Source: a virus. Taken from it: a stretch of 31,666 nt of DNA. The stretch is from positions 1 through 31,666 of IMG/VR virus record IMGVR_UViG_3300001851_000078. One strand, written 5' to 3'. Shown in pieces: positions 1 to 31,666 of the stretch (the stretch's first letter is position 1; the number at the start of each line of letters is the position of its first letter). The position numbers and the translations under genes are program-made. The notes beneath the pieces are model-generated. The model saw only the letters and a program-made list of their open reading frames with translations. It did no database searches and had not been told where the DNA came from.

Positions 1-581
1 TGACCAGCACGCTTCTTTGCGGCCAAGTGGTACGCCAGTCCACTCGTCATGGCGGCAAGAAAGCGGAACGGAACATCCGCCGTATTTGAGTACGTACTCC
101 CAGCATCCTGGATCCGACGCAAACGCCAGTAGTAAAAGTAATACGTCTGCGTATCATCAGGCACCTGCCACAAATACAAAGTAGGTGCTGAGGTGCCACG
201 ATGCAGCATCCACTGCGTGGGGTATCCAGTCGTCGTCTTGTTCGGGATAGCCTGATACGTGTCAAACGTGATCCGCTGGATCTGGATATCCGTCTGGGTT
301 GTCGTGTTACCAGAGTTGGTGCGGATCGCTCCATCTAGCAGGTCGACCGTATCCGCTGGCAACGTGTACGTAGCCTGACTCGCAGTCAGCAACTGCGTCC
401 CAGACTCCAGCGTCCACATGTTGATGCCGCGATTAGCCCACTCGGAGAACAAATAGTTCAGCGAACGGCGTGCCGTGGTGATGTCGTAGCCGACTCGCGA
501 CTCGCCACCAATCCGTTCAAACGCCTCCTCGATCACCTCAAGGATGCCGGGGTTCCACGTCGCCGTTCCGCTGGTTGCCAT
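1..581 (-). CDS. Probable head-tail adaptor/neck protein (3' end outside window)
   Basis: The reading frame opens at ATG (581-579), directly after the TAA of the preceding small gene, and runs off the left edge of the window without a stop; about 193 codons are visible. The protein begins MATSGTATWNP and has a helical N-terminal part (EVIEEAFERIGGE, ARRSLNYLFSEWANRGINMW) followed by alternating strand-like segments. This layout recalls conserved podovirus neck proteins of the P22 gp4 / T7 tubular-protein-A type, which join the portal to the tail. The family assignment is from memory of similar phage proteins and not from a search. Its place downstream of capsid and fibre genes in the late operon fits a virion role. 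Confidence 0.55.
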   Translation of the reverse strand, partial: MATSGTATWNPGILEVIEEAFERIGGESRVGYDITTARRSLNYLFSEWANRGINMWTLESGTQLLTASQATYTLPADTVDLLDGAIRTNSGNTTTQTDIQIQRITFDTYQAIPNKTTTGYPTQWMLHRGTSAPTLYLWQVPDDTQTYYFYYWRLRRIQDAGSTYSNTADVPFRFLAAMTSGLAYHLAAKKRAG

Positions 582-809
582 TTATGCTCCCGCTATCGCT
601 CTCTGAAACACTTCTTCCGCCTGCTTCTCTAACGCCTCGATCTCAGCGTGGATAGACGCAGGGCGAACGTCCTTACTGCGGCGGATATTGTCGGCGAAGG
701 TGTCGATCACGATCTTCTTCACCACATCAGCCGTGGACATACCCAGCGCCTTGCCCATCAACTCAAGATATTCCTCAACGATCGGCGATACCGAGATCTC
801 AATACTCAT
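582..809 (-). CDS. Small helical phage protein, unknown function
   Basis: A 75-residue protein starting MSIEISVSPIVEEYLEL and predicted by eye to be mostly helical, with a charged C-terminal helix (HAEIEALEKQAEEVF). Its ATG overlaps the TGA of the upstream 52-residue gene (ATGA), and its own TAA is immediately followed by the ATG of the adaptor gene, so it is translationally coupled on both sides. No domain is recognised. A short beta strand followed by helices could resemble a ribbon-helix-helix fold, but this is weak. The position within the late operon suggests a virion or assembly role. Confidence 0.6.
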   Translation of the reverse strand: MSIEISVSPIVEEYLELMGKALGMSTADVVKKIVIDTFADNIRRSKDVRPASIHAEIEALEKQAEEVFQRAIAGA

Positions 810-964
810 GCTTTCACCGCCGCGATGAGCGCCGCTTTCGCGGCTTCCAGATCGGCCTCAGCCTTCGGGTACATGCCGGGAGTCTGCGCCTTGACGGGCT
901 TTCCTGTCTTCTTCGACATCGAAGGAGTTCCGACCTGTTTGCCTGTAGAGAATCGACCGATCAT
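806..964 (-). CDS. Small basic/alanine-rich phage protein, unknown
   Basis: This 52-residue frame starts MIGRFSTGKQ and ends AALIAAVKA. Its ATG overlaps the TGA of the upstream DUF6496-like gene (ATGA at 964-961), and its own TGA overlaps the ATG of the next gene, so it fills the operon exactly. The N-terminal half is basic and glycine-rich, and the C-terminal half is an alanine-rich helix. I know no function. Support comes from tight coupling on both sides rather than homology. Confidence 0.6.
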   Translation of the reverse strand: MIGRFSTGKQVGTPSMSKKTGKPVKAQTPGMYPKAEADLEAAKAALIAAVKA

Positions 965-1125
965 TTCTTTACCTTCCGCGCCTCAGACAAAGCGATAGCG
1001 GTGCCTTGCTTGGGGTTCGTTACTTTCTGGCCCGACGAGGACTTCAGCTTGCCAGCCTTGAACTCGTGCATCACCTTACCGACCTTGCCCTGTTGTTGGG
1101 CTGACATCTTCATTTGGCCTTTCAT
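961..1125 (-). CDS. Small DUF6496-like phage protein
   Basis: A 54-residue protein beginning MKGQMKMSAQQQGKVGK and carrying the segment KVMHEFKAGKLKSSSGQKV followed by NPKQGTAIALSEARK, which matches what I remember of the DUF6496 family of small phage and bacterial proteins of unknown function. A longer in-frame start at 1209 exists, but it would overlap the upstream gene by 83 bases. The internal ATG at 1125 has a GGGGG purine-rich site about five bases upstream and begins two bases after the upstream stop, so I prefer it. The basic sequence suggests nucleic-acid or protein binding; function unknown. Confidence 0.65.
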   Translation of the reverse strand: MKGQMKMSAQQQGKVGKVMHEFKAGKLKSSSGQKVTNPKQGTAIALSEARKVKK

Positions 1126-1126
1126 A

Positions 1127-1396
1127 TTACCCCCAGCAGACAGTGATTGCGTCAATATTTGTAGCCGATAGATAGATGTTCGTATCAAAACGAACTCCGT
1201 TACCGCCAAGAGGGATGGATGTCGTTGAGTTGTTTGGAAGCGATATGTCTATCAAGATATCTCCAGCAGCACCACCATCTCTTAACTGAAATGAGCCAGC
1301 CAGTGCGGTATGGGCGAATATCGTCACAACCCTACCTGGACCGTCAAATACCAGTCCTGCTGCCGTCAGCTTTTTGCACATCAAGTCGCTAGTCAT
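1127..1396 (-). CDS. Small beta-rich virion-associated protein
   Basis: An 89-residue protein starting MTSDLMCKKLTAAGLVF. It has the pattern of a small conserved phage protein: a central glycine-rich turn (FQLRDGGAAGDILIDI), then a proline/glycine turn (PLGGNGVRFDTNIYLSATN) and the C-terminal strand DAITVCWG. The strand-turn-strand layout suggests a small beta sandwich. Related small proteins sit among the virion genes of other tailed phages, but I cannot name a function. Its ATG overlaps the end of the upstream gene by eight bases. Confidence 0.6.
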   Translation of the reverse strand: MTSDLMCKKLTAAGLVFDGPGRVVTIFAHTALAGSFQLRDGGAAGDILIDISLPNNSTTSIPLGGNGVRFDTNIYLSATNIDAITVCWG

Positions 1397-1727
1397 ATCT
1401 CTTCACTTTCTGAGAAGCCGGAGGCGCTTTCTTGCTGCCCGAAGGACCAGCCCACAATACCTTGCGAGACCAGTAGTTCGCGGAGAGCTTGGAGTCTTTC
1501 CCTTTAATACCGGCACTACGAGCCATGTAGCTCTTCCTGGCAGCGGCACTGTAGTTGTGGCCCATCGAAGCATCACCAAAATGAACCAGCTTTACCTGAT
1601 CGCCCTCTTTAGCAAGGACCATCTTCTTCTTATCTGGTTTAGAGGATTTGATCGGCTGGTTGAACCCAGGGAACGTATGCCCACGGTACTCGATGCCGCC
1701 GCTAGATGTACGCTTAAACTTCTGCAT
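1389..1727 (-). CDS. Conserved phage protein of unknown function
   Basis: A 112-residue basic protein starting MQKFKRTSSGGIEYRGHTF. The segments YRGHTFPGFNQPIKS, HFGDASMGHNYSAAARKSY and NYWSRKVLWAGPSGSKK recur in a conserved small protein found in many uncultured phages. I know no function for it. It has a good ribosome binding site (GGAG, seven bases before the ATG). The high lysine/arginine content and the aromatic patches would suit binding nucleic acid, but this is inference. It follows the large fibre gene after a 46-base gap. Confidence 0.65.
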   Translation of the reverse strand: MQKFKRTSSGGIEYRGHTFPGFNQPIKSSKPDKKKMVLAKEGDQVKLVHFGDASMGHNYSAAARKSYMARSAGIKGKDSKLSANYWSRKVLWAGPSGSKKAPPASQKVKRYD

Positions 1728-1773
1728 TCAAAATCTCCAATCAAAAGAAGGCTACAGTGATTCCTGTCTGCGC

Positions 1774-4494
1774 CTACAGAACCTCTCTAGAGATCATGTT
1801 ACCTTTGCCGCCAGTGAGTTCTTCAAGTTTTGCGTTTAGTTCTTGAATTGACTTCACGATAAGCGGTATGAGCTTGGAGTCCGATAGGCCATAGAACTCC
1901 TCCATGCTTCCGTCTTTCAGTTGAACCTGATTCCGCTTAACAACACAGTCCGAATACCTCTCACCACCCAGGGCATCTTGAACATCCTGAGCAATAAAGC
2001 CAACCTGAGTGCCGCTGTCAAACTGGTGGATATCATGCTCTTTCCAGGTAAACGATACTGGATTGAGTTTACTGATCACATCCAGGCCAGATTGAATCGG
2101 CATGATGTCTTTCTTGTAGCGACGATCTGAGGTGGCGATTGTCGCATTGGTGGCAAAGATCTGAGAGTTGACCTGTAGCTTGTATGCGCCGTTTGATGCT
2201 GTGTATCCGATTAGGACATTGCCATCTGTGTCAATTCTCAAAGCCTCGAAATTGCTATTGGCTTTTGAGTAATTGATTCGCAAGCTAGTTTCTCTGTTGG
2301 CAGCAGCGGCATTACTCCAGGCCGAGACAAATTGATGAGTACCAATTTGACTTCCACCTGCATCTTGCAGCACGAACTGCAACGTACACCCCATGCCAGC
2401 AGCAGGTGTGCCGGATGAAAGCCTTGTCAGTTGCATTGCAATTTGTGCATCATTTGTAGTCGATACAGTACGCTGAACTCTAAGCGGAACATATGTCGTG
2501 CCTGTGGAAAATACAGCAAAATTAGCGTCAGTGGGGTTCGCGCTGCCGACATTGATTCCAGTACTGGCAATCCTCATGCGCTCAAGAGAGTTTTGCATGA
2601 CAATAAAATCATTGTTGGAAAACATCCCGGTGTACCCAACATTGAATGTTTGCGATGCGTATGATCTGAAATCAACGGTGCCAGCAAGTGAACGGAAAAC
2701 AGCTTCACCTGTAGTTTTCTGTATGTCGAGCAGGTACGTTGGTGCCGCACCGATCCCCACATTCCCGCCATTTTGAAGCCGCATTACCTCAGTCGCGCCG
2801 TTGTTGCCCGTCTGGAAGATAATGTCAGCACCAGTGGTGCCAACACCAGACGTGGACCGAAGGGTTAAGGTAGAGGTGGTACCAGTGCCGCCAATTACAA
2901 GCGGAACGGTTGCGCTCGTTGTAATCGTTGGGGTCGCGATAGTTGGCGATGTCCCAAACACCAGGGAGCCACTCCCTGTTTCATCAGATATGACGCCAGC
3001 TAATTGAGCCGACGTGGTAGCTGCGAATTGAGCAAGCGTACCACCAGTGATAGCCATAGTCCCGGCTTGCAGGGTAGTGTTCCCGTCAGCCAGAGTCACG
3101 GTTCTAGATGCAGTCAGTGTGGTTGGGGTTAGGGTTACGCCAAATGACCCAACACCTCCAGCCCTTCCCGTAAGGATTACGGCATCCTGTGTTGCGGCGG
3201 CGCGTACAGTAACCGAGCCTCCTGTAGCAGCAAGAGAAGTCCCGGTAGCAGCGCCGATATTCGGTGTCACTAGGGTTGGAGTATTCGCAAACACCAGGGA
3301 GCCAGAGCCAGTCTCGTCAGAGATAACCCCAGCTAACTGAGCGGACGTGGTGGCGGCGAATTGAGCAAGAGTACCGCCTGTAATCGCCATCGTCCCGGCT
3401 TGGAGAGTTGTGTTCCCGTCAGCAAGGGTAACGGTTCGGTTTGCGGTCAAGGTAGTCGGAGTAAGGGAGACCCCAAAAGACCCGGTCCCGCCTGCCCTGC
3501 CCGTTAAGATAACAGCGTCCTGAGTTGATGCCGCCCTAGCGGTTATCGACCCAAATACCTCCAGCTTTGTGCCAGGGCTTGCTGTGCCTATACCAACACT
3601 CCCAACAGCATGGAGGTTGCCGCTTGCCAATAGCGCCATATTGTAAGCGCCAGTAGAAATGCCGAACAACAGCTTGCCACCAGTGTTCCTGTAGCAGATA
3701 TCTCCTGCGGAAGAATCAGAGAACCAATTGCCCGAAGTAGCAGCATAGGAAACCCACGGATTAACGCCAGCACCACCAGATCCAATCCCAGAGGGTCCAG
3801 TCGTAGGAAGGTTTATCCAATGCGCGGTATTACTAAACCAAGACGCCATCGTCGCCTGTCCGCCAACAACACCTACAGTCAGAGAGGTGGCTGTAGCTAC
3901 CCCAATATTAGGAGTGACAAGCGTTGGGCTAGTCGCAAATACAAGAGCGCCAGACCCGGTCTCATCCGTCACGGCGCTTGCAAGATTAGCGCTTGTAGGG
4001 GTAGCCAGAAATGTAGCCACATTAGCGCCAAGTCCAGATACGCCAGTAGAGATCGGAAGGCCCGTGCAATTCGTCAGCGTGCCAGAAGTAGGTGTGCCAA
4101 GAAGAGGAGTGACAAGCGTTGGAGAGGTTGCCAGGACAACAGACCCAGATCCCGTTACGGCGCTGACCTGAGTGCCGTTGATCTTGAGAACATTCCCAGT
4201 CCCAGCAGTATCGAACGTCTTGTTCGTGAGGGTGTCTGTCGTAGCCTTGCCGACGAGAGTGTCCGTAGCGGAAGGTACTGTAATAGTGCCGGAAGCAATT
4301 GCCTGCGCCTGGATAGTGGTTGACCCAGACGTAGCGCCATTAAGCTGTATCGCAGAGAAGGATACAGACCCGGCTGATATCGACGGCACTATAAGAGTTG
4401 ATGTAGTGAAGTCGTATCGGAAGCCACTGTACTCCGTGTACACATGAGGAGAACATACGACAGGTATGGCTCCAATTGTTTCCAGTGGCTTCAC
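1774..4494 (-). CDS. Long tail-fibre protein with C-terminal S74 intramolecular chaperone
   Basis: The 906-residue product is a host-recognition fibre. The N-terminal two thirds is low-complexity, rich in T/S/G/A, with repeats of the type SPTLVTPNIG, LADGNTTLQAG and DETGSGSLVF typical of trimeric fibre shafts. Residues from about 787 form a Peptidase_S74 (endosialidase-type) chaperone: SDRRYKKDI at 789-797 carries the usual serine/lysine self-cleavage residues, followed by VGFIAQDVQ and a C-terminal coiled-coil-like helix. In this family the chaperone drives trimerisation and then cleaves itself off. The start is GTG at 4494-4492, with AGGAGAGG overlapping the upstream stop. Two copies of a block about 80 residues long lie in the middle (see repeat entry). 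Confidence 0.93.
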   Translation of the reverse strand: MKPLETIGAIPVVCSPHVYTEYSGFRYDFTTSTLIVPSISAGSVSFSAIQLNGATSGSTTIQAQAIASGTITVPSATDTLVGKATTDTLTNKTFDTAGTGNVLKINGTQVSAVTGSGSVVLATSPTLVTPLLGTPTSGTLTNCTGLPISTGVSGLGANVATFLATPTSANLASAVTDETGSGALVFATSPTLVTPNIGVATATSLTVGVVGGQATMASWFSNTAHWINLPTTGPSGIGSGGAGVNPWVSYAATSGNWFSDSSAGDICYRNTGGKLLFGISTGAYNMALLASGNLHAVGSVGIGTASPGTKLEVFGSITARAASTQDAVILTGRAGGTGSFGVSLTPTTLTANRTVTLADGNTTLQAGTMAITGGTLAQFAATTSAQLAGVISDETGSGSLVFANTPTLVTPNIGAATGTSLAATGGSVTVRAAATQDAVILTGRAGGVGSFGVTLTPTTLTASRTVTLADGNTTLQAGTMAITGGTLAQFAATTSAQLAGVISDETGSGSLVFGTSPTIATPTITTSATVPLVIGGTGTTSTLTLRSTSGVGTTGADIIFQTGNNGATEVMRLQNGGNVGIGAAPTYLLDIQKTTGEAVFRSLAGTVDFRSYASQTFNVGYTGMFSNNDFIVMQNSLERMRIASTGINVGSANPTDANFAVFSTGTTYVPLRVQRTVSTTNDAQIAMQLTRLSSGTPAAGMGCTLQFVLQDAGGSQIGTHQFVSAWSNAAAANRETSLRINYSKANSNFEALRIDTDGNVLIGYTASNGAYKLQVNSQIFATNATIATSDRRYKKDIMPIQSGLDVISKLNPVSFTWKEHDIHQFDSGTQVGFIAQDVQDALGGERYSDCVVKRNQVQLKDGSMEEFYGLSDSKLIPLIVKSIQELNAKLEELTGGKGNMISREVL
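2956..3533 (-). repeat. Tandem internal duplication in the tail-fibre gene
   Basis: Two copies of an approximately 245-base block, about 2956-3200 and 3289-3533, are offset by 333 bases (111 codons). They encode almost the same peptide, including TQDAVILTGRAGG, TPTTLTA, RTVTLADGNTTLQAG and AQLAGVISDETGSGSLVF. The amino-acid copies differ at only a few residues, but the DNA copies differ at many third codon positions. Confidence 0.85.
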
Positions 4495-4506
4495 ATTACA
4501 CCTCTC

Positions 4507-4758
4507 CTAGTTGGGCTTGACCTGCACCCATTCCATGGTATCGTTATCAAGAGACCAGCCGCATCCCTCAGACCAGCCCTGAAGAGAGTTATTCTCTTTC
4601 TGGAGATCGTCTACGAGAGACTTCTCTTTCTCGACAAGAGCGTCAAACTCCGTCTTCAGGGCGTGCTTCTGATTGGCAATAGCGGCCAGTTTGTACTGCA
4701 AATCACGAATCTTCAGCTTTTGCTCTACGGTAATGTCCGTAGGTTTGGTGCTTTCCAT
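4507..4758 (-). CDS. Small coiled-coil protein between fibre genes
   Basis: An 83-residue protein starting MESTKPTDITVEQKLKIRD. Residues about 12-60 are a continuous heptad-like helix (KLAAIANQKHALKTEFDALV, VEKEKSLVDDLQKENNSL), followed by a tryptophan-containing C-terminal tail (GWSEGCGWSLDNDTMEWVQV). Its TAG stop lies inside the ribosome binding site of the large fibre gene. The position between two fibre genes suggests a fibre-attachment or assembly role, but nothing in the sequence proves it. Confidence 0.65.
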   Translation of the reverse strand: MESTKPTDITVEQKLKIRDLQYKLAAIANQKHALKTEFDALVEKEKSLVDDLQKENNSLQGWSEGCGWSLDNDTMEWVQVKPN

Positions 4759-4781
4759 ACACCCATATTACATCAGGTGAG

Positions 4782-5174
4782 CTACTTGGCGGGAGCAACA
4801 GGGACTTCAATCAGGCCGGAGGCTTTGTCGAGAGCGATCTGATACTCAGCCTGCGCCTTGACGACATTCTCCTGCGCCGTAACAACAGAGGCAGGGGGAG
4901 CGTAGGACACAATCTGCTTGACCTGAAGCAAGATGAGATCGTTCGCGAAGTTCACCGCAATGTCGGTCGGGGTGTCGTCGGGACGGTTCTGATACTTGTT
5001 CCACGGGGGGCCGGAGGGGTCCAGCGGGTTCGGCTTGGTCTGGGTGGTCAGCCAGTTGTAGAGGCTGTCCACGCCATCCTGGGGAACCGTCTTCAGTTCG
5101 CGGACAACAGTCGTACCGTCGTCCATATAGAAGGTGAGAGAGGGGGTGACTTTCGTCGCGAGAGGGTTTGCCAT
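4782..5174 (-). CDS. Small phage protein, unknown, next to fibre genes
   Basis: A 130-residue protein beginning MANPLATKVTPSLTFYMDD. It has an N-terminal beta-like segment, a tryptophan/proline-rich middle (LYNWLTTQTKPNPLDPSGPP) and an alanine-rich C-terminal helix (VTAQENVVKAQAEYQIALDK). The longer frame starting at 5249 would overlap the upstream gene by 65 bases. The ATG at 5174 has AAGGAAA upstream and begins ten bases after the upstream stop, so I use it. No family recognised; probable virion or fibre accessory by context. Confidence 0.65.
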   Translation of the reverse strand: MANPLATKVTPSLTFYMDDGTTVVRELKTVPQDGVDSLYNWLTTQTKPNPLDPSGPPWNKYQNRPDDTPTDIAVNFANDLILLQVKQIVSYAPPASVVTAQENVVKAQAEYQIALDKASGLIEVPVAPAK

Positions 5175-5184
5175 ATTAGTTTCC

Positions 5185-6150
5185 TTAGTTTGCGAAGATT
5201 TTCCATGCGGTCCCGTCCGACCATACCATGACTTTATTAGCGCCACCACCAGCCACGGTGCTTCCGATTGTGGTTGCGTTGGCGTCGGTCACATACTGGA
5301 TGCTGCCAGCGTTTCCGGCTGCGGCGGCAGGGAGGGCAGAGACCGCGACGCCGGAGTGCTGCGATCTGCGCAGAATTAAATCCCGATACTGAACAGCAGT
5401 CCCTGAATCGACTTCGAGGATTCCGGCGGCGTTGCGGGCAAGGCCGGTGTCTTTGGTGCCGTAAAAAGTAGTATCTGAACTGAACCTAATCAGGCCATTA
5501 CTAGCAATTTCCACTCCAGACGAAAGCGCTCCGCTATTATCGACATTCGCTACTATGGAACCGTATAACGCCCCGCCGCTAGTTGCGCGAGAAATTATAC
5601 TACCCGCATTGTTTTGAATTTCAAATAAATTCGTAATCGACTGCCCGGCCCCCGCCCGCACGATGACTTTGGTGACGCCCGTGACAGCCGTGAGGTCGTA
5701 AAACTCCGCCGTAGCCGTGGAGCCGCTGGAGTACACGCCTAATTTGGCGTTGCGGTCGGTGGACCCTCCGAATTGAGTGTTTCCTGTATTTCCCTTGATT
5801 GAAACCGCTGCATTAAATCCGGTGTCGTTAAAAACATAACCGGCTGCCTGCGTTGTGTTAAAGGTCGCCACTGTCCCACTGTTTACGATTTGAGTCGCTC
5901 CGTTGCGCAACGCTATTTCGGCCCCGCTTGGACCAAGCCGAACGCTATACGTCGATGAATTCGTATATCCTCCGGCATACAGATAACTGCCTGATGTGTC
6001 CCAAAACAGCTTCGTCGCATCCTGATTCAGAACCCCGCTCGCCGAGACATAAGGGATCGCGCCGACGGTGGTGAGGTTGGACGCGCCGCCGACCGCACCA
6101 CCAGTCGGAGATCCTGAAAGCGTCTTGGACCCGATCGTAAAAACAGCCAT
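5185..6150 (-). CDS. Second tail-fibre/appendage protein
   Basis: A 321-residue protein, rich in G, A, S, T and N, starting MAVFTIGSKTLSG. The fibre-like features are short repeated beta segments, GNTGNTQFGGSTDRNAKLG, and a C-terminal block VSALPAAAAGNAGSIQYVTD followed by AGGGANKVMVWSDGTAWKI. That C-terminal block is common at the ends of phage fibre and appendage proteins. There is no S74 chaperone here. It lies upstream of the large fibre gene in the same operon and could be a shorter fibre or a connector. Family assignment is from composition and the C-terminal pattern. Confidence 0.75.
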   Translation of the reverse strand: MAVFTIGSKTLSGSPTGGAVGGASNLTTVGAIPYVSASGVLNQDATKLFWDTSGSYLYAGGYTNSSTYSVRLGPSGAEIALRNGATQIVNSGTVATFNTTQAAGYVFNDTGFNAAVSIKGNTGNTQFGGSTDRNAKLGVYSSGSTATAEFYDLTAVTGVTKVIVRAGAGQSITNLFEIQNNAGSIISRATSGGALYGSIVANVDNSGALSSGVEIASNGLIRFSSDTTFYGTKDTGLARNAAGILEVDSGTAVQYRDLILRRSQHSGVAVSALPAAAAGNAGSIQYVTDANATTIGSTVAGGGANKVMVWSDGTAWKIFAN

Positions 6151-6153
6151 ATG

Positions 6154-6465
6154 CTATATCCCCTGTTGAATAACCGTGAATACGCTGGCTGCGGCACCAG
6201 CCGTTTGGTTAAGCCGAACCGCCGTAGCGGGAAAAGCAAGACCTACCGCACAGTCAACAGTCAGTGCCGTCGCGTCCGAGTGGTCAATCCATACGGCAGG
6301 CGTGCTGGTCGACGTAGGGTCAGACGTGCATTGGATGGTGTACGTGCAGCCTGCGCCAACATCGACCCACAGCGAGACATTGAATGGCGAATTGCTGTTC
6401 AGGTCAAGCGGGATAGCAGCCGAAGCTGCCGTCCCCGTGACCGTTACCGACATTCGCTTCGCCAT
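6154..6465 (-). CDS. Small beta-rich structural protein
   Basis: A 103-residue protein beginning MAKRMSVTVTGTAASAAIPL. It alternates hydrophobic and small polar residues (NSPFNVSLWVDVGAG, YTIQCTSDP, VRLNQTAGAAASVFTVIQQG), typical of small all-beta virion proteins. Its ATG overlaps the TAA of the upstream gene (TAATG), so it is translationally coupled to it. Only four bases separate its stop from the second fibre gene. The likely role is a capsid or tail accessory; function unknown. Confidence 0.7.
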   Translation of the reverse strand: MAKRMSVTVTGTAASAAIPLDLNSNSPFNVSLWVDVGAGCTYTIQCTSDPTSTSTPAVWIDHSDATALTVDCAVGLAFPATAVRLNQTAGAAASVFTVIQQGI

Positions 6466-6971
6466 TAGAACACCACCGTACCCAAGGAGTAGACCGTGTA
6501 GGCTTCAGCGCCGCTAGTCACGTTTGTCAACACCACCAGGAACTGCTTCAGATTGTTCTGCGCGATCGTCATCGTACCCGACAACGTCGCACCGCTACCA
6601 GCCGTGACCGTGATCGTCTCAGCCGCGTCGGCGTCGTTGCGGATCGTGAACACAAACGACGTACCAACCACCGCCGAAGGCAAAGCCGCCACCAGCAAAG
6701 CCGCAGTCGGCGTCACGTCAGAGCGACCAGAACCGTTCGGATCCCGCAGGATCAAGCCACCCTTGAGTTGCGCCGCTGTGTAGGTCGCCGCGCCAGCCGT
6801 GGTGATCGTGGTCACCGTCGAGATATTGACGATCGGGCCGACCGTAGGAACCACGACGCCGACGCCGACAGTAGCCAGCGGGATAGACTTATCAGCCGTC
6901 GTGCTGCCAGGGGTGTAAGCAGCGAAGCCATTTTGGGACCGTACAGGTCCGGAAAAGCTAGAATTTGCCAT
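6465..6971 (-). CDS. Virion-associated beta-rich protein downstream of capsid genes
   Basis: A 168-residue protein starting MANSSFSGPVRSQNGF, an opening seen in conserved proteins placed beside capsid genes in other phages. The middle contains AAQLKGGLILRDPNGSGRSD and the C-terminal half has repeated beta strands (SFVFTIRNDADAAETITVTA, SGTMTIAQNNLKQFLVVLTN). A decoration or head-fibre role is plausible but unproven. AGAAGGA lies about seven bases before the ATG. The HNH gene separates it from the major capsid gene. Confidence 0.7.
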   Translation of the reverse strand: MANSSFSGPVRSQNGFAAYTPGSTTADKSIPLATVGVGVVVPTVGPIVNISTVTTITTAGAATYTAAQLKGGLILRDPNGSGRSDVTPTAALLVAALPSAVVGTSFVFTIRNDADAAETITVTAGSGATLSGTMTIAQNNLKQFLVVLTNVTSGAEAYTVYSLGTVVF

Positions 6972-7058
6972 CGTTTTTTCCTTCTGGGGTACTTACCCTA
7001 CTCCGTCTCCCAGAACGTCTGCCGTAGCAGTCTGAGTAGGGGCTGTGTTGTGTTTAAA

Positions 7059-7073
7059 GCGGGTGGCACCCGC
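7059..7073 (-). terminator. Hairpin after the HNH endonuclease gene
   Basis: On the minus strand the sequence reads GCGGGT-GCC-ACCCGC (7073-7059), a perfect 6-bp stem with a three-base loop, extendable by a G-T and an A-T pair, followed by TTTAAA. It starts 10 bases after the HNH stop codon. The short U tract makes it a weak terminator or a processing hairpin rather than a strong stop, which fits the need for read-through into later virion genes. Confidence 0.45.
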
Positions 7074-7083
7074 CTCTTAATTA

Positions 7084-7998
7084 TTACAGTTGATAGCACT
7101 CGATCGTAGCGCCGCAGCCTAAGCCAAGCGGCATTGCCAAACCGAGATGGGGTTCAGAGAAAACTTTGGGACGTGAGAGGTTTTCCTGCTGCGTAATTAT
7201 CCGCAGGTTCCAGGGTACGTGAAGACCACTCACCACCACGCCTTTCAGTGGAACTGCATGGTCGACTTGAAACTTAACGCCCAACTGCTTGCTCATCTCA
7301 ATAGATTGCTTGTAGATGTTCTTCATCTCCAGCCGCATCTCCGGTGTCGTCCAAGGCGGAGTGGCGTTCAGCTTGCTGGCGCGTCGACGAGCGTTCATGG
7401 CGTTGAGAGATTCAGGTGCAGGCGGGTTGGCCTTATAGCGGATGCGCTGCTTCGCCTTAACAGCTTCATGGTTTCGCTTCACGTACTCACGGCGGTTCTT
7501 CTTCACCCGATCCGGGTTCGCTGCGTACCTTGCTCTGTCGTTAGCGCGGACTGCGTCAGGATCAGCCTCGAATTTCCGCTTTTTGTTACGGAGAGCGAAC
7601 TCCAACCCGCACTGATGACATCCACCAGTGGTATTCCTCTTGCTGATATGCCCTTTAACGCAAGGCTTCCCTGTGAAATAATGCAGCGACCCAACCCGCT
7701 TCGCTTCAGCACGAGTCAGCGGCAGATCAAGTCCGAGCGACCGCATTAAAGAGACGGCAGACTCCAGCTTAGACAACTGCCGATCTGCTGTTTTCTGGTG
7801 CCTATTTTTACGAGCCATCTCGTACCTGCGCTGCCTGTACTCAGGCGTCCAGTCAGAGGCTGATTTCTTTTCGTAAAACTCAGAACACAGCAAGCAAGCG
7901 TTCGTGGATACATATCGCTCACCGTCATGGCCGCGCTTACACGTTGGCCCTCCGGTGTACTTTTTGAGTCCTAGTTCGCTTGCTTGCTGTCTCGTCAT
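7084..7998 (-). CDS. Free-standing HNH homing-type endonuclease
   Basis: A 304-residue DNA endonuclease. Residues 20-38 (C20, H24, C35, C38) and 113-130 (C113, H117, C127, C130) form two copies of the same zinc-binding module, each preceded by a Y-x-TG-x-(T/P)C segment. The middle is a long basic region with repeated NPDRVKKNRR-like segments. The HNH nuclease lies at 244-280: FQVDHAVPLKG (D246, H247), H260, N264, N273. Genes of this kind act as selfish elements that spread by double-strand-break repair. It sits between two intact virion genes, not inside an intron, because both neighbours have normal starts and stops. Start ATG at 7998, with AGGT about nine bases upstream. Confidence 0.9.
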   Translation of the reverse strand: MTRQQASELGLKKYTGGPTCKRGHDGERYVSTNACLLCSEFYEKKSASDWTPEYRQRRYEMARKNRHQKTADRQLSKLESAVSLMRSLGLDLPLTRAEAKRVGSLHYFTGKPCVKGHISKRNTTGGCHQCGLEFALRNKKRKFEADPDAVRANDRARYAANPDRVKKNRREYVKRNHEAVKAKQRIRYKANPPAPESLNAMNARRRASKLNATPPWTTPEMRLEMKNIYKQSIEMSKQLGVKFQVDHAVPLKGVVVSGLHVPWNLRIITQQENLSRPKVFSEPHLGLAMPLGLGCGATIECYQL

Positions 7999-8001
7999 GT
8001 T

Positions 8002-8015
8002 ATGTTACCTAACAT
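8002..8015. promoter_or_regulatory. Palindrome upstream of the HNH gene
   Basis: ATGTTA-CC-TAACAT is a perfect 6-bp inverted repeat with a two-base spacer, four bases upstream of the HNH start codon on the minus strand. It could be an operator or a small hairpin that limits HNH translation. The 11-mer ATGTTATGTTA that overlaps it (7997-8007) occurs again at 19846-19856, just upstream of a ribbon-helix-helix gene. Confidence 0.3.
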
Positions 8016-8052
8016 CAACCGGATTCGAGATTATCTCTCTAACCTGTTGATT

Positions 8053-8967
8053 TTAGGATACTCCCGGACTGCCGTAAACCTGAAGTGGGTTCGTCCAGCC
8101 TGCCGAGAACCGCTCGCGGGCCTTAAATTTCATGTTGCCCGAATCAAAGTCGCCGTCACTGGAGAAGGTCAACTTCACACGCTGGAAGTACTTCAACCCA
8201 TCCGGCGCAGTGGTCGTCAGGAACCAAGCGTTGGTATCGGTCAGGTAGTTGTTGACCGTGTACCCCTCGGGGATCATGCCGCGAGAAACGACAGCGTTGA
8301 TGTCGTTGTCGGCGGTAGACGTGCGGAGGACGGTCTTCAGCAGGCGTTCAGCCGTGAAGGCATAGTCTTTGGGGACCACGAGCTTCTTGGGCATAACAAC
8401 CTGAAGAAGACCCCGGAAGTCGACGTATCCGGCCATCTGAATCCAGGCGTTTTCGAGAGCCGTCTCGTTGAGATCGACGCCCGTGGTGGGACGATTGGAC
8501 TGAGTGCCGCCCGTGACCAACGGGTGGGAGGTGGAACACAGCGTCACACCGTCGCCGCCGTTGTAGCCAGCGGTGAAGGCGTTGTTGAGAACCGCCGCGC
8601 AGATGACCTGCTTGGTGTAGTTCATTGAAACCGCCAGCGCTTTGGTGTTGCGCTTGGCAACATCAGCGTAGAGGTTGTCCTCTTGCGCCTCTTCCGTGAT
8701 AGCGAAGGCCATGGCGATCGTGTTGTGCTGGTAGCGGGAGGTGAAGAACTCCTGCGACTGATCGTAGACGATGTTGGAACCTTCCGATTTGATCGGGGCC
8801 GCACCGAACTGCGACAGCGCCAGTTCTTCTTCAAACGCGCGTTCGGACGTGTTCACCTCGAAGATTTCGAGATGCTGGTTGTCGAAGCGCTTCAGTTCGT
8901 TGCCCCACAGCGCGTGTAGGCCGGGGACCAGTTCTTTCTGCTCTTGTGACCGTGTAATGGCAGGCAT
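8053..8967 (-). CDS. Major capsid protein (Mu gpT-like family)
   Basis: A 304-residue protein starting MPAITRSQEQKELVPGL. It matches the pattern of Mu-like major head subunits: an N-terminal helix (LHALWGNELKRF), a segment RAFEEELALSQFG, the conserved central part FTSRYQHNTIAMAFAITEEA, then LCSTSHPLVTGG, and a C-terminal MKFKARERFSAGWTNPLQVY, where the RFS-x-GW-x-xP motif is typical. The product should form the HK97-fold icosahedral shell. It lies downstream of scaffold and the 201-residue gene in the late operon and is the last gene before the HNH insertion. Confidence 0.92.
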   Translation of the reverse strand: MPAITRSQEQKELVPGLHALWGNELKRFDNQHLEIFEVNTSERAFEEELALSQFGAAPIKSEGSNIVYDQSQEFFTSRYQHNTIAMAFAITEEAQEDNLYADVAKRNTKALAVSMNYTKQVICAAVLNNAFTAGYNGGDGVTLCSTSHPLVTGGTQSNRPTTGVDLNETALENAWIQMAGYVDFRGLLQVVMPKKLVVPKDYAFTAERLLKTVLRTSTADNDINAVVSRGMIPEGYTVNNYLTDTNAWFLTTTAPDGLKYFQRVKLTFSSDGDFDSGNMKFKARERFSAGWTNPLQVYGSPGVS

Positions 8968-8985
8968 GTGTCAGTGGTCCTTTCC

Positions 8986-9591
8986 TTAGACGCCGAGGAT
9001 GTTGGTGTACGCATGGACGTTCTGGTTCCAGCGAACCCAAACGTCAGTGTACGTGTCGCCAGCCGCGTTGTTCGGGCCGGGGGCAATGGCAATGATCTTC
9101 ACGCCGAGAGTGTTGGTCGTGTTGATCGAGGACTGGTCAAGCTGCACCTTCGAGTTGCCGGTGGTCGTGGAACCAGCCGAGAAGTTCGTGAGGGCAGCAT
9201 TCTTGCCGATGTCGGTGTTGGCAACCGAGCCAGACGCTTGCACCTGCATCGTGCAGAACGGGTCATCAAGTACGTTCAGCAGAATGTCGCCATAGCTGGA
9301 GTACGTGGTGTAGCCGTTCGCGGGCAGGTACTGCGAGTAGCGCGGTTGACCGTTGGTGTCGTAGTACGAGCAGCCGAGGAAGATACCCCAGGGGGTGTTC
9401 CCGTTGCGCGTAGTAGTGGGGGTGGCCGTGACGGGCGTGGCAACGCCAGCGCCGATGTTCACGATGTCACCGTAGAAAAAGCCCGTCGAGGAGTTGGACA
9501 ACAACTTGTACTGGCGGATGCCAGCCTGTGAAGTCCCACCGCCGACAAGCTGAATCGGAATCAGCCCGTAAGGAGCGGATGTCGTAGGCAT
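8986..9591 (-). CDS. Conserved capsid-associated structural protein
   Basis: A 201-residue protein starting MPTTSAPYGLIPIQLVGGG. It shares features with conserved phage proteins encoded beside the major capsid gene: the YGL-x-P-x-QLVGG opening, GDIVNIG, WGIFLGCSYYDTNGQPRYSQ and LLNVLDDPFCTMQVQASG. The predicted structure is mostly beta. A decoration or head-completion role is likely, inferred from position between scaffold-region genes and the capsid gene. No signal peptide or membrane segment is present. Eighteen bases separate it from the capsid gene. Confidence 0.75.
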   Translation of the reverse strand: MPTTSAPYGLIPIQLVGGGTSQAGIRQYKLLSNSSTGFFYGDIVNIGAGVATPVTATPTTTRNGNTPWGIFLGCSYYDTNGQPRYSQYLPANGYTTYSSYGDILLNVLDDPFCTMQVQASGSVANTDIGKNAALTNFSAGSTTTGNSKVQLDQSSINTTNTLGVKIIAIAPGPNNAAGDTYTDVWVRWNQNVHAYTNILGV

Positions 9592-9619
9592 CGAATAGTT
9601 CTCCGTTGGTTGGAGACAG

Positions 9620-10099
9620 CTAGTTGCCGAACTCTACTTCGCGCCCGCCGTTGACACCGGATTGCGTCGACTGCTCAAGGCGCGTGTACTTGTTGTCAAA
9701 CTGCTGTCCGTTTTGCTGTTTGACTCCCTGGATCTGCCGAGCGGTGAGGTCACGGTAGTATTTGTCGCGAGCATTGGCACGTTCTTTCGCCATGCGGCAC
9801 AACATCAAACCACCAATCACGATATTGCCTTCAGTGTTCCGCGCGATCGCTGGAAAGGCGTCGGCCTGCTTCAGCACTTTCACGCGGTCATCCCACGGTA
9901 CGGGTTCCCACTGGTCAGCCATTCGCTTGTGAACATTCGCCACGTCAGGAGAGCCTGCCACCACTGTCGCGATCCAGCGAAACGCCCAGTCGGGAGATTC
10001 GATGACGTCGGGCAGAGAGGACGGGGGCCGATACGTATAGTTGCGCGACTGAGATTCGCGGGTTTCCAGGGTTCTCGGAGGTCGGAGATTGTTGTTCAT
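9620..10099 (-). CDS. Conserved phage head-region protein, unknown
   Basis: A 159-residue protein with the conserved pattern SPDWAFRWIATVVAGSPDVA, a basic linker (KRMADQWEPVPW), then GNIVIGGLMLCRMAKERANA and a helical segment with RDKYYRDLTARQIQGVKQQN. This is a recognisable conserved protein of phage head gene clusters with no known function to me. The ATG at 10099 overlaps the TGA of the scaffold gene (TGATG); a GTG one codon earlier is also possible. It could assist scaffolding or capsid assembly. Confidence 0.7.
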   Translation of the reverse strand: MNNNLRPPRTLETRESQSRNYTYRPPSSLPDVIESPDWAFRWIATVVAGSPDVANVHKRMADQWEPVPWDDRVKVLKQADAFPAIARNTEGNIVIGGLMLCRMAKERANARDKYYRDLTARQIQGVKQQNGQQFDNKYTRLEQSTQSGVNGGREVEFGN

Positions 10100-11001
10100 C
10101 ACGCTTGTCCTTTGTACTTGGCATAGTCCTGGTAGGAGACACCAAGTTTGCGAGCAATCGCCGCCTCAGAAGCGGTAAGAGTAACCTTGGCACCTGTTCT
10201 CGCTCCGCTAGTGCGTTGCGCCCCAACTACAGGAGAAGTTCGTTTGGGAGTTGCAGAGGTCGACTTATCGTCAAATCGCTCTGGAAATGCCTTGCGCAGT
10301 GATGCGTCAAGTTCCTTATAGCACTCGCTCGTTCCGCGTTGCAAGCCCTTTCGTTCCAACGACTCCTCGTAAGCAATTGCAAACGCTTTGAGATCGTCGT
10401 TGCCTTCAGCGGCAAACCACGGGTTGCGTTGTAGCCAAGCCGCGTCATCCTGCGTAATCTGCGGAGCCTGCGGTTGCGGAGTTGCCATCGGTTGCTGGAT
10501 GACAGGCAGGTCAGGGATGTTGAACGTCTGCGGCTGGAAGCGATCTACCTCGGCTCGCTCGGCGCTGATCTTCGCCATCGCGGCGCTGATCTCGGCTTCG
10601 GTCGCGGCATCGTTCGACTCTCGGGCAGTAACAAACTTGGCCTGTTGTAGCTTCAGTTCAGCTTCGCGGCGGGCGGCGGCTTCGGCTTTCCATGCAGCCT
10701 CGGCGCGGGTGGCGCGATCGGCAAGTTGCTTGGCGGAGAGATGGACGCCTTGGGTGAAGTTGACGAGGGCGCTATGCTCACGCTCACGAGCGGCAAGTTG
10801 CCGCGCTGTCTCGTGCTTCTCGAAGGTTAGCTTCTTGATGCGCTTCTGAACGCGCTCGGACATCTCGTCAACGCTGTCAGGATCCGGCGTCGACTCGACC
10901 TTCTTTGGTGGCTGCTTTTCCTCGTCAGGAGTATCGTCGACGATCTCAACTTCAACTGCTTCGTCGACTGGTACTTCTACTTCGAGTTGGTCCTCGTCCA
11001 T
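10099..11001 (-). CDS. Capsid scaffold protein
   Basis: A 300-residue protein with a strongly acidic N-terminus (residues 1-45, many D/E), followed by a long charged helix (residues about 50-175: RVQKRIKKLTFEKHETARQL and EREHSALVNF, then alanine/glutamate-rich repeats) predicted as coiled coil. A proline/glutamine-rich linker and a C-terminal basic domain with GARTGAKVTLTASEAAIARK end the protein. This architecture and the position just before the capsid genes are typical of internal scaffolds, which guide shell assembly and exit before packaging. Its ATG overlaps the GroES-like stop (TAATG). Confidence 0.85.
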   Translation of the reverse strand: MDEDQLEVEVPVDEAVEVEIVDDTPDEEKQPPKKVESTPDPDSVDEMSERVQKRIKKLTFEKHETARQLAAREREHSALVNFTQGVHLSAKQLADRATRAEAAWKAEAAARREAELKLQQAKFVTARESNDAATEAEISAAMAKISAERAEVDRFQPQTFNIPDLPVIQQPMATPQPQAPQITQDDAAWLQRNPWFAAEGNDDLKAFAIAYEESLERKGLQRGTSECYKELDASLRKAFPERFDDKSTSATPKRTSPVVGAQRTSGARTGAKVTLTASEAAIARKLGVSYQDYAKYKGQA

Positions 11002-11390
11002 TACAGATCCCTCCGAATGATCGTCGGGTCTACAACGGTCGCCTTCACGTCGTCATCGCAGATCAGGCGGTACTCGACAGCCGGGTCGCCAACCTTGAAC
11101 TTCTGCCCGGTGTAGGTGGCAAAGATGACATAGTCGCCAACTTTGCACCGGGGACCAGACGGGAACTTGTCGCCAGTGTAGGCGTCAGGCCCCATCGCCA
11201 CGACCTGAGCAAGAGGGCTGGCAAGGTCTTCATCCGCCGAACGGGACTCCGGTACGTGGATACTGCCGATTTGCCGTGGAGTTTTATACGGTTTCACCAG
11301 GAGCATCCAGCCCTGGGGAACAGGGAGGAGTGGTTCCGGCGTAAAGCCCTTACCGTCCATAGGCAGGGGAGTGAGTGTTGCTGTGGACAT
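11001..11390 (-). CDS. GroES-like (Cpn10) co-chaperonin
   Basis: A 129-residue protein matching the GroES fold pattern: PVPQGWMLLVKPYKTP (first strand region), QIGSIHVPESRSADED (mobile-loop equivalent of the GGIVLP segment), LAQVVAMGPDAY, VGDYVIFATYTGQKF, and the C-terminal EYRLICDDDVKATVV. It is longer than a cellular GroES of about 95 residues because of a 25-residue N-terminal extension. By analogy with T4 gp31 it would cap the host GroEL to fold the capsid protein. It lies directly upstream of the scaffold. No GroEL gene is in the window. AGGGTAA precedes the ATG. Confidence 0.85.
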   Translation of the reverse strand: MSTATLTPLPMDGKGFTPEPLLPVPQGWMLLVKPYKTPRQIGSIHVPESRSADEDLASPLAQVVAMGPDAYTGDKFPSGPRCKVGDYVIFATYTGQKFKVGDPAVEYRLICDDDVKATVVDPTIIRRDL

Positions 11391-11399
11391 AAATTACCC

Positions 11400-11600
11400 T
11401 CATGCGATGGGGTCGCCATCGTTATCGTCGTCTGCTTGTCGCCGAAGCTCCAAGAACTCGCCAAGCGCTCGACGGAGTCCAAGGATCTCTCCGCAAGCGT
11501 GGGAATACTGCTGGATGGTTTCACACCTTCCAGTCGACAGGGTTTGCACTCGCTCCGTAATCATCTCCTCCAGTTTTGGAACTAGACGATCAATGATCAA
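11400..11600 (-). CDS. Small helical protein after portal, unknown
   Basis: A 66-residue helical protein beginning MIIDRLVPKLEEMITERVQT and ending in an acidic tail (RRQADDDNDGDPIA). The segment HACGEILGLRRALGEFLELR resembles a small conserved phage protein often found near the portal gene. The start is TTG, overlapping the portal TGA (TTGA), so it depends on translation of portal. Function unknown; a connector-related or capsid-interior role is possible. Confidence 0.6.
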   Translation of the reverse strand: MIIDRLVPKLEEMITERVQTLSTGRCETIQQYSHACGEILGLRRALGEFLELRRQADDDNDGDPIA

Positions 11601-14059
11601 GCCATCCCTCCGTCTTGCATCTGGTCCACACGGGCCAGAAGTTCAGCAATCTGCGCCTTGATTTTTTGGATCTCAGCCGACTGCTTGGGAGCGTTCAGTT
11701 TCGCTTCCGCGAGGAACTGTTCACCCCGGTCAATAGCAGCCTCAGCCGCCATTTCTTTTTGCGTTGCGATGCGCGTGAGTTCAACCTCTTTAGTAGAGGC
11801 GAGTCGCGCCGCTTCGAGTTCGAGTTTGCGCTGCGCGATGGCAGAGTCCGTCTGCACCTTCTGTGCTTTGATCTGCAGTTCAGCCTGCTGCATCTGGATC
11901 ACCGGATCCTGCGCCTGTTGCTGTGCTTGTTTCTGCGCCGCTTCGTTCTGATGCTTGCCTTGCAACCGCTGACTGGCTTCAGCCACCATCAGCGACAGGC
12001 GCGATTCAATGTCACCGGGAAGAGGTTTGTCCAGATCAGGCAGCGGGAACCCAAGTTCCATCTCGATCTGCGTGCGATAGAGATAGGCGAGGTGTTCCGC
12101 AATGTGCGCCATCGCGGCGGCGAATATACCCTGCGCCTGCGGGTTCTGTCCAAGGATCTGCGCGGTTTGCGGATCCTGGACAAAAGACATGTGAGACGTG
12201 ATGTGCGCCTGATGGTCCTGCCACTCGAAAGCCTTGACCGGCTTGCCGGTGACGATCGCCATATTTTCAACCACGGCATCGGCAGGCTTCACATCATCCT
12301 TGTCGGGGATGATCAGGTTTACATCCTTGATACCACTCGACCGCAGCATCTGCCGGTGCAATGCACCAAGGTCGTACAGTTGCGGCGCGGTCTGCGACAA
12401 CTGGATGGCCATCTGATACAGCGTCATGCGCTGCGCCATCGTCGCCGCGTTCGGGTCGCTCACCGGGATCACGTCGATGCGCCCATCGAAGTCGGACGCC
12501 ATTACCTGTCGGCTGGCACCGTACACGTCATACGGGTACCCGTCTTCACTGAGGTGGTCCTTGATGACTCGCGCCAAGATGCGGAACTCATCCTTCATCG
12601 AGGCGTGGCAGCGGGCTTGGATCGCAGACAGTACCTTCATCGCCCGTTCCATCATGGCGTAGGTGGTGCCGACCGGCGCTTGCGAGTTCACATCGCCAAT
12701 CTCGGCATCGGCAATCGACCCAAGGCGGCGTCCATCGTCCACGATCACGGACAGCAGTTGCAGCAGCGTGTTCGACGGCTCCTTGTACGGCAGCGGGAAA
12801 AAGTTGTCAGCGATCTTGCCTTGCGACACGTCGACATCGCGCCACTCACCAGGACGGTGCGGAGAGTCGTCGCCTTTAACACGCAGTCCCTTGGTCTTAA
12901 ATCCACCAGGCAGGTTGGCCAGAATGCCAGCGTTGATCAACTGGCGTTGAATTGATGTTGCGGCCTTCGAGGATCCGCCGATAAGGTGCAGCAGCCCGAG
13001 GCCATACGCTCCCATACCAATGATGAAGTTGTACTGGGCAAACCACAGAATCTTCCGCTTGGTCGGATCGTCTTCTTTCCAATTGCGGTAGATCGAGTAT
13101 ACGTTTCCCTTATCATCAACCGTGACAATATAAGGACGAGCAATACCATCGTCGCCATTGAACGCTGGAAGATCGATATCGCAATGCGCCTCATACAGCA
13201 GCACGTCGTCGCTATCCACGGTGGTCGATGACGGAGACTGCTGCTTGATTTTGTCTACAGCCTCAGTCAGATCGTCGCCGTTGTCGGGACTATCCTCTAT
13301 CTCGATGTCGCGGTAAACACCAGCCACCTGCAACTTGCGGATCTCGTTCTTCGGCAGGCGCATCCGTTCGGCGTAGCGAGATGCCGACTGCAGACTGCTC
13401 GCTGAATACGGGAGAATGAAGTCGTTTGCGGGGACGTATTTCGCGCACTCGCGCTGATACACCTCGTCGTAGTAGCCCTTGCGGAACGAGGATCCGTACA
13501 CCGCCAGACCAAACAACAGCTTCTCTGTCTCCGTCCGGTAGTCTTCCATCTTCTCAGTCAGAAGGAAGTTCATGTACCCAGACTCGCGTTCAGCCTGGGC
13601 CATGCGCTCGTCGGTCACCTCGCCGATGATCTCAGCCTTCACCGGGCCGGATGCCGGGAAGATTTCCATGATGGCGTTCGACTGGAAGCGAATCACCGCC
13701 TCGGCCAGCATGGGGTGGATCAGGTTGCACGAGTTCGGCCAAGGGTCGCTTACCTTGACATCAGAGATGCCAAGCAGCGGCAGGCGCTCCTTGATCGTAT
13801 CCTCCCATTCCTTACGGGAGTTGATGTCGTCCTCGATGTTCTGGATGATGTCGAGGCCGATCTTGCGCAACTCGGTATCATCAATGAACTTGGCAAGGTT
13901 GGAGAGGTGTTCTTCCGGTTCACTTTCTTCCCCTTCCTCGCCGATCTCGACCGACCCATCCTCCAGTTCGATCACAACGCCCGAAGGCCCTTCAATCTCA
14001 ATCGAGACTTCAGGGCCTTCTTCGAGCGGGATAAGGGGGGAGGTGACGCGATCGAACAA
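11597..14059 (-). CDS. Portal protein (P22-like)
   Basis: An 820-residue protein forming the dodecameric ring through which DNA enters the head. Residues 1-50 are very acidic. The core has the portal signature segments DPWPNSCNLIHPMLAEAVIR, KLLFGLAVYGSSFRKGYYDE, PANDFILPYSASSLQSASRY and GSIADAEIGDVNSQAPVGT. Residues from about 690 to the end are a Q/A-rich coiled coil (NEAAQKQAQQQAQDPVIQMQ and following), typical of large portals with a long C-terminal barrel. The start is TTG at 14059-14057, four bases after the preceding stop, with AAAGG upstream. Gene order TerL-x-portal-scaffold-capsid supports the call. Confidence 0.92.
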   Translation of the reverse strand: MFDRVTSPLIPLEEGPEVSIEIEGPSGVVIELEDGSVEIGEEGEESEPEEHLSNLAKFIDDTELRKIGLDIIQNIEDDINSRKEWEDTIKERLPLLGISDVKVSDPWPNSCNLIHPMLAEAVIRFQSNAIMEIFPASGPVKAEIIGEVTDERMAQAERESGYMNFLLTEKMEDYRTETEKLLFGLAVYGSSFRKGYYDEVYQRECAKYVPANDFILPYSASSLQSASRYAERMRLPKNEIRKLQVAGVYRDIEIEDSPDNGDDLTEAVDKIKQQSPSSTTVDSDDVLLYEAHCDIDLPAFNGDDGIARPYIVTVDDKGNVYSIYRNWKEDDPTKRKILWFAQYNFIIGMGAYGLGLLHLIGGSSKAATSIQRQLINAGILANLPGGFKTKGLRVKGDDSPHRPGEWRDVDVSQGKIADNFFPLPYKEPSNTLLQLLSVIVDDGRRLGSIADAEIGDVNSQAPVGTTYAMMERAMKVLSAIQARCHASMKDEFRILARVIKDHLSEDGYPYDVYGASRQVMASDFDGRIDVIPVSDPNAATMAQRMTLYQMAIQLSQTAPQLYDLGALHRQMLRSSGIKDVNLIIPDKDDVKPADAVVENMAIVTGKPVKAFEWQDHQAHITSHMSFVQDPQTAQILGQNPQAQGIFAAAMAHIAEHLAYLYRTQIEMELGFPLPDLDKPLPGDIESRLSLMVAEASQRLQGKHQNEAAQKQAQQQAQDPVIQMQQAELQIKAQKVQTDSAIAQRKLELEAARLASTKEVELTRIATQKEMAAEAAIDRGEQFLAEAKLNAPKQSAEIQKIKAQIAELLARVDQMQDGGMA

Positions 14060-14062
14060 TCT

Positions 14063-14464
14063 TTAGCCTTTGGTCGAGATTTCCAAAAAGACCCCGTTCG
14101 GATTGGGCGAGAAGTACATCCGCACCAGGAGGGCCACGTTGCACAAGCGCGTATCAAACTGATAGAAGTAATGCGCCTTCTTGCTCGCCGGGAACCCGTC
14201 AGCCGTGATCTCTTCCGCCGGGATGACATTCGCAACCGTATTCTGCATCCCGCTAGGGATGGCCACCACAGCAGGCGGCACAAAGGTCAGCGGAGAGTTC
14301 GCCTTCCAGACCTTCTCCATCAGAGGCACAAACGCCTTCGCCTGATCCAGATTAGCCAATTCGTTCAGGTTGATGCCAGTAAACAGGTTGGCGTACTTCT
14401 CCAACGGGTCCACTTTAGGTGCGGCAATGATGTCATCGAAGATCGAGGTATCAGTTTTGCTCAT
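14063..14464 (-). CDS. Conserved protein between terminase and portal, unknown
   Basis: A 133-residue protein starting MSKTDTSIFDDIIAAPKVD. The N-terminal third is helical and acidic (LFTGINLNELANLDQAKAFV), and the C-terminal part is beta-like (TRLCNVALLVRMYFSPNPNG). A longer frame from 14557 would overlap the terminase gene; the ATG at 14464 has GCAGGC upstream and lies 22 bases after the terminase stop, so I prefer it. I do not recognise a family. Position suggests a packaging or head-assembly accessory. Confidence 0.65.
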   Translation of the reverse strand: MSKTDTSIFDDIIAAPKVDPLEKYANLFTGINLNELANLDQAKAFVPLMEKVWKANSPLTFVPPAVVAIPSGMQNTVANVIPAEEITADGFPASKKAHYFYQFDTRLCNVALLVRMYFSPNPNGVFLEISTKG

Positions 14465-14486
14465 AATGCCTGCTATCGGTATAACA

Positions 14487-17189
14487 CTAATAGTATTGGC
14501 GGTCAACTGGAGCGTACTCTTCCTCCTCCTCGTCGAGCTTGGATTGGATAAAGCCACCCATTCGGAACCGCAATAGCGCCTGGGTCATCGAGTCGACCAA
14601 GTCGTCATGCTCTCCGTTCGGGAAAAGAGCGAACTCTTCGATTAGATCCTCAGCCCAATGCCGCGCCGGTATCCATATATATCCACTTGCGAACAGGTCA
14701 CTGATGGCGTTCACGCGGGACAGCTTGTCGCCAGTCCTCGATGTCGGCGTATAGTCGGACATCGGTATCCCCATTTTCCGCATGTCGTTCAACAGAGGCA
14801 GGCCAGCCGCCTTTGCTTCGATAATACAGGTGTCAGGCTGGAACTGCTTGTACTTCTCCAGCGCCTTAATTTTGAGGTCCGAATACTCCAACTTCCACTT
14901 CTGCGCATCCAGCACGATGACGTTGTAGATCGACTTGCCGTCCTCATTGGTGCTGGTGAACACGCCAACCGTCACGCAAGCTGAGTAGTCGGATCGGGTG
15001 TTCGCGGTATACGCTGTGTCCCACGACTGGATAACGTACTCGCACTTCGGCGGCGGAAGGTTATGGTCAATCTCCCCAAGTTCGATCGATCCGTCCTGCT
15101 TACGGATACTCCTCTGCCCCCATATTTTCCAGAACTCACGCTTGATGATGGCGCTCTCGTCGGACCTAGGGTCTTGCAGGTACTGGGCGTACCACTTCCA
15201 AGACGGGAGCGTGGCTTTCAGCTTCAGTAGTTCACTGACAGGCCATCTCTGCGGCCATAAAGAGTCGTAGGATGGCTGTCCATCTGCGTCAAGTACCTGC
15301 TTCCCGTTCTCATCCGTCTTCTCAAGTAATGCTGGCAGTTCGATAATTTCCCATTGATCGCCGTCTCGCTTGACCTTCATGTCATCCATCAACCTGCCGA
15401 CGAGATCGAATGGTGCCCAACGCTGCATCACGATGATGATCGACCCACCCGGTTCAATACGGCCACGGATAGAGGTGAACCAGTTGTATACCTTCTCGAA
15501 GTCCTCCTTCGATGGCATCTGGTTAGCAGCACCTTGGTTGACGATAGCCTGCTCGGATATGGGATCGTCCAGGATTAAAAGGTGCGCCCCGCGCCCGACC
15601 ACCGTGCCGCCAGCACCGACAGCGAAGTATCGACCACCCTTGTTTGTGTTCCAACGGCCCTTGGCTGACGAGTCCGCAGCAAGCGACACGCCAGGGAATA
15701 CCTTCTTGTAGTCCTCGGAGTCGACAAGGTTTCGGATCTTGCCGCCGAAGTCTTCAGCCAGAGACTTGACGTTCGACGCTTGGATGATGTGCTTTTCTGG
15801 GTGCTTGCCGATGTACCACGCTGGGAATAAATAACTTAGTCTTTCTGAGTTGTGCGTAACGATAAAGTTACGGCCACAAAGGAACAGCCCGTCGCTGGCC
15901 TCGACTTCAATGCAAACCGTATCCCCTCGACCATATGGTTCAACATAAAGCATCCTGAGGCCGAACTTCTTCGCGTCTCTACTCCGATCTCGCTTCCTCG
16001 GCAAAGAAGCTGCGTCTTGCATGAAGAAGGTGACTTGGTGGCAGTCCATATACCGAACTCCGTTAAGAACACCCTTCCGTGTGTTTATCGATGCCTTAAC
16101 TCCTAGGCTGTGGACTAGCGACGCAACCTGCTCTGCGATATTCCTATCAGTTGAATGGTACAGGCAGATTCCGCTCTTCATCACTTCGCCGTCTGTATCC
16201 ATCAATCCATTTAGCAAATCCATCCGCTGCCGAACTGACGAGAACAGGTACTCATCCGGTATATGCTTGTTCCTGATCTGCATGGTTTTGTGCAGCACAT
16301 TACGAAGACCTCGAAGAGTCCACCCCTTGCCGTCTCCGTGAGGAGTAGCATCAACCCCGCGCTCTCTAATCTTCTGGATGATGAACTCGGCATCTGGATA
16401 ACACTTAGTGATCGTATTGCCGCAACTGTTGCCATCGCCAATCCACACCCCAAAAACGTATGGGTCGATAGGCAGTTCTCGCTCTGGCAATTCTATTGGA
16501 CCCCAAGATGGAATCGCTGGCGGTCTCGATTCTCCATTAACACCGCTCTCTCTCGTATTTTGCCTGTCTGAAACCCAAGCAGATGTTCGGTTGGACCATT
16601 TTTTTGATTTTCGGTCAACGCGAACTGTCCAAACATGATTCTCGTCCGATAGGACGCTATATCCATCACTTGTAGTCGCTCGATACAGCGGTCTATCAAC
16701 GAACACTTGAGACTTGCCAATCACACGCGTCGGCTGACCGTCTACCCCGAAAACAAAATCGCCAACTTCAAGATCAACTATTCGCTTAAACCCAGATGGA
16801 GTCGGTATCGGCGTGTTTATTTCCAGAGCTTTGCCGAACCGAGGCGGAAGGCACACGATCGCGCGTACAGGCTCCCCGGCATCGATGCGATGAAATATCT
16901 TCTCCAGTTCATCGAAGTGCGGCCCTGGAATATTCCCCGGCCACATCTCGTTCACGAAGTCTTTGAAGAACAACCGGCACCGATCGCGAGTCTGCAGTTC
17001 CTTCAGCTTCGCCATCTTCTCAAACACGATCCGGCGCTTGTCGTCAGGCAAGCCCATGACCGCATCGTGCAGCGCCTGCGTGCCGATCTTCTGCTTAATG
17101 GCCCTCTGAATCTCCTCCATCGCGGCGAGTGATTGCCGCGCTCTCATGTCTGGATCTACGACAGCTTTCTTTTTCTTCAGTGGTGGCAC
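14487..17189 (-). CDS. terL: Terminase large subunit precursor with in-frame intein
   Basis: The 900-residue precursor contains a terminase of about 573 residues after removal of an intein (residues 121-447). The ATPase Walker A is LPPRFGK (114-120) continued by S448 after the intein. Walker B is HLLILDD (536-542). The RNase H-like nuclease has D724 (QSWDTAY), E791 (IIEAKA) and the HDDLVDS cluster (861-867). The enzyme pumps DNA into the prohead through the portal and cuts the concatemer. The start is GTG at 17189-17187, the first possible one after an in-frame TAA. A TATAAT box ends eight bases upstream. It is the first gene of the late operon; no small terminase gene precedes it. Confidence 0.95.
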   Translation of the reverse strand: MPPLKKKKAVVDPDMRARQSLAAMEEIQRAIKQKIGTQALHDAVMGLPDDKRRIVFEKMAKLKELQTRDRCRLFFKDFVNEMWPGNIPGPHFDELEKIFHRIDAGEPVRAIVCLPPRFGKALEINTPIPTPSGFKRIVDLEVGDFVFGVDGQPTRVIGKSQVFVDRPLYRATTSDGYSVLSDENHVWTVRVDRKSKKWSNRTSAWVSDRQNTRESGVNGESRPPAIPSWGPIELPERELPIDPYVFGVWIGDGNSCGNTITKCYPDAEFIIQKIRERGVDATPHGDGKGWTLRGLRNVLHKTMQIRNKHIPDEYLFSSVRQRMDLLNGLMDTDGEVMKSGICLYHSTDRNIAEQVASLVHSLGVKASINTRKGVLNGVRYMDCHQVTFFMQDAASLPRKRDRSRDAKKFGLRMLYVEPYGRGDTVCIEVEASDGLFLCGRNFIVTHNSERLSYLFPAWYIGKHPEKHIIQASNVKSLAEDFGGKIRNLVDSEDYKKVFPGVSLAADSSAKGRWNTNKGGRYFAVGAGGTVVGRGAHLLILDDPISEQAIVNQGAANQMPSKEDFEKVYNWFTSIRGRIEPGGSIIIVMQRWAPFDLVGRLMDDMKVKRDGDQWEIIELPALLEKTDENGKQVLDADGQPSYDSLWPQRWPVSELLKLKATLPSWKWYAQYLQDPRSDESAIIKREFWKIWGQRSIRKQDGSIELGEIDHNLPPPKCEYVIQSWDTAYTANTRSDYSACVTVGVFTSTNEDGKSIYNVIVLDAQKWKLEYSDLKIKALEKYKQFQPDTCIIEAKAAGLPLLNDMRKMGIPMSDYTPTSRTGDKLSRVNAISDLFASGYIWIPARHWAEDLIEEFALFPNGEHDDLVDSMTQALLRFRMGGFIQSKLDEEEEEYAPVDRQYY
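15849..16829 (-). mobile_element. Class 3-type intein with LAGLIDADG endonuclease in TerL
   Basis: A 327-residue intein interrupts the terminase P-loop between K120 and S448. It begins with Ala (ALEINTPIPTPSGF), not Cys or Ser, and ends VTHN before the +1 Ser. The class 3 signature is visible: Trp in block B (NHVWTV, W187, intein position 67) and Cys in block F (TVCIEVEASDGLFLCG, C426, intein position 306). Two LAGLIDADG motifs, YVFGVWIGDG (244-253) and LLNGLMDTDG (325-334), carry acidic residues at D252 and D333, so the homing endonuclease looks intact. Splicing should restore a standard GKS P-loop. Class 3 inteins use the block F cysteine as first nucleophile. Confidence 0.9.
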
Positions 17190-17197
17190 TCGTCTGC

Positions 17198-17236
17198 ATT
17201 ATACCTCTTGTGTTTATCAACGAGATTCACTACAAT
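17198..17236. promoter_or_regulatory. Divergent promoters between late and early operons
   Basis: Rightward: TTGTGT (17208-17213), 17-base spacer, TACAAT (17231-17236), then eight bases to the ATG at 17245. Leftward: a perfect TATAAT on the minus strand (17203-17198), eight bases before the terminase GTG; no convincing -35 is seen at 16-18 bases. The spacing to both starts would give leaderless or nearly leaderless mRNAs. Prediction is by eye. Confidence 0.5.
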
Positions 17237-17244
17237 AACTATAG

Positions 17245-17385
17245 ATGTGGCGCAAACAAAGCGTAGAGATTGACCCAGACAAGTGGGCGCAAGCAAAGGC
17301 GCTCGCAGCAATTGACAGAAAAACCATTCGCGATTGGCTTGATGCCCTGATCGCGGCAGCGATTGAAAAGCGAAAGGGAGCGTGA
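17245..17385 (+). CDS. Small putative ribbon-helix-helix DNA-binding protein
   Basis: A 46-residue protein beginning MWRKQSVEIDPDKWAQAKAL and continuing with DRKTIRDWLDALIAAAIEKR. The short N-terminal strand (QSVEID) followed by two helices fits a ribbon-helix-helix repressor or a related Arc/CopG-type fold. It is the first gene of the rightward early operon, so it could regulate the adjacent divergent promoters. There is no clear ribosome binding site; the ATG lies eight bases after a TACAAT box. The TGA overlaps the next ATG (TGATG). Confidence 0.55.
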   Translation: MWRKQSVEIDPDKWAQAKALAAIDRKTIRDWLDALIAAAIEKRKGA

Positions 17386-17648
17386 TGGGACAAGACCCTG
17401 AAGTGATCGTATGTCGCATTTGGCAGAAAGCCTTTGGCGGTCCTACTCAGTGGCTGCGGTGGGCCGACGAAAGCCCTGACAACCCGCGCCGCATGTCGAT
17501 GCAGCAAGCCTGCGTCGAGATGGCGAAGTACTGGAACTGCACCGTCGAAAACGCACGCGAGTCGCTTCTCAAGCACGGATACGCATCGTCGCCGCTGCGC
17601 GACTGGCGGGTGGTTGGGCGGGGGTTTGATGAGGGGGAGGTATGGTAG
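17385..17648 (+). CDS. Early protein of unknown function
   Basis: An 87-residue protein starting MGQDPEVIVCRIWQKAFGGP. It contains a helical central part (MSMQQACVEMAKYWNCTVEN, ARESLLKHGY) and an aromatic C-terminus ending FDEGEVW. No family recognised. A GTG one codon upstream is an alternative start. The ATG overlaps the previous stop by one base, and the end overlaps the nuclease gene by seven bases, so it belongs to the recombination operon. A recombination accessory is a possible role by context only. Confidence 0.6.
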   Translation: MGQDPEVIVCRIWQKAFGGPTQWLRWADESPDNPRRMSMQQACVEMAKYWNCTVENARESLLKHGYASSPLRDWRVVGRGFDEGEVW

Positions 17649-18583
17649 CAATCACCTCCAACCCATCCGACCGTAAAGGCTTCGTTGGCGGAAGTGACAT
17701 CGCCCACGTCCTTGCACTGACGCCATACGGATGCCCGCGCCTGCTCTGGTATCGAAAGTCTGGCGTACAGCCTGATCGCCCATTCCAGATGTCAGGCATT
17801 ATGGAGATCGGAGTGGCGCTCGAAGACTACGTGGCCGACAAGGTGCAGGCACTGAAAGGATGGCGACTCGTCAAACGTGCTGCTCGTTCCGACAACCATC
17901 ATGGCGTGCATATCGATCGCGAAATTCAGAAAGCACGCGATACGCCTGGGATTGCCGAGATTAAGGTTGTTGGCGATCAGACGTTTTTTAAGTGGATGCG
18001 CCAAGGCGTTGACGTTGGCTACGTGCTGCAACTCCAATGGGGCATGAAGCTGTGGCAGCGGGACTGGGGCGCTATCTGTGCTTGGAACCGTGATGCTGGC
18101 GGCGACCCATATATCTTCGAGTTTGAGTACGATTCCGACCTGATGGCGCGTGTCACTGGAGAAGTAGACCTGTTTTGGGCCATGGTTGACAGCGGGAGAG
18201 TACCGCAGGTTCTCGATCCGCGAGACAGCCGGTGCGATGGCTGCGAGTATGGTGCGCTATGCAGGGAGCAGGAGTGGGAGAACGTAGCTGATAGCGGACT
18301 GGTCCAGATCGATATACCTGCGCTTGATCGCTGGCGCAATCTTAAACAAATAGCCAAAGAGGCTGAAGAAAGTGCTGATCAATTACGATCGGAGATTGAA
18401 GCCGCTATTGGCAATAATGAAACGGTGTTGGTCGGGACAACGAAGTTGACATTCCGTCCGCAGGAGTCGTGGCGGATTGACACTGACAGGCTGAAGAAAG
18501 AGTATCCTGACCTCGCCAAAGAATTGCAGTATCGGTCGTTGTCCAGGCCGCTGCGTGTGTCACAAATAAAGGAGAAAAAATGA
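17642..18583 (+). CDS. YqaJ/Cas4-like Fe-S PD-(D/E)XK exonuclease
   Basis: A 313-residue nuclease of the YqaJ/RecB superfamily, expected to resect DNA ends for phage recombination. The opening GFVGGSDIAHVLALTPYG is the usual YqaJ start. Candidate catalytic residues are E61, D92 (VHIDREI) and E106-x-K108 (AEIKVV), with Q130 in VLQLQWGM. Four cysteines, C31 and the late group C198-x2-C201-x5-C207, match the spacing of the iron-sulfur clamp in Cas4, AddB and Dna2 nucleases. The C-terminal helix region (EEAEESADQLRSEIEAAI) is charged. It overlaps the upstream gene by seven bases and the RecT-like gene by ATGA. Confidence 0.85.
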   Translation: MVAITSNPSDRKGFVGGSDIAHVLALTPYGCPRLLWYRKSGVQPDRPFQMSGIMEIGVALEDYVADKVQALKGWRLVKRAARSDNHHGVHIDREIQKARDTPGIAEIKVVGDQTFFKWMRQGVDVGYVLQLQWGMKLWQRDWGAICAWNRDAGGDPYIFEFEYDSDLMARVTGEVDLFWAMVDSGRVPQVLDPRDSRCDGCEYGALCREQEWENVADSGLVQIDIPALDRWRNLKQIAKEAEESADQLRSEIEAAIGNNETVLVGTTKLTFRPQESWRIDTDRLKKEYPDLAKELQYRSLSRPLRVSQIKEKK

Positions 18584-19278
18584 GTCCTCAAACAGAAGTA
18601 CAAACGGTTGTCGAAGAGGCACCAAAGAAACCGGCTACCATGAACGCGACCATCGACATGATGGAATCGATCATTAGCGCCACCGCCCGCCAACAGTACG
18701 AGCAGGCCGTGGCTGACCGCTACATGGCGCAGACCTACGCCAAGGGCGCTGGCATGAGCGAGGAAGACGCCCGCACGATCATCGCACTTGGTCGCGACTA
18801 CGGGTGGGGGCCTGCCCATGCGCTGACGCGGTTGTTTATGCAAGGAGGTCGGCCTCGGCTTTTCGCGGAAGCTCGTGCCAATATGCTGGCGCAGGCTGGG
18901 TACAAGTGGTTTCCTGTCACCCATAACGAGACGGAATGCACCTATCAGTTCAAGTACAAGGGTGAGTGGATGCTCGACGTGAACGACAAACCGCTGCGAG
19001 TGTCATTCACTATGAAGAACGCCGAGAAGGCTGGCTACATCCAGAACTCGCGGGGGAAAGACGGCAAGACCGGCAACTACGACAAGATCCCAGAAAACAT
19101 GCTGTTTGCCCGCATGATCACTAACTTCCACAAGTGGCACGCCGCCGAGGTTGACGGCGCAACACTCGCCGACCCGAACGAACTCCTCGAAGCGGTTGTC
19201 GCCGAGACGGAAAAGAATATCGCCGCGAAATCGGTCGATAAAGTCGAAGAACTGAAAGAGAGACTGCAGAATGCTTGA
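18580..19278 (+). CDS. RecT-like single-strand annealing protein
   Basis: A 232-residue protein that most resembles RecT/Bet-type annealing proteins: an N-terminal helical part, DRYMAQTYAKGAGMSEEDAR and IIALGRDYGWGPAHALTRLF, then a lysine-rich beta region (TYQFKYKGEWMLDVNDKP). The segment YDKIPENMLFARMITNFHKW resembles the conserved Y-x-x-x-P-x-x-ML-x-ARA-like region near the end of the RecT core. The C-terminal tail is helical and charged. Next to an exonuclease and an SSB-like gene, the call is supported by context. It would pair single strands during recombination or concatemer formation. Confidence 0.75.
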   Translation: MSPQTEVQTVVEEAPKKPATMNATIDMMESIISATARQQYEQAVADRYMAQTYAKGAGMSEEDARTIIALGRDYGWGPAHALTRLFMQGGRPRLFAEARANMLAQAGYKWFPVTHNETECTYQFKYKGEWMLDVNDKPLRVSFTMKNAEKAGYIQNSRGKDGKTGNYDKIPENMLFARMITNFHKWHAAEVDGATLADPNELLEAVVAETEKNIAAKSVDKVEELKERLQNA

Positions 19279-19687
19279 AGCAGATAAGTACTACACCGGC
19301 AAGTTCGCCGGGTTCGACATCGTTGCCGTTGGAACAAAAGGCACGCAAGCCGCCCAGTTCATGCTGGATATTCCTGGCGAGGGTAAACAGTCAACGCTGG
19401 TGTTTTTGGGCAACACCAAAGGCAGCGACGGCATGACAAACAACGAGCGGCTGCGCGACCGATTGATTGAATTTGGCTGCGATCGTAAGCGGCTGTCTGG
19501 GCCTGGGTGGTCAGATCATATCAAGATGACGCTCGACGGTAAGGACATCCAAGCCAAGGCTGAGGCGTACAACAACAAGATCAACCTGAAAGGGATCTAC
19601 GTCCCTGGAGAGGGTTCTGGCCTGAAGCCAGTAACGGTTGATACTTCTCCGTTTGGCGAAGAGGACACTGACTCGGTCCCCTTCTAA
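19271..19687 (+). CDS. Candidate single-stranded DNA-binding protein
   Basis: A 138-residue protein starting MLEADKYYTGKFAGFDIVAV, with beta-rich sequence in the first two thirds. The C-terminus is acidic and ends GEEDTDSVPF, closely resembling the acidic D/E-rich tail ending in PF by which SSB proteins recruit partners. Together with the upstream exonuclease and annealing protein this suggests an SSB or recombination mediator. The OB-fold itself is not provable by eye. It overlaps the annealing gene by eight bases and is the last gene before a terminator. Confidence 0.6.
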   Translation: MLEADKYYTGKFAGFDIVAVGTKGTQAAQFMLDIPGEGKQSTLVFLGNTKGSDGMTNNERLRDRLIEFGCDRKRLSGPGWSDHIKMTLDGKDIQAKAEAYNNKINLKGIYVPGEGSGLKPVTVDTSPFGEEDTDSVPF

Positions 19688-19798
19688 CAATCTCTCAGAG
19701 CGTCTAACCCACGACACGGGAAATTTCAAAAGAAAGTGAGTTGGGATTTCGGAACAGAAAGGCTGGCTTCGTCCGGGGGGATGGGGTCGGCCAAAATA

Positions 19799-19820
19799 AA
19801 GCCGCTCGAAAGGGCGGCTT
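19799..19820 (+). terminator. Rho-independent terminator after the recombination operon
   Basis: AAGCCGCTC-GAAA-GGGCGGCTT forms a 9-bp stem (one G-T pair) closed by a GAAA tetraloop and followed by TTCT. It lies 112 bases after the SSB-like stop codon and before the next operon. The stem also has an A-rich 5' side, so it may work in both directions. Confidence 0.85.
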
Positions 19821-19825
19821 TTCTA

Positions 19826-19855
19826 TTGCAATCAGCTTTTCTGGTATGTTATGTT
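19826..19855 (+). promoter_or_regulatory. Candidate promoter for the small-gene operon
   Basis: TTGCAA (19826-19831), an 18-base spacer and TATGTT (19850-19855), seven bases before the ATG at 19863. The overlapping repeat TATGTTATGTTATATT also contains a second -10-like TATATT (19855-19860) and the 11-mer shared with the region upstream of the HNH gene, which could be an operator. Confidence 0.4.
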
Positions 19856-19862
19856 ATATTCA

Positions 19863-20021
19863 ATGGCGAAAACAAAACTCAAAACTGAACACATCACGCT
19901 CCTGGTCGACAAGGCCGTTCTGCGTGGTGTCTCGGCGCGGTGCAAACAACTTGGCGTCTCGCGGTCGCAGTACCTGCGAGAGCTTGTGCAGAAGGACTTG
20001 GAGGTGAAGAATGCTGGTTAA
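19863..20021 (+). CDS. Ribbon-helix-helix (CopG/Arc-like) small protein
   Basis: A 52-residue protein: basic N-terminus (MAKTKLKTEHITLLVDKAVL), then helix one (RGVSARCKQLG) and helix two (VSRSQYLRELVQKDLE). Strand, helix, SRSQ turn and helix is the typical ribbon-helix-helix pattern, as in CopG or Arc repressors. It is the first gene of its operon and may bind the repeated TATGTTATGTTA sequence just upstream. There is no clear ribosome binding site; the ATG lies seven bases after a TATGTT box. It overlaps the next gene by 11 bases. Confidence 0.75.
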   Translation: MAKTKLKTEHITLLVDKAVLRGVSARCKQLGVSRSQYLRELVQKDLEVKNAG

Positions 20022-20280
20022 GTTCACTTGCGATAAGGGCAAAGACCCTTGGTACGTCAATCCAGACCACGTCGTGTCTCTCATCCCCACGGTCGACGGG
20101 GCAACAATGATCGTCACTGACTACGAGAGCGATCACATCCACAGCCGGGTTGTTGTCATCGGTTCTCTAGACGAAGTTGCGGCCAAGCTAAATGGCGTGT
20201 CAAATAAAGCCTTCGACAAGGCATTGGCTATGGTGATCGAGTGGGAGCAGCGGAGAGGGGTGTCGGAATGCAAATCGTAA
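20011..20280 (+). CDS. Small accessory protein, unknown
   Basis: An 89-residue protein starting MLVKFTCDKGKDPWYVNPDH. The first half is beta-like (VVSLIPTVDGATMIVTDYES), followed by a helical C-terminal part (SLDEVAAKLNGVSNKAFDKA and IEWEQRRG). The layout recalls small bacterial and phage proteins with a 'YVNPDHVVSI' opening whose function is not known to me. GGAGG lies six bases before the ATG, inside the previous gene. Accessory early protein by context. Confidence 0.65.
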   Translation: MLVKFTCDKGKDPWYVNPDHVVSLIPTVDGATMIVTDYESDHIHSRVVVIGSLDEVAAKLNGVSNKAFDKALAMVIEWEQRRGVSECKS

Positions 20281-20447
20281 TGGCGGTAGCTGTACTCGCT
20301 GGCATCTTGGCGTTGACATTCTTCCTCTACGCCCCCATCCGCTGCCTTCGATTCGTCGCCCGCCACTGCCTCCTGCAAGCGCGTGGCCTTGAAGCTCGTG
20401 AGCGGGCTATCCAGGCGGAGAGGGCGGCGGTTTGGGAGGTGGTGTGA
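20268..20447 (+). CDS. Small membrane protein
   Basis: A 59-residue protein with one hydrophobic helix at residues 2-23 (VMAVAVLAGILALTFFLYAP) and a basic, cysteine-containing cytoplasmic-type tail with an alanine/arginine-rich helix (RERAIQAERAAVW). I choose the ATG at 20268, with GAGAGGGG upstream, over an in-frame start at 20241. It overlaps the previous gene by 13 bases and its TGA overlaps the next ATG. A holin is unlikely with one segment and early placement, but cannot be excluded. Confidence 0.55.
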   Translation: MQIVMAVAVLAGILALTFFLYAPIRCLRFVARHCLLQARGLEARERAIQAERAAVWEVV

Positions 20448-20824
20448 TGGCAAGCAAAGCAGACATGGAACACGATTTGCAGCTAACCATTGGACTGAAT
20501 GCGACGCTACGGCAAAGCATTACTCTGCTCAAGGCCGATAAAACAGCACTCACCGCCGAGCGCGACCAACTCCGCGCCGAGGTGGAGGATATACGACAGC
20601 AGCGTGATTACTGGCAGGAGGAGGCTGTCGAAATGCGTCGATACAAAGAAGCCTCGGAAGCCCTCGTCGCCGCGCTGCGCGAGGCGCTGGAGGACGCCGG
20701 AGATGTGGTCCATGCGTGCATTTGCGAAACCGAAGAGATACGCGGCAAGGTTTGCCACTCGTCGTGTATCGCAATCAACGCCGCCCTCGCCGCCGTCGAA
20801 GCCGCGCCGGAGGTGAAGCCGTGA
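20447..20824 (+). CDS. Coiled-coil accessory protein
   Basis: A 125-residue protein starting MASKADMEHDLQLTIGLNAT. Residues about 10-80 form a long charged helix (TALTAERDQLRAEVEDIRQQ, RDYWQEEAVEMRRYKEASEA) with heptad character. The C-terminal part contains four cysteines (ACICETEEIRGKVCHSSC) that might bind a metal. The ATG overlaps the TGA of the previous gene (TGATG), and GGAGG is placed upstream. Function unknown; many phages carry similar coiled-coil early proteins. Confidence 0.65.
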   Translation: MASKADMEHDLQLTIGLNATLRQSITLLKADKTALTAERDQLRAEVEDIRQQRDYWQEEAVEMRRYKEASEALVAALREALEDAGDVVHACICETEEIRGKVCHSSCIAINAALAAVEAAPEVKP

Positions 20825-20991
20825 AAACATGGCGCTGTTTTATTCCTGGCTGGCCGGAAGTAACCCACGAGATCAAGGCTGAGACGCGCGGACAAGCCTT
20901 GTATACGTATTGGCTGATGGGGCGCGAGGCTGGATACGATCTGAAGTTCACTGAGTTGCGAGCGCGGAATGTGTCGGAGGTGAAGTCGTGA
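20821..20991 (+). CDS. Small phage protein, unknown
   Basis: A 56-residue protein starting with GTG: MKTWRCFIPGWPEVTHEIKA. It continues TRGQALYTYWLMGREAGYD and ends NVSEVKS. The GTG overlaps the previous TGA (GTGA), with GGAGGTGAAG as ribosome binding site. The pattern 'W-x-C-F-x-P...A-x-T-R-G-x-A-x-Y' resembles small host-transfer proteins found in several phages and plasmids, but no function is known to me. Confidence 0.6.
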   Translation: MKTWRCFIPGWPEVTHEIKAETRGQALYTYWLMGREAGYDLKFTELRARNVSEVKS

Positions 20992-21203
20992 TCCAGTGGA
21001 TACTCTGCCGCCTACCGTGGCCTATCTGGTTCCACACGCCGGAGATCATCGAGACATACGATGCGATGACGCGCAAGCTGCGATGCACTTCCTGCAACGC
21101 ATACTTCGCCATGAGCGACCGGCATGAAGCCGTGCTGCCGTGGGATGAAGAATACGAGCGCATCATCTGCGACATGTATGGAATCAGGAGGACGAAAGTA
21201 TGA
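20988..21203 (+). CDS. Small protein with CxxC motif
   Basis: A 71-residue protein starting GTG: MIQWILCRLPWPIWFHTPEI. The N-terminal 15 residues are hydrophobic and aromatic. A CTSC motif at residues 33-36 (RKLRCTSCNAYFAMSDRHEA) could bind zinc with C7 or the nearby histidine, and PWDEEYERIICDMYGI follows. It might be a short zinc-ribbon protein. Its GTG overlaps the previous TGA (GTGA) after GGAGG. Function unknown. Confidence 0.6.
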   Translation: MIQWILCRLPWPIWFHTPEIIETYDAMTRKLRCTSCNAYFAMSDRHEAVLPWDEEYERIICDMYGIRRTKV

Positions 21204-21364
21204 GCCCCCGCATCCGCATGGCCCGCAAGCGGCTGGGGATTGCGCGGGAGCGCACGAATAGATGCTTCAAGCGCTGGAGGAAGAAGAGATTGGAGGCTTT
21301 ATGGGAGAAGTTAGTCAAGATGAGCGGGCAAGACGACCGGATGCAGTACAGGTGGCCTTCATGA
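21200..21364 (+). CDS. Small very basic protein
   Basis: A 54-residue frame starting MSPRIRMARKRLGIARERTN, with more than a third arginine or lysine through residue 41. It starts by ATGA overlap with the previous gene after AGGAGGACG. The basic sequence would suit nucleic-acid binding. A second frame (21301-21408) overlaps its 3' end by 64 bases, so one of the two may be spurious. Confidence 0.45.
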   Translation: MSPRIRMARKRLGIARERTNRCFKRWRKKRLEALWEKLVKMSGQDDRMQYRWPS

Positions 21365-21408
21365 AGACCCTCCGCGCCATCGAGCGCAGAAAGGACCGGA
21401 TATGTTAG
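21301..21408 (+). CDS. Very small ORF before the DUF3850 gene
   Basis: A 35-residue frame starting MGEVSQDERARRPDAVQVAF, with GGAGG six bases upstream of the ATG, and a stop overlapping the next gene start by seven bases. The good ribosome binding site and gene-to-gene overlap support it, but it overlaps the basic 54-residue frame by 64 bases. No homology recognised. Confidence 0.35.
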   Translation: MGEVSQDERARRPDAVQVAFMKTLRAIERRKDRIC

Positions 21409-21683
21409 TTCACGAACTGAAGACATGGCCTCAATACTGGGACGCCATCGAGCGCGGCGAAAAGACCTTTGAGGTACGCCGTGATGACCGAGGCTTTCAG
21501 AAAGGCGACATCCTGGAATTGCAGCGATGCAAGAAGTCGAGGATGGGTGGATACGAGGTTGAGTTCAAAGGCATGACCTTGACTCCAGCGCATGTCATCC
21601 GCAAGCGCATCACTTACATCCTCACCGGAGGCCAGTTCGGCGTCGAGCCTGGATACGTGGTGATGGGATTGGGGGAAGTATGA
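21402..21683 (+). CDS. DUF3850 (ASCH/PUA-like) protein
   Basis: A 93-residue protein with the full DUF3850 pattern: HELKTWPQYWDAIERGEKTF, EVRRDDRGFQKGDILELQ, then VIRKRITYILTGGQFGVEPG and YVVMGL at the end. This family is related to ASCH/PUA folds thought to bind RNA or modified nucleotides; the precise role in phages is unknown. The ATG at 21402 has AGGACC upstream. It is followed by ATGA overlap with another possible ASCH-like gene. Confidence 0.88.
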   Translation: MLVHELKTWPQYWDAIERGEKTFEVRRDDRGFQKGDILELQRCKKSRMGGYEVEFKGMTLTPAHVIRKRITYILTGGQFGVEPGYVVMGLGEV

Positions 21684-22069
21684 AGACCTTCCGACTCACG
21701 AAAGCCGAATCCGCCGCCTACACCAACGGCGAGCGGCGGTTCTGGCGGGAGGTAAAGCCAGGACCACGCCAGTCATGGCTGAAGCCATCCACGATCCACG
21801 CATCTCCGGGAGGTTATCTATGGACTGATGAGAAAGGACAACTTTGGCATCAGTTCTACCACCCATTGGCAGGCAAATTTGAATATGGCGTGCAGAACGC
21901 GGCTGACTCACCGCTTACGTCGATCAAGTGTCCGTTTGGCACCACAGGCGACAGCATCCAACTCACCACGCCGGTCCACTCGCTACCGCCTGTTATCGTC
22001 ACCATCACCTCCATCACCGTCGAGCAGCGCGACGGGCGCTGGGGCTGGGTTGTGGAGGTGGGGGGATGA
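21680..22069 (+). CDS. Possible ASCH/PUA-like phage protein
   Basis: A 129-residue protein starting MKTFRLTKAESAAYTNGERR. The C-terminal half, KCPFGTTGDSIQLTTPVHSL followed by ITSITVEQRDGRWGWVVEV, resembles the 'PyG-x-x-GD-x-L-W-V-x-E...W-V-W-V-x-E-F' pattern in phage ASCH-like proteins. The N-terminal F-R-L-T-K-A-E segment fits a helix over the binding groove. If correct, it forms a tandem pair with the DUF3850 gene directly upstream (ATGA overlap, GGGGGAAG as ribosome binding site). Confidence 0.5.
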   Translation: MKTFRLTKAESAAYTNGERRFWREVKPGPRQSWLKPSTIHASPGGYLWTDEKGQLWHQFYHPLAGKFEYGVQNAADSPLTSIKCPFGTTGDSIQLTTPVHSLPPVIVTITSITVEQRDGRWGWVVEVGG

Positions 22070-22269
22070 AACGATCACACGCGCTAATGCGCTGTGCGCA
22101 GATGGGGATAAACCTGTCCGCACAACAGCAGGCGCTAATGCTATATGCCGAAGCTAACGGGCTGGTATTCTGCGCTGACTTTGGCTATCAAACAACACGA
22201 CAAAGAATTGATCAAGAAATAATGCTTAAACAGGTAAGACAGTGGACGAGCAAGAAGGCGGCATCATGA
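22066..22269 (+). CDS. Small helical accessory protein
   Basis: A 67-residue protein starting MKRSHALMRCAQMGINLSAQ and continuing QQALMLYAEANGLVFCADFG. It is largely helical and ends basic (WTSKKAAS). The ATG overlaps the previous TGA (ATGA), with GGAGGTGGGGGG upstream as a strong ribosome binding site. No family recognised. Confidence 0.6.
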   Translation: MKRSHALMRCAQMGINLSAQQQALMLYAEANGLVFCADFGYQTTRQRIDQEIMLKQVRQWTSKKAAS

Positions 22270-22742
22270 AACGCGCCACCCACTGCCGATTCTGCCAACT
22301 CCCAGGCGAGTTAATAAAAGGCGCACACAAGGAGTGCAAGAACGCCGAGACACGCGAGCGCCTGCGCGTCCGTAACGGCATCAACCCCGCAAACTACCTC
22401 TACATCGGCGATCGCGGTAAGTGCGCCAAATGCGACAAGCCAGCAGAGCGCTTGTCCAAGCTGAACCTGTGCCGCGAACACATGGAAGAGAACGCTCGCG
22501 AGGTTATGCTCAAAGCCAAGCGTAAGCACATGAAGAAGGTCAGATCAACGCCTGAACACAAGCAGCCTCGCGTCTACGTTAAGCCGCCGACAAGCCAAAA
22601 ACTACAGCGCGTCACCAAAACAGAGAAGAAAGAACCGCCGTTGCCGCTACTAAATACTGAGGAAGAAAAACAGAAAATCGCTGTATTGTTAAAGAAAGCA
22701 GCAGAACACCGAATACTTCTCAACTTATCAAGGTGGGACTGA
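22266..22742 (+). CDS. Basic zinc-finger protein, two metal-binding modules
   Basis: A 158-residue basic protein starting MKRATHCRFCQLPGELIKGA. It has C7-x2-C10...H20-x3-C24-like ligands, and a second cluster CAKCDKPAERLSKLNLCREH (C-x2-C...C-x2-H). The rest is lysine-rich (KAKRKHMKKVRSTPEHKQPR), with a charged helical C-terminus. This suggests a nucleic-acid-binding accessory. The start by ATGA overlap at 22266 is preferred to a start eight codons earlier. The TGA overlaps the next ATG. Confidence 0.65.
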   Translation: MKRATHCRFCQLPGELIKGAHKECKNAETRERLRVRNGINPANYLYIGDRGKCAKCDKPAERLSKLNLCREHMEENAREVMLKAKRKHMKKVRSTPEHKQPRVYVKPPTSQKLQRVTKTEKKEPPLPLLNTEEEKQKIAVLLKKAAEHRILLNLSRWD

Positions 22743-22945
22743 TGAAAGACTCGTTGACTAAAGACGATCTCAGGAAGATCATGGCCGTTGGCGGCAGGAA
22801 ATGCGCCAGCTTCCGGTGCCACCAGAACGCCGTTTCTGGCAAGTACTGCGACAGCCATGAACAAGGGCGGATTGCCCGACAAAAGGAGATAGACGCTATT
22901 CGCTTCAGCTTAGGCGATACCAAAGATTGTCCGAAAACTTGGTGA
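22742..22945 (+). CDS. Small C3H-type zinc-finger protein
   Basis: A 67-residue protein starting MKDSLTKDDLRKIMAVGGRK. Residues 21-39 (CASFRCHQNAVSGKYCDSH) give a C-x4-C-x9-C-x2-H zinc motif, followed by a charged helix (RIARQKEIDAIRFSLG). The ATG overlaps the previous TGA (TGATG) after AAGGTGGG. It is the last gene of its operon; its final 41 bases overlap the tail of the opposite-strand tailspike gene. Confidence 0.6.
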   Translation: MKDSLTKDDLRKIMAVGGRKCASFRCHQNAVSGKYCDSHEQGRIARQKEIDAIRFSLGDTKDCPKTW

Positions 22946-24206
22946 TGGTTACCGTCTGACCAGCCTGGACTGTGATGTCCTCCCCCATGCAGTTGTCGGT
23001 CGTAGCGCTCTTACGCCACTCTACTGGGCCGGATGTGATGAACCGCCTCACCACACCGGCTCTCGCTGTCACTCCTGTCATCTTTTTGATAGGAATGCCT
23101 GATGCCGTAATACCAATGACACGGGACTCGTCGGCAAACGGTAACGTAACCTCGTCAGCCGCGACTATCCCAAGATACGGCTGCGACCAGGAAGTGTTGT
23201 TCCGGCAGATCGCCTGCCCGGTTGATGCGTAGTCTTCAACCAGTTCACCATTCGGAGTGTTTCCGTGGATGAAGAACTTGTCGAGTTGACCAGCCACAGC
23301 AATCATCGTGTTCACGTTGCCAAACGAATTGTTGTCGGTGATCTGGAAGTCGGTCATGTTTGTCGCACCGGCCACGATACTATAGCGAGCGTTGCTCTCA
23401 ACGTAGATTTTGTTTGTCCCAATCAAGTTGTTGTTGCTCGTTCCACCATTGAATACGATCGCGGCATCGAGTCCACGCTGGCGAAACCGATTACCGCTTA
23501 CCTCTACGTTCGACGCCGACTGACAAAGAACACCAATATTCAACGACGCCATGAAGTTGTCGCTGATCTTGATACAGTTTCCGCCGCCGTTGACCACAAT
23601 GCACGCGACAGACGCTGTGTCCTGGTCCAGCATGTTGCCTGCGATCACAAGCTCGTTGACCAAGCCATTGACCACGATATGCGCCACGGACGCCTGCATC
23701 CAACTGTTCTCGATGATCCCGCCAGCCAGTATCCCCTCGACCTGGATCAGCCCATCAGACTGCCTGCCGTCGAAGTAGTTGTTGCTCGTCTGCAGCGCCC
23801 AGTAGCCGGTGGTCGACTTGCCAAAGATGGCTCGTCTGCCAATGTTCTCAAACCTGTTGTCGGACGACCGGATGAACCCACCGACCCAGTCGGCGTACAG
23901 CGCGTCCCGCAATCCATAGAAACCACACTGTGTCGCCTCAATGTCGCCGCCAAGCCCGCTCAATAGAACGCCGCACGAAGTCGGCGATGCGCCCCGTATA
24001 CCAACGCCGTTAAGTGTAATCGATACACTTGTCGAGTCGATGGCGTAGGTGGTAGGGATCAGCGTCGATTCCAGGCGACCTTTCCCGTTGAACTGAATCC
24101 GCTTTCCTGCGGTCTTCAGCGGCACCGGAAGCAGGATCTCCTCGGCTGGCAGATCGATACACGTCTCGCCTGCGTCGATCTTGGATTGGATGTCGGTGTG
24201 TGTCAT
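22905..24206 (-). CDS. Right-handed beta-helix tailspike protein
   Basis: A 433-residue protein starting MTHTDIQSKIDAGETCIDLP. Residues about 10-330 show repeating short strands with N-x-F, IxxN and G-x-x-I turns (FYGLRDALYADWVGG, IVVNGLVNELVIAGNMLDQD, NCIKISDNFMASLNIGVLCQ, NVEVSGNRFRQRG) typical of the pectate-lyase-like single-stranded beta helix. The C-terminal third is a separate beta domain. Such trimeric spikes bind or degrade surface polysaccharide. There is no S74 chaperone. It is on the minus strand inside a rightward early region, apart from the other fibre genes. ATGA overlaps with the upstream 54-residue gene. Confidence 0.85.
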   Translation of the reverse strand: MTHTDIQSKIDAGETCIDLPAEEILLPVPLKTAGKRIQFNGKGRLESTLIPTTYAIDSTSVSITLNGVGIRGASPTSCGVLLSGLGGDIEATQCGFYGLRDALYADWVGGFIRSSDNRFENIGRRAIFGKSTTGYWALQTSNNYFDGRQSDGLIQVEGILAGGIIENSWMQASVAHIVVNGLVNELVIAGNMLDQDTASVACIVVNGGGNCIKISDNFMASLNIGVLCQSASNVEVSGNRFRQRGLDAAIVFNGGTSNNNLIGTNKIYVESNARYSIVAGATNMTDFQITDNNSFGNVNTMIAVAGQLDKFFIHGNTPNGELVEDYASTGQAICRNNTSWSQPYLGIVAADEVTLPFADESRVIGITASGIPIKKMTGVTARAGVVRRFITSGPVEWRKSATTDNCMGEDITVQAGQTVTITKFSDNLWYRLS

Positions 24207-24367
24207 CCTCTACCCACTTCCCGCCACCACGCGGCATCGCGCTTATCGGCATCTTCCAGCGCCTTCCGCTCTCCCGCCAGGATAGCGCGGCGCTCGGCCA
24301 GCAGGGCGTCGAATGGGTGCCAGCGGCGGAATAGGTCGGATACTGCCCACGGGCCTTTGTTTTTCAC
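24203..24367 (-). CDS. Small basic/helical protein before tailspike
   Basis: A 54-residue protein starting GTG: MKNKGPWAVSDLFRRWHPFD, then a charged helix (LLAERRAILAGERKALEDAD) and WWREVGRG. The GTG lies four bases inside the upstream membrane-protein gene (overlap), with GGGAGG upstream. Its TGA overlaps the tailspike ATG (ATGA), so the three genes are translated together. Function unknown. Confidence 0.6.
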   Translation of the reverse strand: MKNKGPWAVSDLFRRWHPFDALLAERRAILAGERKALEDADKRDAAWWREVGRG

Positions 24368-24531
24368 TTCGCCTCCCTCTTGTACTTCTCTTCCAGTTTA
24401 TTGAACTCCGCCTGCCAGTGCGAGTCAGGCTGACCGTCGTAGCCGCAGGGGGCGACCTCGCGGCTGGCGTATAGAACAAGCACCCAGGAAGCCACTGCGC
24501 CTGCGGCTAGAAGGAGGATGTCGCGTGTCAT
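24364..24531 (-). CDS. Small membrane-anchored protein
   Basis: A 55-residue protein starting MTRDILLLAAGAVASWVLVL: one hydrophobic segment at residues 4-22 with no lipobox cysteine, then a periplasm-type tail rich in charged residues (HWQAEFNKLEEKYKREAK). It could be a spanin-like or other single-pass envelope protein, but the tail is very short. The ATG is six bases downstream of a TACAGT box, so an alternative GTG at 24549 is less likely. It heads the leftward tailspike operon. Confidence 0.55.
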   Translation of the reverse strand: MTRDILLLAAGAVASWVLVLYASREVAPCGYDGQPDSHWQAEFNKLEEKYKREAK

Positions 24532-24533
24532 AG

Positions 24534-24562
24534 TTGCACTGTACCGCACTTTGTTGTACTAT
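24534..24562 (+). promoter_or_regulatory. Rightward promoter for the 24571 gene
   Basis: TTGCAC (24534-24539), 17-base spacer, TACTAT (24557-24562), eight bases before the ATG at 24571. The arrangement is sigma70-like and would give a leaderless or almost leaderless mRNA. Its two boxes overlap the boxes of the opposite promoter. Confidence 0.55.
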
Positions 24563-24567
24563 GTCAA
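24538..24567 (-). promoter_or_regulatory. Leftward promoter for the tailspike operon
   Basis: On the minus strand: TTGACA (24567-24562, consensus -35), 18-base spacer, TACAGT (24543-24538), six bases before the ATG at 24531. The -10 overlaps the -35 of the rightward promoter, and the -35 overlaps its -10 by one base, so both cannot be occupied at once. Confidence 0.55.
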
Positions 24568-24570
24568 CAG

Positions 24571-24696
24571 ATGGCGATTATGGGGCGAAAGCCCAAGCAA
24601 TATCAATGCGGGACGTGCGGGAAGATCCTCACCGCTCGCGAGTGGCAAAAACACCCGCCGAAGTGCGAAGGAGTCAAGCAATGCTCGAAGAAGTAA
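24571..24696 (+). CDS. C2HC zinc-finger microprotein
   Basis: A 41-residue protein starting MAIMGRKPKQYQCGTCGKIL. C13-x2-C16-x11-H28-x3-C32 forms a C2HC zinc finger, with a basic N-terminus and C-terminus (C38, SKK). The ATG follows a TACTAT box by eight bases; an internal ATG at 24580 is an alternative. It is the first gene of its operon and might be a regulator. It overlaps the next frame by 16 bases. Confidence 0.6.
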   Translation: MAIMGRKPKQYQCGTCGKILTAREWQKHPPKCEGVKQCSKK

Positions 24697-24853
24697 TCTA
24701 CGACGAGTACCGCGAGTGGTTTTCATCGTTCGACGACAACGGATACACCAATCAGCCTGGAAGGACCTTCCAGAAATCGACAAGAAGCAGTGGCGCAAGG
24801 TTGCGGCTGCAGCAGAACAGCACGTCAAGATGGAAATATCCAGCAGTTGGTGA
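24681..24853 (+). pseudogene. Small phage protein gene split by a one-base frameshift
   Basis: The first frame starts ATG at 24681 with GAGTC upstream and gives MLEEVIYDEYREWFSSFDDN and GYTNQ. At 24753-24757 the natural continuation moves to the -1 frame (AWKDLPEIDKKQWRKVAAAA, then EQHVKMEISSSW) and stops at 24851-24853. Joining the two gives a smooth 57-residue protein, while the unshifted frame becomes compositionally odd. A small family with Y-x-x-W-F...AW-x-x-LPEIDK is known to me in phages. One base of deletion (CAGGCC to CAGCC) is the simplest explanation, either real or from assembly. Confidence 0.5.
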
Positions 24854-24863
24854 GGAAGACAAA

Positions 24864-25043
24864 ATGAACCAACACCCATTAGACGGCATTATCGACGACA
24901 TGGAAATTCTGTACGGAAAACGAGACCTCAATCTCGAAGTGCTCGTCCTCGATCTCGCCGCCAAGCACCACAAACGCCGGGGTGAACTGAGGTCTGAGTA
25001 CCAGCGAAGGATATTGAGGTTGGCGAGGGAGGCATCCGCATGA
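24864..25043 (+). CDS. Small helical accessory protein
   Basis: A 59-residue protein starting MNQHPLDGIIDDMEILYGKR. It is charged and helical (LNLEVLVLDLAAKHHKRRGE, EYQRRILRLAREAS). GAGGAAG lies six bases before the ATG. The same frame is open far upstream (24534), but that longer product would absorb a different gene and lacks sense. Its TGA overlaps the next ATG (ATGA). Function unknown. Confidence 0.6.
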   Translation: MNQHPLDGIIDDMEILYGKRDLNLEVLVLDLAAKHHKRRGELRSEYQRRILRLAREASA

Positions 25044-25183
25044 CCATCCACATCGTAGTCCTCCGCGACTCCTGCGACAGCAGCGAGTGCCACGCTTTCC
25101 GCAACGAACAAGACGCTATCGCTGTCGCCAAGCAGCAACAGAGCCTCGGCATCTGGCGCGAGATTGACCAGTATGAGGTGTAG
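25040..25183 (+). CDS. Small protein, unknown
   Basis: A 47-residue protein starting MTIHIVVLRDSCDSSECHAF and continuing RNEQDAIAVAKQQQSLGIW. It contains a beta segment, then an alpha helix. The ATG overlaps the previous TGA (ATGA), with GGGAGGC upstream. No family recognised. Confidence 0.55.
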   Translation: MTIHIVVLRDSCDSSECHAFRNEQDAIAVAKQQQSLGIWREIDQYEV

Positions 25184-25188
25184 GTGCA

Positions 25189-25521
25189 ATGACTAACGAT
25201 CAGTGCAAGCTGATAGCTACGAAGCTCTGTGGCTACCAAGTCCAAGTCTCACCCGCTGGCAAATACTACATCGTGACGGATGATGGGACGAGGCCACTCC
25301 CCGACTTTGAGGTTGATGCCGCAGAGACGCTGTCGACGGTGGAGGCGCTGTGCAAGAGTCGAGATTGGAGCATTTGCCTCGTTAAAGGCAAGGAAAACTA
25401 CATTGCTGGATTTGGCGGTGCTGGCGCTAGAAACACTACTATCACTGCCGCCATCGCCGCCTGCCTGCTGCAGATCGCGGAGGATGACTCGCCGACGAAC
25501 TGCCGAGAGGAGGTTGTTTGA
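25189..25521 (+). CDS. Phage protein of unknown function
   Basis: A 110-residue protein starting MTNDQCKLIATKLCGYQVQV. It shows beta-like parts (SPAGKYYIVTDDGTRPLPDF) and a helix-rich C-terminus (TTITAAIAACLLQIAEDDSP). The composition recalls small phage and plasmid proteins with a 'TAAIAACL-x-IAED' ending, a pattern seen in several unrelated phage early proteins, but no function is known to me. Its TGA overlaps the methyltransferase TTG (TTGA). Confidence 0.6.
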   Translation: MTNDQCKLIATKLCGYQVQVSPAGKYYIVTDDGTRPLPDFEVDAAETLSTVEALCKSRDWSICLVKGKENYIAGFGGAGARNTTITAAIAACLLQIAEDDSPTNCREEVV

Positions 25522-26342
25522 AACCTCTAGCTATTGATCTTTTCGCTGGATTAGGCGGATGGAGTGAAGGATTCCTGTCTGAAGGCTACCGCGTAGTTGG
25601 CTTCGACATCGAACGCCACCAGTACGGAGACGATAAATACCCGGCACAACTGGTTATCCAAGACGTTCTCACGCTACATGGGTCGCAGTTCAAAAACGCC
25701 ACTGTCATCGTCGCGTCGCCCCCGTGCCAGACGTACTCATTCATGGCGATGCCGTTCAAACTGGGCAAGCAGCGTGCTGCTGAGTATCGAAAGATGACGC
25801 AAGAACAAAGAGACGCCACGCTAAATGCTCTATTTAACGCCTGCTTCCGTATCCAGCGTGAAGCATCAGAAGCCGCTGGCAGGCACATACCTCTAATCGT
25901 TGAGAACGTGCGCGGGGCGCAAGAGTGGGTCGGCCCGTCGAAAGCGAAGTTCGGGTCATTTCACTTATGGGGTGATGTTGGCATGGTTGGGGATTCAGTG
26001 GTGGCTGGGAAGTTGAAATTAGGCGGTGGAGTTAGGCCATTCAGTCAAAGCAAGCAGGCTGGTCTATCAGTCCCTGCATGGGTCCCATGTGAATGCTGTG
26101 ATGAGTTCGTATGTACCATCCACAACCAACACGCATGTGATTGTCCGTGTCCTCCGATAGATGAGTGGGAAAAAGACCCGTATTCAGCAGGAAGCCAAAC
26201 AGCAGAAGCCAAACACGGGTGGTTCCATAAAGGAGCGGCTGCATATGGCTCTAAATCTAAAGCCAGAAAAGAATCATCAGCCAAAATGGCCAAGATCCCA
26301 TTCGCTCTTTCTCAATACATCGCGAGGTCTTTTAAGCCATGA
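25518..26342 (+). CDS. DNA cytosine-C5 methyltransferase
   Basis: A 274-residue enzyme that should add methyl groups to cytosine in phage DNA, probably against host restriction. Motif I is FAGLGG (9-14); the catalytic PC is in SPPCQTYSF with C70; the ENV motif is at 129-131 (VENVRGAQEW). Motif X-like residues close the protein (KIPFALSQYIARSFKP). A cysteine cluster at 191-211 (CECCDEFVCTIHNQHACDC) may bind zinc. It is shorter than typical Dcm enzymes. The TTG start overlaps the previous stop, with GAGAGGAGG upstream. No partner restriction enzyme is present. Confidence 0.9.
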   Translation: MKPLAIDLFAGLGGWSEGFLSEGYRVVGFDIERHQYGDDKYPAQLVIQDVLTLHGSQFKNATVIVASPPCQTYSFMAMPFKLGKQRAAEYRKMTQEQRDATLNALFNACFRIQREASEAAGRHIPLIVENVRGAQEWVGPSKAKFGSFHLWGDVGMVGDSVVAGKLKLGGGVRPFSQSKQAGLSVPAWVPCECCDEFVCTIHNQHACDCPCPPIDEWEKDPYSAGSQTAEAKHGWFHKGAAAYGSKSKARKESSAKMAKIPFALSQYIARSFKP

Positions 26343-26503
26343 CACCCGCCCATAAAGCCCTATCCCGCAAGCTCGCCGACCCTAAGCGGCTGGCTAAGCT
26401 CCTCGAAACGCTACGAGCCAACAGACCGCCATGGACATGCGGGGTTATGGAAGACGAGACGTTGATCCGCGAGACGCTGAAGTATATGGGGGTGGAGGTG
26501 TGA
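26339..26503 (+). CDS. Small helical protein, unknown
   Basis: A 54-residue protein starting MTPAHKALSRKLADPKRLAK and continuing LLETLRANRPPWTCGVMEDE. Two helices with a proline break. The ATG overlaps the methyltransferase TGA (ATGA); its TGA overlaps the next ATG (TGATG). No clear family. Confidence 0.55.
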   Translation: MTPAHKALSRKLADPKRLAKLLETLRANRPPWTCGVMEDETLIRETLKYMGVEV

Positions 26504-26709
26504 TGACCTGCACCCCCTGCCAGTACCAAGGCCCGAGGGACGACTTCAGCCTATACACCGCAGACACCTGCTGGCGATGCTGCACAGCACCCTGCATCCG
26601 CATCCCATCCGCCTTCACACCAAGAGTCCAAGGCTACAAACGTAACGACTACCATGCCGGCAAGCGAGCCAGAGGGCGTAGGCTGAAGGTTACTGGCATA
26701 ATGAGGTAG
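26503..26709 (+). CDS. Small cysteine-rich protein
   Basis: A 68-residue protein starting MTCTPCQYQGPRDDFSLYTA, with six cysteines in the first 34 residues (C3, C6, then DTCWRCCTAPC at 26-36), suited to bind zinc. The rest is basic (RNDYHAGKRARGRRLKVTG). It starts by TGATG overlap, with GGTGGAGG upstream, and its TAG overlaps the next GTG. Nucleic-acid binding is plausible; function unknown. Confidence 0.55.
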   Translation: MTCTPCQYQGPRDDFSLYTADTCWRCCTAPCIRIPSAFTPRVQGYKRNDYHAGKRARGRRLKVTGIMR

Positions 26710-27026
26710 TGAAGGAATCAGAAGTAGTTAAAGCGTGCGTCGAATGGGCGCACTCACAGGGATGGCGACCGGATCGTAACCATGTTGGGGTGTTCGCCAC
26801 CCAGCACGGAGCCAAGGTCCACATCGGCCACAAAGGCCAACCTGACTGGAGGTTTGTTCGCGGAAATCCACTTCTGTACTTCGAGTGCGAATTTAAGAGA
26901 CCGGGCGAAAAACCGCGCAAAGAGCAGATGGAATATATGGCCCTCCTGCGCTATAAAGGCATTCCGTGTTTCTGGGCAGATTCGCTGGAATCGTTCAAAC
27001 AACAGGTTGTAGCACTTTTCGGCTGA
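26709..27026 (+). CDS. VRR-NUC domain nuclease
   Basis: A 105-residue protein with the VRR-NUC pattern: SEVVKACVEWAHSQGW, HGAKVHIGHKGQPDWRFV (D of the PD-like G-x-PDW segment), YFECEFKRPGEKPRKEQMEY (E-x-K) and IPCFWADSLESFKQQV. Stand-alone VRR-NUC proteins are structure-specific nucleases of the Holliday-junction resolvase type and are common in phages, where they may process branched replication intermediates. The start is GTG at 26709, overlapping the upstream TAG. It ends the operon. Confidence 0.88.
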   Translation: MKESEVVKACVEWAHSQGWRPDRNHVGVFATQHGAKVHIGHKGQPDWRFVRGNPLLYFECEFKRPGEKPRKEQMEYMALLRYKGIPCFWADSLESFKQQVVALFG

Positions 27027-27042
27027 CCCCTACATTTCGCGG

Positions 27043-27071
27043 TTGAAACTTCGTTCTTGCGGTAGTACGCT
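27043..27071 (+). promoter_or_regulatory. Candidate promoter for the replication operon
   Basis: TTGAAA (27043-27048), 17-base spacer, TACGCT (27066-27071), eight bases before the ATG at 27080. The AAAGG just before the ATG could also be a close ribosome binding site. The -10 is weak, but the geometry matches the other operon heads. Confidence 0.4.
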
Positions 27072-27079
27072 TGAAAGGC

Positions 27080-27223
27080 ATGACCAAAAAAAAGAACGAG
27101 GCAGCAGTGTCTCTGGCTGCTCTCCGCAAGAAGAAGCTATCTCCTGAGCGCCGATCAGAAATAGCCAAGATTGCCGTCACGGCAAGATGGGCGAAACAGA
27201 AGCAGAAAGCAGCGCAAGCGTGA
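27080..27223 (+). CDS. Small basic helical protein
   Basis: A 47-residue protein starting MTKKKNEAAVSLAALRKKKL and continuing SPERRSEIAKIAVTARWAKQ. It matches the common 'L-x-P-E-x-R-x-x-x-A-x-x-A-x-x-A-R-W' pattern of small basic bacterial and phage proteins that may bind DNA. It is the first gene of the replication operon, two bases before the helicase ATG. Confidence 0.6.
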   Translation: MTKKKNEAAVSLAALRKKKLSPERRSEIAKIAVTARWAKQKQKAAQA

Positions 27224-27224
27224 T

Positions 27225-28652
27225 ATGCCGCCGCTCAAACTTCGCCAGTACCAAATAGACGACATCGAGCGCATTCGCGCTGAGATCAGGTCTGACAAGA
27301 AGCGTGTTGTCTACGTCCTCGCCACAGGGGGCGGGAAAACCGTCATCTCTGCCGAGATCATCCGCAGTGCGGTAGCGAAGGGGTCGAAGGTATTCTTTGT
27401 TGCTCACCGCAAGGAGTTGATCGACCAGACCAGCAACAAACTTCACGATTTCGGCGTTCGTCACGGCGTGATGATGGCCAATCACCCCCTACGCGACCCA
27501 AGCGCACCAGTGCAGGTTATATCGATCCAGACTGGAATACGCCGCGAACTCCCATACAAGCCGCACCTTGTGTTCGTGGATGAGTGCCATCGCATTGCGG
27601 CTGAGTCCTACAAAGACTTCCTGCTCGACTGCGGAGATCCTGTCGTCGTCGGGATCACCGCCACTCCTGTACGGGGAGACCTACAAGGACTCGGAGGGAA
27701 GATCTTCCAGTCTATGGTCGTTGGTCCGCAGATGTCATCGCTCATCCAGCAAGGGTTCCTAGTTAAGCCTCGCGTGTTTTCATGGAAGATCAACCTCAAA
27801 GGAGTGCGACTTCTCGGCGGAGACTACAATCAGAAGCAACTCGAAGAGAAGATGATCGACACGAAGCTAGTCGGCGACGTATACCGCGAGTGGGTAAAGC
27901 GCTGCTCGGATCGGTCCACTGTGGTCTTCGCGACCAGCATTGCTCACTCAAAAATGATCCTCGACGATTTTCTCGCCAACGGAGTCGCCGCAGAGCATAT
28001 CGACACAAAGACGCCCAAAGAGGACCGAGAAGCTGTTCTGTCTCGACTCGCCAGCGGCTACACGCAAGTCGTGTGCAATGTCGGGATCCTGACAGAAGGC
28101 TGGGATTGTCCTCGCGTTTCCGCAGTATGTATCGTTCGCCCGACTCGCTCAGAGTCGCTTTACTTGCAAATGGCTGGGCGGGCGCTTCGGCCATGGGGTG
28201 ACAAAACCGATTGCATCGTCAATGACCATGGCGGGGTAGCGCAGGAGTTCGGGACGCCGGACATGGACCGCGAATGGGAACTGGACGACACCACGATTTC
28301 AAAACCAGAGAAGTTGGATATCCGTGACAAAATCAAGGTCTGCCCGAAATGCGCCGAGGTCTACGATATTTCGGTTTACACCTGCATTTGTGGGTACCAG
28401 TTCTCCAAGAAACCAGACGATATTAAGTACGGAAGCGGCGAGCTTCATGAAATCGACTACAAAATCAAGCGAGAAGAAAAGTCCAAGCGTAAGGATTACG
28501 AGTGGTTCCTCCATCAGCAACACACGATGAAGAAAGCTGATGGGACTCCGTACTCACACGGATTTGCGTTTGCAAAGTATTTATCCAAATACGGCGAGAA
28601 ACCGTCCTGGTCGTGGCTAAAAGAGTGGAAGAAGAAAAACAATGTCAGCTAA
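27225..28652 (+). CDS. SF2 DEAD/DEAH-type helicase
   Basis: A 475-residue ATP-dependent helicase. Walker A is ATGGGKT (33-39), motif II is DECH (119-122), motif III TATP (145-148), motif V TEGWD (290-294) and motif VI QMAGRALRP (315-323). A zinc-ribbon with CPKC (373-376) and CICG (387-390) lies after the second RecA domain. The closest general type is the RecG/UvsW/YqhH-like phage SF2 family, which remodels forks or recombination intermediates. I choose ATG 27225 rather than 27171, because the longer form would overlap the previous gene. It overlaps the primase gene by 11 bases. Confidence 0.92.
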   Translation: MPPLKLRQYQIDDIERIRAEIRSDKKRVVYVLATGGGKTVISAEIIRSAVAKGSKVFFVAHRKELIDQTSNKLHDFGVRHGVMMANHPLRDPSAPVQVISIQTGIRRELPYKPHLVFVDECHRIAAESYKDFLLDCGDPVVVGITATPVRGDLQGLGGKIFQSMVVGPQMSSLIQQGFLVKPRVFSWKINLKGVRLLGGDYNQKQLEEKMIDTKLVGDVYREWVKRCSDRSTVVFATSIAHSKMILDDFLANGVAAEHIDTKTPKEDREAVLSRLASGYTQVVCNVGILTEGWDCPRVSAVCIVRPTRSESLYLQMAGRALRPWGDKTDCIVNDHGGVAQEFGTPDMDREWELDDTTISKPEKLDIRDKIKVCPKCAEVYDISVYTCICGYQFSKKPDDIKYGSGELHEIDYKIKREEKSKRKDYEWFLHQQHTMKKADGTPYSHGFAFAKYLSKYGEKPSWSWLKEWKKKNNVS

Positions 28653-30690
28653 CCGAGTCGTCGAAATCAACTCTGTGCGCCCAATCGTTCTCGATTCGAC
28701 GCAACCTCTCACGTCGTCCGACCGTGAGAAAATCTGTCAGGAGCACTGGCTCACCAACGCCGACATCGACGCAGCACACATAACCCGAGTCAACGACGCG
28801 ACAGGCCGTGAACTCACCGGGTGGATGAAACGGAACTGCGCCGGAATCTATATCCCATACCCAACGCTCGACGGGCGCAGCAGCTACTACTTCAGGATCC
28901 GGCGAGACGTGCCGGATATGACGATCCAACTCGACGGGTCGACGAAAATATCCCGCAAATACGCCGCCCCGTATGGATCCAGAAACCACATCTATTTCCC
29001 CTCCGGCGTCACGCAAGCCCAACTATCCGACGCCACACTCCCGGTAATCGTCACCGAGGGCGAGTACAAAGCCATGGCGCTCTGGCGGCTGGCAAACCAC
29101 AAAACCGACACCCCACGATTTATCCCCATCGGGCTGGGTGGCGTGGACTCGTGGCAAGGGCGTAACGGGAAAACTCCCCTGCCGGACGGCTCATCAACCG
29201 ACTCCTACGGGATCATCCCTGACATGTTCCGCGTAACGTGGTCGGAGCGAAACGTCATCATCGCGTTCGATTCAGACTGGAAACGCAATACGAGCGTCCG
29301 AGCAGCCAAGCGCCGACTATCCGACGAACTCAAAACAGGCGGCGCTAAAGTCGTCACGCTGAACTGGGACGAGCGGGACGGCAAGGGTATCGACGACTGG
29401 CTAGCCACGGTCGGACCGGATCCAGTCCTGTCAGCCATCAACGGCATCAACTGGGACATCACAACCGGCTGGCTTTCTATGCTCCAAGTCGACGACAAGG
29501 GCAAGCCAGTCAAAAACGTCCTTAACGTCGTCACCGCGCTCACTCTCGCCCCTGAGTGGGAGGGCGTTATCGCCTACAACCAATTCACCGCCGCAATCCA
29601 GACCGTCACCCCTCCCCCATTCGGCGATAAACACCGCAGCCGATCAATCCTCAGCCCAAACCGACAAGACTGGACCGACGCCGACGATATCCACGCATCC
29701 ATGTGGCTGCAATCCAAGGGACTAAACGTCAGCAAGGAGATGGCGTCAGATGCAATCCATGCAATCGCCGACCTCACGCAGTTTCACGTCATCCGAGACT
29801 ACCTGAACTCGCTCTCGTGGGACGGCGATAAGCGAATCGATACGTGGCTTCAAGACTACATGGGCGCGGATCCATCGGCATACCTGTCGAAAATCGGAAA
29901 AATGTGGCTTATCTCCGCCGTGGCTCGCGTTTTCAACCCCGGATGCCAGGTTGACCATATGCTCGTCTTCAAAGGCTCTCAGGGGCGTGGAAAATCGACA
30001 GCTTTGTCCGCTTTATGCGGCGAGGACTGGTTTTCCGACAACCTGCCGAACAAATTACACGAAAAAGACGCCTCCCAGCACCTATCCGGCAAGTGGATCA
30101 TCGAAATCGGCGAACTCAGCCAGATGAAATCCAACGAGGTCGAGGAGATCAAGCTGTTCGTCTCCAGGAAAATCGACAAATACCGACCCAGCTACGGTCG
30201 CCGCGACTGCTCATTCCCACGCCAGTGTGTATTCGCCGCCTCAACCAACTCCGACGAATTCCTACGTGACGAGACAGGCAACCGGAGGTTCTGGGTCGTA
30301 CCCATAAACGGAGTCGACGTGCGCGGCATCGCGGAAAACCGGGACCAGATATGGGCCGAGGCTGTCCAAATGCTCCGCGATGGCGAAAAATGGTGGTGTA
30401 GCGAGCCGTGGTTCATCGAAGCACAGGAAAATTCATCGTCGAACTACATGATCCTCGACCCGTGGCACGAGCAGATCAAGAATTACGTCAAAGGGAAAGA
30501 GCGGGTGTTCGTTAATGACGTGCTCCTTGAGGTTTGCCGTGTCTCTGACACCTGGACCAAGAACCATCGGGACCGCGTTTGCTCCACGCTGAGAAAATTA
30601 AAGTTCGTTCGTAAACGCATAAAAGACAACGGTGGGTACTTTTTTACCCCGGCGCGAGCAACCGATCGGGAGGACGAGGAGGAGGAGTAG
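28642..30690 (+). CDS. Primase (DUF3854/TOPRIM) fused to VirE-type helicase
   Basis: A 682-residue replication protein. The N-terminal half has a TOPRIM-like domain: VIVTEGEYKA (135-144, E139) and IIAFDSDW (D210, D212). The C-terminal half is a virulence-associated-E (VirE) SF3-type ATPase: Walker A GSQGRGKS (445-452), Walker B WIIEIGEL (485-492), sensor AASTN (532-536) and GNRRFW (546-551). The tail is acidic (EDEEEE). Such fusions prime and unwind DNA at the origin of phages and mobile elements. It ends 24 bases before a strong terminator and next to the candidate origin. Confidence 0.92.
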   Translation: MSANRVVEINSVRPIVLDSTQPLTSSDREKICQEHWLTNADIDAAHITRVNDATGRELTGWMKRNCAGIYIPYPTLDGRSSYYFRIRRDVPDMTIQLDGSTKISRKYAAPYGSRNHIYFPSGVTQAQLSDATLPVIVTEGEYKAMALWRLANHKTDTPRFIPIGLGGVDSWQGRNGKTPLPDGSSTDSYGIIPDMFRVTWSERNVIIAFDSDWKRNTSVRAAKRRLSDELKTGGAKVVTLNWDERDGKGIDDWLATVGPDPVLSAINGINWDITTGWLSMLQVDDKGKPVKNVLNVVTALTLAPEWEGVIAYNQFTAAIQTVTPPPFGDKHRSRSILSPNRQDWTDADDIHASMWLQSKGLNVSKEMASDAIHAIADLTQFHVIRDYLNSLSWDGDKRIDTWLQDYMGADPSAYLSKIGKMWLISAVARVFNPGCQVDHMLVFKGSQGRGKSTALSALCGEDWFSDNLPNKLHEKDASQHLSGKWIIEIGELSQMKSNEVEEIKLFVSRKIDKYRPSYGRRDCSFPRQCVFAASTNSDEFLRDETGNRRFWVVPINGVDVRGIAENRDQIWAEAVQMLRDGEKWWCSEPWFIEAQENSSSNYMILDPWHEQIKNYVKGKERVFVNDVLLEVCRVSDTWTKNHRDRVCSTLRKLKFVRKRIKDNGGYFFTPARATDREDEEEE

Positions 30691-30713
30691 CCCACGCCAA
30701 TTCAGCCAATCTC

Positions 30714-30739
30714 AGGCTCCCTTCACCGGGAGCCTTTTT
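30714..30739 (+). terminator. Strong rho-independent terminator after the replication operon
   Basis: AGGCTCCC (30714-30721), six-base loop TTCACC, GGGAGCCT (30728-30735), then a T tract to 30739. Perfect 8-bp GC-rich stem. It closes the operon before the repeat region. Confidence 0.9.
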
Positions 30740-30743
30740 CACG

Positions 30744-30987
30744 TTCCATGCCGATTCCATGGGTTCCACATCGATTCCATATCTATTCCACGTCTAACTA
30801 CCTGAAAATCCATAGAGTTCCATGTCTTCTATATAATAGTGTGTGTGTACACGTATAATAATATAGAAAGTTGGTGGCTATCACGCGCGGCACTCACCAG
30901 TAGAAAAGTTTGTCACAGTTCTGTGTGGACATGTGGAACTGATGCAAACACAAGACTTAACTATATCCGAATTCCATATAATTCCAC
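30744..30987. other. Candidate replication origin: phased TTCCAY repeats and AT-rich inverted repeat
   Basis: Eight direct TTCCAY copies start at 30744, 30755, 30764, 30775, 30786, 30818, 30972 and 30982; an inverted copy lies at 30933-30938. Spacing inside the left group is 9-11 bases, near one DNA turn, with a degenerate copy ATCCAT at 30808. The extended consensus is TTCCAYRT. Between the groups lie two perfect TATAAT boxes (30832-30837 and 30854-30859) and an imperfect AT-rich inverted repeat (30827-30838 with 30857-30868) around GTGTACAC. No gene is seen from 30691 to 31039. The origin role is inferred from repeats, AT-richness and the neighbouring primase/helicase. Confidence 0.6.
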
Positions 30988-31039
30988 GTCTCCCCTCGTA
31001 CTATTGACATCTGATGCGTAAGTATCTGAAAATACAGGC

Positions 31040-31336
31040 ATGGCTATTTTGTACTCCAGACCACCTTTAACCGAGCGAGAGGCCGAACTTCGCTCCAGGA
31101 TGCTCGAACAACGGCGGCAAGAACGCCTGAGAAGTGATAAGAGATTATCAAATAAGCCTAGAAACCCTAGCCACAAGCAATGCGTGGAGTGTCTTGACGA
31201 CAAATCAGCCTCCGAGTTCTATGCAAGCCCGACCTCAGCCGACCGCCTGACATCAAAATGCAAAGCCTGCCTCGCTGAATACCAGCGCTCCAGGGCTGGC
31301 GTCATAAAACTTCGCCGCTCCCTGCGATGGGAATAG
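31040..31336 (+). CDS. Small zinc-finger protein (endonuclease VII-like metal site)
   Basis: A 98-residue protein starting MAILYSRPPLTEREAELRSR. It has a basic helical N-terminus and a zinc module CVECLDDKSASEF, with the second pair CKAC after YASPTSADRLTSK (C-x2-C...C-x2-C). This module is common at the start of HNH/recombination endonuclease VII proteins, but the nuclease part is absent here, so a DNA-binding role is likelier. A TTGACA (31004-31009) lies upstream, with no convincing -10. It follows the repeat region. Confidence 0.6.
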   Translation: MAILYSRPPLTEREAELRSRMLEQRRQERLRSDKRLSNKPRNPSHKQCVECLDDKSASEFYASPTSADRLTSKCKACLAEYQRSRAGVIKLRRSLRWE

Positions 31337-31666
31337 ACCACCCTTGCGCCTAAACAGACGCCGGGCACCCCGCACTACCTCCCCCACCCATAAAACCGCC
31401 CCACGAGGCTGCAATGCGGAAATTTGCCATACCCACCGCCAGGGGTACCTTTTCACCACCACCCCCTCGCCATATCCAGCTTCCACACGCCAACCCAGGA
31501 ATTCCTAAACAGCCCCGGTGGGGGTAGTGCCAGAATCCAAGCGCCAGACGCCCGTGGAGCGACGATTATGGGCTGGAAGGTAGCTGGAGGCGGGACGGCG
31601 GTAAAAACGCCTCAGAGGGCGGGGAAACGGGTCTGGACCACTCCAGTGGTTTAGGGTCAGGGAGGA
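31337..31666. other. Terminal 330 bases without a recognisable gene
   Basis: The stretch is C-rich at first (poly-C/CA-type runs near 31376-31390 and 31458-31467) and G-rich later. It contains the inverted repeats CCCCGGTGGGG (near 31514) and ACCACT-CC-AGTGGT (31637-31650), and one extra TTCCAC at 31481. A 76-codon frame at 31424-31654 is low-complexity and proline-rich and I do not believe it. No terminator, tRNA or gene start is convincing. Confidence 0.5.

Follow-up and report, generated by a model that had tools for sequence, protein, structure and literature searches.

A viral exonuclease, RecT-like and SSB-like gene cassette in which a lambda-Exo/YqaJ-type exonuclease probably carries a four-cysteine metal clamp

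Introduction

In a 31,666-base virus record, analysed here over its whole length (the window), a rightward operon that starts opposite a terminase gene encodes a nuclease with one cysteine near its N-terminus and three more towards its C-terminus. The locus raises the question of whether this nuclease is a Cas4-family protein or a recombination exonuclease, whether its cysteines mean anything, and what the genes that follow it would do together with it. The first-pass annotation had proposed an iron-sulfur-clamp exonuclease, an annealing protein and an SSB-like protein forming a recombination operon. In this study, the source is described as a virus of bacteria with a compact three-gene DNA recombination kit. 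We read the operon, with a probability of roughly 0.82, as a DNA-end-processing and annealing cassette whose exonuclease belongs to a clade with a metal clamp, most likely iron-sulfur and possibly zinc, and most likely structural in its role.

Results

The open reading frame coordinates agree with the earlier description of three overlapping genes at 17642-19687, all on the plus strand. The lambda-Exo/YqaJ RecE-like exonuclease with the four-cysteine (Cys4) set (313 aa, 17642-18583), assigned by Pfam, PHROG and a predicted model, overlaps by 4 bases the gene of the RecT-like single-stranded DNA annealing protein (232 aa, 18580-19278), assigned by phrog_4171 and hhalign, which in turn overlaps by 8 bases the gene of an OB-fold SSB-like protein with an acidic PF tail (138 aa, 19271-19687), assigned by its predicted model. 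Gene families, conserved gene order, the tree and the folds all support this set of three products in one operon. Two small coupled ORFs precede the nuclease on the same strand, each overlapping the next gene: an ORF of 46 aa (17245-17385) shares 1 base (TGATG) with an ORF of 87 aa and no assigned function (17385-17648), and the last 7 bases of the latter lie within the nuclease gene. Both were absent from the operon as first drawn, and among ten loci searched they were found in L002 only (84% and 61% identity, respectively). The first-pass annotation took the set to be self-sufficient and to work without RecA, which we keep as a mere possibility; no RecA match was found in the window, which may be a fragment of a virus genome.

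The nuclease matched Pfam YqaJ (PF09588; E 2.9e-10, 41.1 bits against a cut-off of 22), the RecE-like phrog_434 (2.6e-41) and, over residues 31-215, the Cas4-domain profile phrog_1990 (1.2e-7); NCBIfam TIGR03033 matched at 8.4e-9, yet under its cut-off (35.7 vs. 68.05 bits). At an E threshold of 0.001 the Cas_Cas4 family PF01930 found nothing in the window, though it was detected in 8 of the 14 control genomes. D92 and E106/K108, named earlier, are invariant in an alignment of eight YqaJ relatives (A7), and E61 and Q130, equally invariant there, have to be added to this catalytic set; E61, D92, K108 and Q130 are also invariant across 39 sequences. The nucleases of L006 and L007 were excluded from A7 and from the tree described below because they gave no sensible alignment.

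When the nuclease, annealing and SSB-like proteins were each searched singly against PDB sequences, only chance-looking rows came up (best E 0.08); for the nuclease, matches required a profile. The eight-sequence profile matched LHK-Exo (3.8e-10), mimivirus R354 (7.3e-8) and lambda Exo (1.4e-4), and a profile of Cys4 members only (A12) matched LHK-Exo (6.6e-8), lambda Exo (0.011) and chance 14-3-3 rows, leaving the Cas4 sequences in the PDB unmatched. The closest Foldseek match of the predicted nuclease model (pLDDT 88.6) was likewise LHK-Exo (6.8e-10). Structural comparison gave Z 18.5 with LHK-Exo (rmsd 4.8, 186 aligned) and Z 17.0 with lambda Exo (rmsd 3.1, 180 aligned), followed by Cas4 SSO0001 (4ic1; Z 13.5 over 2-212), the DUF3799 nuclease 3l0a (Z 13.1 over 1-219), 7mi4, the Cas4 of a Cas4/Cas1/Cas2 complex (Z 13.1), and Dna2 (Z 9.9 over 12-218). 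The lambda Exo alignments stop at model residue 186-187; those with Cas4, 3l0a and Dna2 reach 210-224, beyond the C198-C207 triad, and those with LHK-Exo likewise reach 215-217. The predicted fold is indirectly in keeping with the suggested likeness to clamp nucleases, which extends across the triad, but it places the protein closer to the lambda-Exo/YqaJ type than to Cas4. Judged by sequence and modelled fold, and because PF01930 is unmatched in the window, we class the nuclease as a putatively clamp-bearing lambda-Exo/YqaJ exonuclease and not as a Cas4.

The nuclease has cysteines at residues 31, 146, 198, 201 and 207, and the Cys4 set consists of C31 (computed codon position 17732, plus strand) and C198-x2-C201-x5-C207 (18233, 18242 and 18260, plus strand). 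The residues and coordinates given for it in the first-pass annotation are exact, and the arrangement, one cysteine ahead of the nuclease core and three behind it, is indeed that of Cas4 and AddB. The CxxCx5C motif alone is weak evidence because, among 286 stop-to-stop frames of at least 60 aa in the window, one other frame besides the nuclease has it. Strong evidence comes instead from conservation in relatives and from coupling of the triad to C31.

The coupling was assessed by scanning IMG/VR with a DNA pattern whose GGSD...LW block has the cysteine codon of position 31 and which leaves everything downstream free. It returned 15 loci, and CxxCx5C stands at the matching place in all 15 ORFs, among them L028, nearly a duplicate of the window, L024, which is the contig of L002, and several near-copies. 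L025 was dropped because it lacks a usable start codon, and clustering of the other 14 at 95% identity left 7 representatives, one of them L028. The control pattern had Ser/Thr followed by Pro at the place of C31 (the cysteine pattern carried no Pro requirement) and gave at least 120 ORFs, 115 of them distinct and 115 extending 200 residues or more beyond the motif; CxxCx3-8C was found downstream in 0 of 120 among the matches listed. Because both patterns require particular codons (GG, S/T-type, D, A, Y/W-type, L and W), divergent Cys4 members escape them. In the genome collection the cysteine pattern matched eight stretches, seven of them chance frames and the eighth a YqaJ gene of Burkholderia paludis (L163), in which the first cysteine is present and CxxCx5C absent. 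This is a counter-example to perfect coupling, and all four cysteines are found in 15 of the 16 real YqaJ ORFs that have the first.

None of the four cysteines varies within the seven-member clade alignment A12, whose members go down to 27% identity, and all four are absent from 11 aligned GenBank phage relatives (L004, L005, L008, L010-L012 and L165-L169), a sample from more than 36 matching records. The Cas4-domain profile phrog_1990 matched 7 of 7 Cys4 members (best 2.6e-15) and 3 of 31 relatives without the cysteines (best 1.5e-5); phrog_1706, labelled 'CRISPR/Cas system associated', discriminates less clearly (5/7 and 6/31). On these sequence comparisons we regard the Cys4 set as real and as the mark of a subfamily, and the addition of four cysteines that are missing in the best-known relatives is probably a metal-binding clamp.

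A maximum-likelihood tree of 55 nucleases, built from representatives rather than from all controls and on the columns of window residues 8-190 with the C31 column removed, sets all 13 Cys4 rows apart by a single branch (96/89, and 94% of 200 bootstrap trees), with L163 outside the group. By this tree the Cys4 nucleases appear as one clade with one origin within YqaJ. Gain and loss of the clamp are indistinguishable because the tree is unrooted.

The annealing protein matched the RecT-like phrog_4171 at 1.9e-6, and its counterpart in L022, 48% identical, did so at 8.6e-17; all 11 members of alignment A16 matched this profile. A comparison by hhalign with 12 canonical RecT proteins gave a probability of 90.8 (E 1.2e-6, 115 columns), in agreement with phrog_4171. 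The 27 matches among phage records were confined to Gordonia and Arthrobacter, and all except one carry a RecT-like annotation. Pfam RecT (PF03837) was unmatched at E 1, and so were PDB sequences by the profile A10. Taken together, the profile matches support the 232-aa product as RecT-like, as had been anticipated.

The assignment of the third protein comes mainly from its predicted model (pLDDT 71, with residues 114-136 below 50), in which three strands are followed by helices, two further strands and a low-confidence tail, the sequence of elements in an OB fold. The best solved match is PrgE (E 9.9e-5; the next entry has Z 6.7), with a Z of 8.3, where values of about 8 are close to those reached by models without a clear match. 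PrgE is a plasmid protein that has also been solved with DNA. The top row in BFVD was an uncharacterised phage protein (1.1e-11), and among the 50 BFVD matches listed nine are named DUF669 (best 4.6e-6) and two SSB. The sequence itself was unmatched in Pfam, PHROG, NCBIfam and phage records, as was its profile A14 in the PDB; phrog_378 (SSB) reached 4 of 19 relatives, at a best E of 0.2. The C-terminus reads DTSPFGEEDTDSVPF, ending in SVPF, and those of relatives read DDDLPF, EDDLPF, DDDVPF and similar. Bacterial SSB tails have comparable acidic PF ends. The acidic tail ending in PF noted at the outset is thus present, joined in the model to an OB fold, and with moderate confidence we regard the protein as a DUF669-like SSB.

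The SSB-like profile picked out 38 loci, among them the near-copy of the window and L002's contig, and the order Cys4 nuclease, RecT-like, SSB-like was found in 37 of them. The 38th, L180, begins at the SSB-like gene, so its neighbours are out of view; L187 was counted though its nuclease is cut ahead of the first cysteine, and L182 with its RecT-like gene split across two frames. In L026 and L036, the Cys4 nuclease is followed by one or two other ORFs and then by a canonical RecT (Pfam RecT at 1.4e-34 and 2.7e-55, respectively), and neither locus had a match to the SSB-like profile.

It seems that the middle gene has been exchanged within an otherwise stable cassette. The 42 loci with all three genes, in which some contigs occur twice, represent 22 distinct cassettes. 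In 85 cassette pairs the nuclease and the SSB-like protein are both more than 80% identical, and in 28 of these 85 the RecT-like proteins are less than 40% identical. The DNA of L179 and L189 is 100% identical over the first 960 aligned bases, 80-85% from there until the nuclease gene ends, 33-51% over most of the RecT-like gene, 78-91% in the SSB-like gene and 100% over the next 540 bases, after which comes the drop-off at the alignment end. From these identities, it looks as if the middle gene was replaced via recombination in its flanks, which bears on the partner specificity of exonuclease and annealase.

Discussion

We propose that the exonuclease would resect the 5' strand at double-stranded ends and that the RecT-like protein would coat the exposed 3' strand and anneal it to a complementary strand. 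The small OB-fold protein would bind single strands, its acidic PF tail possibly serving, in the manner of SSB tails, to bring in partners. One cysteine before and three after the nuclease core may pin the two ends of the domain together through a metal centre.

As to the metal, the four-cysteine sites of Cas4 and AddB are reported to bind iron-sulfur clusters (PMC3466216), and by analogy an iron-sulfur cluster is the most likely centre here, with zinc as a possible one. A zinc ion held as a purely structural staple is a less likely outcome that we nevertheless take seriously, since the DUF3799 RecE-like nuclease 3L0A, with the same four-cysteine arrangement and a fold that our model matches at Z 13.1, contains zinc in its crystal; its own authors allow, however, that this zinc may be an artefact (PMC3466216), and the match of phrog_1990 to every Cys4 member favours iron without proving it. 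A structural role for the clamp is most likely by analogy with Sso0001, because each change of a cysteine to alanine gave insoluble protein there (PMC3466216). That the cysteines are incidental, with neither metal nor function, would accord with the chance occurrence of CxxCx5C in one other frame of the window and with the retention of the first cysteine only in L163. We find this very hard to credit against a coupling of 15/15 vs. 0/120 among the control matches listed and the invariance of all four residues across the divergent members of A12.

A different reading would make the protein a phage Cas4-family nuclease whose role would be in counter-defence or in the acquisition of CRISPR spacers, not in recombination. 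Phages with Cas4-family nucleases are known, and a Cas4-like protein of a Campylobacter phage has been reported to stimulate spacer acquisition (PMC5704561); the clamp and the fold similarity to Cas4 also fit such a role. It is nonetheless quite improbable given that PF01930 is unmatched in the window, that the closest family is YqaJ/RecE and the closest fold LHK-Exo/lambda Exo, and that RecT-like and SSB-like genes come next in 37/38 loci. The end-processing and annealing cassette thus remains our preferred reading. Arthrobacter phage proteins annotated as 'Cas4 family exonuclease' were considered as the same thing and rejected: gp36 of Prairie adjoins RecT but is without the cysteines.

The cassette is not a new system, because exonuclease-annealase-SSB sets are known. 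The Ssb-Bet-Exo set of SXT (s064-s066) likewise has an adjacent lambda-Exo/YqaJ exonuclease, annealing protein and SSB, but in the order ssb-bet-exo, with Bet as the annealing protein and a bacterial-type Ssb. In that system SSB and Bet are reported to stimulate Exo in vitro, and added SSB gave no rise in cellular recombination (PMC3118119); the word cysteine is absent from the main text of that paper. In Enterococcus phiFL1A, Listeria A118 and Marinitoga virus 2, as in the window, a YqaJ exonuclease is directly followed by RecT, but these RecE-RecT/lambda Red-type pairs are without the Cys4 set and have no SSB annotated directly after RecT. YqaJ or DUF3799 beside recT is described as typical of Firmicutes phages, with SSB among the neighbours (PMC8093625). 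Arthrobacter phage Kukla has RecE-like, RecT-like (27% identical to that of the window) and SSB genes in the same order, but with one gene between RecT and SSB, and its nuclease lacks the Cys4 set and gave no sensible alignment. DUF3799 (PF12684) shares with the window nuclease a four-cysteine site on a RecE-like nuclease; the difference is that the Pfam-scanned Cys4 nucleases all match YqaJ, and only that of L022 touches DUF3799 (E 0.044). Cas4, AddB and Dna2 share the placing of one cysteine before and three after the core as well as fold matches, and differ in that the window nuclease leaves PF01930 unmatched and lies closer to lambda Exo. Among the titles and opening lines of abstracts listed from the openly licensed PMC literature, none describes a clamp on a YqaJ exonuclease. 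The type of kit is familiar, and the putative clamp on its YqaJ exonuclease appears to be the new part.

A lambda-Exo-type enzyme with a Cas4/AddB-type clamp would connect two groups of nucleases that are commonly considered separately. Going further, the Cys4 YqaJ clade might be a link between lambda-Exo-type and Cas4/AddB/DUF3799 clamp nucleases, the clamp being either ancestral and mostly lost or gained once; resection might be sensitive to iron or redox state, and the annealing partner might be exchangeable without change in the exonuclease, with looser specificity than in lambda Red/RecET. We regard this wider proposal as speculative and rather doubtful. The relatives with and without the clamp offer a natural test of what it contributes. 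The compact linked exonuclease-annealase-SSB set is a candidate recombineering module, and since the annealing gene is swapped while the rest of the cassette stays the same, the specificity of the partnership can be put to the test.

Across the related nuclease, RecT-like and SSB-like cassettes of two fetched loci, L179 (902-3218) and L189 (56-2392), and also across those of L191 and L183, the RecT-like proteins are 39-40% identical; the nucleases and SSB-like proteins flanking them are 96-98% and 90-96% identical, respectively. The annealing gene is apparently swapped by mosaic exchange in these cassettes.

The YqaJ exonuclease of Burkholderia paludis (L163, 1413-2489) has a cysteine at the place of C31 of the window nuclease, and the CxxCx5C group is absent from it. 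Ahead of the window nuclease lie two small, translation-coupled ORFs (17245-17648, + strand), a pair that is kept in the related locus L002.

Elsewhere in the window, the terminase large subunit gene (14487-17189, - strand) carries a homing-endonuclease insert with profile matches to Hom_end (2.1e-5) and LAGLIDADG_3 (1.1e-5), apparently an intein spanning about residues 120 to 447 (limits set by eye). For the protein encoded at 25518-26342 (+ strand), the match to a C5 cytosine DNA methylase profile covers just the N-terminal part of that profile (residues 6-91, 1.2e-7); this protein may be partial or divergent. Genes for a ResIII/SF2 helicase (27171-28652, + strand; 4.8e-26) and a VapE-like primase-helicase (28642-30690, + strand; 1.8e-81), both assigned by profile match, lie near the right end of the contig.

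Follow-up and report, generated by a model that had tools for sequence, protein, structure and literature searches.

We describe here a cluster of short repeats in an uncultured virus (record IMGVR_UViG_3300001851_000078, whose whole 31,666-nt stretch we call the window) that, as read from sequence, is probably a replication origin, or the initiator-binding part of one required in cis, of the kind known from the SaPI/PICI ori and the P4 crr. The cluster, at 30744-30987, lies directly behind a gene for a VapE-type primase-helicase. An iteron origin had been suggested here in the initial annotation, and this reading is supported by position-specific repeat clusters behind vapE in other phages, by the P4 crr and plasmid pGO128 as positive controls, and by homology of the upstream protein to SaPI1 Rep. 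That annotation also knew of no described origin with this repeat; our own search likewise turned up none. Origins of this type are known, however, so the window very probably holds a new example of a known origin kind. The elements of the region are as follows.

26709-28652, + strand: VRR-NUC-like gene and DEAD-box helicase gene, in the same replication module as vapE
28642-30690, + strand: VapE-type initiator gene, 682 aa, the probable repeat reader (Pfam, phmmer, Foldseek)
30454-30667, + strand: C-terminal winged helix-turn-helix domain, candidate iteron-binding domain (AlphaFold2 model)
30714-30739, + strand: intrinsic-terminator hairpin of the vapE transcript, read from the sequence as AGGCTCCC-TTCACC-GGGAGCCT-TTTT
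30744-30791, + strand: left iteron array, five TTCCAY at 30744, 30755, 30764, 30775 and 30786 (pattern count, shuffles, PWM)
30808-30813, + strand: degenerate iteron ATCCAT, in helical register (PWM)
30818-30823, + strand: sixth strong left iteron, TTCCATGT (pattern count, PWM)
30827-30868, no strand: imperfect AT-rich dyad containing two TATAAT boxes, proposed as the melting region (DNA fold z=-3.1)
30933-30938, - strand: inverted iteron (pattern count, PWM)
30972-30987, + strand: right iteron pair, 10 bp apart; a similar pair, GAATTCCATGAATTCCAAG, occurs in sister phage G003
31004-31033, + strand: sigma70-like candidate promoter, TTGACA-18-GAAAAT, of the gene that follows (consensus match only)
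31040-31336, + strand: 98-aa zinc-motif protein, endonuclease VII/Lar-like (PHROG 1035, E=3.7e-9)

All nine copies of TTCCAY first reported for the cluster are in place, eight direct (starting at 30744, 30755, 30764, 30775, 30786, 30818, 30972 and 30982) and one inverted (30938-30933 on the - strand). Across the whole window TTCCAY occurs 44 times against 30.8 expected, with a density outside the cluster close to chance; within 30741-30990, where 8 copies are observed, none of 5000 dinucleotide-preserving shuffles gave any hexamer class (5-mer plus Y/R) as many as 6. A PWM built from the nine sites scores all of them far above background, the weakest being expected at most 0.05 times per 350 bp, and adds one degenerate copy, AAATCCATAGA at 30808 (score 6.4), which is weak alone because about one such site per 350 bp is expected by chance. 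The extended form TTCCAYRT fits seven of the nine copies, with the RT missing at 30744 and 30755. Spacings run, in order, 11, 9, 11, 11, 32, 115, 39 and 10 bp, so that the 9-11 bp steps originally given for the left group apply to its first four intervals but not to the fifth. Helical phasing of this group was confirmed (vector strength 0.96 at a 10.5-bp period, including the degenerate copy taken at 30807; the PWM position, 30808, changes little). The AT-rich inverted repeat with its TATAAT boxes and the terminator hairpin were likewise present as first described, the latter being absent from the output of a consensus scan. AT content reaches 72% in 30816-30865, and two iteron sets of unequal size, the left array and a right group of three, flank this AT-rich region. 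The PWM search found no mirror symmetry in the array, Rfam gave no match to the repeat region, and neither the window nor the overlapping assembly G001, both of them genome fragments, contains another TTCCAY cluster.

Short repeats can arise in AT-rich DNA, and exact-word repeat tests score the window weakly (z 1.5; 2.7 with one mismatch), as might be expected of a chance or low-complexity artefact. These tests miss the array because its iteron is short and degenerate; a 7-mer pair statistic gives z 4.8. Chance as the source of the repeats themselves is ruled out by the 0/5000 shuffles together with the presence of the cluster in a second assembly of the virus, and we regard an artefact of this kind as extremely improbable. 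That assembly, G001 (IMGVR_UViG_3300001849_000143), represents the same virus and runs 6.5 kb beyond the window. Positions 31533-31620 of the window and L005:5926-6014 show ~22 differences, the two assemblies being otherwise identical over 26 kb; with identity resuming to the window end, this is a strain-variable or recombinant patch. It is overlapped by a second zinc-motif endonuclease VII/Lar-like ORF that follows the one at 31040 (L005:5960-6316).

The upstream gene had been called a primase/VirE helicase; its position directly before the repeats and its primase-helicase nature hold, and the family is VapE-type TOPRIM-helicase rather than VirE. The 682-aa product consists of a DUF3854/TOPRIM-like primase (Pfam DUF3854, E=1.6e-17), a VapE SF3/AAA+ helicase (VapE-like, E=1.8e-81) and a C-terminal winged helix. 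By sequence it matches structure 7pds (phmmer E=1.9e-48), deposited as PriRep1, "similar to D. nodosus vapE", which we take to be SaPI1 Rep; the full model aligns to the same structure in Foldseek over ~450 columns covering helicase and C-terminus (E=2e-29). In the AlphaFold2 model of the C-terminal 99 aa, helices at 24-33, 41-47 and 57-69 and wing strands at 72-76 and 83-87 are predicted mostly at pLDDT 84-93. For this domain 7pds ranked third in Foldseek with a weak E=0.096, and in a VIA re-alignment its Z of 5.7 was equalled by many unrelated winged helices; the P4 origin-binding domain was absent among the Foldseek and VIA matches listed, an absence that carries no weight. The winged helix is likely the iteron reader. 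A search of prokaryote genomes for VapE by exact peptide patterns found none. As for the neighbouring genes of the module, the DEAD-box helicase is assigned by ResIII (E=4.8e-26), and the VRR-NUC-like gene, which has no Pfam match, by its order beside the DEAD helicase, as in Paenibacillus phages, and by tblastn to phages G003 and G005.

Although blastn of the repeat region found no DNA homologue in the phage collection, the same layout recurs behind vapE in most sampled clusters of phage contigs, complete named tailed phages included. The DNA just 3' of vapE carries the repeat word GGTCACCCC in Marinobacter phage PS3, CTGTCCCAC/AGTAGGACA in Pseudomonas phages U5 and Haddon, and ACTGCAACA in Paenibacillus phages, none of them annotated in the feature tables of these phages. 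Our survey, begun with 84 loci, was extended to 164 VapE loci forming 58 clusters at 70% identity, 57 of them with enough downstream DNA. Repeat enrichment at z>3 within 300 bp after the vapE stop was found in 67% of the 57 clusters, compared with 63% for a window straddling the stop, 25% at the next step and 0-6% for most windows farther away on either side; 15 of the 57, about a quarter, had no detectable repeat cluster after vapE. In diverged phages, repeat clusters are tied to one position, the DNA that directly follows vapE. A search of related phages for the window's own word was less fruitful: an exact TTCCAY cluster turned up only in G001, and no other relative was found to combine a similar VapE with this motif. 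Iteron motifs vary from clade to clade, with a TCCA core also present in several other VapE clades (TATCCATA, TGTGTCCA, TGGATACA). Motif sharing climbs with similarity of the C-terminal domain when expressed as bin means (0.02 to 2.28), but the Spearman correlation is weak (rho 0.06, p=0.07). With helicase similarity controlled for, no partial correlation is left, and the trend does not set the C-terminal domain apart from the helicase domain. Many arrays are mirror-symmetric, such as those of L043 (21-11-45-10-9 | 73 | 10-9-44-11-21) and PS3 (9-23-33-9-9 | 80 | 9-9-33-23-10); the commonest spacing across 42 clusters is 9 bp, and a 12-44-9 run occurs in 11 of these 42, the maximum in 2000 order shuffles being 6. 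The window has a diverged C-terminal domain and an array lacking both the 12-44-9 spacing and the mirror symmetry of many relatives.

Two known replicons served as positive controls. In P4, alpha and its terminator are directly followed by the crr (annotated "cis required region for replication"), and our scan recovered its type-1 repeats (GGTGAACA x10, spacings 14-18-43-9-96-14-18-43-9). The order of gene, terminator and directly downstream iteron cluster is that of the window, the P4 iterons being 8-bp, and P4 alpha is likewise a primase-helicase with a C-terminal winged helix. Unlike the window, the P4 crr consists of two 120-bp repeats with a 14-18-43-9 geometry, and P4 has ori1 as a separate site; the window spacings do not follow the 12/18-43-9 iteron geometry of the P4 kind. 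In pGO128, a 4.3-kb natural plasmid whose VapE protein is the only annotated replication candidate, the repeat cluster behind vapE stands out at z=14.5, with none in three other stretches tested.

The closest described layout is that of the satellites. The iteron origin that a SaPI Rep protein recognises follows directly on the protein's own gene (PMC7581432; PMC6092414); in PICIs the origin is the stretch that immediately follows the initiator gene at its 3' end, it always comprises AT-rich DNA bracketed by two sets of iterons, and plasmids can replicate from rep-ori segments (PMC6092414). The window resembles these origins (SaPI1, SaPIbov1, EcCICFT073) in the position of the site immediately 3' of the initiator helicase gene, in its two sets of short iterons around AT-rich DNA, and in its initiator, which is homologous to SaPI1 Rep. 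It departs from them in belonging to a tailed-phage genome instead of a satellite, in its TTCCAY iteron, in the make-up of its two sets (a large array of direct copies and, on the right, a smaller group of mixed orientation), and in a TOPRIM-like rather than AEP primase part. A further parallel is SCCmec Cch2 (D5/Primase_Cterm), whose C-terminal domain binds AAGTG direct repeats downstream of its own gene (PMC7581432); here too the repeats follow the gene, with a different helicase family and motif.

Drawing on these systems, we infer binding, melting, loading and origin activity at 30744-30987. The VapE-type primase-helicase encoded immediately before the repeats would bind the TTCCAY iterons via its C-terminal winged helix; helically phased sites would put several subunits on one face of the DNA, nucleating one hexamer or two; the likely melting site, the AT-rich dyad that separates the repeat groups, would open; and the helicase would load itself while its N-terminal TOPRIM-like domain primes. 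Cumulative GC skew, proposed earlier as a check, does not decide where the origin lies: over the window plus G001 there is a local minimum near 32 kb, but the lowest point is at 17.2 kb, where gene direction flips. The skew minimum of G005 (44.4 kb) falls inside its repeat cluster, whereas that of G003 does not fall inside its own.

Comparison with the 61-kb sister phage G003, whose late genes match those of the window at 96-98% identity over large parts, bears on which protein reads the repeats. G003 has no VapE, its place being taken by a PrimPol-D5 helicase. The segment corresponding to window 25369-31441 is replaced by PrimPol-D5, DEAD helicase, VRR-NUC-like and PAPS-reductase-like genes between nearby stretches that are homologous on both sides; this is a modular initiator exchange. 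Absence of the cluster from close relatives had been named in advance as evidence against an origin, and G003 indeed lacks an exact TTCCAY cluster, yet it carries TTCCA sites in the matching place behind its different helicase: TTCCA is the most enriched 5-mer behind the PrimPol-D5 gene (7 copies, 0/1000 shuffles). D5 relatives of G003 have GCGTTCCA arrays around AT-rich DNA. The G003/G005 clade thus resembles the window in having TTCCA/GCGTTCCA repeats that flank AT-rich DNA behind the helicase gene, with (in G003) a shared backbone, and differs in its initiator (PrimPol, D5_N, DUF5906) and in repeat polarity. Because TTCCA sites stand behind a non-VapE helicase in G003 and its relatives, the reader in the window may not be VapE. 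Perhaps another phage or host factor reads the origin, was kept through initiator replacement and recruits whichever helicase is present; we consider this unlikely, since the polarity of the D5 clade (TGGAA left, TTCCA right) is opposite to that of the window and many VapE phages, and since more distant D5 genes are followed by other motifs (AGGGCA, CTCCCA x12), so that the motif varies with the helicase. The TCCA core in several other VapE clades, furthermore, makes convergence plausible. The shared TTCC core of the window and the D5 phages may have arisen by convergence, may mark a limit on which initiators can replace one another, or may be read by a third factor; that the TTCCA core was actually kept while PrimPol-D5 and VapE helicases were swapped, through a third-factor reader or an incoming initiator matching the resident origin word, seems to us a rather doubtful but not negligible prospect. 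Two further observations concern this group: in L205 a PrimPol-D5-like gene with its stop at 5982 is followed by 12 CTCCCA copies, another candidate iteron origin, and the DEAD-box helicase of G005 (L178:6928-9669, - strand) has an intein-like insert at Walker A (GAGKCLGKGT ... VTHNTTIAAAL).

Two functions other than an origin can be proposed for the repeats. A gene for the small terminase subunit (TerS) lies ~1 kb past the cluster in the overlapping contig, and its adjacency is conserved in G001, G003, G005 and L187, as would suit a packaging site (pac/cos) bound by TerS. However, D5 phages L188 (46-kb contig) and L185 carry the same GTTCCA cluster with no detectable TerS homologue in their records, which makes TerS unlikely as the common reader, and clusters lie behind vapE in P4, pGO128 and phages without such a TerS in the stretch examined; a packaging site is accordingly a highly improbable account. 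The large terminase subunit of this virus (14487-17189, - strand) is interrupted by an intein that contains a LAGLIDADG homing-endonuclease domain and is inserted in the ATPase motif (...FGKALE ... VTHNSERL...).

The right iteron pair also lies just upstream of the TTGACA-like -35 at 31004, and the window encodes at 19851-20021 (+ strand) a 56-aa protein, ribbon-helix-helix-like and weakly matching VapB antitoxin, that may be a small regulator. Both would fit an operator or promoter array through which a repressor or activator controls either the gene for the 98-aa protein (31040) or early transcription. The promoter matches are only weak, though, and clusters behind vapE remain whatever gene comes next, leaving control of transcription as the main role very unlikely; auto-regulation may nevertheless accompany origin function.

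The cluster offers a directly testable origin in an uncultured phage, and on this reading the origin kind is much more widespread among ordinary phages than one would gather from the literature. The gene by itself would allow candidate origins to be predicted in numerous phage genomes, and the code linking winged-helix sequence to iteron word would be opened to test.
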